In this document: positions 1 through 64,000 of the stretch, one piece after another | Layout of the letters: the number at the start of each line of letters is the position of its first letter | How positions within the stretch are numbered: the first letter of the stretch is position 1 | Position numbers and translations under genes: made by a program | The notes under the pieces: generated by a model | Databases searched by the model: none | What the model was told of the DNA's origin: nothing | What the model saw: only the letters and a program-made list of their open reading frames with translations | DNA from: Leptolyngbya sp. FACHB-261 | GTDB lineage: Bacteria > Cyanobacteriota > Cyanobacteriia > FACHB-261 | Direction: 5' to 3' | Length of the DNA: 64,000 nt | NCBI RefSeq assembly: GCF_014696065.1 | Contig: NZ_JACJPL010000015.1 | Span: forward strand, 434,001 to 498,000

Positions 1-265
1 TATTGATAGCTCTAATATCTAAGAGGTTGGCACTGCTCTGGTTAATACCCGTCAGAGTATCCTCATCCGCAGAAGTATAATTAAGCAAAGAGTGGCTTTC
101 GGAACTGAAGCCAACAGAGTTTCGAGTTGAGGTATTAGCTAGTGAGGCCGTTCCCTCTAAGCCAGAATCGGGACTCAGGTTAGAGGTTCCTATGGTTGAG
201 GAACCGAGGCCAACCGTTGAATATAGAACACTGCTAGAGTCAGAAACCGATAAATCACTGTGCAT
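1..265 (-). CDS. Ser/Thr-rich protein, 5' end only (runs off the left edge)
   Basis: An open frame starts at the ATG complementary to 263-265 and stays open for 88 codons to the window edge. AGGGA lies about 8 bases upstream of the ATG. The visible N-terminus (MHSDLSVSDSSS...) has no hydrophobic signal peptide and is very rich in Ser, Thr, Asn and Gly, as in N-termini of large secreted or cell-surface cyanobacterial proteins. It sits directly downstream of, and on the same strand as, the TPS gene that ends at 504, in a region full of exported proteins. The family cannot be named because its folded domains lie outside the window. I am fairly sure it is a gene and unsure of its function. Confidence 0.6.
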   Translation of the reverse strand, partial: MHSDLSVSDSSSVLYSTVGLGSSTIGTSNLSPDSGLEGTASLANTSTRNSVGFSSESHSLLNYTSADEDTLTGINQSSANLLDIRAIN

Positions 266-381
266 GTTAAATTCCCTGCTGGCTCGTAAGGGTTAGTGGA
301 ACAGGCGTTAGCTAATTCTTTGACTCACGCAATCGATATGGTAGAGAGCGACACTAACTATTGCATTGACAGCAGCGGCAA

Positions 382-417
382 TTCGCTTTCCAAATCTGGA
401 AAGCGAAACTCATTTTT
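382..417 (+). terminator. Perfect hairpin followed by a T run
   Basis: TTCGCTTTCCA (382-392) and TGGAAAGCGAA (397-407) form a perfect 11-bp stem with a 4-base loop, followed on the plus strand by ACTCATTTTTT. This has the form of a rho-independent terminator for plus-strand transcription, but no plus-strand gene lies just upstream. It may stop antisense transcription or be a processing signal. Confidence 0.4.
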
Positions 418-430
418 TGGAAAGCTTGCT

Positions 431-470
431 ACAAAAACGCAGCAAGCTTGGCGCCCTCGCCAAGCTTGCT
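431..470 (-). terminator. Rho-independent terminator of the first TPS gene
   Basis: AGCAAGCTTGGCG (441-453) pairs perfectly with CGCCAAGCTTGCT (458-470), a 13-bp stem with a 4-base loop. Read on the minus strand it is followed by GCGTTTTTG. It lies 34 bases beyond the TPS stop codon at 504. The same AGCAAGCTT arm can also pair with AAGCTTGCT at 422-430, so two exclusive hairpins are possible. Confidence 0.65.
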
Positions 471-503
471 CAACTCATGCCAAAGCCTCACTCAAGCTGG
501 TTT

Positions 504-3500
504 TTAAAAACATTTGCGGCTCAAGACAACCTGACCGTTGCTTAAGTGATAAGCGGCATCCGGCTCCTCGATTGGGTCGCCCACTTGCCAGGGCCGATTG
601 TTGATTTCTAGGCTGTTATTAGAGGAGGGGACTGTGTAGGTTTCAAAGGTTGAGCTTGATAAGTCATTTGGAAGTACCGGTAGACCGCCTGCACCTGTCA
701 CAGTGAATTGACCACTTTGCTGATCGCTATGGGCAATGCAGCTGTTGGCGAGCAGAGTGCTGGTGTCAATTAGATTAGCCGGTAGCTGCGTCAGGCTGTT
801 TTGCAAAAAGTTGGTATCCGGTAAGAGAATGCTCCCAGAGGCAAGCCTACCTGCGGCGTTGATATCAACTCGGCCATTGCGGTCGAGTGTGAAAGGATCT
901 GTGCCAGGAGGAGCGGGTTGATAGCGGAAGCCGAAGAAAGCGGAGGTGTTGAGGATAACGTTGCCGCCTCGACCACCTTGAGCAAGGGCCACAATATCAC
1001 TGTCATCGAAGGCCAAGATTGAGTCCGCATTTAGCGTAATATTGCCGCCACCGCCTGGGCCGCTGTTGACGAAGGTGGTGATGTTACTGTCATTTCTCAA
1101 GAGAATATCGCCAGCCGTTATGTCGATGTCGCCACCTTCGTCAACAGCGGCAGCTGTTGAGATGTTGCCGTTATTCATCTGTAGAATGTCGCGGGCGTTG
1201 ATCAAGATCTTGCCTGCGTTTCCCGCGCCAGAACTTCTGGCACTTAGGAAAGCTCGATCCATGACAGACACAGAGCTGGCAGTGATGCGGATGTTTCCGC
1301 CCGCTCCCACTCCGTCCGCTTCCACACTGCTACCAGCTGCACTCCTGCGTCCATTGCTGCCGACACCACTGAAACTCACTGCCCCTTCAGCGTCAATTAC
1401 GACACTGCCTGCTCTGCCTCTACCTCTGGTAACGGCACTTAGGAAGGCGCCATCCGTGACAGATGCAGAGCCAGCAGTGATGCGGATGTTTCCGCCCGCT
1501 CCCACTCCGCCCGCTTCCACGCTGCTGCCCGCTGCACTACTACGTCCATTGCTACCGACACCACTGAAACTCACTGGCCCTTCGGCATCAATCTCTACAT
1601 TCCCGGCTCTGCCTCTGCCTCTGGTAATGGCATTCAGTTGAGCCCCGTCTGTGACAGACACAGAGCCAGCAGTGATGCCGATGTCCCCTCCGACTCCGAC
1701 TCCGCCCACTTCCACATTGCTAAAGGCCCTCCCGTTATCAAATGTGACTGCCCCTTGAGCAGCAATTTCCACATTGCCAGCTTTGCCTCTGCCTCTGGTT
1801 CTGGCAGCCAGCACAGCTCCATCTGTGACAGCAACAGAGTCAGCAGTGATGCGGATGTCTCCTCCGACTCCGACTCCGCCCTCTTCCACACTGCTGAAGG
1901 CCCCACTAATGACCCCATTGCTGCCGACGCCACTGAAACTCACTGCCTCTTGAGCACCAATCACGACATTTCCTGCTCTGCCTCTACCTCGGGTAACGGC
2001 ACTTAAGAAGGCGCCATCGGTCACCGCTACAGAGCCAGCCGTGATGCGGATGTCTCCTCCGACTCCGACTCCGCCTGCTTCCACACTGCTACCAGCCGCA
2101 CTCCTGAGTCCATTGCTGCCGACGCCACTGAAGCTCACTGCCTCCCGAGCAGTAATTTCGACATTGCCTGCTCTACCTCTGCCGCGAGTAACAGCACTCA
2201 ATCGGGACCCACCTGTGACAGACACAGAGCCAGCTGTGATACGGATGTCTCCTCCCTCTCCGACTCCGCCCGCTTCCACGTTGCTGGAGGCAGTGCCGTT
2301 ATCGAATGTGACTGCCCTTTGAGCGGCAATTTCCACACTGCCTGCATCTCCCTTGCTCAAGGTTTCAGCACTTAATCGAGCCCCATCTGTGACAGATACA
2401 GAGTCAGCAGTGATGCGGATATCTCCTCCCTCTCCGACTCCGCCCGCTTCCAACCTGCCAAAGGCCCCACTCCTGACTCCGTTACTGCCGACGCCACTGA
2501 AACTCACTGGCCCTTCGGCGTCAATCTGCACATTCCCTGCTCTGCCTGTACCTCTGGTAACGGCATTCAGTTGAGCCCCGTCAGTGACAGCAACAGAGCC
2601 AGCAGTGATGCGGATGTCTCCTCCGACTCCGACTCCACCCGCTTCTACATTGCTAAAGGCTCTCCCGTTATTGAATGTGGCTGCCCCTTGAGCAGCAATC
2701 TCCACACTCCCTGCTCTGCCTGTACCTCTGGTAATCGCACTTAGGAAAGCTCCATCCGTTACCGCTACAGAGTCAGCAGTGATGCGAATGTCTGCTCCCT
2801 CTCCCTTTGCTCCCGCTTCCACACTGCTGGAGGCATTTCCGTTGTTGAAACTCACTGCCCCTTGAGCGTTAATCACAACGCTGCCAGCGCTACCTTGACC
2901 AAAGGTACTGGCACTCAATCGAGCCCTATCAGTGACAGATACAGCATTGGCGGCAATCTTGATATCGCCACTATTACCAGTAGCGTTGGGATAGACAAAG
3001 TTTCCGACTTCACTTCCTGAGCCAGCAACAGTTAGGACGTCAGTAACTTTGATTTCAATGTCTCCAGCCTGACTATTAACAGAACCTTGCCCTGTGTTTA
3101 TTCCTGCTACGAGGCGACTACCACCTGAGACATTGAGATTTCGTGCATCAACAGCAATACTGCCACCGTTTGCAGCAACAACATCTAATACAGATTGGTT
3201 AACAAGGGACACATCTGCACGGGTGAGATTATCAGGGAAACTCAAACGCAAATCATTACCAGTGGCACTTAGCCCAACGGTTCCTGCTCCTGCCACTCCT
3301 CCCAATTCAATTCGTCCTCCCTCAGAACTCCCAGCAACCAGAATGCTGTTGTCTAAACGAATATCGCCCCCTAATAACAGCAAGCTACGGCCTTCAGAAA
3401 CACTTAGCGTCGCACCTACAGATCGAATCGGCTGAGCAGGAATTTGGCTGAACAGAAAAGCTGAAGGATTGATCGACAGTAAAGGACTAGCAGCATCAAC

Positions 3501-3977
3501 CGGTGAAGTCAGAGAGAATTCTCCGCCACCAGGAAAGCCAAGGGCATTTGCAGTTGTCGCAACAAATGAACCGCCAATATTGAGTTGAGCACCAGCTCCA
3601 AAGACAATGCCAGCAGGATTGATCAAAAAGAGATTGGCAGTTCCTTGAGATTGGATTCGACCCTGAATGTTTGACGGGGTTCTGCCTGTGACTCGAGCCA
3701 GGATGTTAGCAATGTTGGAGGCATTTTGAAAGTATGCAATGCTGCCAGCTGGGACATCAAAGCGACTGAAGCTGTGGAACAAGTTTCTGTTGCCAACGGT
3801 TGTGCCACCGGTGATTCGATAAGTTGTGCCATTAACCCTGACCGAGGTTCCTATTGAGGGGTCAGCAGTGACTTGAGCAAGAGCACTGTTTGCTACTCCA
3901 ACAATTCCTGAAGTCAAGGCTAGAAAACTGGCTAGACTCAACCGAAAACCGTGTTTACACCCATTATGAGCAGCCAC
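504..3977 (-). CDS. Two-partner secretion domain exoprotein (filamentous haemagglutinin N-terminal type), copy 1
   Basis: A predicted secreted or surface-attached beta-helical protein of 1157 residues, exported by a TpsB/Omp85-type pore. Residues 1-35 form a signal peptide ending ALAQ. Residues 36 to about 170 are the TPS domain, with the hallmark NLFLINPAGIVFG at 115-127 and FHSF at 67-70. The middle holds about ten units with GGDIRITA-SV-VTDGA cores. The C-terminus is shared with the copy at 7827-11366 and has two conserved cysteines (LLANSCIA and the final LSRKCF), which recalls the C-terminal cysteine pair that retains HMW1-type adhesins on the cell. The start is GTG at 3977, preceded by GAGGAGGAAG. 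No TpsB gene is in the window. Adhesion or surface coating is inferred. Confidence 0.88.
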   Translation of the reverse strand: MAAHNGCKHGFRLSLASFLALTSGIVGVANSALAQVTADPSIGTSVRVNGTTYRITGGTTVGNRNLFHSFSRFDVPAGSIAYFQNASNIANILARVTGRTPSNIQGRIQSQGTANLFLINPAGIVFGAGAQLNIGGSFVATTANALGFPGGGEFSLTSPVDAASPLLSINPSAFLFSQIPAQPIRSVGATLSVSEGRSLLLLGGDIRLDNSILVAGSSEGGRIELGGVAGAGTVGLSATGNDLRLSFPDNLTRADVSLVNQSVLDVVAANGGSIAVDARNLNVSGGSRLVAGINTGQGSVNSQAGDIEIKVTDVLTVAGSGSEVGNFVYPNATGNSGDIKIAANAVSVTDRARLSASTFGQGSAGSVVINAQGAVSFNNGNASSSVEAGAKGEGADIRITADSVAVTDGAFLSAITRGTGRAGSVEIAAQGAATFNNGRAFSNVEAGGVGVGGDIRITAGSVAVTDGAQLNAVTRGTGRAGNVQIDAEGPVSFSGVGSNGVRSGAFGRLEAGGVGEGGDIRITADSVSVTDGARLSAETLSKGDAGSVEIAAQRAVTFDNGTASSNVEAGGVGEGGDIRITAGSVSVTGGSRLSAVTRGRGRAGNVEITAREAVSFSGVGSNGLRSAAGSSVEAGGVGVGGDIRITAGSVAVTDGAFLSAVTRGRGRAGNVVIGAQEAVSFSGVGSNGVISGAFSSVEEGGVGVGGDIRITADSVAVTDGAVLAARTRGRGKAGNVEIAAQGAVTFDNGRAFSNVEVGGVGVGGDIGITAGSVSVTDGAQLNAITRGRGRAGNVEIDAEGPVSFSGVGSNGRSSAAGSSVEAGGVGAGGNIRITAGSASVTDGAFLSAVTRGRGRAGSVVIDAEGAVSFSGVGSNGRRSAAGSSVEADGVGAGGNIRITASSVSVMDRAFLSARSSGAGNAGKILINARDILQMNNGNISTAAAVDEGGDIDITAGDILLRNDSNITTFVNSGPGGGGNITLNADSILAFDDSDIVALAQGGRGGNVILNTSAFFGFRYQPAPPGTDPFTLDRNGRVDINAAGRLASGSILLPDTNFLQNSLTQLPANLIDTSTLLANSCIAHSDQQSGQFTVTGAGGLPVLPNDLSSSTFETYTVPSSNNSLEINNRPWQVGDPIEEPDAAYHLSNGQVVLSRKCF
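1245..2980 (-). repeat. Internal repeats of TPS exoprotein copy 1
   Basis: Nine clear units plus one degenerate one, each with GG(D/N)IRITA, then (S/A)V(S/T)DGA, then RG-GRAGNV, then an (A/D)A-GAV(S/T)F core. Units differ by spacers such as SGVGSNG or DNG-A. Their similarity at the DNA level suggests recent unit duplication or gene conversion. Confidence 0.8.
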
Positions 3978-4144
3978 AGAAACTTCCTCCTCAGCTAGTT
4001 AGATGTTTTGCGATGGGAGAACCAGCAATTTAGAGGCAATTCAGTTCAGAAAATCATACCAATCACATTTGAGGTTACTCGATACCGCAGGTTTCAGAGC
4101 CAGCAAGCACTGGCAAAGAGTCACAAGAAATATTGCGGCAGGGC

Positions 4145-4365
4145 TTGACCTGACTGGAGCAGTGGGTGTAGTGTTCTCGCTTAGTTCTCGCGGTGGAGCG
4201 CTGCTTAGGAGTTGGACTAGAACTCCTAGGCAGCTAACCCCAGAGCTGTTCAGGCCAGCCTAAGGGCTAGGGGGAGTTTAACACTGCCCTGCTCACTTGG
4301 TTTGGGCGATTCAGCCTGGCTGCCAAACCAACAGAACCGGGGGTGATTCCTTGTGAATTGCCCCC
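4145..4365 (+). promoter_or_regulatory. Three-hairpin conserved intergenic block, copy 1
   Basis: This lies between the divergent TPS gene and the 116-residue gene. Hairpin 1 is GCTGCTTAGGAGTT (4200-4213) with AACTCCTAGGCAGC (4221-4234), one G-U pair and a 7-base loop. Hairpin 2 is TTGGTTTGG (4297-4305) with CCAAACCAA (4323-4331), enclosing CAGCC/GGCTG. Hairpin 3 is GGGGG (4339-4343) with CCCCC (4361-4365), with inner ATTC/GAAT. Against the second copy at 11589-11754, changes fall in the loops or keep a G-U pair. A weak promoter-like TTGACC (4145-4150) and TAGTGT (4169-4174), 18 bases apart, precede it. It could be an RNA leader, a small RNA or a protein-binding region. Confidence 0.55.
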
Positions 4366-4397
4366 TCCAAATCCCATTCCTATTTCTGGAGCTTTCC

Positions 4398-4748
4398 ATG
4401 CGTCTGACCTGCTTACTTCAGCCGCAGCTGTGCATTTCTTTGACCCAAATTTCTCGTTTTCTTGGCATTGCTCAAGACCTGATTTGTCGCACCGAACATT
4501 GGCCTCACCAGTTGTTTGTGCATCGCAAAGACCGGGGCGGACAGTTCATTAGCTATCGCGTTTTTGCGGAGTGGGTGGAAGCCTGTGCTCAATCGATCCG
4601 CGCTTGTGCTGACCTGCGGGTGCTCGATTGGCTAGGCGAGGTGATCCGGGCTGAGTGCCAGCGTTTCACTTATCCCGACTCGGTGGTTGAGCAGTGGCGG
4701 CAACAGTGGCGGCAGCGTCACTATCACCTGCGTACCCAAAGCCATTGA
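4398..4748 (+). CDS. Conserved 116-residue protein, possible excisionase-like HTH, copy 1
   Basis: The start ATG at 4398 is chosen because GGAG lies 7 bases upstream and the paralogue at 11787 begins at the same codon; an upstream GTG in this copy is GCG in the other. Residues 14-30 (SLTQISRFLGIAQDLIC) look like a helix-turn-helix, followed by a basic RKDRGGQF stretch and ISYRVFAEWVEA, reminiscent of small excisionase or MerR-like DNA-binding proteins. The C-terminus is rich in Trp, Arg and Gln (VVEQWRQQWRQRHYH). It is divergent from the TPS gene, so it may regulate it. The HTH assignment is by eye. Near-identity to the second copy, with mostly synonymous or conservative changes, supports it being coding. 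Confidence 0.65.
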   Translation: MRLTCLLQPQLCISLTQISRFLGIAQDLICRTEHWPHQLFVHRKDRGGQFISYRVFAEWVEACAQSIRACADLRVLDWLGEVIRAECQRFTYPDSVVEQWRQQWRQRHYHLRTQSH

Positions 4749-4787
4749 CCTTGCTAGCGTTGCGCTCTGGCCTTGGGCTTGAGAGAA

Positions 4788-4984
4788 CCAAGCTTCTGAT
4801 CTTCAAACCCAAAGTTCTGATCCAAGACTCAATGCTTCTGCTTTAGCTCCCCAAGTTCCTGCTTTAGCTCCCCAAGCTTCTGCTTCAGCTCCCCAGAGTT
4901 GTTATTTAGCTCCCCAGGATTCTGCTTTAGCTCCCCAAAGTTCTGATCTAGCTCCCCAACCTTCGACTCCCTGTCCCCAAACTT
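4788..4984. repeat. 21-bp minisatellite, copy 1
   Basis: Imperfect tandem units of 21 bp with the core TTAGCTCCCCAA plus a variable TTCTGC-type part, about nine in all, between the 116-residue gene and the 66-residue gene. The plus strand would read APQ-containing heptads and the minus strand GELKQKL-like heptads. The minus frame is broken by TGA after about 50 codons and no good start is seen, so it is treated as non-coding. Confidence 0.75.
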
Positions 4985-5185
4985 ATGATCAACCTCACCG
5001 ACCTCAACTTAAAGAAACCAGCCCTGCGCTTTGTGCTCATTGGCCCACGACAAGCTGTGCAAGACAACCGGCTAATCTTGCGACAACTGGGCTATGCCGA
5101 ACTGCACGAGTGGAGCCCGCCTCAAGCCATTGCCAATCATCCCGATCAGGTGATCAGCATTCTCATTCGCGCGATCGCTAGTTAG
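4985..5185 (+). CDS. Unknown 66-residue protein, copy 1
   Basis: Not recognised. It encodes MINLTDLNLKKPALRF then VLIGPRQAVQDNRLILRQLG, with a weakly amphipathic remainder. The paralogue at 12386-12583 differs mainly by conservative exchanges (E/D, I/V, N/S), which suggests selection on the protein. No Shine-Dalgarno sequence is evident, and its 5' end grows out of the minisatellite. It probably belongs to the same unit as the 116-residue gene. One exact HIP1 octamer (GCGATCGC, 5171-5178) lies at its 3' end. Confidence 0.55.
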   Translation: MINLTDLNLKKPALRFVLIGPRQAVQDNRLILRQLGYAELHEWSPPQAIANHPDQVISILIRAIAS

Positions 5186-5242
5186 AACAAGCATTAGCAA
5201 CCCCACTACGCCGCCCTTAGAGATTACGTGACACCACCATGT

Positions 5243-5956
5243 TTAGGCAGCCAGTTGCACAAGCGCTTCCGGCCCTGTTTGCTGAAGCTGCTCTTGCAGC
5301 CAATTTTCAAACAGCTCATCTAGTAAGCGCTGACGCATCGTTTCATCGAGCCGAGCACGGACCAGCTTTTCTAAACGCACAACCACAAACCATTCAGCCA
5401 AGCGGAAGGGCAACCAGAGTTGTCCTGGTCGGCTCACCGAAAGAACCCGCGCAAGGACAGCGGGCAGCGCCTTGAGTTCACCCGGACCATTGATGCCGCC
5501 GGTCTCAGCCTCTGGTCCTTCGGAGTATTGGCGGGCCAGCTCAGCAAAAGTCTGCTCCCCTGCCTGAATCCGAAAATAAAGCTCGTGGGCAACACCCGGA
5601 TCGCGAGTGCGAATCAGAGAGTAGATCACCTGGTCAAAGTCTTGCCTGCGTTGTAGGAAATAGGACTCTAGGCGGTGCCCCCAAGTCACCTGCTTGAACT
5701 TCTCAATGCGCAAGTTCCGAGTTGCTAAAGTTTCTAGTTGCTCCAGGGTTAGACAGTGTTGCTCTAGCCAAGCTTGACGAGCAGTTTCAGACTCAAGCTG
5801 ATTTTGCTCATTAAACTGCTGACAAGCGTTAGCTATCTCTTCAGGCGTGCAATCGATATTAGCAATCGCCCGGTCAATGCACAGTTCGCGGAACAGTTGA
5901 GGCAGCATCCGGTAGCTGGCCAACAAAGGAATCATCTGATTCGTAACAGTCATCAT
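5243..5956 (-). CDS. Parvulin-type peptidyl-prolyl isomerase
   Basis: A 237-residue protein. The C-terminal half has the parvulin (PpiC/rotamase) layout: FAELARQYSEGPEA, GG-INGPGEL, then a terminal strand with WFVVVRLEKL. The N-terminal half is helical, as in SurA-like proteins, and no signal peptide is visible. ATG 5956 is preferred over an upstream TTG because AGAGAGG sits 9 bases before it. It begins 17 bases after the RTX gene on the same strand, so the two are likely cotranscribed. Cyanobacterial isomerases of this type are often found beside type I secretion genes and RTX substrates; a role in handling the RTX protein for export is inferred. No HlyB or HlyD gene is in the window. Confidence 0.8.
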   Translation of the reverse strand: MMTVTNQMIPLLASYRMLPQLFRELCIDRAIANIDCTPEEIANACQQFNEQNQLESETARQAWLEQHCLTLEQLETLATRNLRIEKFKQVTWGHRLESYFLQRRQDFDQVIYSLIRTRDPGVAHELYFRIQAGEQTFAELARQYSEGPEAETGGINGPGELKALPAVLARVLSVSRPGQLWLPFRLAEWFVVVRLEKLVRARLDETMRQRLLDELFENWLQEQLQQTGPEALVQLAA

Positions 5957-5973
5957 CGCTGGCAACCTCTCTA

Positions 5974-6987
5974 TTACACAAAGTTGAAGTAATTACTGTT
6001 GAGGCTTAGCTCAGATACATCACTCACCAGAGCAATTAACTCCCCTGGTTGACCATTAGGCTGATTGAGATAGATAGCAGTATCCGCTGCCGCTGAACCG
6101 ATGCCCCATGAACTCACTTCCAAACTATAGTTAGCTGCTGCACCTCTCAACTGAATTAAGTCTTGCTCAGCACTGAAGTCGGTAATCAGTGCGTAGTCAG
6201 TTAGGCCAGGTGCCAAGGCGTTATTGTCATCGTAATAAGCATGGGTACTGTCTCCCAGCACAAAACGATCCTGACCCGTTCCCCCGGTGAGCTGATCAAC
6301 TTCGCCTAAACCAGGGTTAGCAACACCGCCAAACGTGCCGACGATGACATCATTACCTTTGCCGCCTTCGATCATGTCATTGCCGAAGACGCCGTACAGT
6401 GTGTCATCACCGTACCCTCCCACTAGTTGATCTTCGCCACCGTTACCAAAGAGAAGATCAGCTCCCTCACCCCCCATTAAACTGTCGTTGCCGAGTCCTC
6501 CATGAAGCGTATCGTCGTTCTTATCGCCCAATAGAATGTCACTGCCTTCTTCGCCGAATAAAAGGTCGTTACCATCACCGCCTTTCAAGATATCGGTATC
6601 GAAACCGCCGACTAAAGTATCATTGCCACTATTTCCAAACAGGAGGTCTTGACCGCTACCACCATTTAAGAAATCGTTGCCACTGCCTCCCCACAAAGCG
6701 TCATTGCCTAAATCACCGCCTATAACATCATCAGCTCTACCACCGAACAGTTGATCATCACCGCCATTGCCGCGCAGCGTATCATTGCCTCGATTTCCCT
6801 CGATGGTGTCGTTGCCTACGCTGCCTTCTAACGCATCGTCACCCTCGCCACCGCTCAAATAAATACCTGCTACTGGAATAGGCAAGGGCTGGGGCTGAGG
6901 AAATGGAATAGGAGCTGGGATAGGCAAACTAAAATCGTCAGGTATCTGAATGGGAAGACCTTGTAACCCGGTTTCATTCATTGACAT
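5974..6987 (-). CDS. RTX (haemolysin-type) calcium-binding repeat protein
   Basis: A 337-residue protein. After a Pro-rich N-terminus (about 15-40, alternating PIP and PQP), residues 45-240 carry repeated GGxGxDxLx nonapeptides (for example GNDTLRGNGGDDQL and GGSGNDFLN) that form Ca2+-loaded parallel beta-rolls. The C-terminus (TGQDRFVLGDS, LITDFSAEQDLIQLRG) is the usual cap and secretion region of cyanobacterial RTX proteins; export by a type I ABC system is expected, since no N-terminal signal peptide is seen. It precedes the parvulin gene by 17 bases. The enzymatic or adhesive role is unknown because no other domain is visible. Confidence 0.9.
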   Translation of the reverse strand: MSMNETGLQGLPIQIPDDFSLPIPAPIPFPQPQPLPIPVAGIYLSGGEGDDALEGSVGNDTIEGNRGNDTLRGNGGDDQLFGGRADDVIGGDLGNDALWGGSGNDFLNGGSGQDLLFGNSGNDTLVGGFDTDILKGGDGNDLLFGEEGSDILLGDKNDDTLHGGLGNDSLMGGEGADLLFGNGGEDQLVGGYGDDTLYGVFGNDMIEGGKGNDVIVGTFGGVANPGLGEVDQLTGGTGQDRFVLGDSTHAYYDDNNALAPGLTDYALITDFSAEQDLIQLRGAAANYSLEVSSWGIGSAAADTAIYLNQPNGQPGELIALVSDVSELSLNSNYFNFV

Positions 6988-7119
6988 ATCAGTAGCCGTG
7001 AGTAGTGATTGACTCCGTTTGGTTTAACCATAAAAGAATGCTTCTAATAAAGCAGGCACTTTTAGCGCAAATTAGTTTCCAGATGTGGCAAGGCATTTTT
7101 GTTTGACAAATTCAGTTCA

Positions 7120-7149
7120 TAAGAAAACCCCCAGCTATTGCTAGGGGTT
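7120..7149 (-). terminator. Terminator of the PPC-domain gene
   Basis: AACCCC-AGC (7126-7135) pairs with GCT-GGGGTT (7140-7149) over a short loop. On the minus strand it is followed by TTTTCTT. It lies about 50 bases beyond the stop of the gene at 7198. Confidence 0.65.
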
Positions 7150-7197
7150 AGGGAACTCATTCCAGGTGCTTAGTGATCTTTCGAGCAGCTTAACGGA

Positions 7198-7554
7198 TTA
7201 GCTGTAGTAAGCGCCAATCGTATAAGCACCGGTTGCGTTCGGTGCGTAGCTAGTGACAATGGCCATGTAACTATCTTGGTCGCCAAACGTTGGCTGGAAG
7301 CTCAAACGAGAGTTGGTACCACCACCACCATCATCATCAAAGCCAACAACCGACTGACTTGCTGAGTTGTAGAGATAGAGGTAAGTATCTAGACCAGTAC
7401 CACCCATCACATCGACAGTAATGTTAGAACCAGGCGCAACGTTCGTCAATTGATAGAAGTCGTAGTAGTGACCATCGGCTGCGCTGTAGTAGTCACCTTG
7501 ACCGCCTAAGGTATCAGAGATTGTAGAGTTAACAGGGAGAAATGTGTTCGTCAT
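7198..7554 (-). CDS. Small PPC-like (pre-peptidase C-terminal) domain protein
   Basis: A 118-residue protein made of a single PPC-type beta-sandwich: STISDTLG at the start, YYDFYQLTNVAPGSNITVDV, then DTYLYLYNSASQSVVGFDDDGGGGTNSRLSF and YTIGAYYS at the end. PPC domains are normally C-terminal in secreted peptidases; here it stands alone, without a signal peptide. It is flanked by RTX and TPS genes and may itself be a type I export substrate. Spacer to RTX contains its terminator, so it is probably monocistronic. The secreted PPC protein at 49191 has the same core motif (DPMVTLLGPDG, NDDEPGGSTNSQL). Confidence 0.8.
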   Translation of the reverse strand: MTNTFLPVNSTISDTLGGQGDYYSAADGHYYDFYQLTNVAPGSNITVDVMGGTGLDTYLYLYNSASQSVVGFDDDGGGGTNSRLSFQPTFGDQDSYMAIVTSYAPNATGAYTIGAYYS

Positions 7555-7826
7555 GGCAGACTCCTTTGTAGTGATGTTTGGCTAGCCAGAGCAGGTTTTG
7601 TTTTGTTTGTAACTGCCTGGTCAGCGCTTACATTTATTACGTTAGAGCCAGAGCTTATAGACTGCATTCACTATCACTGCAATTTAGTTGCCAGTTTAGG
7701 AAACGCTTCTGACACCTAGAGGCAGGGCTTAAGCATTTGACCCTTGCCTGCGACCGCACACTTGACTGTACTCGTGGCAGTTGAACTCCTAGGTGCCATT
7801 CTTTCTTGGTGATTCGGTGCGAGTTC

Positions 7827-10800
7827 TCATTGGCATTCCCGGCTCAGAACTAACTGCCCATTCCCCAATCGATACAGACCCTGTGGCTCGACAACGGGGT
7901 CACCCATCTGCCAGGGGCGATGACTGCTGGTTGGGCTGTTGCTGGTAGAGGGTACGGTATAGGTTTCAAAGGTAGAGCTTGATAAGTCGTTCGGCAGTGC
8001 GGGTAGACCTCCTGCTCCTGTGATGGTGAATCTGCCACTTTGCTGATTGCTACGAGCGATACAGCTATTCGCTAGCAGAGTATTAGTGTCAATTAGATTA
8101 GCGGGTAGCTGCGTCAAGCTGTTCTGTAGAAAGGTGGTATCAGGGAGAGTAATAATTCCAGAGCTAACCCGACCAGTGGCGTTGACATCAACGCGACCAT
8201 TGCCATTCAGGGTATCGGGGGCAGTTCCTGAAGAAGCAGGCTGATAGCGGAAACCGAAGAAGACTGGAGTATCAAGGGTAATATTGCCGCCTCGACCATC
8301 ACGGGCGAAGGCAAGGATATCGCTGTCATTAAAGGCCAAGATAGTGTCAGCGTTTAAAGTAATGTTGCCACCACCACCTGCACCACTAGAGACAAAGGTA
8401 GTGATATCACTGTCACCATCAAGGCGAATATTGCCAGCGCTGATGCTAACAGCACCTCCTGAAGATTTGGCAGCAGTTGTTGAGATTACGCTGTTATTAG
8501 CGTACAAAGTATCTCGGATGTTGATGAAAACATTACCTGCGTTACCAGGAGTTGTCACTGCGCTGCCTTGATCAGTTCCGCTGCGGCTACTGATGCCTGC
8601 ATTATTAAGTAAAGACAGGGAATTAGCCTGTATTCGGATATTTCCACCGCTTCCCAAGCCCTGCGTATTTGCCGACACTTCTGCTCCGTCTCGGACAATT
8701 AACCGACCAGTATTAATGGTCAAATTGCCAGCATCTTTGAGACTAGTTGCCTCGGTGGACAGGCTGCTAGCACGAGTAAACTGCGCAAGCCCTAGTAGGT
8801 TGCTTGAGGAAACACCGCTTCCACTCACCTCTACAGAATCAGAGGCGGTAATGTCTAAATCTCCACCTCGCCCTGTACCGATGGAGGAAGTAGATACCGT
8901 TGCTCCGTCACGAATGATTAACCGCCCAGTCCGAATTGCTAAGCTACCCGCATCTCCGGTGGACAGTAGGGAAAGACTTACCAAACCGCTGTTTACCCCG
9001 ATCACCTCTACGGAATCAGCGGCAGTAACATCTAGGATTCCTCCTCGGCCTCTCGTGAGAGTTTGAAGCGAAGGGTTGTAACCTGAAGTGCTTGTAGTTA
9101 CTGCCGCTCCACCTTGAATCGTGAGTCGTCCTGTTCGAATCGTTAGGTTTCCTGCATCTCCAGTACTTGTTGTTCTTGTTGTCAAGCTGCTGATATTTCC
9201 ATCCGAGTCTTGACCCAATACCCTGATAACTTCTGAGGCGACTACAGTCAAATCACCGGCTCGCCCTGCTAGGCCAAAGGTTTCGGTTGATACTCTACCG
9301 CCATTACGAATGGTTAGCCGCTCGGTATTGAGCCTAAGATTTCCTCCAAGCGCTGGCTCTAGACCAGAGACAGTATCCAGCAGACGCCCTGTCTCTGCCA
9401 GCAGACTACTGGAAAAATAACCCTGCTCGCCATTGTTTGAGCTGCCAACTACTTCTATTTCAGAAGCCCTAATCGTTAAATCTCCACCTCGGCCTCGACC
9501 TAAAATTGCAGCCGTAGAGGTTGATACTGTTCCCCCATCTCGAACCCTCAGTTGGTCTGTTGTAAGGGTGAGGTTTCCAGCATCTGCAGCACCGTAAGTT
9601 GCGGTGAATAAGCCACTAGGGCTGCCTCCTCCATCCGTACCAATGATCTCTATGGCATCAGAGGCATTCACAGTCAAAGTTCCGCCTCGCCCCTCGCTGA
9701 ACGTACCAGCTTGCACCTGCGCTCCACCGGCAATCCACACGCGCTCAGCTTCGATTAATAAGTTTCCTGCAGGCCCTGTGACTCTGAGGCTTCCGTCATT
9801 ATCACCAGCTTGAGCCGATATCGTTGCTCTATCTTGAACAATCAAGTTTCTGGTTTGAACTAGCAGATTTCCACCCGCTCCCGTACCGTCAGTATTCACA
9901 TATAAACCACTGGGAGCAGAGCCTGAAGCTTCTGATGAGGTTCCATTAACTTCTACAGACTCGGAGGTGCGAATTGTTAGATTTCCTCCATCTCCTGAAC
10001 CAAGAGTTGAAGCTGATACATAGGCACCATCACGCACGATTAGGTTTCGGCTTGTGATCGTTAGATTTCCTGCATCTTCAGTTCCTCTCGTATCCACTGA
10101 TAAGACGCTAGGAAACTGTTCGGTTCCTCCCAACACTTCCACATTGTTGGAAGCATTGATCGTCAAAGTTCCACCTCGACCAGTGCTACTAGGAGCAGTA
10201 CCTACTTCTATTTGTGCCCCATCTCGAACAATTAAATCTCCAGTTGTGATTGCTAAGTTTCCTGAATCCCCAGGCCCTGCCGTTTGTACAAATAAGCCCC
10301 CAGGAAAGCCGTTCGATCCCACTCCTGAAAGCTCTACAAAATCTGAAGCAGTCACAGTTAAAGTTCCACCACGGCCCTCACCATTAGTATTGATTCCTAC
10401 TCCTGAACCGCCTTGAACAATTAACTGATTGGCCCGAATAGAAACTTCTCCTCCCTCTAACGAACCTAAGGTATTGGATACAACACTTGAACCGCCTTCA
10501 AGTGTCACTTTCCTTCCCTGGATCTGAACACTGCCTCCGCCTTCACCGCTCACTATCACTGAAGCTTGGTTTGTCAGTGAGACATCCGATCGGGTTGCAG
10601 CATTGGGAAATCTTAGGCTGAGATTGTTGTCAGCAGTGTCCAGCCCTACCTCGCCTGGTTCTGCTATTCCTGCCAGCTCAATTCGACCTCCAGCAGCTCC
10701 TAAAAAGCTGCCATCTAAAGTCACATCGCCCCCCAGTAGCAACAAACTTTGGCTGGGATAGACCGAGAAGCCTTCTCCAGTTGAACTGACTGTTATTGGA

Positions 10801-11366
10801 CGGGGTGGTTTTAGTGAAGAGATGAAGCCGCTTGGATCGCCGACGATAGACAGTAAGCTGCTAGGACCGCCTGGATTGCTTGCACTGAACTGGCTACCAT
10901 CCGGCCAGATTAGAGAATCTAAGGTCGTAGCGACAAATGAACCTCGGTTTAAATAACCTACGTCCAGTTGAGCATTAGGACCAAAGATGATGCCGCTTGG
11001 ATTGATTAGAAACAGATTGACACTGGCGCTTTCAGTGAAAATCAAGCCATTGATATATGAAGCAGAACCACCCGTCACACGAGACAGAATGTTTCTGATA
11101 TTCGCTGCACTTTGAAAATCAACTCGCTCACCTATATTGAGTCCAAACTTGCCAAAGCTGTGAAAAAGATTGCTGCCAACTGTTTGGCCATCAGCTTGTC
11201 GAATCAGGTACCTAGGACCATTAAGAGTTCGAGCAGGTCCAAGCGTGCCATCTAGGGTAATATTCTGGGCTGAAGCACTTTTACAGCCTCCAAACCATCC
11301 CGTTAAAGCCAAAGAGCCTGCTAAACCTAAAGGCAAAACGTGAGTGAGCCAGTTATGAGCAATCAC
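7827..11366 (-). CDS. Two-partner secretion domain exoprotein, copy 2
   Basis: A 1179-residue paralogue of the protein at 504-3977. Residues 1-34 are a signal peptide ending SASAQ; the TPS domain follows with NLFLINPSGIIFG. The central part is a beta-helix of longer, more diverged units (DAGNLTI-TG-LIVRDGA, GRGGDLTI-ASDSVEV). The last about 200 residues are nearly the same as copy 1 (ITTFVSSGAGGGGNITLNAD, LLANSCIA, LSRECQ), including both cysteines. The start GTG has AGGAGGAAG upstream, as in copy 1. The repeats have diverged while both ends are kept, consistent with conserved secretion and anchoring and a changing exposed stalk. Its TpsB partner is not in the window. Confidence 0.88.
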   Translation of the reverse strand: MIAHNWLTHVLPLGLAGSLALTGWFGGCKSASAQNITLDGTLGPARTLNGPRYLIRQADGQTVGSNLFHSFGKFGLNIGERVDFQSAANIRNILSRVTGGSASYINGLIFTESASVNLFLINPSGIIFGPNAQLDVGYLNRGSFVATTLDSLIWPDGSQFSASNPGGPSSLLSIVGDPSGFISSLKPPRPITVSSTGEGFSVYPSQSLLLLGGDVTLDGSFLGAAGGRIELAGIAEPGEVGLDTADNNLSLRFPNAATRSDVSLTNQASVIVSGEGGGSVQIQGRKVTLEGGSSVVSNTLGSLEGGEVSIRANQLIVQGGSGVGINTNGEGRGGTLTVTASDFVELSGVGSNGFPGGLFVQTAGPGDSGNLAITTGDLIVRDGAQIEVGTAPSSTGRGGTLTINASNNVEVLGGTEQFPSVLSVDTRGTEDAGNLTITSRNLIVRDGAYVSASTLGSGDGGNLTIRTSESVEVNGTSSEASGSAPSGLYVNTDGTGAGGNLLVQTRNLIVQDRATISAQAGDNDGSLRVTGPAGNLLIEAERVWIAGGAQVQAGTFSEGRGGTLTVNASDAIEIIGTDGGGSPSGLFTATYGAADAGNLTLTTDQLRVRDGGTVSTSTAAILGRGRGGDLTIRASEIEVVGSSNNGEQGYFSSSLLAETGRLLDTVSGLEPALGGNLRLNTERLTIRNGGRVSTETFGLAGRAGDLTVVASEVIRVLGQDSDGNISSLTTRTTSTGDAGNLTIRTGRLTIQGGAAVTTSTSGYNPSLQTLTRGRGGILDVTAADSVEVIGVNSGLVSLSLLSTGDAGSLAIRTGRLIIRDGATVSTSSIGTGRGGDLDITASDSVEVSGSGVSSSNLLGLAQFTRASSLSTEATSLKDAGNLTINTGRLIVRDGAEVSANTQGLGSGGNIRIQANSLSLLNNAGISSRSGTDQGSAVTTPGNAGNVFINIRDTLYANNSVISTTAAKSSGGAVSISAGNIRLDGDSDITTFVSSGAGGGGNITLNADTILAFNDSDILAFARDGRGGNITLDTPVFFGFRYQPASSGTAPDTLNGNGRVDVNATGRVSSGIITLPDTTFLQNSLTQLPANLIDTNTLLANSCIARSNQQSGRFTITGAGGLPALPNDLSSSTFETYTVPSTSNSPTSSHRPWQMGDPVVEPQGLYRLGNGQLVLSRECQ

Positions 11367-11533
11367 AGGAACTTCCTCCTGAGCTAGTTAGGTGTTCTGC
11401 TAGACGAGGACCAGCAGTTGAGAGGCAACTCAGTTCAGAAAACTGGACCAATCACACTTGAGATTACCTGATGACTGGGGTTTCAGAGTCAGTAGGCACT
11501 GGCAAAGAGTCACAAGAAATATTGCAGCAGGGC

Positions 11534-11754
11534 TTGACCTGACTGGAGTAGTAGGTGTAGTGTTCTCGGTTAGTTCTCGCGGTGAGGCGCTGCTTAGGAG
11601 TTCAAAGACAACTCCTAGGCAGCTAACCCCAGAGCTGTTCAGGCCAGCCTAAGGGCTAGGGGGAGTTTAACACTGCCCTGCTCACTTGGTTTGGGCGATT
11701 CAGCCTGGCTGCCGAACCAACAGAACCGGGGGTGATTCCTTGCGAATTGCCCCC
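11534..11754 (+). promoter_or_regulatory. Three-hairpin conserved intergenic block, copy 2
   Basis: Counterpart of the block at 4145-4365. Hairpin 1 (11589-11602 with 11610-11623) keeps every stem base while 6 of the 7 loop bases differ. Hairpin 2 (11686-11694 with 11712-11720) has one A to G change that gives a U-G pair. Hairpin 3 (11728-11732 with 11750-11754) differs only in the loop. The promoter-like TTGACC and TAGTGT are at 11534-11539 and 11558-11563. Confidence 0.55.
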
Positions 11755-11786
11755 TCCAAAACCCATACCTATTTCTGGAGCTTTCC

Positions 11787-12137
11787 ATGCGTCTGACCTG
11801 CTTACTTCAGCCGCAGTTGTGCATTTCTTTGGCCCAAATTTCCCGCTTTCTCGGCATTGCTCAAGACCTGATTTGTCGCATCGAACATTGGCCTCACCAG
11901 TTGTTTGTGCATCGCAAAGACCGAGGCGGACAGTTCATTAGCTATCGCGTTTTTGCGGAGTGGGTGGAAGCCTGTGCTCAATCGATTCGCGCTTGTGCTG
12001 ACCTGCGGGTGCTCGATTGGCTAGGCGAGGTGATCCGGGCTGAGTGCCAGCGCTTCACTTATCCTGACTCGGTGGTTGAGCAGTGGCGGCAACAGTGGCG
12101 GCAGCGTCACTATCACCTGCGCACCCAAGGCCATTGA
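11787..12137 (+). CDS. Conserved 116-residue protein, possible excisionase-like HTH, copy 2
   Basis: Paralogue of the protein at 4398-4748, differing at only a handful of residues (T/A before QISRFLG, T/I in CR-EHWP, S/G near the end). GGAG precedes the ATG by 7 bases. The candidate helix-turn-helix, basic patch and Trp/Arg/Gln-rich tail are all conserved. Its position divergent from the second TPS gene and behind the second three-hairpin block repeats the first cassette exactly, so whatever it does is likely tied to the TPS gene or to that block. Confidence 0.65.
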   Translation: MRLTCLLQPQLCISLAQISRFLGIAQDLICRIEHWPHQLFVHRKDRGGQFISYRVFAEWVEACAQSIRACADLRVLDWLGEVIRAECQRFTYPDSVVEQWRQQWRQRHYHLRTQGH

Positions 12138-12175
12138 CCTGCTAGCGTTGCGCTCCGGCCTTGGGCTTGAGAGAA

Positions 12176-12380
12176 CCAGGTTCTTGATCTTTAAACCCAA
12201 GCTTCTGATCTTCAACTCCAAGCTTCTGCTTTAGCTCCCCAAAGTTGTTATTTAGCTCCCCAGGATTCTGATCCAAGGCACCAAGCTTCTGGCTCAGCTC
12301 CCCAGAGTTGTTATTTAGCTCCCCAGGATTTTGATCCAAGGCACCAAGCTTTTGACTTAGGACACCAACCTTCAACATTC
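12176..12380. repeat. 21-bp minisatellite, copy 2, with 63-bp higher-order unit
   Basis: Tandem 21-bp units with TTAGCTCCCCA cores. Two successive 63-bp blocks (three units each) beginning at GTTGTTATTTAGCTCCCCAG are nearly identical, showing block duplication. The arrangement differs from copy 1 while the flanks are conserved, so the array has expanded independently. The minus strand is open for 78 codons (G-L-Q heptads) but copy 1 is not. Confidence 0.75.
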
Positions 12381-12385
12381 AACCC

Positions 12386-12583
12386 ATGCTCAACCTCAAC
12401 GATCTCAACCCCGACAAACCTGCTCTGCACTTTGTGTTGATTGGTCCACGACAAGCCGTGCAAGACAACCGCCTAATTTTGCGACAACTGGGCTATGCCG
12501 ACCTGCACGAGTGGAGCCCGTCGCAAGCCATTGCCAGTCATCCCGGCTGGGTGATCAGTGTTCTGATTCGGGCAATTACCTGA
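12386..12583 (+). CDS. Unknown 65-residue protein, copy 2
   Basis: Paralogue of the protein at 4985-5185. The core VLIGPRQAVQDNRLILRQLG is identical, and changes elsewhere are mostly conservative (A-E/D-LHEWSP). No ribosome-binding site is evident in either copy. The function is not recognised. It ends 42 bases before the convergent modC stop, which marks the edge of the duplicated cassette. Confidence 0.55.
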   Translation: MLNLNDLNPDKPALHFVLIGPRQAVQDNRLILRQLGYADLHEWSPSQAIASHPGWVISVLIRAIT

Positions 12584-12624
12584 CCCTTGCAACCGACCTA
12601 CTCAACAGGGCAGATCGCACTAGT

Positions 12625-13719
12625 TCAATTCCGCTCGGCCACTTCTCCAGGTTCAGCCTGCATCAGAAACAAACGCATTGGCTCCAGACGCACTCGCCAG
12701 GGCAACGGTTGATTCTTGATCAAGGCCCACTTGTCCTTAAACACTTCCGCTTGCAAGTGATAGTCCTCAGCATGATGAGGTGGCGTGTTCAGCTTCAGAT
12801 ACAGCGTAAAGCGATGGGGCGTTTCGCTCGCTTGAATCAGCCAGCAAGGGAAGGTGTTGTCTTGGTCTGGGCTATCGGTGAAAGTCAAATGATGAGCGCG
12901 AATGCCGATATAACTGAGGCCATCAGGCAGAGGTTCAACCACCCGCAAACTACAGTCCCAATCCAAAGCCTCAATCCATTGCGGCGACAGTGACCGAGCA
13001 CGTGAGAAGTTTTTGCAGCCAGTCAGTTGAGCCACCGTATAAGTGGCTGGCCGCTCAAAAATGGCTTGCTTAGGACCATCAGCGATCACTTTTCCCTGCG
13101 AGAGAATTAGCAAATTCTGACAAACTCGATAGGCTTCTTCTAAGGTATGGGTCACAAACAAAGTCACGCCGCGATAGCTGTTCAGAGTTACGCTGAGCTG
13201 CTTCTCAACCTGGCTGCGCAAATGAGTATCCAGCGCCGAAAAGGGCTCATCCAGTAACAAAGCCTCCGGTTCAATTGCCAAAGCCCGAGCCAGGGCTACC
13301 CGCTGTTGCTGACCACCAGAAAGTTGATGTGGATAGCGCGTTTCTAGCCCCTGCAATTGCACCAAAGCCAATTGTTCAGCGATGCGTCGCTCCTGCTCTG
13401 CCTTGGGTAACTTCTGTAAGCCAAAGCCCACATTCTGGGCAACGGTCAGGTGAGGAAAGAGTGCGTAGTTCTGAAACAGAAAACCAATATTGCGGTCTCG
13501 GCTAGGTAAATTGATGCGCTTTTGCGAGTCGAACAAAACGCGACCATTGAGGACGATTCTGCCCCGTGTTGGTGTTTCAATACCTGCAATGCAGCGGAGA
13601 ACCATGCTTTTGCCCGCACCAGAAGCACCCAGCAATCCCAGCGGCTTGTCACCAGTGCGAAAGGAAACTTCTAATGTAAAACCGGGCAGTTTCTTTTGAA
13701 TATCAACGAGAAGTTCCAC
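12625..13719 (-). CDS. modC: Molybdate ABC transporter ATP-binding protein
   Basis: Energises molybdate import with ModB and ModA at the inner membrane. In its 364 residues the Walker A GASGAGKS is near 31-38, LSGGQQQRVALARALA is the ABC signature, LLLDEPFSALD is Walker B, and the switch His is in VTHTLEEA. The roughly 130 residues after the ATPase resemble a C-terminal regulatory domain but are not a clear TOBE copy. The start is GTG, one base after the modB stop, with GGAGAGG inside the end of modB, so translation is coupled. It is separate from modB, not a fused modBC as in some cyanobacteria. Confidence 0.87.
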   Translation of the reverse strand: MELLVDIQKKLPGFTLEVSFRTGDKPLGLLGASGAGKSMVLRCIAGIETPTRGRIVLNGRVLFDSQKRINLPSRDRNIGFLFQNYALFPHLTVAQNVGFGLQKLPKAEQERRIAEQLALVQLQGLETRYPHQLSGGQQQRVALARALAIEPEALLLDEPFSALDTHLRSQVEKQLSVTLNSYRGVTLFVTHTLEEAYRVCQNLLILSQGKVIADGPKQAIFERPATYTVAQLTGCKNFSRARSLSPQWIEALDWDCSLRVVEPLPDGLSYIGIRAHHLTFTDSPDQDNTFPCWLIQASETPHRFTLYLKLNTPPHHAEDYHLQAEVFKDKWALIKNQPLPWRVRLEPMRLFLMQAEPGEVAERN

Positions 13720-13720
13720 G

Positions 13721-14407
13721 CTAGCCTCTCCGTGCTTGAGTCATCAAAAAGCGACGAGGCTGAGACCAGTAATTCAAGGCAATAATCACCCCCGATGACA
13801 GCACCAAAATGAGCAGCACCCAAAACATGGCCTGTTGCAAATCGCCTCCTTCTGAGGCAAAGAAAATGGCTAGAGGCATGGTTTGAGTTTGGCCAGGAAT
13901 GTTGCCCGCCAGCATCAACGTGGCTCCGAATTCACCCAGAGCACGGGCAAAGGCCAGGATAGTACCCGCCAAAATTCCTGGCCAAGCTGAGGGCAATGCC
14001 ACCCGCCAGAAAGTCATCCATTCAGAAGCCCCTAAAGTACGCGCCACTGCCAACAAATTAGGATCGATTTGCTCAAACGCACCCAGTGCCGTGCGGTACA
14101 TTAAAGGAAAAGCAACCACCGTAGCCGCAATGACGGTCGCAGGCCAGGAAAAAATAATCGTTACGCCCACCAGCTCCAGCAACTTGCCGAGGGGACCATT
14201 TCTACCAAACAAGAGCAACAAAATAAAACCCACCACAGTCGGCGGCAACACCAGGGGCGACGTGAGCAGGCCATCAATCAGCCCCCTAGCCTTACCCCGA
14301 TAGCTGGTCATCCAATAGGCTGCGGCCAATCCCAGAAAGAAAGTAATCAGAGTTGCCGTCAGAGTTGTCTTTAGCGAGAGCCACAGGGGCGATAGATCCA
14401 ATGCCAT
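13721..14407 (-). CDS. modB: Molybdate ABC transporter permease
   Basis: A 228-residue integral membrane protein with five or six hydrophobic segments. The EAA-type loop that docks on ModC is seen in ARTLGASEWMTFWRVALP, and GEFGATLMLAGNIPGQTQT is the typical ModB stretch. It lies between modA (51-base gap) and modC (1-base gap), all on the minus strand in the order modA-modB-modC. The length and motifs fit ModB; sulfate CysT/W proteins are longer and their genes travel with a different binding protein. Confidence 0.88.
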   Translation of the reverse strand: MALDLSPLWLSLKTTLTATLITFFLGLAAAYWMTSYRGKARGLIDGLLTSPLVLPPTVVGFILLLLFGRNGPLGKLLELVGVTIIFSWPATVIAATVVAFPLMYRTALGAFEQIDPNLLAVARTLGASEWMTFWRVALPSAWPGILAGTILAFARALGEFGATLMLAGNIPGQTQTMPLAIFFASEGGDLQQAMFWVLLILVLSSGVIIALNYWSQPRRFLMTQARRG

Positions 14408-14458
14408 TTTCGATCTAGCAATCTGATAGGACCAAAATCAGCTTCAGCCGTTGATGCT

Positions 14459-15265
14459 TCAGCTCGCTGTGGTGAAGCCGTATCGCTCAAACGTAGTTCT
14501 AGCGCGTGGACTAAATAGGAATTGCACAAAGTCTCTGGCCGCTTCCGGACTGCGGCTACTTTTAATCACAGCAACGGGATAAACGGCGGGCGAATGGGAA
14601 TTGGCCGGGGCGAAGGCAGCAATTCTGATTCGGTTTGATTGTCTGGCATCAGTCAGGTAGACAATACCAGCATCAACATTGCCAGTTTCCACATAGCTCA
14701 AAACCTGGCGCACATTCTGGGCCAACACCAATTTGGGTTGAACTTGTTGGGCAATTCCCAGCGAATTGAGAACTTCCTGCGCATATTGTCCTGCCGGTAC
14801 ACTTCTCGGCTCACCGATTGCAATACGCCGGACTCCAGCACTGGCCAAATCTCTAAAATTAGTAATGCCCGAAGCATTTTTAGGCGTCACCAGAACCACG
14901 CGATTGCTCAGTAGATTGCGTTGGGTTCCGGGCAGTAAAAAATCTTTAGCTCGTAGAGCTTCCATCTGCCGGGAGCCTGCGGAGACAAATATATCAACAG
15001 GCGCACCTTGTTCAATTTGCTGTTGCAAAGCACCAGATGCACCAAAGTTATAAGTCAGCGTGACATTCGAACGGTTCTGTCGATACAGACGTTGAACATC
15101 TTGCAATGCGTTAGTTAGGCTGATAGCGGCTGAGACTGTCAGATTGACTGGTCGCGCTGGTTGAGAGCGAACGAGAGACCCACCCAACAACTGCCCACAA
15201 ACCACCACTAAGAGCGCAGTCAGGGCAAAACCGCTCAACCAACGAGATACAAATCTTCTACTCAT
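14459..15265 (-). CDS. modA: Molybdate-binding periplasmic protein
   Basis: A 268-residue binding protein that captures molybdate or tungstate in the periplasm. An N-terminal signal anchor (LSGFALTALLVVVCGQLLGG) is followed by VSAAISLTNAL and FGASGALQQQIEQGAPVDIFVSA, the ligand-contacting motifs of ModA, and later GNVDAGIVYLTDA. It heads modABC. No clear Shine-Dalgarno is seen near the ATG; instead the 15-bp palindrome ACAATG-CCG-CATTGT (15267-15281) fills that position, which could influence translation or bind a regulator. Confidence 0.88.
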   Translation of the reverse strand: MSRRFVSRWLSGFALTALLVVVCGQLLGGSLVRSQPARPVNLTVSAAISLTNALQDVQRLYRQNRSNVTLTYNFGASGALQQQIEQGAPVDIFVSAGSRQMEALRAKDFLLPGTQRNLLSNRVVLVTPKNASGITNFRDLASAGVRRIAIGEPRSVPAGQYAQEVLNSLGIAQQVQPKLVLAQNVRQVLSYVETGNVDAGIVYLTDARQSNRIRIAAFAPANSHSPAVYPVAVIKSSRSPEAARDFVQFLFSPRARTTFERYGFTTAS

Positions 15266-15266
15266 G

Positions 15267-15281
15267 ACAATGCCGCATTGT
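15267..15281. promoter_or_regulatory. Palindrome at the modA start
   Basis: ACAATG and CATTGT are separated by CCG, directly against the modA initiation codon where the ribosome-binding site would lie. It could be an operator or a small translational hairpin. It does not match a ModE site that I recognise, so the role is open. Confidence 0.25.
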
Positions 15282-15444
15282 TGTACCCTTCATATTCTCC
15301 TCCCTACGAACTTTCTTAATCATTACCGGAGCCTCTAAGCAGACAAAACTCCTAGTCGAAATTTGTTGACTGTCTTCCGAAAAAACCACCAGCTTTTCCG
15401 CTAGTCTTTCTACAATCAGCACCTTGAAGCGTTGAGGCAGCAGC

Positions 15445-16383
15445 ATGGGTCACGAGCCAATCATCCTAGGCATTGTCGGTGACAGTGCTGCGGGCAAAAC
15501 CACAATCACCAGCGGTATTGCTGCGATTCTAGGGAGCGAAGACGAAGTCACGGTCATTTGCACCGATGACTACCACAAGTACGACCGGCAACAGCGGGCA
15601 AAACTAAACATTTCGGCTTTACACCCTGACTGTAATTACCTCGATATCATCGAGCAGCACTTAGCTCTACTCAAGCAAGGCCAGCCAATCCTCAAGCCGA
15701 TCTACAACCACAGCACCGGCACCTTCGATCCTCCCGAATACATCAAGCCTGGACGCTTCGTAGTAGTTGAGGGCTTGCTGGGCTACTCGACTCGCCGAGC
15801 ACGCGATTGCTTCGATGTGAAAGTCTACCTGGCCCCGCCAGAGTCTCTGCGTACCAAATGGAAAGTCAAGCGGGACACCGGCAAGCGGGGCTACACCACT
15901 GAACAAGTCTTGGAGCAACTGCGCAAACGCGAAGATGACTCCGAGCAGTTTATTCGACCCCAACGCCAATGGTCAGATATGGTTGTGAGCTTCTATCCTT
16001 CCAGCGAAGCTGACGAAGAAGCCGGAGCAAACCTGAACGTGCGTCTCGTCCTGCGTCCGACCCTGCCCCATCCCGACCTCAGTGAAGTGCTGCGCCGTAG
16101 TGAAACTGCCAGTGCTCCCCCCGCCGTCCGCCTGACCCTAGACCGCGACTGCAACAAGCCTGTGGATACTCTGGAAATTGATGGGCATGTGCGCGACGAG
16201 AAAGCCTACGAACTGATGGACTTGCTGTGCAACAGCGCTCCCTATGGGGACCGACTGCGCTGTTGTATAGATATGGGCAGCTTTACGGGCACGACGGGAG
16301 AGCAGTTGCGTAGTCACCCCCTGGCACTCACGCAATTGCTAATCGCCCATCACCTGCTCAAAGCCGCTCATGAAGTTCATTGA
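15445..16383 (+). CDS. Phosphoribulokinase/uridine kinase family enzyme lacking the P-loop cysteine
   Basis: A 312-residue P-loop kinase. GDSAAGKTT (12-20) is Walker A, VICTDDYHKYDR (37-48) and PIYNHSTGTFDPPE are characteristic of phosphoribulokinase, and VVEGLLGY is the Walker B region. In canonical cyanobacterial Prk the P-loop reads GDSGCGKST, whose Cys pairs with the Cys of VICLDDYH for thioredoxin and CP12 control. Here the first Cys is Ala16 while Cys39 remains, so that switch cannot form. The C-terminal half also differs from canonical Prk. It may be a second, redox-insensitive Prk or a kinase with another substrate; the sequence does not decide. GAGG precedes the ATG, and a hairpin terminator follows at 16441. 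Confidence 0.75.
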   Translation: MGHEPIILGIVGDSAAGKTTITSGIAAILGSEDEVTVICTDDYHKYDRQQRAKLNISALHPDCNYLDIIEQHLALLKQGQPILKPIYNHSTGTFDPPEYIKPGRFVVVEGLLGYSTRRARDCFDVKVYLAPPESLRTKWKVKRDTGKRGYTTEQVLEQLRKREDDSEQFIRPQRQWSDMVVSFYPSSEADEEAGANLNVRLVLRPTLPHPDLSEVLRRSETASAPPAVRLTLDRDCNKPVDTLEIDGHVRDEKAYELMDLLCNSAPYGDRLRCCIDMGSFTGTTGEQLRSHPLALTQLLIAHHLLKAAHEVH

Positions 16384-16440
16384 GAGTGAGCTGAGCAAGT
16401 GAAGCCAGCCGCTGAAGTCAATCCGCTAAAGCCAATCTAT

Positions 16441-16490
16441 CAAGCCCCGACTGAATCAAGACTTGATCAGTCAGGGCTTGATCAGTTTGA
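16441..16490 (+). terminator. Terminator-like hairpin after the Prk-family gene
   Basis: CAAGCCCCGACTGAATCAAG (16441-16460) pairs with CTTGATCAGTCAGGGCTTG (16462-16480) with one bulge and one wobble, followed by a moderately T-rich stretch. The rest of 16384-16710 shows no other feature. Confidence 0.55.
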
Positions 16491-16710
16491 TGTCGTTTCT
16501 GGGCAGCCTGACATTATAAGCTCCTGCAGATCCTGTCAGTTCTAACGCAGCTGATTCTGACACTCCGGTTCTAAGGCTGGCACGATACTTGTCGGTTATT
16601 TCGGACCAGTCTTGGGCCACTTACCTTGGCCAGTCCCATAGAGCCAGTTACCTAGAGCAGGTTACTTCGGGTAGTCCCTGCCTACTTCTCACTCAAAGCT
16701 GAGATCAAAC

Positions 16711-16926
16711 ATGAACGCGAAATTTCTCCAGACGATTGGTCTAATCGCCGTGGGTGCCTTTCTGGTCTACACCATTGCTCACTACGCTGACGACGCAGCC
16801 TATAGTCTCTGGAGATCGATGTCGTATCTCCGCTATTCTCTGATGGCAATGTTCCACTCTCTCTGGAAGTTGCTGGCCTTTGCGGTGGTAGCCTTTGCCC
16901 TGTGGAAGGTTTTCTTCAGTCGTTAG
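16711..16926 (+). CDS. Small membrane protein, 71 residues
   Basis: Not recognised. Two predicted membrane segments, about residues 6-24 (FLQTIGLIAVGAFLVYTIA) and 50-68 (WKLLAFAVVAFALWKVFF), are joined by an aromatic-rich loop. The ATG is preceded by a weak GAG. It stands alone between the Prk-family terminator and the cytochrome gene. The hydrophobic pattern and the charged C-terminal SR are those of a genuine small membrane protein, but there is no clue to function. Confidence 0.55.
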   Translation: MNAKFLQTIGLIAVGAFLVYTIAHYADDAAYSLWRSMSYLRYSLMAMFHSLWKLLAFAVVAFALWKVFFSR

Positions 16927-17030
16927 CGAGCAAGAACAATACTTAGTTAAGCCATTTAAGCGGAGCCGAGGTTGCGCTTGAGAAATAATAGAGTGTTCTC
17001 TCTTGTCCTAACCTGATTGGGGCTTCTGCT

Positions 17031-17537
17031 ATGCCCGGTTTGGCCCGTTTCAAACCCCTGAAATTCTGGCTGGGTCTGGTCCTGGGCTGTTGCCTGGTGC
17101 TTAGTGCTGGGCTTGCCCGTGCCCTTGACCCGGCCCAAGTGGATTCATCCATGACTACGGATCCAGTTCCCGCTCAGCATCAACTGGGTCAACAGATTTA
17201 TCTAGATACCTGCGGGGCTTGCCATGTGGCTCTACCGCCAGCGGTCATGCCTACCGAAACCTGGCGACGACTAATCCAAGACTCTCAACATTACGGCCAG
17301 ATTATTAACCCGCTCGTGGATCCCTCGCGGCTATTGGTCTGGAATTATCTTCAGCTTTACTCACGGGTAGGGCCGAAAGAGGATCCCATCCCTTACCGCA
17401 TCGCGGAATCCCGCCCGTTTAAAGCGCTGCATCCAGAGGTGCAGTTACCGCAACCCCTGAAGCTAGAGAGTTGTGCAACCTGCCACCCTGCCGCCCCTCG
17501 TTTCAACTTCCGCGCCCTGTCACCTGAATGGCAGTAA
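17031..17537 (+). CDS. Dihaem cytochrome c
   Basis: A 168-residue exported protein. The signal peptide (about 1-31) ends ARA. There are two haem c attachment motifs, CGACH at 61-65 and CATCH at 148-152; the second is close to the C-terminus. This fits the small cyanobacterial dihaem cytochrome c family, an electron carrier on the lumenal or periplasmic side. The partner is unknown. It is followed by secA after 149 bases, apparently in a separate transcription unit. Confidence 0.85.
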   Translation: MPGLARFKPLKFWLGLVLGCCLVLSAGLARALDPAQVDSSMTTDPVPAQHQLGQQIYLDTCGACHVALPPAVMPTETWRRLIQDSQHYGQIINPLVDPSRLLVWNYLQLYSRVGPKEDPIPYRIAESRPFKALHPEVQLPQPLKLESCATCHPAAPRFNFRALSPEWQ

Positions 17538-17686
17538 AACACCCAGTAAAAGACCGGGTTTTGCCGCTTTCAGCGTTCGGCTCTCCCTAAAGCAGCTCAA
17601 AGCGGCTGAGTGGTAGCATTGGGACAGTCTGTCACACACGCTCACCTACACGCTCACCTAGAGGTGAGGCTCTCGGTCAAACTGCC

Positions 17687-20488
17687 ATGTTGAAAACTCT
17701 GCTGGGCGATCCCAACAAGCGCAAGCTCAAGAAATACCAGCCCGACGTGGTTGAAGTTAATCTCCTGGAAGCGGAGATTAAGGCACTGTCGGATGTGGAC
17801 TTGCAGGCTAAGACCGCAGAGTTTAAGCAGCGTCATGCCAAAGGCGAGAGCCTCGATGATCTGTTGCCTGAGGCCTTTGCAGTGGTGCGCGAAGCTGCAA
17901 GCCGGGTACTGGGCATGCGTCACTACGATGTGCAGCTGATTGGCGGCATGGTCCTCCACGACGGCCAGATTGCTGAGATGAAGACGGGCGAAGGCAAGAC
18001 GCTAGTTTCGACTCTACCCGCTTATCTAAATGCCCTCTCTGGCAAGGGAGTCCACGTCGTTACGGTCAACGACTACTTGGCACGCCGTGATGCTGAGTGG
18101 ATGGGCCAGGTCCACCGCTTCCTGGGCCTGACCGTGGGGCTGATCCAGCAGGGCATGAGCCCACCAGAGCGCAAGAAGAACTATGCCTCCGATGTAGTTT
18201 ATGCCACCAACAGTGAGTTGGGCTTCGACTACCTGCGCGACAACATGGCGACCTCGATGGAAGAGGTGGTGCAGACGCCCTTCAACTTCTGCATCATCGA
18301 CGAGGTGGACTCGATTCTGATTGACGAGGCCCGTACGCCCCTAATTATTTCGGGCCAGGTTGAGCGGCCCACCGAGAAGTACATGCAGGCAGCAGCAGTT
18401 GCTGCTCAATTGAAGAAAGGTAAGGAAGGTGACGACGAGGACTATGACTACGAAGTCGATGAAAAAGCCCGTAACGTTCTCCTGACCGACGAAGGCTTCG
18501 AACGGGCCGAACAACTGCTGAGCGTCACAGACCTGTTTGACCCCAAAGATCCCTGGGCGCACTATATCTTCAACGCTGTTAAGGCCAAAGAACTGTTCGT
18601 TAAAGACGTGAACTACATCGTCCGGGGCGACGAGGTGGTCATTGTTGATGAATTTACGGGACGGGTTATGCCCGGTCGGCGTTGGAGTGATGGCCTGCAC
18701 CAGGCGATTGAAGCCAAAGAGCGGGTCGAGATCCAGAACGAAACCCAGACCCTAGCCACAATCACTTACCAAAACTTCTTCCTGCTCTATCCCAAGCTGT
18801 CGGGTATGACCGGCACTGCCAAAACAGAGGAAGCTGAGTTTGAGAAGATCTACAAGCTAGAAGTCACGATCATTCCCACCAACCGATTCACAGGTCGTAA
18901 AGACCTGTCGGACGTCGTCTACAAGACGGAAGAGGCGAAGTGGAAGTCAATTGCAGAAGAGTGTGCTGAAATGCACACGACCGGACGTCCGGTACTGGTG
19001 GGTACGACTAGCGTTGAGAAGTCTGAGTACCTCTCCCGTCTCTTGCAAGCCAAGAGTATCCCGCACAACCTACTCAACGCTAAGCCAGAGAACGTGGAGC
19101 GCGAGTCCGAAATTGTGGCTCAGGCCGGTCGCAAAGGCACCGTCACGATTGCCACCAACATGGCAGGCCGAGGAACCGACATCATTCTGGGTGGTAACGC
19201 CGACTACATGGCCCGCCTGAAAGTGCGTGAATACTTCATGCCCAAGATGGTGCGCCCCGAGGATGATGATCCTATGTCTTTCCTGCGCTCCAGTCCCACT
19301 GGGGGGGGGCAGGGCTTTGCACCAGGCCGCAAAGTGAAGTCCTGGCGGGCTTCCCCAGATATTTTCCCCACCAAGATTTCGCCAGCAGCAGAGAAGCTGC
19401 TCAAGGACGCAGTAGACTTTGCTGTGCGCGAGCGCGGCGAACAGAGTGTTCCTGAGCTAGAAGCCGAGGAAATCATTGCCGTTGCCGCAGAGAAAGCTCC
19501 CACTGAAGATCTGGTGGTGACCAATCTACGGGAAGCCTACAAACGCATCAAGCAGGAGTATGAGGAGTTCACCAGCCGGGAGCACGATGAAGTGATTCAG
19601 CTTGGTGGCCTGCATGTGATCGGCACTGAGCGTCACGAGTCTCGCCGGATCGACAACCAGTTGCGAGGCCGCTCTGGACGTCAAGGCGACCCTGGCACTA
19701 CCAAGTTCTTCCTGAGCTTGCAAGACAATCTGCTGCGCATCTTTGGTGGCGAGCGAGTAGCGGGCATGATGGACGCCTTCCGAGTCGAGGAAGACATGCC
19801 CATTGAGTCTGGTCTGCTGACCCGCAGTCTAGAAGGCGCTCAGAAGAAAGTCGAGACCTACTACTACGACACCCGTAAGCAGGTATTTGAGTATGACGAG
19901 GTAATGAACAACCAGCGTCGTGCCATCTACTCCGAGCGCCGCCGAGTGTTGGAGGGGCAAGATCTCAAGTACCGGGTGATTGAGTATGCAGAAAGAACCA
20001 TGGATGACGTCATGGAAGCATACATTAACCCTGACCTGCCGCCGGAAGAGTGGGAGCTGGAGAAACTGGTCAATAAGGTCAAGGAGTTTGTTTACCTCCT
20101 AGCGGACCTGGAGCCCGACCATCTGCGCGACATGAATGTCAGTGAGCTGCAAGCTTTCCTGCATGAGCAGGTGCGCATTGCTTACGAGGCCAAAGAAGCT
20201 CAGATTGATGCCATCCAGCCCGGTTTGATGCGTCAGGCGGAGCGCTTCTTTATCCTTCAGCAAATCGACACGCTGTGGCGGGAGCATTTGCAGGCGATGG
20301 ATGCGCTGCGTGAGGCGGTAGGCTTGCGTGGCTACGGTCAGAAAGACCCTCTAGTGGAGTACAAGAGCGAAGGCTACGAGCTGTTCTTGGACATGATGGT
20401 TGACATTCGTCGTAACGTTGTTTACTCACTGTTCCAGTTCCAGCCGCAAATTCAACCTGCAGAAGCGGCTGCATCCAGAACCGTCTGA
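17687..20488 (+). CDS. secA: Preprotein translocase ATPase SecA
   Basis: The ATP-driven motor of the Sec pathway, acting at plasma and thylakoid membranes. In 933 residues it has MKTGEGKT (98-105, Walker A), [14 protein letters not shown] (DEAD box), a preprotein-binding domain, [23 protein letters not shown] with a typical cyanobacterial insertion after it, and [17 protein letters not shown] (motif VI). There is no C-terminal zinc-binding tail, as usual in cyanobacteria. A run of nine G at 19311-19319 lies in the insertion (TGGGQG) with the frame intact. A strong terminator follows at 20508. Confidence 0.97.
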
Positions 20489-20507
20489 TTCGGTTGGTTA
20501 AATCCCT

Positions 20508-20549
20508 AAAAAAGGCTCCTGATACTGTTGAGTATCAAGAGCCTTTTTT
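20508..20549 (+). terminator. secA terminator
   Basis: AAAAAAGGCTC-TGATACT pairs with AGTATCA-GAGCCTTTTTT around a GTTG loop. The A run and T run make it possibly bidirectional, serving also the convergent gene that ends at 20587. Confidence 0.9.
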
Positions 20550-20586
20550 CATAATGGCTATGATTGCTGTTGTCAGAAGAATAAAC

Positions 20587-21645
20587 CTAATCCTCCCGCA
20601 GCATCCGTTGCAGCATTGGGTTTAGTGTGTGATAGGCTCGCCAGAGTATAAAGGCACCCATAACCAAGCCAAATCCACCTGTAGGCGATGATAGAAGCCA
20701 GGTCAGCCTGGTAATAGTCCTAATGACGATAAAACCCGCAACAATCACAATAAAGATGACAGTTAGTTTTTTGCGAATCTGATTGATGTTTTTGTGTTTT
20801 TTGGAAACCCCTACTGATTCACCACTGATTTCTGTTGTTAGTTCAGCAACGTTAGATTCTCCGGCCTCTGGCGAAGTTTCTTCTAACTTAGCAAGTGCAA
20901 ACGTTTTTAGACGGAATGAGTTAGACCCATTCGCTTTTTGTTTATAGATATCAACACTTTCGAATTGTTCTAGCTCCAGAGCACAAAGTTGTTGATGAAT
21001 GCGTTGAGCGAAAACGGGACCGTCTAGAAGCTGATTAGTTTGCGCTGTCACCCTTAGAGCTTTGTCTTCAGCGCTGACTTTCAGCATCACATTACTATTA
21101 TCAATAGCTTGATTAAGTAGTGTCTCAATGGCCTCTATATTCCCCTGTTTTGCTAGTGTCTTCTGATCAACTGGTTCTTCTAAGTCAGGATCAACTACCT
21201 TAGTCTGAGCAGGTCCTTGGGGCTGAATCTCCGGGCTAGCACAAGTTTGGTCTTCTTCTCCTAATAAAGAAATTGATTCAGGGACCAGGGAAGAAGCGCT
21301 TGCATGGGTTAATTTATAAGCTTGAGCCCAGCGTGGGGTTTGCTCACCCGTTAATCGGCCATAAACTTGAACCGTTTGAACTGAGTCCAAGCTCAAGTCC
21401 TTTATACCTTTAAAGACAAATGGAGCTAAGACCTGCTGCGTCGGGAGTTGAACTGACTCCAGTAAAACCTTCAAACAGTTCTGCTGCAAAACGACTTTAG
21501 CAGTGATGCCTTTAGGTTTTAAGGAAGAGTTAATCAAAGCGGCGATTGCCTCAGCGCTGCCTTGTTTGGCAGCTTCCAGAGAGTTAAGCCGTGGCATATT
21601 CATCAATAAGATTAATACAAGAAATTGGCAACCCAAACGTATCAT
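20587..21645 (-). CDS. Cyanobacterial unknown protein with duplicated domain and C-terminal membrane segments
   Basis: A 352-residue protein of a type common in cyanobacteria and not characterised to my knowledge. It has two copies of one roughly 75-residue domain: AAKQGSAEAIAALIN...VQTVQVYGR (about 25-100) and LAKQGNIEAIETLLN...FESVDIYKQK (about 165-240). After a Glu/Ser-rich linker come KKLTVIFIVIVAGFIVI and a second hydrophobic segment near 325, so the paired domains probably sit on the cytoplasmic face. The start is uncertain: the first ATG gives a hydrophobic leader (QFLVLILLM) that relatives seem to lack, and the internal MNMPRLNSLEAAKQG is a good alternative. Confidence 0.7.
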   Translation of the reverse strand: MIRLGCQFLVLILLMNMPRLNSLEAAKQGSAEAIAALINSSLKPKGITAKVVLQQNCLKVLLESVQLPTQQVLAPFVFKGIKDLSLDSVQTVQVYGRLTGEQTPRWAQAYKLTHASASSLVPESISLLGEEDQTCASPEIQPQGPAQTKVVDPDLEEPVDQKTLAKQGNIEAIETLLNQAIDNSNVMLKVSAEDKALRVTAQTNQLLDGPVFAQRIHQQLCALELEQFESVDIYKQKANGSNSFRLKTFALAKLEETSPEAGESNVAELTTEISGESVGVSKKHKNINQIRKKLTVIFIVIVAGFIVIRTITRLTWLLSSPTGGFGLVMGAFILWRAYHTLNPMLQRMLRED

Positions 21646-21781
21646 GGGGATTAATGCAGCTTTCCCAAAGAAGGTAGTTGCCTAACTTAATTTCAAATGC
21701 ATAGGCTCTTTTAACAACTAAGTATTAACGTCTAATCAGAATAAATGAAGTTAGCAATGAGAGATTATGAAGAACAAGGAA

Positions 21782-21813
21782 AGTCCCACTTCTCGCGACT
21801 GAGAAGCGGGGCT
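21782..21813. other. IS200/IS605-end-like hairpin
   Basis: AGTCCC-A-CTTCTC pairs with GAGAAG-C-GGGGCT around GCGACT. This resembles the subterminal hairpins of IS200/IS605 elements and their derivatives, but no transposase or matching second end is seen nearby. The rest of 21646-21982 holds nothing else that I can call. Confidence 0.35.
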
Positions 21814-21982
21814 GTTGACAAAGTAAATTCCTCTTTCTTCTATTAAAGCGAAACTCCTGAGTGGGTCCTCTGTCTTCTGACTGTCTTTTGACTGTTTCGC
21901 TCCTGGCTTGGCTAGAAACTGCTGACTAAAATGGGTGAGCTGATTCAGCCGTTCTAGAGCCGATGGCGGCATGAGGTAGCCT

Positions 21983-22618
21983 GTGCGTCGATACCTGCGT
22001 TGGGTAAAGCTGAGCCTGCTCTTGGTTGTGGTTGCTTGGGTACTGGTACGGTTGACCACCCTAGCGCAAGGGGCCTTAGGACCCGTGGATGCAGTCCTGG
22101 TCCTGGGAGGCAGTATTCAACGGGAGATCTATGCTGCCAAGCTCGCCCACCAAAATCCTGAACTGCCCATTCTGATTTCCCAGGGCTCAGAGCCTCCTTG
22201 CGTCTTGGAGATTTTTCAGCAGGCTGAGGTTCCCCTAGATCAGGTTTGGCTAGAGCAATGTGCTGAATCAACCTTCGGCAACTTCTACTACAGCATGCCA
22301 GTTTTGGCCCGTTGGGGAGCACGGCACGTCAGAGTGATCTCTACAACGACTCATTTTCCCCGTGCCGGCTGGCTTGGGCAGATTCTGCTAGGCGCGAGAG
22401 GCATTTGGATGGAAGCTGACCCCATGCGCGAACGCGGCATTCCAGCCAACAGCGAATCACCTCTCAAAACCAGCATAGATGTCGCACGAGCTTTGGGCTG
22501 GGCTGTAGTCAGCCAGGTCTACACGCCATCCTGTGCTCAAGTGACGCGGCTCGACCAAGTCGATATGGCAGCCTGGAGCCAGCGAGATTACCAGTGTGAG
22601 CACATTGTGCCGCAGTAG
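21983..22618 (+). CDS. DUF218 (YdcF/SanA/ElyC-like) membrane-anchored protein
   Basis: A 211-residue protein. A single N-terminal membrane segment (WVKLSLLLVVVAWVLV) is followed by the DUF218 fold: DAVLVLGGSIQREIYAAKLA, PILISQG, STFGN, then VRVISTTTHFPRA. The family includes envelope-related proteins of unknown enzymatic activity, with possible roles in cell-wall or carrier-lipid metabolism. The start is GTG at 21983, because the upstream ATG in the same frame meets TAG after two codons. It stops just before the cobalamin riboswitch, which controls the next gene rather than this one. Confidence 0.82.
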   Translation: MRRYLRWVKLSLLLVVVAWVLVRLTTLAQGALGPVDAVLVLGGSIQREIYAAKLAHQNPELPILISQGSEPPCVLEIFQQAEVPLDQVWLEQCAESTFGNFYYSMPVLARWGARHVRVISTTTHFPRAGWLGQILLGARGIWMEADPMRERGIPANSESPLKTSIDVARALGWAVVSQVYTPSCAQVTRLDQVDMAAWSQRDYQCEHIVPQ

Positions 22619-22629
22619 CCTCATATCCC

Positions 22630-22790
22630 GGCTAGAATCAGGGACGCAAACCGTGAACCACTGTCGGGGTCGGGGAAAGCCCGGTGCAAGTCCGGCGCTG
22701 TGCCGCAACTGTGAGCCTTCGAGCCAGCCAGAACGCCCGGCCCTTTGCAGTTTTCACTCTATTCCCTGCGTTGCACGGGGAAGGAGACTC
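22630..22790 (+). promoter_or_regulatory. Cobalamin (adenosylcobalamin) riboswitch
   Basis: Conserved elements appear in order: CCACTG near 22658, GGGAAAGCCCGGTGCAAGTCC (22672-22692), GCTGTGCCGCAACTGTGAG (22697-22715, containing the B12 box) and GCCAGAACGCC. It ends in a segment where GAAGG pairs with CCTTC over AGACT, overlapping the Shine-Dalgarno of cbiX, so control by masking the ribosome-binding site is likely. Cobalt-chelatase control by B12 is a known arrangement. Confidence 0.88.
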
Positions 22791-22795
22791 CTTCT

Positions 22796-23818
22796 GTGTT
22801 GGCATTAACTATTCCGAAGCTCGACCTGGAACCCTTGCCTCTCCAGCGTCCACTGTTACTGGTTGGGCATGGCACGCGCGATGCTGAAGGGCGACAGAGC
22901 TTCCTAGATTTCGCTACTGCCTATCAGCAGTTAGATCATTCCCGCCCTGTCCTGCCCTGCTTTTTGGAACTGACTGAACCTAGTATTCAAAATGGCGTTG
23001 ACCAGTGTGTAGAGGCAGGCCACCTGGAGCTAAGCGTGTTGCCAGTGTTGCTATTTGCGGCACGACACAACAAATTTGATGTTACCAACGAGTTGGACCG
23101 CGCCAAGCAGCGCCACCCCGGTTTGCAGCTTCACTACGGACGGCATTTCGGCATTACGCCGAGCTTACTGAACCTCTGGAATGAACGTCTTGCCGCCCTC
23201 GACCAACCTGAGCACAATCCTGAGGCAATTCCCCGCTCTGAAACCGTGCTGTTGTTTGTGGGACGAGGCTCCAGCGATCCAGATGCCAATGGAGATGCTT
23301 GCAAATTGGCCCGCCTGCTCTGGGAGGGCAGTGGCTATGCCAGTGTGGAGACTTGCTTTATCGGCATCACCCACCCGCGATTAGAAGAAGGCTTCCGTCG
23401 TGCCCGTCTGGATCAGCCGCGTCGGATTATCGTGTTACCTCACTTTCTGTTTACCGGTGCTCTGGTGAAGAAGATTGTGGAGGCCACAGAAGCTCAGCAG
23501 GCCCTATTTCCTCACCTGCAAATTGACTGTCTGCCAGAGATTGGTCTGCATCCAGACCTGTTCTTGCTGCTTAGGGAGCGTGAACGCGAGACGCAATTAG
23601 GCGAGGTGCGGATGAATTGCGAGATGTGCAAGTTCCGCTTAATGCCACCCACTGAGGCCGAGGGTCACGGGCATGCTCATGGGCACGCACACGCTCATGG
23701 GCATGATCACGGGCACAGCCAGGAGCATGGGCACGGACACTCACATAGTCATGGCTCAGCCCCAGATTCGCTGGCAGAGCCAGCAGCTTATCACCAGCGC
23801 GTCTGGCAAACACCTTAA
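22796..23818 (+). CDS. cbiX: Sirohydrochlorin cobaltochelatase, long CbiX type
   Basis: Inserts Co2+ into sirohydrochlorin at the start of anaerobic-type cobalamin synthesis. GTG 22796 is chosen because AAGGAG lies about 10 bases upstream; a TTG at 22745 would fall inside the riboswitch. The 340-residue protein has two chelatase half-domains: [13 protein letters not shown] near 21-33 with the metal-site His, and [14 protein letters not shown] in the second half, where the equivalent His is absent. Near the C-terminus MNCEMCKFR supplies cysteines for the Fe-S centre reported in CbiX-L, followed by a tail with about 20 His ([18 protein letters not shown]) that likely stores cobalt. It is controlled by the upstream riboswitch. 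Confidence 0.92.
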
Positions 23819-23850
23819 CCTAAGGGGCTCACTGCAAACTCAGTGACAAT

Positions 23851-26664
23851 TTACTGGGTTTGCTTCGGCCTGGAATACTGGAGGCTGACTTCCTGCAATT
23901 TCTCCGAGGAAGCCTCCAGTTCTATGCTGTCAGGCTGAGCAGGCTCACCGTTGACTTGTAGATTATAGGTGCCCTGCTGTAGCCTTTCTAGGTAATAAAC
24001 GCCGGCGTTGTTGGTCACCGAGAACATTCGCTGTTTGGAATCAGACTGAATGGCCTCCACCCTCACCCCGCCAAGAGGTTTCCCTTGAGGATCGGTGACA
24101 GTACCTGCCAAAGTGTAAGACGGAACCAGGGGAATCAGAACTGGTGTATGGCTCCCGGCCACAACTTCCACAGCCAAAGCATTCGATGCGACTTGCCAAT
24201 CAGCAGGAAAACCAGCAGGGTCAAAGTCTAAGCGATAAGTATTTGGCGGTAGGCGCAGAGAAATGCGGTCATTTAGAATTTCTGGACGCAGAGATTGGAT
24301 GGGCTGGTTGTTGAGCAGAATTAAGCTGGGGTCCGTATAGAAAGCCTCATTGGCATCTCGCCGACCATTGTTGTTACGGTCAAGAAAGGGTTGGATTAAC
24401 AGACCGCCCTGAGTGCGAAAGTAATTGGCATGACGATCGCCTGCTGTGATTCCCTGCTGAAAGTTGAGGCTGGGCACTAGCTCTAGGCTAAAAGTTGCTT
24501 GATCGGAAGTAACAGATACCCCTTGATATCGCGCTCTCACCATCAAGCCGGGCACGATTGTTGTCCCCACACTGGCAATTAGTCCCGAGCCCTGAGTGCC
24601 AACTGCATATCCCAACTCTGCTTGCCAGAGATAATTGCCGTCGATTGATCTCTGTTGTGAGTGGTAATGCCACGCCAAGCTTAATAACTTATCGCTACGG
24701 TTTTGATTTTGTGTTTCATAACCTAAAACTAAAGCATGGCCAGTTGTGAAATCGTTGTCTGGCGAAAAATCATAGCTCAGTTCAGAGCGAGAGCCAATTT
24801 CATTACCAAATTGGCTAAGTTGTAACCTGCCTAGGCGTTGAAATAAACTCCAGCGAAGACGACTTTTGGCATCTAAAGTAACCCGAGCGAAGGTAGAGGC
24901 AGTGCGGCTGCTAGAAACAATTTGTAGACCAGCGGCTACAGAATCTCGGCTATCTGCGATGCCTAGCAAGGTTAAGCCGGGAATGACTTGCCAATCTAAA
25001 TTGAAGCGACTGGAAAACTGGTCGCTGCTAAACTGTGCCCGAAAGTTACGAGAGGGTTCAAAGCTGATATTGGCGTTGATATCCCAAGAGCCATCCCCGC
25101 CCCCCGTAAGGGCAGACACTGCTACGCGCAGAGGCACACCTCTAGGCTGAAAGAACAGTTCTCCCAATCCCCGCATGGACTGGTCGTAGACTGCACCCAG
25201 ACCCACCGTCAGTTCTTGTGACAAGCCCCAGCGTTGAGCAATTCCTCCTTGAAAATCCGAGAAGTTGCCCAGGAATTTTCCCGCTTGGAAATTGAGTGGC
25301 TCGCGTTGAAATCCAGCTGAGATAACTAGAGCCGAGGCTCCTGCCGGAAGTTGACCAGGCACAATTGAGAAAGTTGCCTCTCGAATTTCAGGTTGAGCAG
25401 TTAAGCGGCCCTGAGGGTAAAGTAAGACGCGATAATTGCTCAGAAACTGGTTGTCAACTTTAACGTTTTCAAATCGATAAATACCAGAGGAATCTACCAA
25501 AACCTCGGTAACCAAGCGACTGTTGAAGCCTTGAGTTAGGCGCGCTAATGTGCCTGGCTCCGCGCGTCCTACGATTGTCTGACCTACTTGGGCTGCCTGT
25601 AGACGCTGACGTGGATCAGCCTCGCCATAGAGTTGTAGCTGTGGTACGAAGCCCTGCCGTTGAATAGTTGTAAAGCCCCAATAGTCGTTTGTTCCCTGGC
25701 TAGACCAGAAAGGGGGCTGAGAGCCGATGATGAAGTCGGACTGATTCGTCTGCCGCTGAAACCGAGCCTCAGCTAAGCTCCAAGTTCTTTGATTACGGAG
25801 GTCAGGCTGATCGGTTCGAATAAACCAACTGCCACCTAAGAGAGTGCCAACTGCCATTAGCTCTCCCCTAGCGTTTGTGGAGGTTCCCTGAGAACCACTC
25901 ACGTCAACTCGTTGCTCAATGGCTGCTAGCGATAAGGTTGAGGATCCAATGTATGGCAACCCTTCGAGTTGAATTGGAGTATCTATCGAGCTAACAGCTT
26001 GGTTGGTTTGTTCCAGCCAAGGTGCTTGCAACTGAATTGCATACTCATTGAGATCAAATTTCGCTTCAACGCCAAATAGAGTTTTTAGATCTTGCACGGA
26101 GAAGACCAGACCTAGTTCCGGGTCGGTCTGCACTCGCTTAGGATCGACACGGGTAACGAGGCCTGGTGACTGCAGCTCTACCTGACCATCAGGCAAAACT
26201 CTTGTACTAAATTGCAATGCCTTGATGACAGCATCGTAGGGCAAAAGCCATTGATCAAAACTAATAGCTTGGCTTCCATTCTCTTGCCCGCGTATCAAAA
26301 CACTAGAAATTACACTGCGGCTACCAGCATTTAATCCGACTGGAAAAACGCTAAATCCTGATGGAACCTGAGCTATCTGTGAGGAAGTTGTGTTTGATGA
26401 AGGTTCAGAGTGAGGGGAGGTTGAGGTGTCAGATGTAAGTATTGTTGGCGCAGTGATAGTTGAGGCACTATTCTCTTGAGAATTACCCTCTAACAACTGG
26501 GCCGAAGAGGATATGTTTGTTGTAGGAATAAATCTAGGATCAGCAACACCTCTAGGCGAGGCAAATTCAACGATGACTGGTTGAGGGGGAGGTGAGACTG
26601 GATAGGGCATATTCCAGCAGAAGAAGACCGACAAGCAAGTCAAATCCATCGCCTCGACGAGCAT
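23851..26664 (-). CDS. Usher-like outer-membrane protein of a chaperone-usher-type cluster
   Basis: A 937-residue protein. After a low-complexity Ser/Thr/Pro region (about 20-95) come a periplasmic domain with LPYDAVIKAL and FSVQDLKTLF, a long run of alternating strands typical of an outer-membrane barrel, and near the end DRNNNGRRDANEAF and a carboxypeptidase-regulatory-like fold (YTLAGTVTDPQGKPLGGVRVEA). This order resembles FimD/PapC ushers and the usher-like proteins paired with spore-coat-U subunits. It is last in a minus-strand cluster after a pilin-like gene and a PapD-like chaperone. The annotated N-terminus is unusual and the true start may differ. Confidence 0.7.
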   Translation of the reverse strand: MLVEAMDLTCLSVFFCWNMPYPVSPPPQPVIVEFASPRGVADPRFIPTTNISSSAQLLEGNSQENSASTITAPTILTSDTSTSPHSEPSSNTTSSQIAQVPSGFSVFPVGLNAGSRSVISSVLIRGQENGSQAISFDQWLLPYDAVIKALQFSTRVLPDGQVELQSPGLVTRVDPKRVQTDPELGLVFSVQDLKTLFGVEAKFDLNEYAIQLQAPWLEQTNQAVSSIDTPIQLEGLPYIGSSTLSLAAIEQRVDVSGSQGTSTNARGELMAVGTLLGGSWFIRTDQPDLRNQRTWSLAEARFQRQTNQSDFIIGSQPPFWSSQGTNDYWGFTTIQRQGFVPQLQLYGEADPRQRLQAAQVGQTIVGRAEPGTLARLTQGFNSRLVTEVLVDSSGIYRFENVKVDNQFLSNYRVLLYPQGRLTAQPEIREATFSIVPGQLPAGASALVISAGFQREPLNFQAGKFLGNFSDFQGGIAQRWGLSQELTVGLGAVYDQSMRGLGELFFQPRGVPLRVAVSALTGGGDGSWDINANISFEPSRNFRAQFSSDQFSSRFNLDWQVIPGLTLLGIADSRDSVAAGLQIVSSSRTASTFARVTLDAKSRLRWSLFQRLGRLQLSQFGNEIGSRSELSYDFSPDNDFTTGHALVLGYETQNQNRSDKLLSLAWHYHSQQRSIDGNYLWQAELGYAVGTQGSGLIASVGTTIVPGLMVRARYQGVSVTSDQATFSLELVPSLNFQQGITAGDRHANYFRTQGGLLIQPFLDRNNNGRRDANEAFYTDPSLILLNNQPIQSLRPEILNDRISLRLPPNTYRLDFDPAGFPADWQVASNALAVEVVAGSHTPVLIPLVPSYTLAGTVTDPQGKPLGGVRVEAIQSDSKQRMFSVTNNAGVYYLERLQQGTYNLQVNGEPAQPDSIELEASSEKLQEVSLQYSRPKQTQ

Positions 26665-26725
26665 CTACACCGAGGCAATGTCAGCTTCTTTTGAGCCCTA
26701 ACATCAATGTCTGGGCTACCTTATC

Positions 26726-27595
26726 TCATCGATTAGAACTTGCGCTAGAACGGGCAGGAATGGTCAAGGTCACATTAAATGGAACAGCCTTTTTACTATC
26801 ACTCCCGCCCCAAGTTAAATTCCCAGCTAATTCATAGCTGCCTGGTTGCAATAATGCTTGCTCTGGGCTGGAATTGCTTAGCCCAAGATTACGTTCACTC
26901 TGGGCGACGAGTGATATTTGCTCCAAATTTCCAGTTCGAACTGTAGATCCTTCTTTTTTTAGGGTCCAAGAACCAGTTAATTGAACAGAGGCCTGACCTG
27001 CATTGCGAACTAGTAACTGCAGTTGATTTCGCTCAACATTGTAGCTAGCGCTCTCTGCAACTGGTTGAGGCGATAATTCCCCATTTCTTACATAAACGGT
27101 GGCACCAATCCGAGTAATGATACCGACGTTATTACCACTGCCATTGCTACCAGTGGTCTCAGTTAATGGCTCTGCAAACACCACAGCTCGATATTCACCA
27201 TTGCCAAGGCTGGGAACAAACCGAGCAATGAAGCGGACTCGCCTTGTTACTCCCGGCGGAATAGTTAGCTCGCGGGGGGAGAACTGCAAGTAAGGGCTAA
27301 GATCGCTGGGATTGGACGGTATTACTTCAAAGCCACGGTCACGGCTGTAAGTGAAGGGCTCAACGTAGACTCGGGCACGCAGCTCTGCGTTGCTGGTATT
27401 GCTGATGTTGATGGTGCCTTGGGCCTGACCTCGGTTAGCCTGCACCTCAACAATCATTGGCGAGATGCCCAATTGCGCTTGGGCCGAACCAGCCCAAAGC
27501 AAGGCAGCAGATAACAAGCAACCGCTATAGCGAAAAGCTCTAGAGACAACTCTAGACGTTGCTAGAAACTTAGAAACTACACTCGGCACAGTCAT
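26726..27595 (-). CDS. PapD-like periplasmic pilus chaperone
   Basis: A 289-residue exported protein. Start ATG 27595 is chosen over an upstream in-frame start because AGAGG lies 5 bases before it; signal peptide ends SAQAQ. The mature part opens LGISPMIVEVQANRGQAQGTINISN, matching the first strand of PapD-like chaperones, with YLQFSPRELTIPPGVTRRVRF as the alignment of the donor-strand region and a second Ig-like domain after residue 170. Such chaperones hold pilus subunits in the periplasm and deliver them to the usher. It stands between the pilin-like gene (240 bases away) and the usher-like gene (62 bases). Confidence 0.78.
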   Translation of the reverse strand: MTVPSVVSKFLATSRVVSRAFRYSGCLLSAALLWAGSAQAQLGISPMIVEVQANRGQAQGTINISNTSNAELRARVYVEPFTYSRDRGFEVIPSNPSDLSPYLQFSPRELTIPPGVTRRVRFIARFVPSLGNGEYRAVVFAEPLTETTGSNGSGNNVGIITRIGATVYVRNGELSPQPVAESASYNVERNQLQLLVRNAGQASVQLTGSWTLKKEGSTVRTGNLEQISLVAQSERNLGLSNSSPEQALLQPGSYELAGNLTWGGSDSKKAVPFNVTLTIPARSSASSNR

Positions 27596-27834
27596 TGAAC
27601 CTCTACATCCAGTCTCGAAGGTTGTTAAGAAAAAGACCATCTGGAGCTTTGTCAGAACGTCTGTTCCGTCTGGAGCGAGGTATTAACCTATTGGAGATTT
27701 TTCAATGATTTGATTAAGCCATTTAAGCCAGTGGGAAAACCTACATTTCTTGCTCTAATGGTTAGAGGCAGAGCGTTTTCCCACAAAGATCATTAACATG
27801 AGAAGCAGGCACTGATAGCATTAGTAGCAGCTTG

Positions 27835-28314
27835 CTACTGAGGAGTAGCTGTCAATTTGACTTTGTATCCGTAGGCTCCTGCCTCAAGGAAATCATCTTT
27901 CACAACTCTCATGTTGACATTTAAGGTTGTGACGCCAATCGGTAGTGCGACCGGTGCAGCAGGACCTGTTAAATTGCTCAGTACATTGTTAACCAAGCCA
28001 TTACCACTGACAGTTGCAGAGGCTGCGGTCGGCGTGAAGCTAGGACCCAGGGTCTGAATAGGAGCATCAACAGTTAGGTTAGTCCTTGTATTACAAGTCA
28101 GAACAGCAATTCCAGCGAGTCCTCCGGTTGCAGTACTATCTAAAGCCGTTGAGTTATCAGTAGTTCCTAGCAATCCGGCAGTGGGAACAAAGGCGCATAC
28201 GCTTAGCACAGTTCCAGTGAAGGGAATATCGGTTGTCACCGCGCCAGCCGCAGGTGTAAAGGCAACAGCACTACTCAGAGTCAGGACAGAAGCTAGCAAG
28301 GTACGACGAATCAT
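27835..28314 (-). CDS. Pilin-like (spore coat U/fimbrial) subunit
   Basis: A 159-residue exported protein with signal peptide to about 25 (AAGAV). The mature sequence starts TTDIPFTGTVLSVCAFVP and has LTCNTRTNL further on, giving a likely disulfide of the kind that links the first strands of archaic pilins. It ends YGYKVKLTATPQ, with Thr/Val-rich strands in between. AAGGA lies 8 bases before the ATG. It is first in the minus-strand cluster with chaperone and usher, the usual order of an archaic chaperone-usher operon. Assignment rests on context, cysteines and composition more than on a signature. Confidence 0.65.
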   Translation of the reverse strand: MIRRTLLASVLTLSSAVAFTPAAGAVTTDIPFTGTVLSVCAFVPTAGLLGTTDNSTALDSTATGGLAGIAVLTCNTRTNLTVDAPIQTLGPSFTPTAASATVSGNGLVNNVLSNLTGPAAPVALPIGVTTLNVNMRVVKDDFLEAGAYGYKVKLTATPQ

Positions 28315-28433
28315 TGCAGTAATTCCTTAGGAAGAGTTTGAATCTAAGCAGTAGAACGCTTGAGCCAATTCATCAAGCTGAAATCACTCTACAAAATGCA
28401 CTTGTCCCTGGTAATCCGGTTGAATACGGTTCT

Positions 28434-28451
28434 CTAAGCCAAGCGGCTTAG
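28434..28451. other. Short perfect hairpin between the pilin-like and ABC-F genes
   Basis: CTAAGCC and GGCTTAG surround AAGC. No T run follows on either strand. It lies in the divergent intergenic region 28315-28588, which otherwise holds only the two promoters' presumed space. Confidence 0.3.
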
Positions 28452-28588
28452 ATCCCTAAGCAAAACTACAGAGCCACAGAGCCTTTCAGTGAAACTCAGG
28501 TTGCCTGAACGCAGAACGTCCCCAAACCGAGTCACTTTGGAGGGTCAGGCAGGCAAAATGGAGATTGGCTCCCCTTTGTCTGCTTCCA

Positions 28589-30508
28589 ATGAGTATTTTT
28601 ACCCTGCAATCGGTTCAGAAGCACTTTGGCATCAAAGAGATTCTCAAAAGCGCCAGCTTCAGTCTGGACAACTCCGATAAGGTGGGCCTGATCGGAACCA
28701 ACGGTTCTGGTAAATCAACCTTGCTGAAAATGATTGCGGGACTGGAACCGGTTGATGAGGGCCAACTGCTAGTTAATTCAGGTGTTCGCGTTGTTTACCT
28801 ACCGCAGCAGCCTGAACTAGATGAAAGCCGCACGGTGCTGGAGCAGGTCTTTGCTGACAGTGGCGAACAGATGACCGTGGTGCGCGAATACGAACAGCTC
28901 TCTGACCAGCTAGCCCACGGACAAGCAGATCCTTCGGGCCAGCTTATGACCCGTTTGGCGACGCTTAGCCAGCGAATGGAGGCGACCGGAGCTTGGGATT
29001 TAGAAACCAAGGCCAAAATCATTCTGTCTAAACTGGGCATTGAGGACTTTAACGCTCGTGTAGGTAACCTTTCTGGCGGCTACCGCAAGCGCATCGCCCT
29101 AGCTTCTGCACTGCTATCAGAGCCCGATGTGTTGCTGATGGATGAGCCTACCAACCATTTGGACGCATTGTCGGTGGAGTGGCTGCAAAGTTATCTGAAC
29201 CGTTATCGAGGCGCAATTTTGCTGATTACCCACGATCGTTATTTTCTGGATCAGGTGACCAACCGCATCCTGGAAATTGACCGAGGTGATCTTTATAGCT
29301 ACGCCGGTAACTATTCGTACTATCTGGAAAAGAAAGCGCTGGCTGAAGAGTCTGCAATCAGCACTCAGCGCAAGCATCAAGGCGTTCTACGTCGCGAGTT
29401 GGAATGGCTCAAGCGAGGACCCAAAGCTCGCAGCACCAAACAGAAAGCTCGAATTGAGCGTGTCCACGATATGCAGGCAACAGAATTTAAGCAGGTTCAG
29501 GGCAAGGTAGATATCGCCACTGCCGGTCGCCGGATTGGCAAAAAAGTAATCGAACTCGATAGGATTAGCAAAGCCTACGGCGACCGCACTTTAATCAAGA
29601 GTTTTTCCTACAATTTCAATCCTGAGGATCGCATTGGCATCATTGGTGGCAATGGTGCTGGCAAATCGACCTTGATGGATATTATTACCGGACGAGTCCA
29701 GCCTGACTCCGGCACGGTTGAAATTGGTTCTACTATTCACATTGGGTATTTTGACCAACACTCTGAGGCACTGCTTTCGGCTCTAAACGAGAACCAGCGG
29801 GTCATTGACTACATTAAAGAAGAAGGGGAATTCGTCAAACTAGCAGATGGCACTCAGATTAGTGCCTCGCAAATGCTGGAGCGTTTTCTATTCCCTGGTA
29901 GTCAGCAATATGCCCCTATTCATAAGCTTTCAGGCGGCGAAAAACGTCGTCTGTTTCTGCTTCGGGTGCTGATGGGTGCTCCCAACGTGTTAATTCTCGA
30001 TGAGCCTACCAATGATCTGGATGTGCAAACGCTGGCAGTGCTCGAAGAATATCTGGAAGACTTCACAGGCTGTGTCATTGTTGTCTCCCACGATCGTTAC
30101 TTTCTGGACCGAGTGGTTGACACTATTTTCGCGCTAGAACCAGGTGGTAATCTGCGCCAATATCCTGGCAATTATTCCATCTATCTTGACTTCAAGAAGA
30201 ATGAAGAAGAGGTAGTCACTCCAGCAAATTCCCGTCCCAAAGAAACCCAGACTAAAGCTGAGAGCCAGCCAAGCGATAATGGCAAGCCGCGCAAATTGTC
30301 TTACAAAGAAAAGCGCGAATTTGACTCGCTGGAAGGCAAGATAGCAAAAATGGAAACCGAGAAAGCCGAGCTAGAGAAAGCTCTGCAAACTATGCCATCT
30401 ACCGATTTCAGCAAAGTGCAGAAGCTCTATGAGCAAGTACAGGCACTGAGTCAAGCGTTAGATACCGCTACCGAACGCTGGTTAGAGCTAGCTGAGATTG
30501 AGCCCTAA
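28589..30508 (+). CDS. ABC-F family ATPase (Uup-like)
   Basis: A soluble twin-ATPase protein of 639 residues that likely acts on the ribosome or in DNA-related control. ATG 28589 (MSIFTLQSVQKHFG) is preferred to a TTG 24 bases upstream because ABC-F proteins begin there. The first half has GTNGSGKSTLLK, LSGGYRKRIALASAL and LLMDEPTNHLD; the second GGNGAGKSTLMD, LSGGEKRRLFLLRVL and LILDEPTNDLD. The central linker is basic (KRGPKARSTKQKAR). After about residue 545 a Lys/Glu-rich coiled coil (KLSYKEKREFDSLEGKI) matches the Uup branch. There is no membrane domain. Confidence 0.88.
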   Translation: MSIFTLQSVQKHFGIKEILKSASFSLDNSDKVGLIGTNGSGKSTLLKMIAGLEPVDEGQLLVNSGVRVVYLPQQPELDESRTVLEQVFADSGEQMTVVREYEQLSDQLAHGQADPSGQLMTRLATLSQRMEATGAWDLETKAKIILSKLGIEDFNARVGNLSGGYRKRIALASALLSEPDVLLMDEPTNHLDALSVEWLQSYLNRYRGAILLITHDRYFLDQVTNRILEIDRGDLYSYAGNYSYYLEKKALAEESAISTQRKHQGVLRRELEWLKRGPKARSTKQKARIERVHDMQATEFKQVQGKVDIATAGRRIGKKVIELDRISKAYGDRTLIKSFSYNFNPEDRIGIIGGNGAGKSTLMDIITGRVQPDSGTVEIGSTIHIGYFDQHSEALLSALNENQRVIDYIKEEGEFVKLADGTQISASQMLERFLFPGSQQYAPIHKLSGGEKRRLFLLRVLMGAPNVLILDEPTNDLDVQTLAVLEEYLEDFTGCVIVVSHDRYFLDRVVDTIFALEPGGNLRQYPGNYSIYLDFKKNEEEVVTPANSRPKETQTKAESQPSDNGKPRKLSYKEKREFDSLEGKIAKMETEKAELEKALQTMPSTDFSKVQKLYEQVQALSQALDTATERWLELAEIEP

Positions 30509-30527
30509 CTCAAGCCTTAGATCAACT

Positions 30528-31346
30528 CTAATCAGCTTCTCGTAGACAGGCTCTTAGCTGCTGCCAGATCTCTTCGGTGCCAGCAGCCAGTACAGCAAAA
30601 GAGCGGTTGGTGTAGTCTTGCCCTGGCTCCAGGGGAAAAGGATCTACACCTGATAATGTGCGCACTACGCCTCCAGCCTCTGGCACGATCACCCAGGCTG
30701 CTGCCAAGTCCCAGGCTTTTGGGGTAGCCTCGATCCCGCCCCGCACGCTGCTATTAGCCACTGCCATCAGGTTATGAGCAGCAGAACCGAGAATCCGAGG
30801 CTTACAGGGCAGAGCAACTTCATAGCGATTGAGGGTGCGGGAGCAGAGGTTAAAAAAATCGTTGGCACCAATGTCTTGGGTGCGGGTTCGCAAGCGGTTG
30901 CCATTCAAAAATGCACCTTCACCCACAGCTGCCCAGAACGTCTGCTGAACTGGGGGAAAGTGGCCCAAGCCAAACAGTGGTCTTCCCTGATGAAGTAGCG
31001 CAACTGAGATTCCCCAGATTGGCACACCTTGCGCAAAGTTAGTCGTGCCATCTAATGGATCGATCACCCAACACCATTCAGCACCATCGAACGTTTGGCA
31101 CCCCTCCTCAGTCAGCAGGCTGTGGTGAGGGTAACGCTGGCGCAAGGCACTCACAAGGGCCGTATCAGCATCGCGATCGGCCTGAGTAACCAGACTGCCA
31201 TCTGCCTTCTGCTGACTCAGCACCTGCCCAAACTGAGACAACAGCAACAGCCCCACCTGCTTAACCACTTGCTCGGTATCTTCGAGGAACTCAAGCAGGC
31301 TAGCGTGGGCGGTTGTTTCGAGCAGCAAATCGGTGCTGGAAGTCAT
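30528..31346 (-). CDS. Inositol-monophosphatase family phosphatase
   Basis: A 272-residue Mg2+-dependent phosphatase. The metal-binding signature is VIDPLDGTTNFAQG with an upstream LLTEEG, and the second site WDLAAAWVIVPEAGG matches the family. It could act on inositol phosphate, histidinol phosphate or related substrates; the motifs do not separate them. It overlaps the stop of the upstream AI-2E family gene by 4 bases, so both are likely one operon. It converges with the ABC-F gene across a 19-base gap. Confidence 0.87.
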   Translation of the reverse strand: MTSSTDLLLETTAHASLLEFLEDTEQVVKQVGLLLLSQFGQVLSQQKADGSLVTQADRDADTALVSALRQRYPHHSLLTEEGCQTFDGAEWCWVIDPLDGTTNFAQGVPIWGISVALLHQGRPLFGLGHFPPVQQTFWAAVGEGAFLNGNRLRTRTQDIGANDFFNLCSRTLNRYEVALPCKPRILGSAAHNLMAVANSSVRGGIEATPKAWDLAAAWVIVPEAGGVVRTLSGVDPFPLEPGQDYTNRSFAVLAAGTEEIWQQLRACLREAD

Positions 31347-32548
31347 AACGGGCCTGGAAACTTAGTGGCTGGGGGAGCAATCGGCAAGCGGGGACTGCTC
31401 AAGTCGGGCTCAGCTGCACGTCCGGCCTCAGCGGCCTCAGCTTGCAATTTAGGCTTGAGGTAAAGGTTCTCCAGCAGAACAGCAGCCCCAGCCACCCAGG
31501 GTGGCACGATCAGGGCACCAATAATCCCTAAGACCTGAGTTCCGCCTAGAACTGCCAGCAGTTGATAGAGGGGGTGCAGACCTACAGACGAGCCTACCAA
31601 TAGAGGGTCCAGCACGTAAGTTTCTAGATTCTGGATCAGCACAAACAGCACCAGCACCCAGAGCACCAGCCAACCACCCTGTGGCAAGGCCACAATCAGG
31701 GCAGGCACAGCGCCCAGTACAGGTCCCAGAAAGGGGATGAGATTGGTGACGCCTGCAATGGCTCCCAGCCCAATTGCGAAGTCGCTCATGCCCAGAACAC
31801 TTAAGCCCAGCGTTACCCCTACAGCCAGAACGGCTGAAACCAGAATGCGGCCTCGAATGTAGCTGCCCATACGCTCGCCAATTGGGCCAGCTTGATCCTG
31901 TAGCCGCTGATCCCAAGGCTCTGGAAAAAGCTGAGTAATGCCGTTTATTAAGGTTTTACTATCTGCGGCCATATAGCCTGAGATAAACAGGGACAGTACC
32001 AGACTGAAGAAGCCACCGACAATATTGGTAGTCACGCCCAGAGACTGGCGCAAAAGCTGATCGGCAGAACGAATCGACCAGCCAGCAATGTCCTGGGGAT
32101 TGAAGAACTGCCGAACCAATTCGGGACGGGTTGAACTGATTCGCGAAATAGCCGCCTCTACCAAATCTCGCAGGGTGCTCACATAGATTGGAGACTGTCG
32201 AATGAGACGTTGCACCTGGTCAATCACGGTTGGGCCAATTAAGACACCCACACCGGTGAGGCCTAAGATCAGACCCAAGTACACCACTAATACCGTCAGC
32301 CAGCGGGGCAAGCGCAGACGCTCAGCCCGATCAACAACGGGCACAATTGAGGCGGCCAAAACTACGGCGATCATTAGCGTTACCAGCAGCCCCCGTAACT
32401 GCCAGAACACCGCCACTCCAGCTAACGCCGCTAAGACGCCAGCCAATGTGCCGAAAGAAAGGGTAATGCGCTGCTCCCGCATATCGGCAGCATAGCAGCC
32501 CTGGGCTAGCCTGGTCTTGTCCCGCGAGGGGTTAGCAGGGACGTCCAA
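31343..32548 (-). CDS. AI-2E family transporter
   Basis: A 401-residue membrane protein with about seven or eight hydrophobic segments. Motifs such as ALAGVAVFWQLRGLLVTLMIAVVLA, ITLSFGTL and LVGSSVGLHPLYQLLAVLGGTQ are typical of the AI-2E transporter (PerM) family, which contains exporters and Na+/H+ antiporters of varied substrate. Two starts are possible: TTG at 32548 with AAGG at good spacing, or ATG at 32482 (MREQRITLS), where the hydrophobic core begins. It overlaps the phosphatase gene by 4 bases. Confidence 0.85.
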   Translation of the reverse strand: MDVPANPSRDKTRLAQGCYAADMREQRITLSFGTLAGVLAALAGVAVFWQLRGLLVTLMIAVVLAASIVPVVDRAERLRLPRWLTVLVVYLGLILGLTGVGVLIGPTVIDQVQRLIRQSPIYVSTLRDLVEAAISRISSTRPELVRQFFNPQDIAGWSIRSADQLLRQSLGVTTNIVGGFFSLVLSLFISGYMAADSKTLINGITQLFPEPWDQRLQDQAGPIGERMGSYIRGRILVSAVLAVGVTLGLSVLGMSDFAIGLGAIAGVTNLIPFLGPVLGAVPALIVALPQGGWLVLWVLVLFVLIQNLETYVLDPLLVGSSVGLHPLYQLLAVLGGTQVLGIIGALIVPPWVAGAAVLLENLYLKPKLQAEAAEAGRAAEPDLSSPRLPIAPPATKFPGPL

Positions 32549-32705
32549 AAGACCTTAAAGCAGGCTGTCTCCATTTCCTTATTCTCTGGCTAAGGTTGAG
32601 ATGTAGCAGCTCGACGGCAGAGCCGTAGGATGGGGTAAGTCAACTGACAACGACTCGCTCAGTTCATTTGACTCCGTTAATCCGACATTGAGATAGGGGG
32701 ATCTT

Positions 32706-34250
32706 GTGCGTCTGTTTACAACAGCAGCCGCGCTGCGCTGCTTTTTAGTGGCCATCGGCCAAGGTAAAGAGGTTGGACTAGTGCCCACGATGGGGGCACT
32801 CCACGAGGGGCACATCAGCTTGATCACCCGTGCTCGCCGCGAGTGCGATCTCGTCGTAGTCAGTATTTTTGTCAATCCCTTGCAGTTTGGTCCCAACGAA
32901 GATTATCAGCGCTATCCCAGGGCTCTGGAGCGGGATCGGGAGCTTTGTGAAGCGGCCGGTGTGGATGTAATCTTTACCCCCTCCCCCGAAGAATTATTTC
33001 CTGAGGGCTTCGGTACCCAAGTAGAGCCACCGCTAGCCATGCGCTCAGTGCTTTGTGGGCGCTCTCGACCTCAGCATTTTGAAGGAGTCGCTACTATTGT
33101 CACCAAGTTGTTGAATCTAGTGCAACCACAGCGAGCTTATTTTGGCCAAAAGGATGCCCAGCAGCTTGCGATCCTACAACGGCTGGTTGCTGACTTGAAT
33201 ATTCCGACTGAGATTGTGCCCTGTCCGATTGTGCGAGAACCTGGTGGTCTAGCGCTTAGCTCGCGCAATCAATACCTCACTGAGTCGGAACGCAACGCTG
33301 CCACTGTACTTTACCGGGCTCTACGCGAAGCAGAACAAACCTTCAAACAGGGAGAGCGAGACGCTGAGGTGCTCACGCAGACAATCAAAGATGTTCTGCT
33401 GACTGAACCGACAGTGCAGCCTGAGTATGTGGAGCTAGTCCATCCTCAGACATTGGCACCACTAACGGAAATACAGACGATGGGACTACTGGCTATCGCA
33501 GCTCGAGTGGGTCCGACTCGCCTGATCGATAACCTGATTCTGCGCTGGCGCAAGCCGATTATTGCGATTGATGGACCTGCAGGCGCGGGTAAATCAACAG
33601 TGGCACGGGCTGTGGCGAGACAACTAAACTTGCTCTACCTTGATACAGGCGCTATGTACCGAGCGGTGACCTGGCTCATGCTTGAAACCCATACAGATTC
33701 TCAAGATGAGCCTGCAGTCGCTGAGTTGCTGAGCCACTGCAACATCTTGCTCACCAGCAGTGATGACCCAGCCTACCCCTCTCGGGTCTGGGTCAACGAC
33801 CATGAGGTCAGCCACGATATCCGCACCCAAGCGGTGACCGCTCAAGTTTCTGCAATAGCAGCTCTATCAGTTGTTCGTGCCCAACTTGTGCGTCAGCAGC
33901 AGCAGTTGGGGCTCCAAGGGGGGTTGGTCATGGAGGGCCGTGACATTGGTACACGAGTCTTCCCAGATGCTGAGCTCAAAGTCTTTTTGACAGCTTCTGT
34001 TCAGGAACGTGCTCGGCGGCGTCAGCAGGATTTGCGCCAGCTCGGTGAGGACAACGACTCTTTACTCGACATCGAACAGGCGATCTCCCATCGTGATGCT
34101 CTAGACAGCAATCGTGAGCTCTCCCCGTTACGCAAGGCTAATGATGCTATTGAGCTGTGCACGGATGGCTGCACGATTGATCAGGTTACCAACCAGATTG
34201 TCAACCTTTATCAGCAGTTTCTAGCTCACGCTTCGCAGCCAGAGTCTTAG
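32706..34250 (+). CDS. panC/cmk: Bifunctional pantoate-beta-alanine ligase and cytidylate kinase
   Basis: A 514-residue fusion found in cyanobacteria. Residues 1 to about 280 are pantothenate synthetase (VPTMGALHEGHISLI with the ATP-binding HxGH-like motif, FVNPLQFGPNEDYQRYPR, FGQKDAQQLAILQRLV, SSRNQYLT), the last step of vitamin B5 synthesis. From about 283 is CMP kinase: IAIDGPAGAGKSTVARAVA (P-loop), YLDTGAMYRAVTW, GGLVMEGRDIGTRVFPDAELKVFLTA, and a terminal helix. The start is GTG with GGGGG 5 bases upstream. Pantothenate and pyrimidine nucleotide pathways are joined in one polypeptide. Confidence 0.96.
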   Translation: MRLFTTAAALRCFLVAIGQGKEVGLVPTMGALHEGHISLITRARRECDLVVVSIFVNPLQFGPNEDYQRYPRALERDRELCEAAGVDVIFTPSPEELFPEGFGTQVEPPLAMRSVLCGRSRPQHFEGVATIVTKLLNLVQPQRAYFGQKDAQQLAILQRLVADLNIPTEIVPCPIVREPGGLALSSRNQYLTESERNAATVLYRALREAEQTFKQGERDAEVLTQTIKDVLLTEPTVQPEYVELVHPQTLAPLTEIQTMGLLAIAARVGPTRLIDNLILRWRKPIIAIDGPAGAGKSTVARAVARQLNLLYLDTGAMYRAVTWLMLETHTDSQDEPAVAELLSHCNILLTSSDDPAYPSRVWVNDHEVSHDIRTQAVTAQVSAIAALSVVRAQLVRQQQQLGLQGGLVMEGRDIGTRVFPDAELKVFLTASVQERARRRQQDLRQLGEDNDSLLDIEQAISHRDALDSNRELSPLRKANDAIELCTDGCTIDQVTNQIVNLYQQFLAHASQPES

Positions 34251-34417
34251 ATACACAACTTAGGGGCTCTGCTGAATCTAACGCCATCTAACGCCTCTGT
34301 ATTTGCCGTGTCTTCACTTATACCTGGCTCATCTGCTTCCCGGATGATTTTTTTATGAAAGTTAGCCTAGAATGAAGAGAGAACTGAGGCGACAAAGGTG
34401 AGTAGGAGTCGGCACCT

Positions 34418-34900
34418 GTGCTAGCGATTTCACTGCGTCCGGTAGCGAGGCCTTGGTGTACGCTCAGCTTTGCATCAACGCTGTATCTTCGTCCTATCCT
34501 TGACCTACTTCTAGCCGAGGTGCCTCCTAACTGGCAAGCGGAGCTGCGATTAGGACTTCAGGAAGCATTAGTCAATGCAGCCAAGCACGGCAATCGGCTG
34601 GATCCGTCTAAGCGAGTAGTCATCCGTTTCTCAACCAGTGCTAGCCGATACTGGTGGATGATCTCCGACCAAGGCCCTGGTTGCCCATCTGCTCGTGAGC
34701 AAGGTAAGGACCCCAGTAGCGCTTCCGAGGTTTCTTTAGAGCTGAGCCAACATGGCCTGCCTTGCAATGAGCAGGAATGTGGCCGAGGGCTCTACATACT
34801 ACATCAAGTCTTTGACCAAGTCCAGTGGAACTCTGAGGGGACTGAATTGCGGCTGTGTAAGCAAATTCACCGCAACAGCCGTCTACCTTTAGTTCTCTAG
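34418..34900 (+). CDS. RsbW-like anti-sigma/serine kinase regulator (HATPase)
   Basis: A 160-residue GHKL ATPase. N box LQEALVNAAKHGNR (47-60), G1 ISDQGPG (82-88) and G2 GRGLYIL (122-128) are present, with no membrane or receiver domain. Such proteins bind and phosphorylate anti-sigma antagonists or sequester sigma factors. GTG 34418 has TAGGAGTC upstream. No partner gene adjoins it, so its target cannot be inferred. It is cysteine-rich for this family (six Cys in 160 residues). Confidence 0.85.
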   Translation: MLAISLRPVARPWCTLSFASTLYLRPILDLLLAEVPPNWQAELRLGLQEALVNAAKHGNRLDPSKRVVIRFSTSASRYWWMISDQGPGCPSAREQGKDPSSASEVSLELSQHGLPCNEQECGRGLYILHQVFDQVQWNSEGTELRLCKQIHRNSRLPLVL

Positions 34901-35026
34901 ACCAATTCGAATTAATCCCACTAAGTTCTTCTGGCATTTCGGTTTATTAAGTTAAGAATTAAGTATTGTCTAGCGGGTTGAGCTCGGCTCGGGCAGTCTA
35001 TATAACAGGGGGCAATTTTGTTCTCT

Positions 35027-35132
35027 GGGGTACTCCAGTGATTTCATTTAGGGGTGCTCCAGCTGTTGTAAAAGACAGGGAACGAGCTGTTCTGAAGGAA
35101 CTTATTAGATGTAGGCGGTTACTCCAGTAACC
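35027..35132 (+). promoter_or_regulatory. Repeated ACTCCAG motifs in the leader of the phycobiliprotein-like gene
   Basis: GGGGTACTCCAG (35027-35038) and GGGGTGCTCCAG (35051-35062) are two 12-bp near-identical direct repeats set 24 bases apart, and GGTTACTCCAGTAACC (35117-35132) is a hairpin or palindrome containing the same ACTCCAG. They lie between the RsbW-like gene and the gene at 35206 and could bind a regulator or an RNA. The remaining part of 34901-35205 shows nothing else. Confidence 0.4.
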
Positions 35133-35205
35133 ATCCTCCTGAACTAGGTGAAGATTAGCAGCTGGGAGCAGCTACCTTCTATTATTCATGTAGAGGCCTT
35201 GATTA

Positions 35206-35679
35206 ATGTTTACACTCAATCACAAGCTACGAGAAGTAATTGCCGATGCTGACGGGCGCTATTTAAGTACTGGTGAGTTACTACCACTAGAACAGTATGC
35301 CCAGACGTTTGAGCATCGGAGCCAAGCTTACGAGAGTTTGCGGGATCACGCTGAGCCATTGATCGCGGAAGCACTCGGTCGTTTGGGGCAAGCCTATCCT
35401 GAGCTGATCAAGCAACACGGCTCTCGCTGCCAATACGATATGGGAGAAGTCGTTCGCTATATTGCGCTGTCTATTCTGCGCGACGATGAAGTCTTCTTTA
35501 AAGAAGAAATGCTGGCTTGGCTAGACACAATTTTGGTGTCCATGAAGCGGAACGAGCATTGTGCTAAAGCCTATCGTTTTTTACAAGAAGCAATAGGTCA
35601 GCGTTTGCCCGAAAGAAGCACGGCGGTGATCCGCCCTTATTTAGATGTCTTGATTCAAACTTTAGAATCTCACATTTAA
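35206..35679 (+). CDS. Orphan phycobiliprotein-superfamily protein
   Basis: A 157-residue protein fitting the phycobilisome (globin-like) family by length, helix pattern and core motif: SRCQYDMGEVVRYIALSILRDD (about 73-94), aligned with the chromophore region AACLRDMEIILRYVTYA of allophycocyanin. The bilin-linking Cys (Cys75), the Asp (Asp78) and R-Y are kept; the Arg between them is replaced by Tyr. It is not an ApcA/B/D/F, CpcA/B or linker by sequence and stands alone, so it could be a phycobiliprotein-like signalling or assembly factor, with or without a bilin. Followed by a hairpin terminator. Confidence 0.7.
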   Translation: MFTLNHKLREVIADADGRYLSTGELLPLEQYAQTFEHRSQAYESLRDHAEPLIAEALGRLGQAYPELIKQHGSRCQYDMGEVVRYIALSILRDDEVFFKEEMLAWLDTILVSMKRNEHCAKAYRFLQEAIGQRLPERSTAVIRPYLDVLIQTLESHI

Positions 35680-35870
35680 GTCTTAATCCCTGGATCACCT
35701 ATTCATCAAACAGTCAGAGGATAACTACGTATCCCGTTCACCTCGAAACGCTCAGCGTTGAACAACTGACGATATGACTGTTCTACGTCTGCTAGAGCAT
35801 GCCCCACAGTGTCAAGACCCGGCTCAGGCGAGCTAGTGCGCCTTGATTAAATCCTATTAGTTACACAGGC

Positions 35871-35905
35871 AGGGGTTGCCAATCCAGCACCCCCTATTTT
35901 GTATT
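35871..35905 (+). terminator. Terminator-like hairpin after the phycobiliprotein-like gene
   Basis: AGGGGTTGC pairs with GCACCCCCT (one wobble) around CAATCC-A, followed by ATTTTGTATTTC. The rest of 35680-36132 shows only a short AACGC/GCGTT inverted repeat near 35740. Confidence 0.55.
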
Positions 35906-36132
35906 TCAATTTTTGTATCTCAATTTTTCACTCTGATTGATTTGACCAACTGAGCTTAGGCAATAAATGGGTTCAGTACGTTTGACTTGAAATTCAACCT
36001 GTCAATTTGTGAGCGCCGGCCTTGATTTGTCCTGAACTCTGAGGGGATCCGGATATCTAGAAGCAGGGCGTGAAAAGTTGGCGGGCAGAAGTTTCTAGCA
36101 TTACATCCAGAAAAAGCTTGGGAGGGCTGAGG

Positions 36133-37032
36133 ATGACCGAGATTAGCAAGTTCATCCGTTCGGCTCCGGCGAAGTCGAGCCAAACCTATCCAACGCCGAC
36201 TGATACATTAAGCTCTTCGTTGAACCAGTGCTTCAGCCAAGAGCCCTCTCAGGACACCCAACTAATTGTCGTGGGCGATGCTGGGGTGGGCAAATCGACA
36301 CTGCTCAACGCTCTGCTAGGACAAGAGGCTGCTTGGGTTAGCTTTGGCAAGCAGACAACTCAAGTCATTCGCCCTTACCGCTTATCCTCGCCAGTGGGCG
36401 ATCTCGTGCTCTACGATTCGCCTGGTTTGGGTTCTCATCATGATCGGGGTGAGGATAAAGCCACACTCGCCAACATTGAACGCCTGTTACCCCAGTGCGA
36501 TGTCATTTTGATCGTGATCGATGCCGTTAGCCGACAGCATCAGAATGTTGCCCGTCTGTACCGCAATTATCTAGCTCGACGCAGCTGTCTAGACAAAGTC
36601 ATTTTTGTACTCACTCGCTGTGATGCCATTCCAGTTGTGGCTGGACCAGATGCAGGCCGTTGGGACGAGCGCAATAACTGTCCTGATCATCATCTCAACC
36701 GAACGATTCACAATCTCATTCAGACTCTCAAGGGCGACAAAATTTTGGCAGTTGAGAGCCTACCAACTACTGCCAAAACACCAACCATGATTGCTGTTTC
36801 GGCAGCTCGACGCTGGAATTTGGTATCTCTGCTCAAGCGAATTCTCGATGTCTGCCAGACTCCCGAGGCCAAGCTCAACCTGCTACTGCAAGCGCGGGGA
36901 ATTCGACAAGCCGATGTTCAGGTAGCGGCTCGCCCAACATCAGGCCCAGAGGATTACACGCTCGAAAATTTGATTACCGATATGAGCCAGTTGTTTGGCA
37001 GCGATATGAGCCAGCTGTTTGGCGAGCCGTAA
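36133..37032 (+). CDS. GTPase of the IRG/Era-like family
   Basis: A 299-residue GTPase. ATG 36133 is chosen because GAGG lies 4 bases upstream and the 21 extra codons of the longer frame show no domain. G1 is GDAGVGKS (48-55), DSPG at 95-98 is G3, and the guanine-specificity motif is TRCD (161-164) rather than NKxD. This resembles the small 50S-binding-GTPase-like proteins found in cyanobacteria, of unknown role. The C-terminus ends in a direct duplication, DMSQLFGSDMSQLFGEP, from an 18-bp repeat. Upstream is the phycobiliprotein-like gene, with no obvious link. Confidence 0.8.
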   Translation: MTEISKFIRSAPAKSSQTYPTPTDTLSSSLNQCFSQEPSQDTQLIVVGDAGVGKSTLLNALLGQEAAWVSFGKQTTQVIRPYRLSSPVGDLVLYDSPGLGSHHDRGEDKATLANIERLLPQCDVILIVIDAVSRQHQNVARLYRNYLARRSCLDKVIFVLTRCDAIPVVAGPDAGRWDERNNCPDHHLNRTIHNLIQTLKGDKILAVESLPTTAKTPTMIAVSAARRWNLVSLLKRILDVCQTPEAKLNLLLQARGIRQADVQVAARPTSGPEDYTLENLITDMSQLFGSDMSQLFGEP

Positions 37033-37397
37033 ACTCAGCAATGCTTGATTAAATCTACTTCTAGATTTCTTGAGTTTCGATGCATTGCAACCAACTAGTG
37101 CAAAATAATATTTGCCTTTGAAGTTCTACGCTCAAAATATATCGAGGGGCAACAACTTGACCACTGCTTGAGCACATTTAAGTTCAGCAGATTTAAGAGT
37201 CAATCCTCAGGTTCAGTCATCAACAGGTCTACCGACCTCTGTGCTCCTTCAGCCTCCAAGGTAAGCCTTCGAGTCTCTGCCTCCTGCCGTCGCACTCCCT
37301 ATCCTCAAACCTTTACAGTCAGCAATAAATCGCGAATAGGCGCAGCATCCCTGGGTAAAATGGACGTTCGCCGTAAATGTGACCCGGACGACTGCCA

Positions 37398-38693
37398 GTG
37401 ATTGAACGCTATACCCTGCCAGAGATGGGCAGCTTGTGGACTGAAGATTACAAGCTGAAAACCTGGTTACAGGTTGAGATTGCAGTTTGTGAGGCTCAAG
37501 CTGAATTGGGCTACATCCCAGCTGAAGCAGTCGAAGAGATTAAAGCCAAGGCTCAGTTTGACGTGAAGCGGGTGCTGGAGATCGAGGCTGAGGTCAAGCA
37601 CGACATGATCGCCTTCCTGACCAATGTTAATGAGTATGTAGGGGAGCCAGGCCGTTACATTCACTTGGGCTTGACCAGCTCCGATGTGTTGGATACTGCG
37701 CTGGCTCTACAATTGGTCGCCAGCCTGGACGTGCTTTTGGGAACACTCGAAACCCTTATCCAGGCGATCCGCTACCAGGCGCAACAGCACCGTGACACGA
37801 TTATGGTCGGTCGGACCCACGGCATTCATGCCGAGCCAATGACCTTCGGCTTCAAACTAGCTGGCTGGCTAGCTGAGGTTCTGCGTCACCAAGACCGGCT
37901 TGTCCGGCTCCGGGAGTCTGTGGCTGTGGGTAAAATTTCCGGTGCAGTGGGCACCTACGGCAATCTGGATCCTAGGATCGAAGAAATTGCCTGTGCCAAC
38001 TTGGGCCTCAAACCCGATTGCGCTTCGACTCAGGTGATTTCTCGCGACCGACATGCCGATTATTTGCAGGGTCTGGCATTACTAGCAGCTTCGCTGGAAC
38101 GCTTCGCGGTCGAGATTCGCAACCTACAGCGTACCGATGTCCTGGAAGTTGAGGAGTTTTTTGCCAAGGGTCAAAAAGGATCTTCAGCCATGCCTCACAA
38201 ACGCAATCCCATCCGTTCAGAACGGATCACAGGCATGGCTCGGGTCATTCGTGGCAATGCGGTCGCAGCTTTAGAAAACATTGCCTTGTGGCATGAGCGA
38301 GATATTTCGCACAGCTCGGTTGAGCGTGTGATCCTGCCCGATTCTGCCATCCTCACTCACTTCATGCTGGTAGAAACAGCAGATCTGGTGCATACCTTAC
38401 TGGTGCATCCGGCTAATATGAGCCGCAACCTCAATCGCTATGGCGGTGTGATCTTTAGCCAAAGAGTTTTGCTGGCGTTAGTGGGCAAAGGGCTCTCCCG
38501 TGAGGAAGCCTATACCATCGTGCAGAGCAACGCTCATCAGGCCTGGAATACTGAAGGCGGGGACTTCCGTGGTCTGATTGAGCGAGACGAGCGAGTCACT
38601 CAAAATCTCAACGCCGCGGAATTAGCCCAATGCTTTGACCCAACTCACCACTTGCGTCACCTAGACCGGGTTTACCAACGGTTGGGAATTTGA
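37398..38693 (+). CDS. purB: Adenylosuccinate lyase
   Basis: Cleaves SAICAR to AICAR and adenylosuccinate to AMP in purine synthesis. 431 residues of the fumarase/aspartase superfamily: LTSSDVLDTALALQL, GRTHGIHAEPMTFG and the signature GSSAMPHKRNPIRSERI with catalytic Ser loop. Start GTG at 37398 (MIERYTLPEMGSLWT), weak ribosome-binding site. The 365 bases upstream (37033-37397) hold nothing that I can identify. It overlaps the alpha/beta hydrolase frame if that starts at 38690, so they may be translationally coupled. Confidence 0.95.
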   Translation: MIERYTLPEMGSLWTEDYKLKTWLQVEIAVCEAQAELGYIPAEAVEEIKAKAQFDVKRVLEIEAEVKHDMIAFLTNVNEYVGEPGRYIHLGLTSSDVLDTALALQLVASLDVLLGTLETLIQAIRYQAQQHRDTIMVGRTHGIHAEPMTFGFKLAGWLAEVLRHQDRLVRLRESVAVGKISGAVGTYGNLDPRIEEIACANLGLKPDCASTQVISRDRHADYLQGLALLAASLERFAVEIRNLQRTDVLEVEEFFAKGQKGSSAMPHKRNPIRSERITGMARVIRGNAVAALENIALWHERDISHSSVERVILPDSAILTHFMLVETADLVHTLLVHPANMSRNLNRYGGVIFSQRVLLALVGKGLSREEAYTIVQSNAHQAWNTEGGDFRGLIERDERVTQNLNAAELAQCFDPTHHLRHLDRVYQRLGI

Positions 38694-38698
38694 ACCGC

Positions 38699-39529
38699 AT
38701 GCAGCCTTATCAATTTATCAATGTCGGCAACACCCAACTGCACTACTTAGATTTGGGCGAGGGCAAGCCGGTCGTGCTCCTGCATGGCGACCCAGGCTCA
38801 GTGTGGGACTGGGAGGCGGTAACTCCTCACTTGGCTCAAGACTACCGAGTTCTGGCCTTCGACCGGCGCGGTCATGGGTTGAGCCCACGCCACGAGCCGC
38901 TTGATGCTCGTCCCCCAGCCCATGCCGAATTTTTGCGGCTGGCCTGCCGTTCGTTGCAGGTAGAACGGCCCGTCCTAGTGGCGCATTCCTATGGTTGCGC
39001 GGTGGCCTTGGCTTGGGCAGTCATGCATCCGGAGGATTTGGCGGGAGTGGTGCTGCTGTCTCCTGTGGGTGAAGCCTTCCAAATCTGGGCCAGTACCTGG
39101 ATCGCGCAGGCAAGCGCCTGGGGGATGGTGCTATCTAAACCGCTCGCCCCCTGGCTGAGTACAACCGTCGCTGCACCTATCGCCTGGGCCGCTATTGAAG
39201 TCGCATTCTGGCCTGAATCAGTCAACCGAGGCTATCAAGACCGTGCCTTTAAGCTCTGGACACGCCCCACTAACTTGATGGCTATTGCTGAAGATTTAGC
39301 TGCCCTAACCCCTGGCTTGGATGACCTAGCCGATCTAGCTCCTGCCCGCAGCCTGCCGATCATTGTTGCGGAAGGAGCCCAAGATCTATTAGTCGGGTCA
39401 GGACCGGGGCACTGGCTGCGGCGCAACTTGCCTCAGGCTCAAAGCGTTTGCTTTGACCATTGCGGCCATATGCTTCAGTACACCAGAACCCAGGCAGTTT
39501 TAGATTTGATTCGAAGCCTACTCGACTAG
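38699..39529 (+). CDS. Alpha/beta-fold hydrolase
   Basis: A 276-residue enzyme. The oxyanion motif HGDPGSVWDWE (about 25-35), nucleophile elbow AHSYGCA (about 101-107) and the terminal DHCGHML supply the Ser-Asp-His layout; the acid follows in QDLLVGS. The lid is hydrophobic. The substrate is unknown. ATG 38699 lies 5 bases after the purB stop codon; a TTG at 38690 would overlap it. A hydrolase right behind purB may simply share its transcript. Confidence 0.85.
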   Translation: MQPYQFINVGNTQLHYLDLGEGKPVVLLHGDPGSVWDWEAVTPHLAQDYRVLAFDRRGHGLSPRHEPLDARPPAHAEFLRLACRSLQVERPVLVAHSYGCAVALAWAVMHPEDLAGVVLLSPVGEAFQIWASTWIAQASAWGMVLSKPLAPWLSTTVAAPIAWAAIEVAFWPESVNRGYQDRAFKLWTRPTNLMAIAEDLAALTPGLDDLADLAPARSLPIIVAEGAQDLLVGSGPGHWLRRNLPQAQSVCFDHCGHMLQYTRTQAVLDLIRSLLD

Positions 39530-39556
39530 GGGTTCAGGCCCAAGCTCAGCGGCTTG

Positions 39557-39949
39557 CTACTGCTCCCACCGGGTCTGGGTGACTGGGGAGATGGCGGCTC
39601 TGGCTTTGCTATTGAGGAACAGTTGCCCACTGGCACCCGCACTGAAATCCTTACCAGGGATAAGCCCTTTTTTGACTAAGCGACTGTAAGTTCTGGGAGC
39701 AGTAATCTTCCAGATTTCCTGCATAACATCAGCAGGGATTAGATTTTCCACAGACCAGACAAAGGACTCAGCATCGAGCCGGACCAGGCGCTCAAGGCTA
39801 ATCAGCATCACTCCTGCCACCGCTTCGGGTGAGAGTTGAACTTTGAGGCTGGTGACCAGGTCTGCCCCGATGGTTCGGTTGCGGGTCATCATCGCCCTGG
39901 ACATTCTGCTGACTTCCTGCTCCAACTCCAGATAGCTCATCTCTGACAC
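39557..39949 (-). CDS. Unknown 130-residue protein
   Basis: Not recognised. It looks helical, with SYLELEQEVSRMSRAMM at the start, VQLSPEAVAGVMLISLERL in the middle and ITAPRTYSRLVKKGLIPG followed by a Ser/Ala-rich tail. It lacks a signal peptide and membrane segments. It is convergent with the hydrolase gene (28-base gap). The frame has no frameshift, and the composition is that of a protein, but there is no known domain in view. Confidence 0.55.
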   Translation of the reverse strand: MSEMSYLELEQEVSRMSRAMMTRNRTIGADLVTSLKVQLSPEAVAGVMLISLERLVRLDAESFVWSVENLIPADVMQEIWKITAPRTYSRLVKKGLIPGKDFSAGASGQLFLNSKARAAISPVTQTRWEQ

Positions 39950-40002
39950 TGGCGTTCTATCCCCGCAGCAATTGCAATTCCGCTAAGTATACCCCTAGAG
40001 GG

Positions 40003-40161
40003 ATGCGTACTCTACAGGATGAAGGGCAGTTCTGCGCCTTTGGAGCAATTCTATATAGAAACTACCAGCGCAATGGAGAATTAGCTGGTTTTGGAGCACG
40101 AGCAGCTGAAAAATACCTAGATGAGAATCGAGGGCAAGTCCCGAAGGCAGGAGACAGCTGA
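40003..40161 (+). CDS. Candidate 52-residue protein
   Basis: ATG 40003 opens a frame of 52 codons with a protein-like composition (YRNYQRNGELAGFGARAA, EKYLDENRG). GAGG is only 3 bases before the ATG, closer than usual. It sits in the 379-base gap before ndhD and nothing else there competes. No family is recognised. It could also be noise or the remnant of a longer gene. Confidence 0.35.
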   Translation: MRTLQDEGQFCAFGAILYRNYQRNGELAGFGARAAEKYLDENRGQVPKAGDS

Positions 40162-40328
40162 AATCTGAGGCACTAGGTCTATCCCTTAAATCAAATAGCC
40201 AGATCCGTCACCTAGAGAAGCGCACATAAAGCCTTCTATTTTTTTACCTATTTTTCATCAGATCACCCTTAACAGTTCACAACTTCCTGTAATAAACTGA
40301 AACGGTAGGCGATAGGTATATCTTCTCA

Positions 40329-41966
40329 GTGATGATGAGTAGTCAATTTCCCTGGCTAACCACAATCGTTCTGTTACCCCTGCTTGCGGCTCTAGCCATC
40401 CCCGTACTTCCTGACCAACAGGGCAGAACGGTTCGTTGGTATGCCTTGGGGGTAGGACTGGTCGACTTTGTGCTGACGCTGTTTACCTTCGGGCGTCACT
40501 ACGATTTGCGCAACCACGCGTTCCAACTCACTGAAAGTTATCCCTGGGTGCCTCAATTGGGCCTCAACTGGTCAGTTGCAGTTGATGGCCTTTCTATGCC
40601 TCTGATTGTGCTGACAGGGTTGGTGACAACTCTAGCAATTGTGGCGGGCTGGAAGGTTGAGCGCAAACCCCGTCTGTTTTACGCCCTGATGCTGGTCATG
40701 TACAGTGCTCAGATCGGCGTATTCGCAGCTCAAGATATGCTCCTATTCTTCTTGATGTGGGAGCTAGAGCTGGTGCCGGTCTACCTCCTAATCTCAATTT
40801 GGGGAGGAGCCAAGCGTCTCTACGCAGCGACCAAGTTTATTCTCTACACTGCCTTAGGCTCGATCTTCATTCTGGTCGCAGCTTTGGCAATGGCCTTCTA
40901 TGGCGATACCGTTACCTTTGACCTGAGCGCCCTAGCCCACAAGCACTATTCGCTCACCTTCGAGCTGTTGGTTTACGCTGCTCTGCTGATTGCCTTTGGG
41001 GTTAAGCTGCCCATTTTTCCGCTGCACACCTGGTTACCGGATGCCCACAGCGAGGCTTCTGCTCCAGTTTCGATGCTGCTAGCAGGCGTTCTGCTGAAGA
41101 TGGGAGGCTATGCGCTAATCCGCATGAACATTGAGATGCTGCCTCACGCCCATGCCTACTTTGCCCCGGTGTTGGTAGTTCTTGGGGTGGTTAACATTCT
41201 CTACGGAGCGTTCACGGCCTTTGCTCAAACCCATCTCAAGCGTCGGTTGGCTTACTCGTCGATTTCCCACATGGGCTTCGTACTGGTGGGGATTGCCTCG
41301 TTTACCGAGCTGGGTCTTAACGGCGCGGTCCTGCAAATGGTGTCCCACGGCCTGATTGCAGCGGCGCTGTTCTTCCTGTCCGGCGTGACTTACGAGCGCA
41401 CCAACACCCTAGTGATGGAAAAACTGGGTGGAATGGCCAAGCGCATGCCCAAGGTGTTTGCTCTATTCACTGCTGGCTCAATGGCCTCCTTGGCTTTGCC
41501 CGGTATGAGTGGCTTCGTTGGTGAGCTAACTATCTTCCTGGGCCTGGCCACGAGCGATGCCTACAGCTCAAGCTTCAAAACGGTTGTGGTTCTGCTGGCA
41601 GCAGTCGGTGTTATCCTCACACCCATTTATCTGCTCTCGATGCTGCGCAAAGTCTTCTACGGCTCCGAGAACCCCTACCTGGTCCCCGAGCCCTGGAATC
41701 TCGCTGATGCTAGCCCCAGAGAAGTTCTAGTTCCTCTCTGTCTGCTGATTCCGATCATCGGGATTGGTCTATACCCCAAGGTTGCTACCCAAACTTACGA
41801 TGCCAAGACGGTGGCAGTGATTGCCCATGTCCGGGATGCGCTACCAACCGTTGCCGAAGCCAGTCCTGCCTATCTTGATACGCAAACATTTGTGGCTCCT
41901 AAACTGCCTGGAGCTAAGGTGGGCGAGTTGCTGGGAGTAATGGAAACCGTCTCGCTCCCCCACTAA
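40329..41966 (+). CDS. ndhD: NAD(P)H-quinone oxidoreductase chain 4 (NdhD)
   Basis: A proton-pumping membrane subunit of the photosynthetic NDH-1 complex. 545 residues with about 14 membrane helices; [18 protein letters not shown] with the pumping Glu, [40 protein letters not shown] and the discontinuous helix region are typical. It resembles the respiratory NdhD1/D2 type more than the CO2-uptake NdhD3/D4 type, judging by overall sequence. Start GTG 40329 or the ATGs 3 and 6 bases later. It is not next to other ndh genes; a terminator follows at 42019. Confidence 0.93.
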
Positions 41967-42018
41967 ACGTTCGATTGACAAGCCAGTAGACACCTCAACT
42001 GAGTCACCTATTGATGCT

Positions 42019-42046
42019 AGAGCCTTCCCTAAGGGAGGCTCTTTTT
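42019..42046 (+). terminator. ndhD terminator
   Basis: AGAGCCTTCCC pairs with GGGAGGCTCT around TAA, with one bulged base, and is followed by TTTTT. The remainder of 41967-42333 shows nothing else. Confidence 0.9.
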
Positions 42047-42333
42047 AGCGTTGGGCTGGCAGAGCTAAATCGTTTTTAACTTGTAAAGCTCCCAAGCGTT
42101 TGAACTGAGGCGACCAAACTGATTCAGAGCGTTTTTCCAAACTCCTTGAAAACACAAAAGATGCAAACACGAAAGATAATTTTAATCTGAATTAGTTGTG
42201 CATCTCGCCTCAAATCTCAACCATTCCATTTCGGCAGGGAGCCGTAGACTAGATGCAGGCGGATTGGCAGGAGTTGGGATAATATCTGAGGGAATTCAAA
42301 CAGCAACGGACGCAGAAGCGAAGGGTAGCGAGT

Positions 42334-42816
42334 ATGAGTGGCGTCTCTAATATTGCGGTCAAAACAATTCAGGGGGAAGACAAGCAACTGGGAGAATATG
42401 CAGGTAAGGTGCTCCTGATCGTCAACGTAGCCTCATACTGTGGTTACACACCGCAGTACGATGGTCTAGAGAAATTGAGCCAGAAATACAAAGACCGGGG
42501 TCTGCGTGTATTGGGCTTTCCTTGCAATGACTATGGCGCACAGGAACCCGGTAGCGGTGCGGAAATCATGGAGTTCTGCACCAACCGTTATGGTGTGAGC
42601 TTTGACTTATTTGAGAAAGTACAGGCCAAAGGTCCACAGCAGCATCCCCTTTATGCTGTGTTGAGCAACGCAGTCGAGCCTGCAGGCGATGTGACTTGGA
42701 ACTTCGAGAAATTTCTAGTTAATAAACAGGGGGAAGTCATTGCTCGATTCAAAAGCAGTGTCAAGCCGGATGCACCCGAGTTGGTCTCTGCGATTGAGCG
42801 GGAGCTAGAACAGTAG
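42334..42816 (+). CDS. Glutathione-peroxidase family peroxidase
   Basis: Reduces hydroperoxides with a cysteine in place of selenocysteine. 160 residues: NVASYCGYTPQY with the peroxidatic Cys36, FPCNDYGAQEPGS with Gln and a second Cys that may resolve, and TWNFEKFLVNKQGEV with the catalytic Trp and Asn. AAGGG precedes the ATG by about 9 bases. Members in cyanobacteria usually use NADPH or thioredoxin rather than glutathione. Confidence 0.92.
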   Translation: MSGVSNIAVKTIQGEDKQLGEYAGKVLLIVNVASYCGYTPQYDGLEKLSQKYKDRGLRVLGFPCNDYGAQEPGSGAEIMEFCTNRYGVSFDLFEKVQAKGPQQHPLYAVLSNAVEPAGDVTWNFEKFLVNKQGEVIARFKSSVKPDAPELVSAIERELEQ

Positions 42817-42908
42817 ATTTCTGTAGTTCGCTAAATGCCAAGATGTCCGAGAAGCCCCTCAGGCTTTTACAATGAATGCTGACTTGATTAATTCAGGGGA
42901 GAGCAGCA

Positions 42909-43220
42909 GTGCCAGCGGCAGTCGGTGTTATTCAAACAATCGGGTTTCCGGCAGTGCTGGCAGCAGCAGACGCAATGGTCAAGGCAGGGCAGGTCACCCT
43001 GGTTTACTATGGCATCGCCGAGAGTGGGCAATTTTTGGTTGCCATTCGGGGTAGCAATTCAGAAGTACAACCGGCAATTACAGCAGGCGTTGAAGCAGCA
43101 GAGCAAGTCTTTGGAGGAACGGTGGTTGACTACTACATCGTTCCCAACCCACCAGAGAATGTTGTGGAAGTTTTGCCGATTGAGTATACCGAGACAGTTG
43201 AACAGTTCCGAATCCCCTGA
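42909..43220 (+). CDS. ccmK3: Carboxysome shell protein CcmK3
   Basis: A single BMC domain (103 residues) forming hexameric facet tiles of the carboxysome. PAAVGVIQTIGFPAVLAAADAMVKAGQVTLVYY matches CcmK3, as do the ending VVDYYIVPNPPENVVEVLPIEYTETVEQFR. The start is GTG with AGGGGAG upstream. It is followed by ccmK4 after 153 bases on the same strand, as in other beta-cyanobacteria, where CcmK3 and CcmK4 form mixed hexamers and are found outside the main ccm operon. Confidence 0.93.
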   Translation: MPAAVGVIQTIGFPAVLAAADAMVKAGQVTLVYYGIAESGQFLVAIRGSNSEVQPAITAGVEAAEQVFGGTVVDYYIVPNPPENVVEVLPIEYTETVEQFRIP

Positions 43221-43373
43221 AACTTGGACTACAGCTTGTTTGTGCTGACGCCGTAGCCACAAAGCTCAAAGAAGGCGCAATATTAGGTCAGCAGTTGCTG
43301 GAGGATCAGCAACTGAGTCTCGTACAATCAGTCTTACATTCTGCACATTTGATTGAATTCTGGGAGATCGGCC

Positions 43374-43712
43374 ATGCCATCGGCGGTTGGATCAATTGAA
43401 ACGAAAGGGTTTCCGGCAGTGTTGGCAGCGGCAGACGCAATGGTCAAAGCAGGCCGAGTCACGCTAGTGGGCTACATTCGCGTGGGTAGTGCCCGTTTTA
43501 CTGTTAATGTTCGCGGCGATGTTTCTGAGGTGAAAGCTGCTGTTGCGGCAGGCATTGCTGCGATTGAAAATGTTCACGGCGGCACGATGGAATCTTGGGT
43601 GATTATTCCGCGTCCGCATGAGAACGTGGAATGTGTTCTACCAATTGCCTATACGCGTGAAGTCGAACGCTTCCTGGATGCTGTGGAGCAGGTCACGATT
43701 AATCGCTCATAG
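43374..43712 (+). CDS. ccmK4: Carboxysome shell protein CcmK4
   Basis: A single BMC domain of 112 residues, partner of CcmK3. ATG 43374 is chosen because GGAG lies 7 bases upstream and CcmK4 homologues begin there. AVGSIETKGFPAVLAAADAMVKAGRVTLVGYIRVGSARF and VIIPRPHENVECVLPIAYTREVERF are diagnostic of CcmK4. The C-terminus runs on in a short helix (FLDAVEQVTINRS). It converges with the glycosidase gene across 15 bases. Confidence 0.94.
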   Translation: MPSAVGSIETKGFPAVLAAADAMVKAGRVTLVGYIRVGSARFTVNVRGDVSEVKAAVAAGIAAIENVHGGTMESWVIIPRPHENVECVLPIAYTREVERFLDAVEQVTINRS

Positions 43713-43727
43713 CAGGTCTAGACAGGT

Positions 43728-45110
43728 TTAAGCCAGGTCTGCTTGGAGTGAAAAAGGAACTGAAGCCAAGGTCGCGTAGGGTCCTCCCTTCAAGGCCTTG
43801 GCTACGGCATTGCTCTGCCTGCGCAAGCCTTCGTAGAAAAAGAAGACTTCTCCTGGGATGCCATGCTCACGGTGGAGTTGAATGATCCGCAAGAGATCCT
43901 GACAACTCAACTCGACACCATTGGCTTTAAAGGCAACGCCTGGGACACATTTTTGTAGCTGATCAGCTCCGAGATACTGCCCCAGCTTTTCAATTTCTTG
44001 CCGATACTTGCCGAAATCGGAGCGATAAATTTGAGGATGTAGTAGGTCAACCAAACCACGCTGCATCCAAGCTTTAGAGTCTTGAAGATAGTTCTGCAAG
44101 CCCCAAGGATAGACACTGGGAGCCATTGAGACCACTAGTTGCGGCCTAATCGCTTTGATCTGGGAGTATAGGCGAGCTAGAAAGTCAGTCAATTGGTCGG
44201 CTCGCCACTGCAGCCAAGCTGAATCTTTGGGATTAGCTGGCGGAGCCTGACCAAACTCAGCTCGAAAACGGATGAGCGTACTAGGTTCATAACCCGCTTC
44301 GGCAGGCAGAGCAGGCAGCCGATCATCGCCCTGAATGCCATCCACATCATATTTTTGGATGACCTCAAGGATGAGGCTTTGCATGAACTCTTGCACCTCA
44401 GGGTCAAGGGCATTCATCCAGGTCATGCCGCCCTTGTGCAGCAAAGAACCCTGAGCATCACGCACGGCCCATGCTGGTTTCTTCTGCAAAAGATGTCCAC
44501 CTTGGCGCTTAGGCGAACTGGCAAAGCCGTACTCAAACCAGGGAATCACTACGATGCCTCGGCTATGGGCTTCAACAATCAGCTCGGCCAGCGGATCACG
44601 GCCTTGATGGGCAAAATAGGGAGCAATATTGAAGGCAAAGCCATGATCCAACATGACTTGGCTGCGATAAAGCGTAAAGCCCTGATTCCAAACCACAGGA
44701 AACACAACGTTGAATCTCAGCTCAGCCAGGAATTCCATTGCCTGAGCTAGATTGACTCGTGAATCGAGTACTTTGCTGTGATTGACGTTAGGGATCCAAA
44801 TGCCTCTCAGCTCTTGAGGGAGGTGGGGTAGAGAACTGGAAGCCGTTCGGAACGGGCTATTCTGACGGCGGCTCAACAACTCCTGAGCAAAGCTGGCACC
44901 GAGAACCCCTTGGTCCAGGAGGTTTAAGTCAGCATGACAAAAGGCTTCTAAAGCAGCCTCGGTCTGAGGGCCATAGGAGCCATCGATGCGACTGGTATAC
45001 AACCCTAGACGGGCCAAATTCTCTTGTAACTGCACGAGCAGTTCTGGCTCAGCGCTCAGCTTAGACAGGCTGATGCCTACATTTCGGCGCTGCAGCTGTT
45101 CAAGTCTCAT
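43728..45110 (-). CDS. Family-10-like glycoside hydrolase with peptidoglycan-binding domain
   Basis: A 460-residue enzyme. Residues about 10-75 form a peptidoglycan-binding-1 domain (LQENLARLGLYTSRIDGSYGPQTEAALEAF). Then comes the GHL10 (DUF187) TIM barrel: LRGIWIPNVNHSKVLDS, FNVVFPVVWNQG, VVIPWFEYGFA and DVDGIQGDDRLP, the last with acidic residues of the active site. There is no signal peptide in the start chosen here (ATG 45110; a TTG 9 bases upstream is possible). A cell-wall glycan substrate is likely. It lies 39 bases after a tiny membrane-protein gene on the same strand. Confidence 0.83.
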   Translation of the reverse strand: MRLEQLQRRNVGISLSKLSAEPELLVQLQENLARLGLYTSRIDGSYGPQTEAALEAFCHADLNLLDQGVLGASFAQELLSRRQNSPFRTASSSLPHLPQELRGIWIPNVNHSKVLDSRVNLAQAMEFLAELRFNVVFPVVWNQGFTLYRSQVMLDHGFAFNIAPYFAHQGRDPLAELIVEAHSRGIVVIPWFEYGFASSPKRQGGHLLQKKPAWAVRDAQGSLLHKGGMTWMNALDPEVQEFMQSLILEVIQKYDVDGIQGDDRLPALPAEAGYEPSTLIRFRAEFGQAPPANPKDSAWLQWRADQLTDFLARLYSQIKAIRPQLVVSMAPSVYPWGLQNYLQDSKAWMQRGLVDLLHPQIYRSDFGKYRQEIEKLGQYLGADQLQKCVPGVAFKANGVELSCQDLLRIIQLHREHGIPGEVFFFYEGLRRQSNAVAKALKGGPYATLASVPFSLQADLA

Positions 45111-45149
45111 GGCTTGCAAGTCTCATCCAGGTCTCATAGTCGCCCGTGC

Positions 45150-45308
45150 TTAGCGGCGTTCTTGGTTCATCCAATCAAAGACTAGAACCCAACTGATTAT
45201 GGCCAGAAGCACCAAACACCAAGAGAGAAAGGGGATGAGCAGAGATACTGCATAGGCCAGCAGAATCAGGAAAAAGGCCAGAAGCGTAGAGATGATAATG
45301 CCAGCCAT
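45150..45308 (-). CDS. Tiny membrane protein, 52 residues
   Basis: ATG 45308 is preceded by AGGAG at 8 bases. The product, MAGIIISTLLAFFLILLAYA followed by a second hydrophobic segment (SWCLVLLAIISWVLVF) and a charged end, MNQERR, has two membrane helices. It is too short for most gene finders, but the ribosome-binding site, composition and position 39 bases before the glycosidase gene favour a real gene that may share its transcript. The family is unknown. Confidence 0.6.
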   Translation of the reverse strand: MAGIIISTLLAFFLILLAYAVSLLIPFLSWCLVLLAIISWVLVFDWMNQERR

Positions 45309-45526
45309 CGCGAGTGCTCCTAGGCACAGAAGGATGATCCAGAATCAGACAATCCTTCGTAGGCCATGAACCTTTGAACAATCCTTAACCTATATGCTCG
45401 TTCCGTCAAGAGACCTCATCTGATGGATTCACCTGCCTGGGTGATTGACGCTCTGCGCAAGGCGTTGTTCCGTTCAATTGTGTCTCTCAGCTACGATTCT
45501 AGAGTCCTTCTAAAGGGAGGAGCCCG

Positions 45527-46375
45527 CTAGGGGAGCAAAACTGCCGCATGGTGACGGATATGATCTTCAACAAATGTGGTGATGAAGTAATAACCGTGGT
45601 CGTAGCCAGGCTGTCGGCGCAAGTTGAGCGGTTGGCCCACCTTGGCACAGGCTTGCTCAAACACCTCAGGCAGTAGTTGATCATTCAGGAATGGATCGGC
45701 ACTGCCCTGGTCGATCAGAATCAGTCGGTTGTCGTGAGCGGAGAGGACCAGTTCGCTAGCGTCATAAGCGCGCCAAGCTTCCGAGTCAGGGCCAAGATAA
45801 TTGCCAAAGGCTTTTTGGCCCCAGGCACAACGGGTCGGCGCAGCGATGGGGGCAAAGGCTGAGACCGACTGATAGCGCTCTGGGTTTCTCAGCGCACAGA
45901 CTAGGGCTCCGTGCCCTCCCATGGAGTGTCCAAAGATGCCCTGTCGTCCTGGCTGAACTGGGAAGTGCTCAGCAATTAGGGCAGGCAGTTCCTCAACCAC
46001 GTAGCTATACATTTGATAGTGAGCTTGCCAGGGTTGGGCAGTGGCATCCACATAAAATCCAGCACCCGTTCCGAAATCCCAGTCGTCGTTTTCGCCTTCG
46101 ATGCCTGCATCGCGAGGGCTGGTATCTGGAGTTACGAGAATCAAGCCATGTTCGGCAGCAAAGCGTTGCGCCCCAGCCTTGACCATGAAATTTTCTTCGG
46201 TGCAGGTCAGCCCGGAGAGGAAGTACAGTACTGGCAATCGTCTCGATTGAGCTTGAGGCGGTTGATAGACTGCAAAACGCATCTCCCCATTGCAAGTTTG
46301 GGAGTAATGCTTGTAAAAGCCGAGCTTGCCACCGAAGCAACGATACTCGCTGACCAGACTGGGAGAGGTTGGCAT
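45527..46375 (-). CDS. fghA: S-formylglutathione hydrolase
   Basis: Hydrolyses S-formylglutathione to formate and glutathione in formaldehyde detoxification. 282 residues of the esterase-D family: FGHSMGGHGALVCAL with the catalytic Ser, LPVLYFLSGLTCTEENFMVKAG and a terminal PGYDHGYYFI with the His. AdhC, the preceding enzyme of the pathway, is encoded at 47934-49043 on the same strand but other genes lie between. The roughly 218 bases between 45309 and 45526 show no gene. Confidence 0.93.
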   Translation of the reverse strand: MPTSPSLVSEYRCFGGKLGFYKHYSQTCNGEMRFAVYQPPQAQSRRLPVLYFLSGLTCTEENFMVKAGAQRFAAEHGLILVTPDTSPRDAGIEGENDDWDFGTGAGFYVDATAQPWQAHYQMYSYVVEELPALIAEHFPVQPGRQGIFGHSMGGHGALVCALRNPERYQSVSAFAPIAAPTRCAWGQKAFGNYLGPDSEAWRAYDASELVLSAHDNRLILIDQGSADPFLNDQLLPEVFEQACAKVGQPLNLRRQPGYDHGYYFITTFVEDHIRHHAAVLLP

Positions 46376-46549
46376 AAGCTATCTGAATTTGCAAGAAGAG
46401 CGTGATTTCTACAATGAAAAGACTACTGGTTACTGGAATTGGACCAAGCTACTTTAGGTTGCTTAGAGAATACAGGTTTAACTTAAAAAATCCAAGCTGA
46501 AGCACCTTAAGGAATTTTAAAGCGACTTTTTATAGCAACCACTTTAAAA

Positions 46550-46804
46550 ATGGATGAGCAAATTTTTGCCAGAGTTCAACAAGTTCTAGCCCAAGTCTTT
46601 GAGCGCCGCAGAGAGCAAATCACTTCAAGTACTTATGTAGTCGCAGATTTAGGTGCAGATTCTATCGATATTGTGGAGCTAGTCTTGACTTTGGAAGAGG
46701 AATTTGATCTTGACATTCCCTTCGAGGATCTGGAGGAAGTTCAAGACGTGAATGCACAACAAATTGCCAGCTATTTCACCAGAAAGCTGCAGGATGAAGA
46801 TTGA
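46550..46804 (+). CDS. Acyl carrier protein (non-housekeeping type likely)
   Basis: An 84-residue ACP. LGADSIDIVELVLTLEEEFDLDIPFEDLEEVQDVN has the phosphopantetheine Ser38 in a GADSI rather than GADSL context; the acidic helix II is typical. No Shine-Dalgarno is evident, and no fatty-acid or polyketide gene adjoins it, so it may serve another pathway. It is transcribed away from fghA and convergent with the GrpB gene. Confidence 0.85.
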   Translation: MDEQIFARVQQVLAQVFERRREQITSSTYVVADLGADSIDIVELVLTLEEEFDLDIPFEDLEEVQDVNAQQIASYFTRKLQDED

Positions 46805-46891
46805 GAAAAGCAACTAGGGGTCCGGATTTCAAGTAGCCTATCAATCCAGTTAAAGGCTCGATTATTTTTGATTTCCTACTAACTGAGCGCA

Positions 46892-47422
46892 CTACCTGCC
46901 AATATTCTGCTCCTGACGTGCTCGTTTCATAATGGTCTGGATATATTCGTTTTTTGCCTCTGTATAGCCTTCTCGGTCTGTTTGGAAGTGAGCAGCCAAG
47001 CCGCGTTTGAGGGCTGCGTAACACTGCGCTTCTTCGGGGTGAGCGCGCAGGTAGTCTCGGAACAGCAACCGTTCCCAAAATTTGCCATACGCTTCAACGA
47101 TGTGAATATGATGGGTACGCTCTTTACCAAAGGGAGGCATACCTTTAACCAGAAATAGGCGCTCTGGATTGGGATCATCGTGCCAGTGAATATAACCCAG
47201 CGACTCTAAGTGCGGGATGCCCTGCCTGGCAGCATCTAAGGAACGAACACCAACCATCAAATCAATGATCGGTTTGGCAGCTAAGCCTGGCACCGCCGTG
47301 CTGCCCATATGTTCGATCGCGACAACCTGCTCATTGCCCAATGCTTCCCAGATCTTGGTTTTTTCTGCTTCAAACTGAGCGGGCCAGCGTGGGTCGTATT
47401 CGACGATAACGATTTCATCCAT
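46892..47422 (-). CDS. GrpB family protein
   Basis: A 176-residue protein of the GrpB (UPF0157) nucleotidyltransferase-like family: VIVEYDPRWPAQFEAEK, VAIEHMGSTAVPGLAAKPIIDLMVGV with the conserved GS and Asp pair, and LFRDYLRAHPEEAQCYAALKR. The family is found as stand-alone proteins and next to other enzymes; its substrate is unknown. It is next in line after the DUF2283 pair on the same strand, 23 bases away. Confidence 0.88.
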   Translation of the reverse strand: MDEIVIVEYDPRWPAQFEAEKTKIWEALGNEQVVAIEHMGSTAVPGLAAKPIIDLMVGVRSLDAARQGIPHLESLGYIHWHDDPNPERLFLVKGMPPFGKERTHHIHIVEAYGKFWERLLFRDYLRAHPEEAQCYAALKRGLAAHFQTDREGYTEAKNEYIQTIMKRARQEQNIGR

Positions 47423-47445
47423 TGGTTAGTTTGCTTCCAGCTCGG

Positions 47446-47661
47446 TTAATTAGCGTTTGCAACTGGTGTCAGCAATCCTTTAAGCTCTAAAGTTTTCAAA
47501 TCAACTTTTGAGGAGGCTAAATCGATCTCGAGACCAACAACACCTCCCTCGGTATCGAAATCGATCACAACATCTGAGGCAATCTCTTCTGATTCAACGC
47601 TGGGCTTGTCATTCAACCTAATCGAGAGAGTGTCAGTGTCAGAGAAGTACCGTATCTTCAT
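47446..47661 (-). CDS. DUF2283 protein
   Basis: A 71-residue protein: MKIRYFSDTDTLSIRLNDKP, then VVIDFDTEGGVVGLEIDLAS, the classic DUF2283 pattern. It overlaps the gene upstream by 4 bases (ATGA), showing coupling. DUF2283 genes are often paired with a small partner in toxin-antitoxin-like arrangements; here the partner is a possible DUF4258-like protein. The role is not established. Confidence 0.85.
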   Translation of the reverse strand: MKIRYFSDTDTLSIRLNDKPSVESEEIASDVVIDFDTEGGVVGLEIDLASSKVDLKTLELKGLLTPVANAN

Positions 47662-47912
47662 GGTTCCAGCCCTCGCTTTAGCCTTGATAAAAAATTGCGG
47701 TCGAAATAGGCGTTGTGTACAGTTTCTCCATCCTCCAACACGATGACTCTAAGCACCCGATTTTCATACTCACCAATCGCTGCCCAGTAACTGACACGGC
47801 CATTGGGCTGTATTGCTACTTTGAGTGGGTTACTCAGTACACGTCTACACCATTCACGTTGAATTTCTGGTCGTTCTAGCAGCTTCTGCTCAAAGTAGCT
47901 AGTTGTCTTCAC
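47658..47912 (-). CDS. Small partner of the DUF2283 protein
   Basis: An 84-residue protein with SNPLKVAIQPNGRVSYWAAIG followed by LRVIVLEDGETVHNAYFDRNF, a beta-rich pattern seen in small proteins that pair with DUF2283 in cyanobacteria and resembles the RelE-like or DUF4258 fold. It overlaps DUF2283 by 4 bases. A toxin-antitoxin-like pair is possible but there is no direct evidence of toxicity. Confidence 0.7.
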   Translation of the reverse strand: MKTTSYFEQKLLERPEIQREWCRRVLSNPLKVAIQPNGRVSYWAAIGEYENRVLRVIVLEDGETVHNAYFDRNFLSRLKRGLEP

Positions 47913-47933
47913 GTCAATGTTGTCAAATTGCGA

Positions 47934-49640
<1,707 letters not shown>

Positions 49641-49673
49641 GCTCCGATTCCGTTAGGACCAATTCAAACTCGA

Positions 49674-49730
49674 CCCCCTGGTTCCTCAAAGCTGTGCGCG
49701 ATGGAGGAGCCAGGGGGTTGGGTTTATTTG
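49674..49730 (+). terminator. Terminator of the PPC-domain gene at 49191
   Basis: CCCCCTGG-TTCCTC (49674-49688 region) pairs with GAGGAG-CCAGGGGG (to 49717), then TTGGGTTTATTTGG. The stem is strong; the T run is weak. Confidence 0.75.
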
Positions 49731-49783
49731 GACGCTTTGGGCTAGGCGCAGTTTACTCAAACCTACAACCAATGCTGCTGCAA

Positions 49784-49990
49784 GTGGGACAGTTCTTACC
49801 AACGATGGGACATCACCGATTACCAGTGGGACAAATGCCGCCAGCGGTGGGATACGTCTGATCCCGAGTGGGAGATGGGGTGTCAACTGGTGAGACCGTT
49901 TCCGGCATCTATGGGACAAAGCCCCATAACAGTGGGACCAATGCTGTCAGCGTTGCACCCCACATCCCACTTAAGAGCACAGGCATCCCA
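49784..49990. repeat. 21-bp-period minisatellite with GTGGGACA cores
   Basis: GTGGGACA-like cores start at 49784, 49805, 49826, 49847, 49868, 49890, 49911 and 49932, i.e. spaced by 21 bases with a single 22. The intervals vary more than the cores. The array sits in the 490-base gap between the PPC and Uma2 genes, which has no supported gene. Confidence 0.65.
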
Positions 49991-50130
49991 CCAGTACCCA
50001 ACGCCGAATTGAGCGCCTTCAAGATAAAGCTTTGGGGGCTCCTCAAACTAAGACCGCCTGCACGCTTTGCAAGGGGCTAACCTGCGTATGCAGGCTTCGT
50101 CTATGTAGCCGTATTTAGCCTGTCGCCACC

Positions 50131-50868
50131 TTAAGAGGCATCTGGATCAACACCCATCGCCCTCAACTGTGCCTTGAGCTGTTCCACTTGCAGGAGTGCC
50201 TGTTCTGCCCGTTGGCGCTCCTGCTCCGCTCTTTGGCGCTCTTGCTCTGCCCGTTCCTCCGCCTGCTGCCGAGCCAGCGTCTCTTCGCGTAGAGCCTGCG
50301 CCAACTCTTCGGGAATGGGCAACTTCTCGCCGGTATCCTCTCGATAGAAACCAATCAGTGAGCCCTCAGGCTGTAGACGCAGTTGCAACGGTTGGCTGAG
50401 CCCGTCCTGAATGAGTTCGTAGACGTCTCCCCGTAACCGGTAGCCGCGCAGTTGTTCTTCAATCCACTCCGCCTTCGGGTCAAACAGCCAATATTCCTGC
50501 ACACCTAGCTGCTCATAGAGCATCTTTTTGTGAATCAGATCTTGGTCTTTGGTTCCCTTCGAAGTCATTTCAAAAATGACTGCTGGCACCTGGCCCTCTT
50601 CCCAAACTTTGTAATTATCCCGACCGCCCGGGGTCACCTCAAAAATGACCATCACATCCGGCGCGACCCGTAAGCGGGGAAAATCCTTTGCAAAGTAGAG
50701 AAACTGGTTGCCCAACACTGTCGCCTGACGCCCCAGCAAGTACTGCCTCAGAACTTCAAGCGTCACCAACAAAACATATAGGTGAGCATAGGTTTCAGCT
50801 ACCGGTTCACCATCAGAACTGGGATAAAAGATTTCAGTGGCTTGGGTCGCGGGGGAGAGCGCCGTCAT
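50131..50868 (-). CDS. Uma2 family (DUF820) endonuclease-like protein
   Basis: A 245-residue protein. ATG 50868 (MTALSPATQA) is chosen as Uma2 proteins usually begin there; a longer frame would add 37 residues with no domain. The restriction-endonuclease-like core is seen in RLRVAPDVMVIFEVT and VPAVIFEMTSKGTKDQDLIHKKMLYEQ, with PD-(D/E)-K residues. After about 190, a Gln/Glu/Arg-rich coiled coil (EERAEQERQRAEQERQRAEQ) is common in cyanobacterial members. This family is expanded in cyanobacteria, probably derived from transposon or defence systems; its role is unknown. Confidence 0.85.
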   Translation of the reverse strand: MTALSPATQATEIFYPSSDGEPVAETYAHLYVLLVTLEVLRQYLLGRQATVLGNQFLYFAKDFPRLRVAPDVMVIFEVTPGGRDNYKVWEEGQVPAVIFEMTSKGTKDQDLIHKKMLYEQLGVQEYWLFDPKAEWIEEQLRGYRLRGDVYELIQDGLSQPLQLRLQPEGSLIGFYREDTGEKLPIPEELAQALREETLARQQAEERAEQERQRAEQERQRAEQALLQVEQLKAQLRAMGVDPDAS

Positions 50869-51038
50869 AGCCGCACTAAGTTGCAAGTAAGAGAACTGCA
50901 AGCAAGAGCCAGTTGCCTCAATCTTACCGTCGCAAGCAAAAGCCTCCCTTCGAAACTCAAAGAGAGGCTTTTGCACCATCGACCTGATAATCGAGCGGTT
51001 AGAGCATCAGGTTTAAAGCGTCAGATTAAAGTATCAAA

Positions 51039-52514
51039 CTAGCTGGTCACCCAATTCACTAGCGTCCGCACGCCAAAGCCGGTTGCACCCGTGTTGTTGT
51101 AACCGCTTTCTTTATCAGCCCAAACTGGACCGGCAATATCCAGGTGAACCCAAGGCGTCTCTTTGACAAACTGCTTCAAGAACAGCGCCGCCGTAATCGC
51201 GCCACCCGGACGAGGACCTGTGTTCTTAAAGTCAGCAACGCCCGACTTCATGCCGTCCCAGTACTTCTCTTCTAGGGGCATGCGCCAGAACTTCTCACCC
51301 GAAACACTTGAAGCCTTGTCAAACTGCTCCGCAATCTCGTCATTGGGACTCCATAAACCGGCAATGTCGTCGCCCAAAGCGATCACACAGGCACCGGTCA
51401 GCGTCGCCAAGTCCACAATCGCATCTACACCCAGCTTCTCAGTAAACACCAGAGCATCCGCCAGGGTCAGACGGCCCTCGGCGTCGGTATTGTTAACCTC
51501 AATGGTTTTGCCGTTGGAAGCCGTGAGAATATCGCCAGGGTGCATCGCATGACCGCTGATCATGTTCTCAGTGGCCGCCACCACAAAGTGAACTTCAACA
51601 TCCGGCTTGAGCTGACCAACCGCCTTGGCCGAACCCAGAGCTGCTGCCGAGCCGCCCATGTCAGTCTTCATCATTTCGATGCCGCTGCCTGCCCCTTTAA
51701 TATTCAGGCCACCAGAATCAAAGGTCAGACCTTTGCCGATGATTGCTAGCTTGCGACGGGGCTCGCCTACAGGCTTGTAGGTCAGGTGAATAAACTTAGG
51801 CGGCAGTTCGGAAGCTTGAGCTACGCCCAGGAAAGCCCCCATGCCTAGCTTCTCGCAGTCTTCACGCTCTAGAATCTCTAGCTCCAGACCGTAATCTTGA
51901 GCGATCTGCTGTGCCGTCTCCGCCAGCGTGATTGGTGTGACCAGATTGGCTGGAGCCGCCACCAGCTCCCGAGCCAAAATCACCCCTTCACAGATGCCCT
52001 TGGCTTTGGTGATCGCCTCCGGTTGAGAGCCCACCTCCAGCAGGTCGATACGTTCCGGCGGTTTGGCCTCACCATTGGTCTCCGACTTGAAGCGCACATC
52101 CTGATGCAGCGCTAGGGTGATCCCCTCCACCAGAGCTTGCGTGGTCAGAGCAGCATCGTCATTGAACAGGGGAAAAGCGACACCAACCTGCTTACAGCGG
52201 TTTTGCTTCGCCAGACGGATCCCAACCGCTGCTCCGCGACGCAGCGTATCCAGCGTGGCTTTGTCCCGCTCGCCCAACCCCACTAGCACAAGCTTGTGAA
52301 TAGGGCTCTTGCTGCCTACCCGCGCTGTGGTGCTAGAGCCCGGCTTGCCTTCAAATTCTGTTTCGGCGATGACTTCCGCTAGCGTGCCACCCAAGATTTT
52401 TTCATCCAAGGTGCTTAGGGGACCGCTAAGCTGCTGGTCGCCCTGAAAAAAGCCCAGAACCAAACCGTCCCCTGACCAGTCCAACAAAGAAGTACCTGGC
52501 GTTTGAAACTCCAT
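51039..52514 (-). CDS. pepA: Leucyl aminopeptidase
   Basis: A 491-residue M17 zinc aminopeptidase that removes N-terminal residues from peptides. The catalytic C-terminal half holds [31 protein letters not shown] and the signature [17 protein letters not shown] with the metal ligands. The N-terminal alpha/beta domain is complete. The length matches the family. It may also bind DNA as in E. coli, which cannot be judged here. Confidence 0.95.
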
Positions 52515-52782
52515 AATCTTTCGGCTACAACTTCATTTTTTGTACTTATCAGTGTAGTTTTCCTGTCCCAGAATCGGTTGGACGGTTAATTATAGGGTGG
52601 TGAGCACAAAACGAGGCTCAGTCACCTCCCCCCTCGCGGGGAAAGTAGGTCTTGCCAGCTCTATCGAAAGTGCTAAAGTCGCTAAGAGCAACGAAGGCAG
52701 TGCATTCAACCAGTGTGTCAGACCAGTCGATCCAGTCAGTGTTTCAGTCCCCTGAGTTGATGAGTCTCGGTAGGTTAAGCCA

Positions 52783-54972
52783 GTGCTAAAGCGGAATCTT
52801 GTGCGGTTGTCCTTTGTGCTGGGCTTAGGTCTAGCAACCACGTTGATTAGTGCAGGTGTGACGGTAGCAGTGCGCAGCGGACAACAGACCGCTCAACCTG
52901 CCAATTCTGAGCCTCAAACCATTGCCCTAGAACCCCGTAACACCACTGATACGGGCGCCACTTTTCGCCAGATCGCGCAGTTATCGACCACAGAGCAGAT
53001 CAGCCGTCTGGAGCAACTTGCCCGTAACGGTCGTTCTGAAACTGAACGCAGTCGAGCGCGTTACCGTCTAGCAGACCTTTATCTGCAATTGAACCGACCC
53101 GCTGAGGCCCTGCCCTCGCTTGAGGGGCTGGAGCGGGATTACCCCATGCTGGCCGATCAGGTTCTACTGTTGCGCGCTCGGGCTTACACCGCTGCCCGTA
53201 ACCCCGGTCAAGCTCAAGCCGTTTGGGAGCAAATTCTGACGGAGCATGCTCAAAGCCCGGTTGCCGCTGAGGCCCTTTATGCTCTCGGGCGCAGCAACCG
53301 GAACTACTGGGCACAAGCAATCAACCAATTCCCAGCCCACCCACGCAGTGGCGAGATTGCCCGAACGCTGCTAGCTCAGAATCCCAATCAGCCTGAGTTG
53401 ATGCTATTGCTGGCGCGCTACTCGCCAGAGCGTAAGACCACAGTGCCAGTGCTAGACCGTCTGGTGCGCAGCTACGCCTCACGTCTGCGGGCCGAAGACT
53501 GGGAAGCTGTGGCCTTTGGCTACTGGCAGAATCGTCAGTTTGCCAAAGCAGCTAGCGCCTATGCCCGCGCCCCTCAATCTGCTCGCAATCTGTATCGAGC
53601 TGGCCGCAGCCTGCAACTCTCGGGTGACAGTCGCCGCGCCTACAGTTACTACACCCGCGTTGCCACGCAGTTCCCCAACGACGTTGATGCCGGTAACGCC
53701 CTACTGCGTATTCCTGGGGTTACCACCGCTCAAAATGCGCTGCCCTGGCTAGACCAAGCAATCGCTAACCACCCGACCAGAGCCGCAGAAGCGGTTTTGG
53801 CTAAAGCAAAGGTCTATGACCGCTCAAACAGCGCGCAGGCAGCCAGTGCCGCCCGCAACCTATTGCTTAGCCGCTACGCCAACACAGAAGCTGCGGCTGA
53901 GCTGAGTTGGGAATTAGCTCGTGCTCGGGCACAACGGGGTGATTTGAGTGGAGCCATTCAGCAGGCGCAAGCAGTGGCTTCCGCAGCCCCTGCCGACAGC
54001 GAAACAGCCCCTCAGCTAATGTTCTGGGCAGGCAAATGGTCGCAGCGACTCGGACAAGCTGACCGGGCTAGAGGCTTTTTCCAACAGGTGCTCAATCGTT
54101 ACCCACAGTCGTATTACGCTTGGCGGTCAGCGGGTCTTCTGGGCTGGCCTGTCGGGGATTTCCTCAATGCTCGGCGAGTAGCCTACAGCATTCAACCCCC
54201 AAGTCGGGGTAATCTCACGGCTGGATCTACACAGGTCCAGGAGTTGTACCTCCTGGGCTCAGGCATCGATGCCTGGCAACGCTGGCAAGCGGAGCTGCCC
54301 GAGCGGATCAACCTCAGTGTTGCCCAACAGTTTACCGATGGCCTGCTACGCCTGGAAGTGAACGACAACCTGGAGGCACTTGACCAGATTTCCAGCTTGC
54401 TCTGGCAAGATATCCCCTCCGAGCAACGCTCCAACCTGGAAGCACTCAAGCAGCAACCCTATTTCTGGGAAGCGCTTTATCCCATGCAGTACCGGGAGGG
54501 CATTACTACCTGGGCCCAGAGCCGGAACTTGAACCCGCTGTTGGTGATGGCCCTGATCCGTCAAGAATCGCGGTTTGAACCCAATATCCGCTCCTCAGCT
54601 GGCGCGACGGGTCTCATGCAAGTCATGCCTGGCACAGGTGACTGGATCGCTAGCAAAATCGGTCTGGGAAGCTACTCGTTGAGCAATCCCAACGATAATC
54701 TCAAGCTGGGCACCTGGTATTTGGACTACACCCATCGCGAATACAGCAACAACTCGATGCTGGCGGTCGCTAGCTATAACGCTGGTCCTGGGAATGTGTC
54801 AAGCTGGGTGAGACGCTTCGGGTTGAGGGACGCTGACGAGTTCGTCGAGAGCATCCCGTTCTCGGAGACCCGAGGTTACGTCAAGTTAGTCTTTGAGAAC
54901 TACTGGAACTATCTGCGTCTGTACTCTCCTGATATTCATCAGGAGCTAGCTCAGTTCCAGGCAGACCAGTAA
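52783..54972 (+). CDS. Soluble lytic transglycosylase with superhelical N-terminus
   Basis: A 729-residue exported murein hydrolase. GTG 52783 starts a signal peptide or anchor (LSFVLGLGLATTLISAGV). Residues about 60-560 are helical TPR/Slt-like repeats (RLEQLARNGRSETERSRARYRLADLYLQ and so on). The C-terminal SLT domain (about 580-700) has ALIRQESRFEPNIRSSAGATGLMQVMP with the catalytic Glu, and AVASYNAGPGNVSSW. It cleaves peptidoglycan to give 1,6-anhydro ends. The 268 bases before it (52515-52782) contain no gene. Confidence 0.9.
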   Translation: MLKRNLVRLSFVLGLGLATTLISAGVTVAVRSGQQTAQPANSEPQTIALEPRNTTDTGATFRQIAQLSTTEQISRLEQLARNGRSETERSRARYRLADLYLQLNRPAEALPSLEGLERDYPMLADQVLLLRARAYTAARNPGQAQAVWEQILTEHAQSPVAAEALYALGRSNRNYWAQAINQFPAHPRSGEIARTLLAQNPNQPELMLLLARYSPERKTTVPVLDRLVRSYASRLRAEDWEAVAFGYWQNRQFAKAASAYARAPQSARNLYRAGRSLQLSGDSRRAYSYYTRVATQFPNDVDAGNALLRIPGVTTAQNALPWLDQAIANHPTRAAEAVLAKAKVYDRSNSAQAASAARNLLLSRYANTEAAAELSWELARARAQRGDLSGAIQQAQAVASAAPADSETAPQLMFWAGKWSQRLGQADRARGFFQQVLNRYPQSYYAWRSAGLLGWPVGDFLNARRVAYSIQPPSRGNLTAGSTQVQELYLLGSGIDAWQRWQAELPERINLSVAQQFTDGLLRLEVNDNLEALDQISSLLWQDIPSEQRSNLEALKQQPYFWEALYPMQYREGITTWAQSRNLNPLLVMALIRQESRFEPNIRSSAGATGLMQVMPGTGDWIASKIGLGSYSLSNPNDNLKLGTWYLDYTHREYSNNSMLAVASYNAGPGNVSSWVRRFGLRDADEFVESIPFSETRGYVKLVFENYWNYLRLYSPDIHQELAQFQADQ

Positions 54973-55074
54973 GGCTTGCAGAGACAGAGACAGGTTCAAC
55001 GGTCACAAGTCGGTTTCAGGGTGCTGTTATCGTAGTGTGCAAATGGGCCTGATATAGGAGCGGGTAGTTTTTGG

Positions 55075-55803
55075 ATGGGGACAACCTATCAACGAGTACT
55101 GCTGAAACTCAGCGGTGAAGCTTTAATGGGCGAACTCGCCTATGGCATTGACCCCAGTGTCGTGCAATCGATTGCGCTAGAAGTGGCTGAAGTGGTCAAG
55201 GCAGGGGTAGAGGTTGCCATCGTCGTAGGCGGCGGCAACATTTTTCGAGGCGTAAAGGGCGCGGCAGCAGGCATGGACCGCGCTACCGCAGACTATATTG
55301 GCATGATCGCCACGGTGATGAACTGCTTGACCCTGCAGGACTCACTGGAGCGAGAGAACGTGCCGACCCGAGTCCAATCGGCGATTACGATGCAGGAGGT
55401 GGCTGAGCCCTACATTCGTCGTCGCGCCATCCGCCACCTGGAAAAAAAACGGGTAGTTATTTTTGGTGCAGGCTCTGGCAATCCCTTCTTCACCACAGAT
55501 ACGACCGCAGCCCTACGGGCGGCTGAGATCGATGCGGAGGTTATCTTCAAAGCGACGAAGGTGGATGGCATATACGATGCAGATCCCAAAAAGCACCCTG
55601 GAGCTCGCCGTTTCCAAAGTCTGACCTACAGCCACGTGCTCACCCACGACCTGCAAGTCATGGACAGTACGGCCATTGCGTTGTGCAAAGACAATAACAT
55701 TCCCATTGTGGTCTTTGATCTAACTGTTAGCGGAAACGTGCGTCGGGCTGTAATGGGAGAATCGATTGGAACGATTGTCGGAGGGTCCCATGAAGTTATC
55801 TGA
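55075..55803 (+). CDS. pyrH: UMP kinase
   Basis: Phosphorylates UMP to UDP. A 242-residue enzyme of the aspartokinase fold: [43 protein letters not shown] and [17 protein letters not shown]. The ribosome-binding site is GGAGCGGGT. It overlaps frr by 14 bases and shares its operon, a frequent bacterial order. Confidence 0.95.
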
Positions 55804-56338
55804 AGTCGAGTCCCGGATGCAGAAGGCTGTCGAAGCAGCCCAGCGGGACTTCAACACAATCCGCACAGGTCGTGCCAGTGGCTCATTACTGGATCGGGTG
55901 ATGGTGGAATACTATGGCACCCCCACCCCTTTGAAATCTCTTGCTAACGTGGCAACCCCAGATGCCAGCACAATCACGATCCAACCGTTCGACCGCACTT
56001 CGCTGAACTTGATTGAGAAATCAATCTCGCTGTCTGATATCGGTCTGACACCTAGCAACGATGGTTCGCTGATTCGCCTGAACATTCCACCCCTGACCTC
56101 TGAACGTCGCAAGGAACTCGTGAAAACTGTTTCCAAGCTTGCAGAAGAAGGTAAGGTTGCTATCCGCAACATTCGCCGCGATGCTGTGGATTCGGTTCGG
56201 AAGGAAGAGAAGAACAGCGAAATCTCCAAAGATGAAGCGCTCGACCGCCAAGATGCGATCCAAAAGCTTACAGATCGCTACACTCACAAAATCGACGAGT
56301 TGCTAGCTAACAAGGAGAAAGAGATCAGCACCGTTTAA
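55790..56338 (+). CDS. frr: Ribosome recycling factor
   Basis: Dissociates ribosomes after termination together with EF-G. ATG 55790 ([16 protein letters not shown]) is chosen because GGAGGG lies 5 bases upstream, inside pyrH; the longer frame is not family-like. 182 residues: [19 protein letters not shown] and the hinge [30 protein letters not shown] and a terminal coiled coil. Overlap with pyrH by 14 bases suggests translational coupling. Confidence 0.95.
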
Positions 56339-56375
56339 GGCAGTTGGCTAGGACCGTGCGGTTTTATAAGTGTGT

Positions 56376-56510
56376 CCCACAAGTTGATGTCTGGAGTGTT
56401 TATGCAACTGCCCGTGCAGGTTAGGTCACTCTTGAGGCTAGACAGCCCCCTCTAGTTATCTAGCTAGTTATCTAGCCCCAGTCCGATGTCTCCAGGTCTC
56501 AACTTGTGGG
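56376..56510. repeat. Possible miniature inverted-repeat element
   Basis: CCCACAAGTTGA-TGTCTGGA (56376-56395) and TCCAGGTC-TCAACTTGTGGG (56491-56510) are inverted repeats of 20 bases with 17 matches, around about 95 bases that contain a tandem TAGTTATCTAGC duplication. No clear target-site duplication is visible. It could be a MITE or a large stem-loop after the pyrH-frr operon. Confidence 0.45.
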
Positions 56511-56517
56511 CAATAGT

Positions 56518-56565
56518 ACAGGTCCTTAGGCAGGCCAATCGTTCGAGATTAAGCCTGGGACCTGT
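56518..56565. terminator. Inverted repeat, possible bidirectional terminator
   Basis: ACAGGTCC pairs perfectly with GGACCTGT, with an inner AGGC/GCCT, between frr and the convergent pentapeptide-repeat gene. No strong T run is present, so it is only a candidate. Confidence 0.45.
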
Positions 56566-56585
56566 AAGGTGGGCTATCAATAAGC

Positions 56586-58274
56586 TTAGAAAGTGGCTTG
56601 ATTACCATACAGACGAATCTGTTGACCGCGTGAATTGATTACTGTTGTATGGGTTGGAGCGTGAAAAAAGCTTAAGTCATCGATAGCTTTAGCTAAAATC
56701 TTCCCCAACGTAGATCTCAAGCGAAAGATTTGCTTGAGTTGAGTATAGGACTTTGGTATTGCGATTTTGTCTGAAGCCATACTTTTCTGACCTAATGCTT
56801 CAACTGTTTGCCAGGTAGCTTCAGAGTCTTTAAAGGGAGCAATCGCTAGATAAAGTGTTGGCAAGAGCTGCTCATCACTCTCCACTGCGAAGGTCAGCAC
56901 GGTTTTACGTCGAGTGATCTCAATGCTTGGCGGTCTTTGCAGTTCAGGGTGCTGTCGAGCAATTTGGCGATAGACTGCCGCTAAGGTAAAGTTGGCGTCC
57001 TGGTCAAGCACCGCTTCTACAACAATGCGAAGGATAGGTGAAATGTCACTAAAAAAGTCGCGAGCTTCCTCAGCATTAAATCGAACAATGCGACTGCCAT
57101 CTCCCTTCATGCTGAGGTCAACCCAATCGCAAATCATGCCCTCGGTTTTCAGACTAAAACGAGGCACACCGAACACCTGAGCACCAGTCAAAACAGCTCC
57201 ACTCAGATCCGCTTCAAGCCAATCTGCGGCAATCAAATTGGCTTCGGTTAAATCGGACTGAGCTAGACAAGTGCTTGAAAGGATAGCTTTGGTTAACGTG
57301 GCGCGGCGCAAACTAGCTCGACTAAGATTGGCTTCACTCAGGTCAGCTCGGGTCAGGTTAGCTGTGTTCAAGTTAGCCCCTATTAACTTCGCTTCTACTA
57401 GGCTAGCTTCACTCAAGTCGGCACCAGTCAAATCTGCTTCTCGTAAGGTCGTGCAGCGTAGAGTTGCCCCCATTAAATCTGCATTACGGAGACAAGCACC
57501 GCGCAGATTTGCCCAACTTAGATTTGCTCTTCCTAAATTTGCCTCGATCAAGATGGCTTCGCAGAGATTAGCACTATCAAGATCAGCCCAGCCAAGCTCC
57601 GCTTTACTAAGATTAGCTTCACTCAAATTGGCTTCGTTGAACTGCGTTTTATGTAAATCTGTCCCTACTAATTTGGCTCGGCTTAGATTGGCATTGCGCA
57701 GATTCGCTTCTTGAAGGTTGGCCTCACTTAAGTTAGCGCCACTCAAGTCCCGCCGACTTAGGTCAGCGCCGTTAAGATCGGCCCCTCGCAGGTCAACAGC
57801 TTTTAGCTTCGCCTCGCTTAAGTTGACCTCACTCAAGCTTGCTAAGCGTAGGTTAGCGCCGCCAAGATTAGCGCCACTGAGATTAGCACCGTTCAAGTTG
57901 GCTAATTTCAAGTTGGCGTTGCTTAAATCAGCTAATCGTAAAATAGCTAGTTTAAGATCGGCACCACTGAGATTAGCACCACTGAGATTAGCACCACTGA
58001 GATTAGCACCACTGAGATTAGCACCACTGAGATTAGCACCACTGAGATTAGCACCACTGAGATTGACCAGTCGGAGATTGGCAGCGCTGAGGTTAGCGAG
58101 TCTGAGGTTAGAGCCCATGAGATTAGCCAGCCGCAAACTGGCTGTACTCAAATGAGCTCCAATCAAGCTAGCTCCGGTGAGATTTACGCCAACGAGGTTA
58201 GCCCCGATCAGGTGGGCAACAGCAAAGTTCCTGTCTCCTTGAGCGTAGCGCTGTAGCAGTTCATCGGCTTCCAT
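56586..58274 (-). CDS. Pentapeptide-repeat protein with an unfamiliar C-terminal domain
   Basis: A 562-residue protein. Residues about 20-380 consist of about seventy A(N/D)Lxx pentapeptide units forming a right-handed beta-helix (NLSGANLSGANLSGANL and so on). After residue 380 there is a mixed domain: LKTEGMICDWVDLSMKGDG, FFSDISPILRIVVEAVLD, then an alpha/beta part with TVLTFAVESDEQLLPTLYLAI. The function of that domain is not known to me. No signal peptide or membrane segment appears. Its 3' end lies against the hairpin at 56518-56565. Confidence 0.87.
   Translation of the reverse strand: MEADELLQRYAQGDRNFAVAHLIGANLVGVNLTGASLIGAHLSTASLRLANLMGSNLRLANLSAANLRLVNLSGANLSGANLSGANLSGANLSGANLSGANLSGADLKLAILRLADLSNANLKLANLNGANLSGANLGGANLRLASLSEVNLSEAKLKAVDLRGADLNGADLSRRDLSGANLSEANLQEANLRNANLSRAKLVGTDLHKTQFNEANLSEANLSKAELGWADLDSANLCEAILIEANLGRANLSWANLRGACLRNADLMGATLRCTTLREADLTGADLSEASLVEAKLIGANLNTANLTRADLSEANLSRASLRRATLTKAILSSTCLAQSDLTEANLIAADWLEADLSGAVLTGAQVFGVPRFSLKTEGMICDWVDLSMKGDGSRIVRFNAEEARDFFSDISPILRIVVEAVLDQDANFTLAAVYRQIARQHPELQRPPSIEITRRKTVLTFAVESDEQLLPTLYLAIAPFKDSEATWQTVEALGQKSMASDKIAIPKSYTQLKQIFRLRSTLGKILAKAIDDLSFFHAPTHTTVINSRGQQIRLYGNQATF
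57961..58065 (-). repeat. Near-perfect 15-bp tandem repeats inside the pentapeptide gene
   Basis: Seven units of GCACCACTGAGATTA (minus strand: one ANLSG pentapeptide each); six are identical and the seventh differs in its last base. Other units of the gene are much more diverged, so this stretch probably expanded recently by slippage. Confidence 0.9.
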
Positions 58275-58673
58275 ATCGCCTGTGTCTCAAACCAAGCGGG
58301 CTAGTACAAGATGCCCCGAAAATCAAACTTGAGAACTGCCTGGAGCCTCCAGGTTGCGCGGGGTTATGCATATACAGCACTCATGCAATGAAGAGAGATG
58401 GCCGAGCTTAAGACCAAGGCTGATTCAGGGTCAAGGGTGACGCTGCCCAGGTAGCAAAACGAGAAAGCCGTGCTACGTTTGCAGCACCCACAGCCCTAGC
58501 GGGCAATCGACACGTCGGCCTCTATCTTGCTCCCAGGCAATAATGGCCCTGAGCGCTAGAGGTACCCGCCTATCACTCTACCGGAGCCATGAGGAGATGT
58601 CATGCCGTCCCTGACCTGAAACCAGTTTCGACTCAGGTAGAGCAGAACAACATCACGCTTTTTCAGGTCAGCT

Positions 58674-60302
58674 TTACCCTTCGGTTTGTGAGTTCAAGGT
58701 TAAAACGGGTGCCGTTTCGCTGAGCTTGAGGCTGGGGTGATCACTTTGAATCTGGTGCACATTCCATTCATTCTTAAATAGCAGGACTGGACGGTTCACA
58801 GCGTCCTTGACCACCATCGTGTTGAACAGACGGCCGACCTTCTCGAGGGCAGGCCAACCCCCCACCACCCAGCGGGCAGCTGAGTAGGGCAGCATTTCCA
58901 GATGCGTTTCAACCCCATATTCGTTTTGGAGCCGGAACTGTACAACTTCAAATTGCAACTGCCCAACCGCAGCCAGAATGGGATCTCGCTTTGACTCATC
59001 GCTTGAATACATAATTTGAACGGCGCCCTCTTCTCGCAGTTCTGACACTCCCTTATGGAAGGACTTGAACTTCGAAGATTCAGGATTGCGCAGAAAGGCG
59101 AATAAGCTCGGCGAGAAGTAAGGAATTCCCTCAAATTCGAGTTTTTGGCCTACACAAATGGTGTCCCCAATCGAGAACACGCCTGGGTTATTGAGACCGA
59201 CGATGTCGCCTGGATACGCTTCTTCAATCGACTCACGCCCCTGGGCAAAGAGCTTTTGCGGACGGGACAGGCGCACGTTTTTGCCGGAGCGTACATGCTG
59301 TACAGTCATGTCCTTCTCAAATTTGCCCGAGCAGACTCGCACAAACGCGACTCGGTCTCGGTGTTTGGGGTCCATGTTGGCCTGAAGCTTAAACACGAAT
59401 CCCGAAAACTCCTCGCGCGTCGGCTCGATGCAGCCTAGCGTGCTTTGGTAGCTTGCCGGTTTGAGCGCATGGTCCAAAAAGGACTGGAGAAACAGCTCCA
59501 CCCCAAAGTTAGTCATGGCGCTACCGAAGAACACAGGGGTCTGCTCTCCTGCATGTACCGCTTCTAAATCTAGTGCTGGACCAATTCCCTCCAAAACCTC
59601 CAGTTCCTCTTTGAACTGATAATAGAGATCCTGCTCTAGGAGAGCCTCAATGCGGGGATCTCCCAGGTTAACGACTGTGTCGATCGCCTCTCGAGAACCA
59701 TGCTCCCGGCGTTCAAACAAATGAATCTGTTGGCTAGCACGGTCATAAACGCCCTTAAAACGGTCGCCCATGCCAATTGGCCAGTTGACGGCGTAGGTTT
59801 GCAGACCTAGTTCCTGCTCAATCTCATCGAGCAGGGCCAACGGTTCACGTCCCGGCCGATCCAGCTTATTGATAAAAGTGAAGATCGGAATCCGGCGCAG
59901 CCGACAGACCTCGAACAGCTTGCGGGTCTGTGGCTCCAAGCCTTTGGCCGCATCGACCAGCATGACTGCATTGTCTGCAGCGACTAGCGTGCGGTAGGTA
60001 TCTTCGGAGAAGTCTTGGTGACCCGGCGTGTCCAGTAGATTAATCTGGCAGTCGTTGTAATCAAACTGTAAAACTGTCGAAGTAATCGAAATACCGCGCT
60101 GCTGCTCCATCTCCATCCAGTCAGAGGTGGCGCTGCGCTGATTACGCCTAGCCTTCACCGCCCCTGCCAGGTGGATTGCACCTCCGTAAAGCAGTAGCTT
60201 TTCTGTCAGCGTAGTCTTACCAGCGTCGGGGTGCGAGATAATCGCGAAGGTTCGGCGCTTCTCAACGGCCTGTTGCAGTTCATCGTGCAGTTCGCTGGGC
60301 AT
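58674..60302 (-). CDS. prfC: Peptide chain release factor 3
   Basis: A GTPase that recycles RF1 and RF2 after termination. 542 residues: [14 protein letters not shown] (P-loop, from about 24), RGISITSTV (G2), DTPGHQDF (G3) and NKLDRPG (G4), followed by the domains typical of RF3 including [20 protein letters not shown]. Start ATG 60302. The 399 bases on its 3' side (58275-58673) show no gene, structured RNA or repeat that I can support. Confidence 0.95.
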
Positions 60303-60419
60303 GGAGGTTGGCAGAAATGCTCACGGTGTCAACCTCCCCATTCTATGAAAGGCTTCCCATTCTATGAAAGGTCAGCTAAGCCAGGCAGAGCTTAGCAGTT
60401 CAGAACCCACCAATAGCAA

Positions 60420-60569
60420 TTAGCGTTCAATCCAATTGGCAACCATCAGCAGCGGCTGCTGGGCAGTGAGTTGCGCTCCGCTCTGCATTGGCACAGGGGG
60501 TTGCTGAGTCTCAATCACCAGGCTCAACGCAAATGTTGCCGTGACAGCAAGCAGTAACTTCTCTAGCAT
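60420..60569 (-). CDS. Small exported or membrane-anchored peptide, 49 residues
   Basis: ATG 60569 is preceded by GAGGAG 8 bases upstream. The product has one hydrophobic N-terminal segment (LLLAVTATFALSLVIE) and a short polar tail. A longer frame upstream starts in a region without a good site. It stands between prfC and purN on the same strand. No family is recognised. Confidence 0.5.
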   Translation of the reverse strand: MLEKLLLAVTATFALSLVIETQQPPVPMQSGAQLTAQQPLLMVANWIER

Positions 60570-60710
60570 GACTTCACTCCTCATCAAACAGCCCACTCTC
60601 AGTGTGGTCTGCTCTCTAGTAAAGAGCTCCAACCTACGATTAGGGTTCCGTAAATTCTGAGGTTTTTCTTTTAAGGAGTATGCAAAGTCCAGCAGATTTA
60701 CGGTATAAAC

Positions 60711-61361
60711 CTAGTTTTCTGGCAGAGTCGGTAACACTCGGACCCGATGCTCACCTACCTGGACTCGTCCACTTGCGACTAGAGCCACAGCCTCAACCAG
60801 AATTCGATGCTCTTGCTGATGAATGCGTTCAGCCAGTGTAGCGGCTGTATCATCGGCTTGGACAGGCACCGCCGCCTGACAAACAATCGGACCGCTATCA
60901 ACCGCCAGCCGCACAATATGCACGGTGCAGCCCGTCACCTTGACTCCGTAATCTAGAGCTTGCTCCACGGCTCTAATCCCTGGAAAGCTCGGCAGTAAGC
61001 TGGGGTGCAGGTTCAGAATGCGGTTCGGAAACGTGTTGATCAAAACCTCAGTGACGCGGCGCATCCAGCCAGCCATCACCACCCAGTCCACTTGAGCTTC
61101 TTTTAAACAGCTAACAATGTCATGATCCAAGTCCTCGCGTCGAGGATAAGCCCGGTGATTGAGCAGTTGAGTTGAGATACCCAAACGTTCAGCCCGTTGA
61201 CGAACTAGCGCATCAGGGTTGTTGTAGATCAGAATCCCAATTTCTGCGTTAGGGATTTCGCCTGCTTGGATAGCCTCAGCTAGGGCCTGAAAATTGCTGC
61301 CATTGCCAGAAGCCAGAACGCCCAAACGCAGAGCAGGCGTTGCTCCAGAGTTGCCAGTCAT
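60711..61361 (-). CDS. purN: Phosphoribosylglycinamide formyltransferase
   Basis: Transfers the formyl group from 10-formyltetrahydrofolate to GAR in purine synthesis. 216 residues: GVLASGNGSNFQALAEAI, NLHPSLLPSFPGIRAVEQAL with catalytic Asn and His, and VDSGPIVCQAAVPV with the catalytic Asp. A second purine-synthesis gene, purB, lies far away in this window, so the pathway genes are dispersed. Confidence 0.95.
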   Translation of the reverse strand: MTGNSGATPALRLGVLASGNGSNFQALAEAIQAGEIPNAEIGILIYNNPDALVRQRAERLGISTQLLNHRAYPRREDLDHDIVSCLKEAQVDWVVMAGWMRRVTEVLINTFPNRILNLHPSLLPSFPGIRAVEQALDYGVKVTGCTVHIVRLAVDSGPIVCQAAVPVQADDTAATLAERIHQQEHRILVEAVALVASGRVQVGEHRVRVLPTLPEN

Positions 61362-61447
61362 GGGTAATGTTAGGATCCGAGTACCTGAACCAACCTACTA
61401 CTGAATCAGAGTCCTAAGACTCGAAGTTTTCTTTTATCTATCGCCGC

Positions 61448-61888
61448 ATGCTCGATCCTGTGTCAGATCCGACTGCTCCCATCAGAACTGAACCGAAAGC
61501 GACTGACCTTGACTGGCGTCAACAGTTAGTGCAGTTAGACAATGAGCTGTCTAAACGCCCCATCGCCTTGGATCCAGGGGGTTACTTTGTGATCTACTTG
61601 GACCGCGAGGCCAAGCTGATCTGCGCCAAACACTACACCAATACAATCAACGAAAAAGGTTTAGCAGTCGATCCAGCTACCGGTAAGCCCATTCCAGTCC
61701 GAGGCAAGGTAGAGCGCGTTCCTACGCGTACTTTTCAAGGGCGTACTGCTAAGGAATTAGCAGCTGAGGTGCTAGAGCGGACTCGGCCCTGTCCAGTCAC
61801 CTACCTGGACCACGCCGCTTACTTAGGACGGGAATTTCAGAAAGCAGAAGCAGCTTTGCTATCTGGCCAGGATTACATCCAAGATTAG
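61448..61888 (+). CDS. DUF4346 protein
   Basis: A 146-residue protein of the DUF4346 type seen in cyanobacteria: PIALDPGGYFVIYLDREAKLICAKHYTNTINEKGLAVDP, then ELAAEVLERTRPCPVTYLDHAAYLGREFQKAEAAL. DUF4346 is also found attached to dihydropteroate synthase-like proteins, but its biochemical role is not settled. It is transcribed away from purN with a gap of 86 bases, suggesting a shared divergent promoter region. Confidence 0.82.
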   Translation: MLDPVSDPTAPIRTEPKATDLDWRQQLVQLDNELSKRPIALDPGGYFVIYLDREAKLICAKHYTNTINEKGLAVDPATGKPIPVRGKVERVPTRTFQGRTAKELAAEVLERTRPCPVTYLDHAAYLGREFQKAEAALLSGQDYIQD

Positions 61889-61985
61889 GGACAAATGTAA
61901 GCTCCAGACCGTTAGCTTGCTGAGACGTAGCTCACTGAGAAGTGCCGTTCTGAGTGCAAGACAAACAGGCTAGACAAACAGGCTC

Positions 61986-62339
61986 ATGCTAGAGTGCCCT
62001 CGCTGTCACCAACCGGTTAGCTCCACTGACGTCACTTGCCCAGTTTGCAGTGAGACGCTCAAAGCTCATGGTCATCCGGGTATGCCGTTGCACCGAGCTG
62101 AGAGAGGTGCTTTTCTGTGTGATACCTGTGTCTACCAGGCCGATGATAGTTGTACTTTTCCTCAGCGGCCCCAGGCCTTGTCCTGTACGCTTTATCGTAG
62201 CCAGCAGGTTGTGCATTTGACAGCTGCTGAAGTCAAAGCCCGCTACCGGGCTCAGTTAGGGATGGGCGAACGGCGCTATTTCTGGATAGGCTTGGGAGCA
62301 GTTGTAGTTCTGGCCGTCGCTTTCACTCTGCTGCGCTAG
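61986..62339 (+). CDS. Zinc-ribbon protein with a C-terminal membrane segment
   Basis: A 117-residue protein. Two CxxC pairs near the N-terminus (CPRCHQP and CPVCSET) form a zinc ribbon; another CDTCVYQADDSC at 45-56 with YTFPQRP-like ending can bind a second metal. The C-terminus (YFWIGLGAVVVLAVAFTLL) is a single membrane helix. It sits in a run of cyanobacterial genes from DUF4346 to prmA. The function is not known. Confidence 0.75.
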   Translation: MLECPRCHQPVSSTDVTCPVCSETLKAHGHPGMPLHRAERGAFLCDTCVYQADDSCTFPQRPQALSCTLYRSQQVVHLTAAEVKARYRAQLGMGERRYFWIGLGAVVVLAVAFTLLR

Positions 62340-62504
62340 CCTGCGCAGCAATTTAACCTGCTTTCTCGCTCTGATTACCGATTCAACCGATTGAGTCAGA
62401 TTCCTTACGGGTAGGCCTTTGCTGGCAGACATTGCAGCAACAAGTTCTAGGAGTGCTCCTAGCCGCCACATGCACGAACCTTAGACCGCAATTAGAGAGC
62501 AACC

Positions 62505-63419
62505 TTGGCGAACAACTGGTGGGAAATTAAGATTCTCTGTGAACCTGCACTGGAAGAGCTAGTCATGTGGCGTCTAGACACCTTTGGCTGTCGTGGCTCT
62601 GCCAGTGAAGTGCGAGGGCCTGCTCGTCTGATGCGGGGCTATCTGCCTCAGGACCAGGCCAATCCTCTAGACCTGGCTGCCCTAGTCCTATTGCTGCGTC
62701 AAGATGCCCTGATCGCGGCTGCACCGGGTATTTCGTCTAACAGTCCTGCAGTTCAGTGGGATCTGATTGAGGAAGAGGACTGGTCGAGTAGCTGGAAAGA
62801 CCACTGGCATCCTCAAGAGGTCGGCGATCGTCTACTGATCCAACCAGCCTGGCTGACCCCAACCAATGTTGGCAACCGAGCTATCTTGCGCTTAGACCCT
62901 GGTACAGCCTTCGGTACTGGTGCCCATCCAACCACTCAGCTCAGCTTGGAAGCTTTAGAGATGCGGTTGGCTGGGGCTCGACCTGATGCTGAATTGATCC
63001 TGGCAGATATAGGTTGTGGCTCTGGCATCTTGAGCATTGGGGCGCTGTTGTTAGGGGCTAAGCGAATCTACGCTGTGGACACCGATCCCTTAGCCGTGAA
63101 GGCATCTCAGTCTAACCGCGACCTCAACCAACTGAATGAAGAGCAGATGCCTGTGGCTCTGGGTAGTGTGGATCTGCTGAGTCGGACCTTACGAGAACCG
63201 CTGGACGGGTTTGCCTGCAACATTCTGGCCGAAGTGATCATTGATCTGGTCCCCCATTTTGGCGAGATTATGAAGCCGACAAGTTGGGGCGTTCTCAGTG
63301 GGATTCTGATGGAGCAGGCTAAGCCGGTTGCAGACATGCTAGAGCAACACGGCTGGACCGTTGCAACGCTCTGGCGGCGCGGTGATTGGTGCTGTCTCAC
63401 GATCCGACGTTCTGCCTGA
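62505..63419 (+). CDS. prmA: Ribosomal protein L11 methyltransferase
   Basis: Trimethylates L11. 304 residues: [22 protein letters not shown] in the substrate-binding N-terminal domain, [24 protein letters not shown], then the SAM-binding [19 protein letters not shown] and [12 protein letters not shown] with the NxxA-like motif. It begins with TTG at 62505 and has AGAGAG upstream, a weak site. Confidence 0.93.
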
Positions 63420-63571
63420 GTTAACTTCAGGTAGCTTCCTGCAAGCTTGGTAGCCTGGATTGCTACGAGCGTCTTCAGGCCAGGTTATAAGGTCGGATCA
63501 GAGATTTTGCATTCAAATTCTCCCGAAGCGAAAAAGCCAAGCGAAAAAGAGCCTGTAGGAGTGCTTGTTGC

Positions 63572-64000
63572 GTGAGAGGACTGATTTTGTGGAGAAAATT
63601 GAGTCAGAGCTTATTGTTAGCTCTGTGTAGCCTGCTAGTTGTCATTGCCTGCTCTGGCCCTCAAACGGCCACTGCTCCAAACCCTGAGGGAGCAGCAACT
63701 TCAACAACAGCGGCTATACCTGCTGCCCTTGTCCCAGTTCGGCTACAGCTCAAATGGTTTCCTCAAGCTCAATTTGCAGGCTACTTTATTGCCAAACAGA
63801 AAGGCTATTTTCAGGACGAGGGACTCGACGTTGAGTTGCTGCCCATCGGTGATCAATCCCCCATCCAAACCGTTGTCAGCGGGGGTTCAGATTTTGGTAC
63901 AACTTGGATCTCCGACCTGCTCGTTGCGCGTCAGCAGGGGTTGCCCGTCGTTCACATTGCTCAAATGTTTCAAAAGAGTGGCTTCCGCCTCGTGTCACTC
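63572..64000 (+). CDS. NMT1/THI5-like ABC substrate-binding lipoprotein (3' end outside)
   Basis: A frame from GTG 63572, with AGGAG 9 bases upstream, stays open for 143 codons to the right edge. Residues about 10-27 are a lipoprotein signal (LLLALCSLLVVIACSG, lipobox Cys). The binding fold follows: VPVRLQLKWFPQAQFAGYFIAKQKGYFQDEGLDVEL and FGTTWISDLLVARQQGLPVVHIAQ, typical of NMT1/THI5-like periplasmic proteins that bind pyrimidine precursors, sulfonates or similar ligands. The ligand cannot be read from this part. Permease and ATPase genes would be expected just beyond the window. Confidence 0.85.
   Translation, partial: MRGLILWRKLSQSLLLALCSLLVVIACSGPQTATAPNPEGAATSTTAAIPAALVPVRLQLKWFPQAQFAGYFIAKQKGYFQDEGLDVELLPIGDQSPIQTVVSGGSDFGTTWISDLLVARQQGLPVVHIAQMFQKSGFRLVSL

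Follow-up and report, generated by a model that had tools for sequence, protein, structure and literature searches.

Three genes lie in line on the minus strand of the window (the whole 64,000-nt stretch of DNA that was analysed), and their open reading frames encode a pilin-like protein, a PapD-like chaperone and an usher-like protein, in this order (Table 1). The intergenic gaps measure 194 bp (pilin-chaperone) and 61 bp (chaperone-usher). The cluster is flanked upstream by the gene of an ABC-F-like ATPase and downstream by that of a CbiX-domain protein; both run on the plus strand, so that the operon is made up of the pilin, chaperone and usher genes alone. The initial annotation had placed the three genes consecutively on one strand, and the coordinates agree with this. 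The arrangement is not due to chance, because pilin(s), chaperone and usher follow one another on one strand also in 47 of the 62 relatives having at least 4 kb of sequence upstream of the usher, which is the gene clustering of a chaperone-usher (CU) pathway. The promoter and terminator scan gave promoter-like sites only at chance level, and no Rfam family was found in the window. As for the other genes of the window, the CbiX protein downstream (22745-23818, plus strand) contains two copies of the CbiX domain, ends in a long tail rich in His and is probably metal-binding, and a single 514-aa ORF (32706-34250, plus strand) resembles, by eye, a PanC-cytidylate kinase fusion.

Table 1. Positions in the window of the three genes and of the regions of the usher
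Feature	Coordinates	Strand	Description
Pilin	27835..28314	-	159 aa; signal peptide residues 1 to ~25; N-terminal extension; Ig-like domain from ~residue 40; C-terminal strand GAYGYKVKLTATPQ
Chaperone	26726..27640	-	304 aa; periplasmic PapD-like two-domain protein of non-classical type; invariant Pro122 and Arg151
Usher	23851..26664	-	937 aa; outer-membrane usher
Usher residues 1-104	26353..26664	-	Non-conserved stretch of N-terminal leader plus disordered linker rich in Ser/Thr/Pro; pLDDT in the 30s
Usher residues 105-213	26026..26352	-	N-terminal periplasmic domain; strands/helices in the model; expected receiver of chaperone-subunit complexes
Usher residues 244-734	24463..25935	-	Beta-barrel including the plug; six strands ahead of the plug
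Usher residues 362-437	25354..25581	-	Plug inserted after barrel strand 6
Usher residues 753-931	23872..24408	-	CTD1 (D-x-N-x-N-G-x-x-D-x-x-E loop) and CTD2, the latter being CarboxypepD_reg (851-919)

Predicted folds and signature residues

The model predicted for the pilin from a 79-sequence alignment (pLDDT 89) consists of an all-beta sandwich and a free N-terminal extension. This extension carries the donor-strand pattern I30-x-F32-x-G34-x-V36, conserved in the pilin relatives as V/I-x-F-x-G-x-V. Cys40 and Cys74 are both present in 64 and both absent in 10 of the 79 sequences, and their being present or missing together points to a disulphide between them. In the Foldseek search, CU pilins made up most of the top ranks; Caf1 and CfaB led the list (E ~1e-3), with CS17 pilins also matching. 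The VIA re-alignment placed the archaeal cannula proteins CanA at the top (Z 8.8-7.6), followed by the CfaE, FimH and FimG pilin domains, Caf1, CfaB, EcpA and CsuA/B (Z 5.6-6.9), a range (Z 5.6-8.8) that is no proof by itself. Thus, the small protein, which had been taken for an Ig-like pilin, has a predicted fold matching that of CU pilins; the model and the profile match described below agree on an Ig-like fold that is incomplete and is preceded by an N-terminal donor strand. The Pfam scan of the window pilin gave no match, PF05229 included, no pilin chains emerged when its profile was compared with the PDB sequences, and no such pilin was found in viral contigs.

In the chaperone, Pro122 and Arg151 are invariant in all of the 55 relatives and align with Pro60 and Arg89 of EcpB, the spacing being 29 residues in both proteins. 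The former matches the invariant domain-1 proline of the CU superfamily. The latter corresponds to the domain-1 arginine (CsuC/EcpB Arg89) that binds the subunit C-terminus and is common to archaic and alternative chaperones (PMC4654587). The columns aligned with the domain-2 Arg/Tyr anchor (CsuC Arg174/Tyr196, EcpB Arg148/Tyr169) are not conserved; this pair is also missing from most SCPU chaperones of this alignment, so that the alignment is unsafe there, and Arg250 and Tyr269, which are invariant among the relatives, could serve as the domain-2 anchor. The Pfam scan of the window chaperone returned nothing useful and no PF00345, and PapD_N is absent from the families listed for the 55 close chaperones. 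A faint match to the fimbrial chaperone TcfA was found in NCBIfam (E 4e-4), and the chaperone profile matched EcpB (E 3e-5) and CfaA (E 2e-4) weakly.

The usher model (54 sequences, pLDDT 79.6) consists of barrel strands 1-6 (residues 244-337), the plug, further strands up to residue 734 and two beta domains, preceded by an N-terminal domain; that is, it has the parts of an usher. The first 17 Foldseek ranks are all FimD/PapC (E 2e-23 to 1.5e-9), as are 18 of the 19 best matches, the best non-usher match having an E of 2e-9. In the VIA list, the 15 top entries are ushers (Z 14.8-12.4), and the model aligns to FimD over 512 residues (Z 14.8), its residue 931 falling on FimD residue 833. The N-terminal domain overlaps that of FimD/PapC in part and is the weakest stretch of the match. 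The earlier suggestion of a barrel with a plug is therefore upheld by both the predicted model and the fold searches.

Two peculiarities had been attributed to this protein. The first, an extra carboxypeptidase-regulatory-like domain, is right as to the presence of the domain (PF13620, E 1.2e-13 in Pfam, the weaker matches being to similar C-terminal domains) but not as to its being extra: it was found in 28/28 related ushers scanned and it falls on the C-terminal end of FimD/PapC. The same region aligns with the C-terminal end of the SCPU ushers, and those of the published type give weak CarboxypepD_reg matches at the same C-terminal place. An added module was therefore rejected; the domain is the usual C-terminal one of ushers, and in this branch it is closer to the consensus. 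The second, the Ser/Thr/Pro N-terminus, exists as a composition (47% S+T+P in residues 24-104 versus 20% elsewhere), but this stretch is a linker, disordered and variable (36-206 residues in the usher relatives, pLDDT ~35), rather than a conserved domain. The usher as read, which begins MLVEAMDLTCLSVFFCWN, lacks a convincing signal peptide. In the neighbouring frame (26580-26680, minus strand) there is a Leu-rich stretch without a good start codon, so a frameshift or a sequencing error at the usher start, correction of which would give the protein a signal peptide, is possible.

Relationship to known chaperone-usher systems

The profiles of the three proteins were compared (hhalign) with those of the genes of PF00577-positive clusters in Cyanobacteria, whose members carry Usher PF00577, PapD_N PF00345 and SCPU PF05229 above the cut-off, two of the four reference subunits scanned being without an SCPU match. 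The E-values were 4.2e-13 for the pilin against the SCPU-cluster subunits, 4.4e-15 for the chaperone against the PF00345-bearing chaperones and 1.1e-10 for the usher against the SCPU-cluster ushers, the last over 655 columns, which begin where the N-terminal domain ends and run to the C-terminus. Because such values are pairwise and uncalibrated, control comparisons were run (LptD, BamA, FhuA, Skp and mismatched partners), giving E 0.002 to 0.6. The values for the SCPU partners are far better than these; on sequence grounds, therefore, all three proteins are homologues of known CU components, and the assignment of the cluster to the chaperone-usher type in the initial annotation is borne out by the fold searches and by these profile tests. 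The Pfam and NCBIfam scans gave no match to the Usher, PapD and SCPU models in the three window proteins, PF00577 had no match across the host genome, and the usher profile retrieved no usher chains from the PDB sequences.

In the usher tree, in which the sigma ushers come from cyanobacteria only and the deep branches are uncertain, the window branch and a second, distant sub-branch split from the SCPU and classical ushers with a support of 0.98, that is, apart from the sigma ushers. EcpC, placed with the window branch by a long branch and possibly through an artefact, is the one alpha usher in the comparison; against it the usher profile gave an E of 0.02, and CooC_C matches were obtained in 4/28 relatives (best E 0.04). 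As regards the domain markers of the archaic class, the window proteins are without a PF05229 or PF00577 match above the cut-off. Based on the Pro122/Arg151 signature and on the separate usher branch, we have filed the cluster as a non-classical CU system, which would be sister to the SCPU class rather than inside it.

The idea that a CU cluster is surprising in a cyanobacterium had to be abandoned, since SCPU/PapD/Usher operons have already been published for this phylum (PMC4390875, PMC7005997, PMC5853447). CU systems are thus known there as the SCPU type, and the window branch is a different, unannotated one; no account of it was found in the open-access literature, an absence that is weak evidence. 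The SCPU-type clusters, such as CccS/CccP/Slr0019-UshA of Synechocystis (PMC4390875, PMC6755745), share with the present cluster similar protein sizes, the adjacent genes in the same order in most species, three homologous profiles, the CarboxypepD_reg-like usher C-terminus and the Pro/Arg chaperone signature. It might accordingly be supposed that the cluster is an ordinary member of these published (archaic, sigma) systems whose sequences have merely evolved faster. Its three profiles match the SCPU-cluster partners far better than anything else, the gene order is identical, and weak SCPU matches appear in 4/31 pilin relatives (best E 0.008). We regard this explanation as doubtful, however, in view of the separate usher branch, of the failure of PF00577 to reach any of the 28 related ushers scanned, even at E 0.1, and of the presence of both usher kinds as separate loci in 6 of the 292 genomes sampled (G022, G048, G064, G087, G091 and G133). 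The window branch also differs in going unrecognised by PF00345 and PF05229 and in its longer usher with a disordered N-terminal linker.

The likeness to the alternative (alpha) systems EcpABCD (the E. coli common pilus), CFA/I and Tcf lies in the chaperone matches to EcpB/CfaA/TcfA and in the pilin model matches to CfaB and CS17, whereas the usher profile does not match EcpC and the window operon is without a large tip adhesin. With the classical type 1 and P pili (FimCD, PapCD) the cluster shares the usher fold, namely the barrel, the plug after six strands and the C-terminal domains, but its profiles match neither FimD-type ushers (E 0.013) nor FimC-type chaperones (E 0.0019), and its chaperone carries the arginine of non-classical systems. 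One-subunit fibres such as Caf1 likewise combine a single Ig-like subunit with a chaperone and an usher, and Caf1 is the best Foldseek match of the pilin model; however, the sequence relationship is not clear (18% identity in the structural match) and the Caf1 systems are classical. Tentatively, and as the less probable side of the question, the branch might be a further CU class besides the classical, alternative and archaic ones, which would have radiated in cyanobacteria together with the second unannotated sub-branch and would build a fibre type not yet seen.

Distribution and genome setting

The usher profile matched in 31 of the 292 sampled cyanobacterial genomes, ~25 of which hold close members, and the PF00577 model in 18. 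The carriers include many genera that are filamentous, form mats or live in symbiosis (Nostoc, Calothrix, Fischerella, Moorena). When 84,980 species were scanned, 128 related places emerged, the best 80 of which are all cyanobacterial except one, in a Ca. Parabeggiatoa MAG. On the contig of this MAG (QNER01000183.1, L138) the cluster is accompanied by a sigma-54-activator-like ORF, and part of an usher C-terminus occurs a second time at 8255-8623; either the cluster was transferred between cyanobacteria and relatives of Beggiatoa or the contig was misbinned. The usher and chaperone were not found on plasmids, and there is thus no sign of plasmid carriage. Of the 62 relatives, 57 have a chaperone gene no further than 4 kb away and 54 a pilin gene no further than 5 kb away; the 47 ordered clusters carry one (23), two (19) or three (5) pilin copies.

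Two further groups of ushers were observed. The second sub-branch of the tree (L034, L035, L036, L043, L044, L045; e.g., L034:6159-12069) comprises unannotated ushers of 945-1246 aa with ~20% identity, preceded in conserved order by the genes of a PapD-like chaperone and of two small secreted proteins, many of which end like AGxYxGxLxV (Pfam matches in 0/4 scanned); it probably represents a further cyanobacterial CU variant. Barrels of 464-659 aa that are related to ushers (L031:7242-9206, L032:9299-11278, L033:9674-11068) have no chaperone or pilin match nearby, are apparently without C-terminal domains and are possibly relics or repurposed barrels.

The host genome (6.95 Mb, 36 contigs, 97.7% complete) is the sole representative of its order among the searched genomes, with no close relatives for comparison, and the chaperone, pilin and usher profiles each match it once. 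The single copy of each gene is consistent with a one-subunit fibre, and the single pilin-profile and chaperone-profile matches accord with the earlier remark that no tip adhesin is seen, even though a divergent adhesin may lie elsewhere in the genome. Among the relatives, a protein of 297 aa in which two pilin-like domains stand in tandem (L135:4042-4935) is the sole two-domain subunit or adhesin candidate, no other convincing longer two-domain pilin-like adhesin having been found there.

Proposed working and significance

Taken together, the predicted folds of the pilin and usher, the homology of the three parts, the signature residues and the conserved operon lead us to read the locus as a complete minimal CU pilus operon of non-classical type, belonging to a branch whose sisters are the archaic (sigma, spore-coat-U) systems, with a probability of nearly 0.9. 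What speaks against this reading is the absence of a Pfam Usher match in the related ushers tested and of PapD_N among the families listed for the close chaperones, the lack of conservation at the columns of the domain-2 Arg/Tyr anchor, the want of a convincing signal peptide in the usher as read, the modest Foldseek E-value of the pilin and the place of CanA at the head of its VIA list. The last point, CanA forming a tubular assembly, could also be taken to mean that the operon product is not a pilus but either a surface coat without fibres, like the one proposed for Myxococcus spores, or a secreted soluble Ig-like protein. Such a product would suit a single subunit without a recognisable tip adhesin, and Myxococcus SCPU systems are tied to the spore coat in the passages of PMC7005997 and PMC3610870 that cite Leng et al. 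We consider it unlikely, because the N-terminal extension of the pilin fits donor-strand exchange, which would polymerise the subunits, and because the 1-3 tandem pilins of the relatives resemble multi-subunit pili. A last possibility is that the large protein belongs to some other kind of outer-membrane barrel (a porin, a TonB-type protein or a polysaccharide exporter), has accessory Ig/TTR domains and stands beside unrelated Ig-like periplasmic proteins. This is close to refuted: barrels as a class (VDAC, Tom40) do score up to Z 12 in the VIA list, just below the ushers, but in Foldseek all other barrels score 1e-4 or worse against 2e-23 for the ushers, the plug and the two C-terminal domains stand in usher order, the FhuA, LptD and BamA profile controls fail, and the co-occurrence with chaperone and pilin is conserved.

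If the operon does encode a minimal CU pilus, the pilin would be exported across the inner membrane through Sec, and in the periplasm the chaperone would hold the incomplete Ig fold of the pilin, the C-terminus of which may be anchored by Arg151 of the chaperone. The chaperone-pilin complex would then dock on the N-terminal domain of the usher, whose plug would swing out of the barrel; the V/I-x-F-x-G-x-V strand of each incoming pilin would displace the chaperone strand in the previous one, and the chain would thread out through the usher as a thin one-subunit fibre. We infer polymerisation, secretion and the fibre on the cell by analogy, and a role in attachment or in filament coating can be no more than guessed at from other CU systems.

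Cyanobacterial surface fibres beyond type IV pili are largely uncharacterised. The usher mutant of Synechocystis still flocculates (PMC6755745), and this deletion is uninformative on the window branch. The published surveys that were consulted relied on the SCPU, PapD and Usher domains, which the window branch escapes; as it occurs nonetheless in ~25/292 sampled species, about a tenth of the cyanobacterial species sampled, against the 18 with a recognisable usher, the CU counts in this phylum are too low. The three-gene cluster offers, moreover, a naturally minimal system for studying non-classical assembly.
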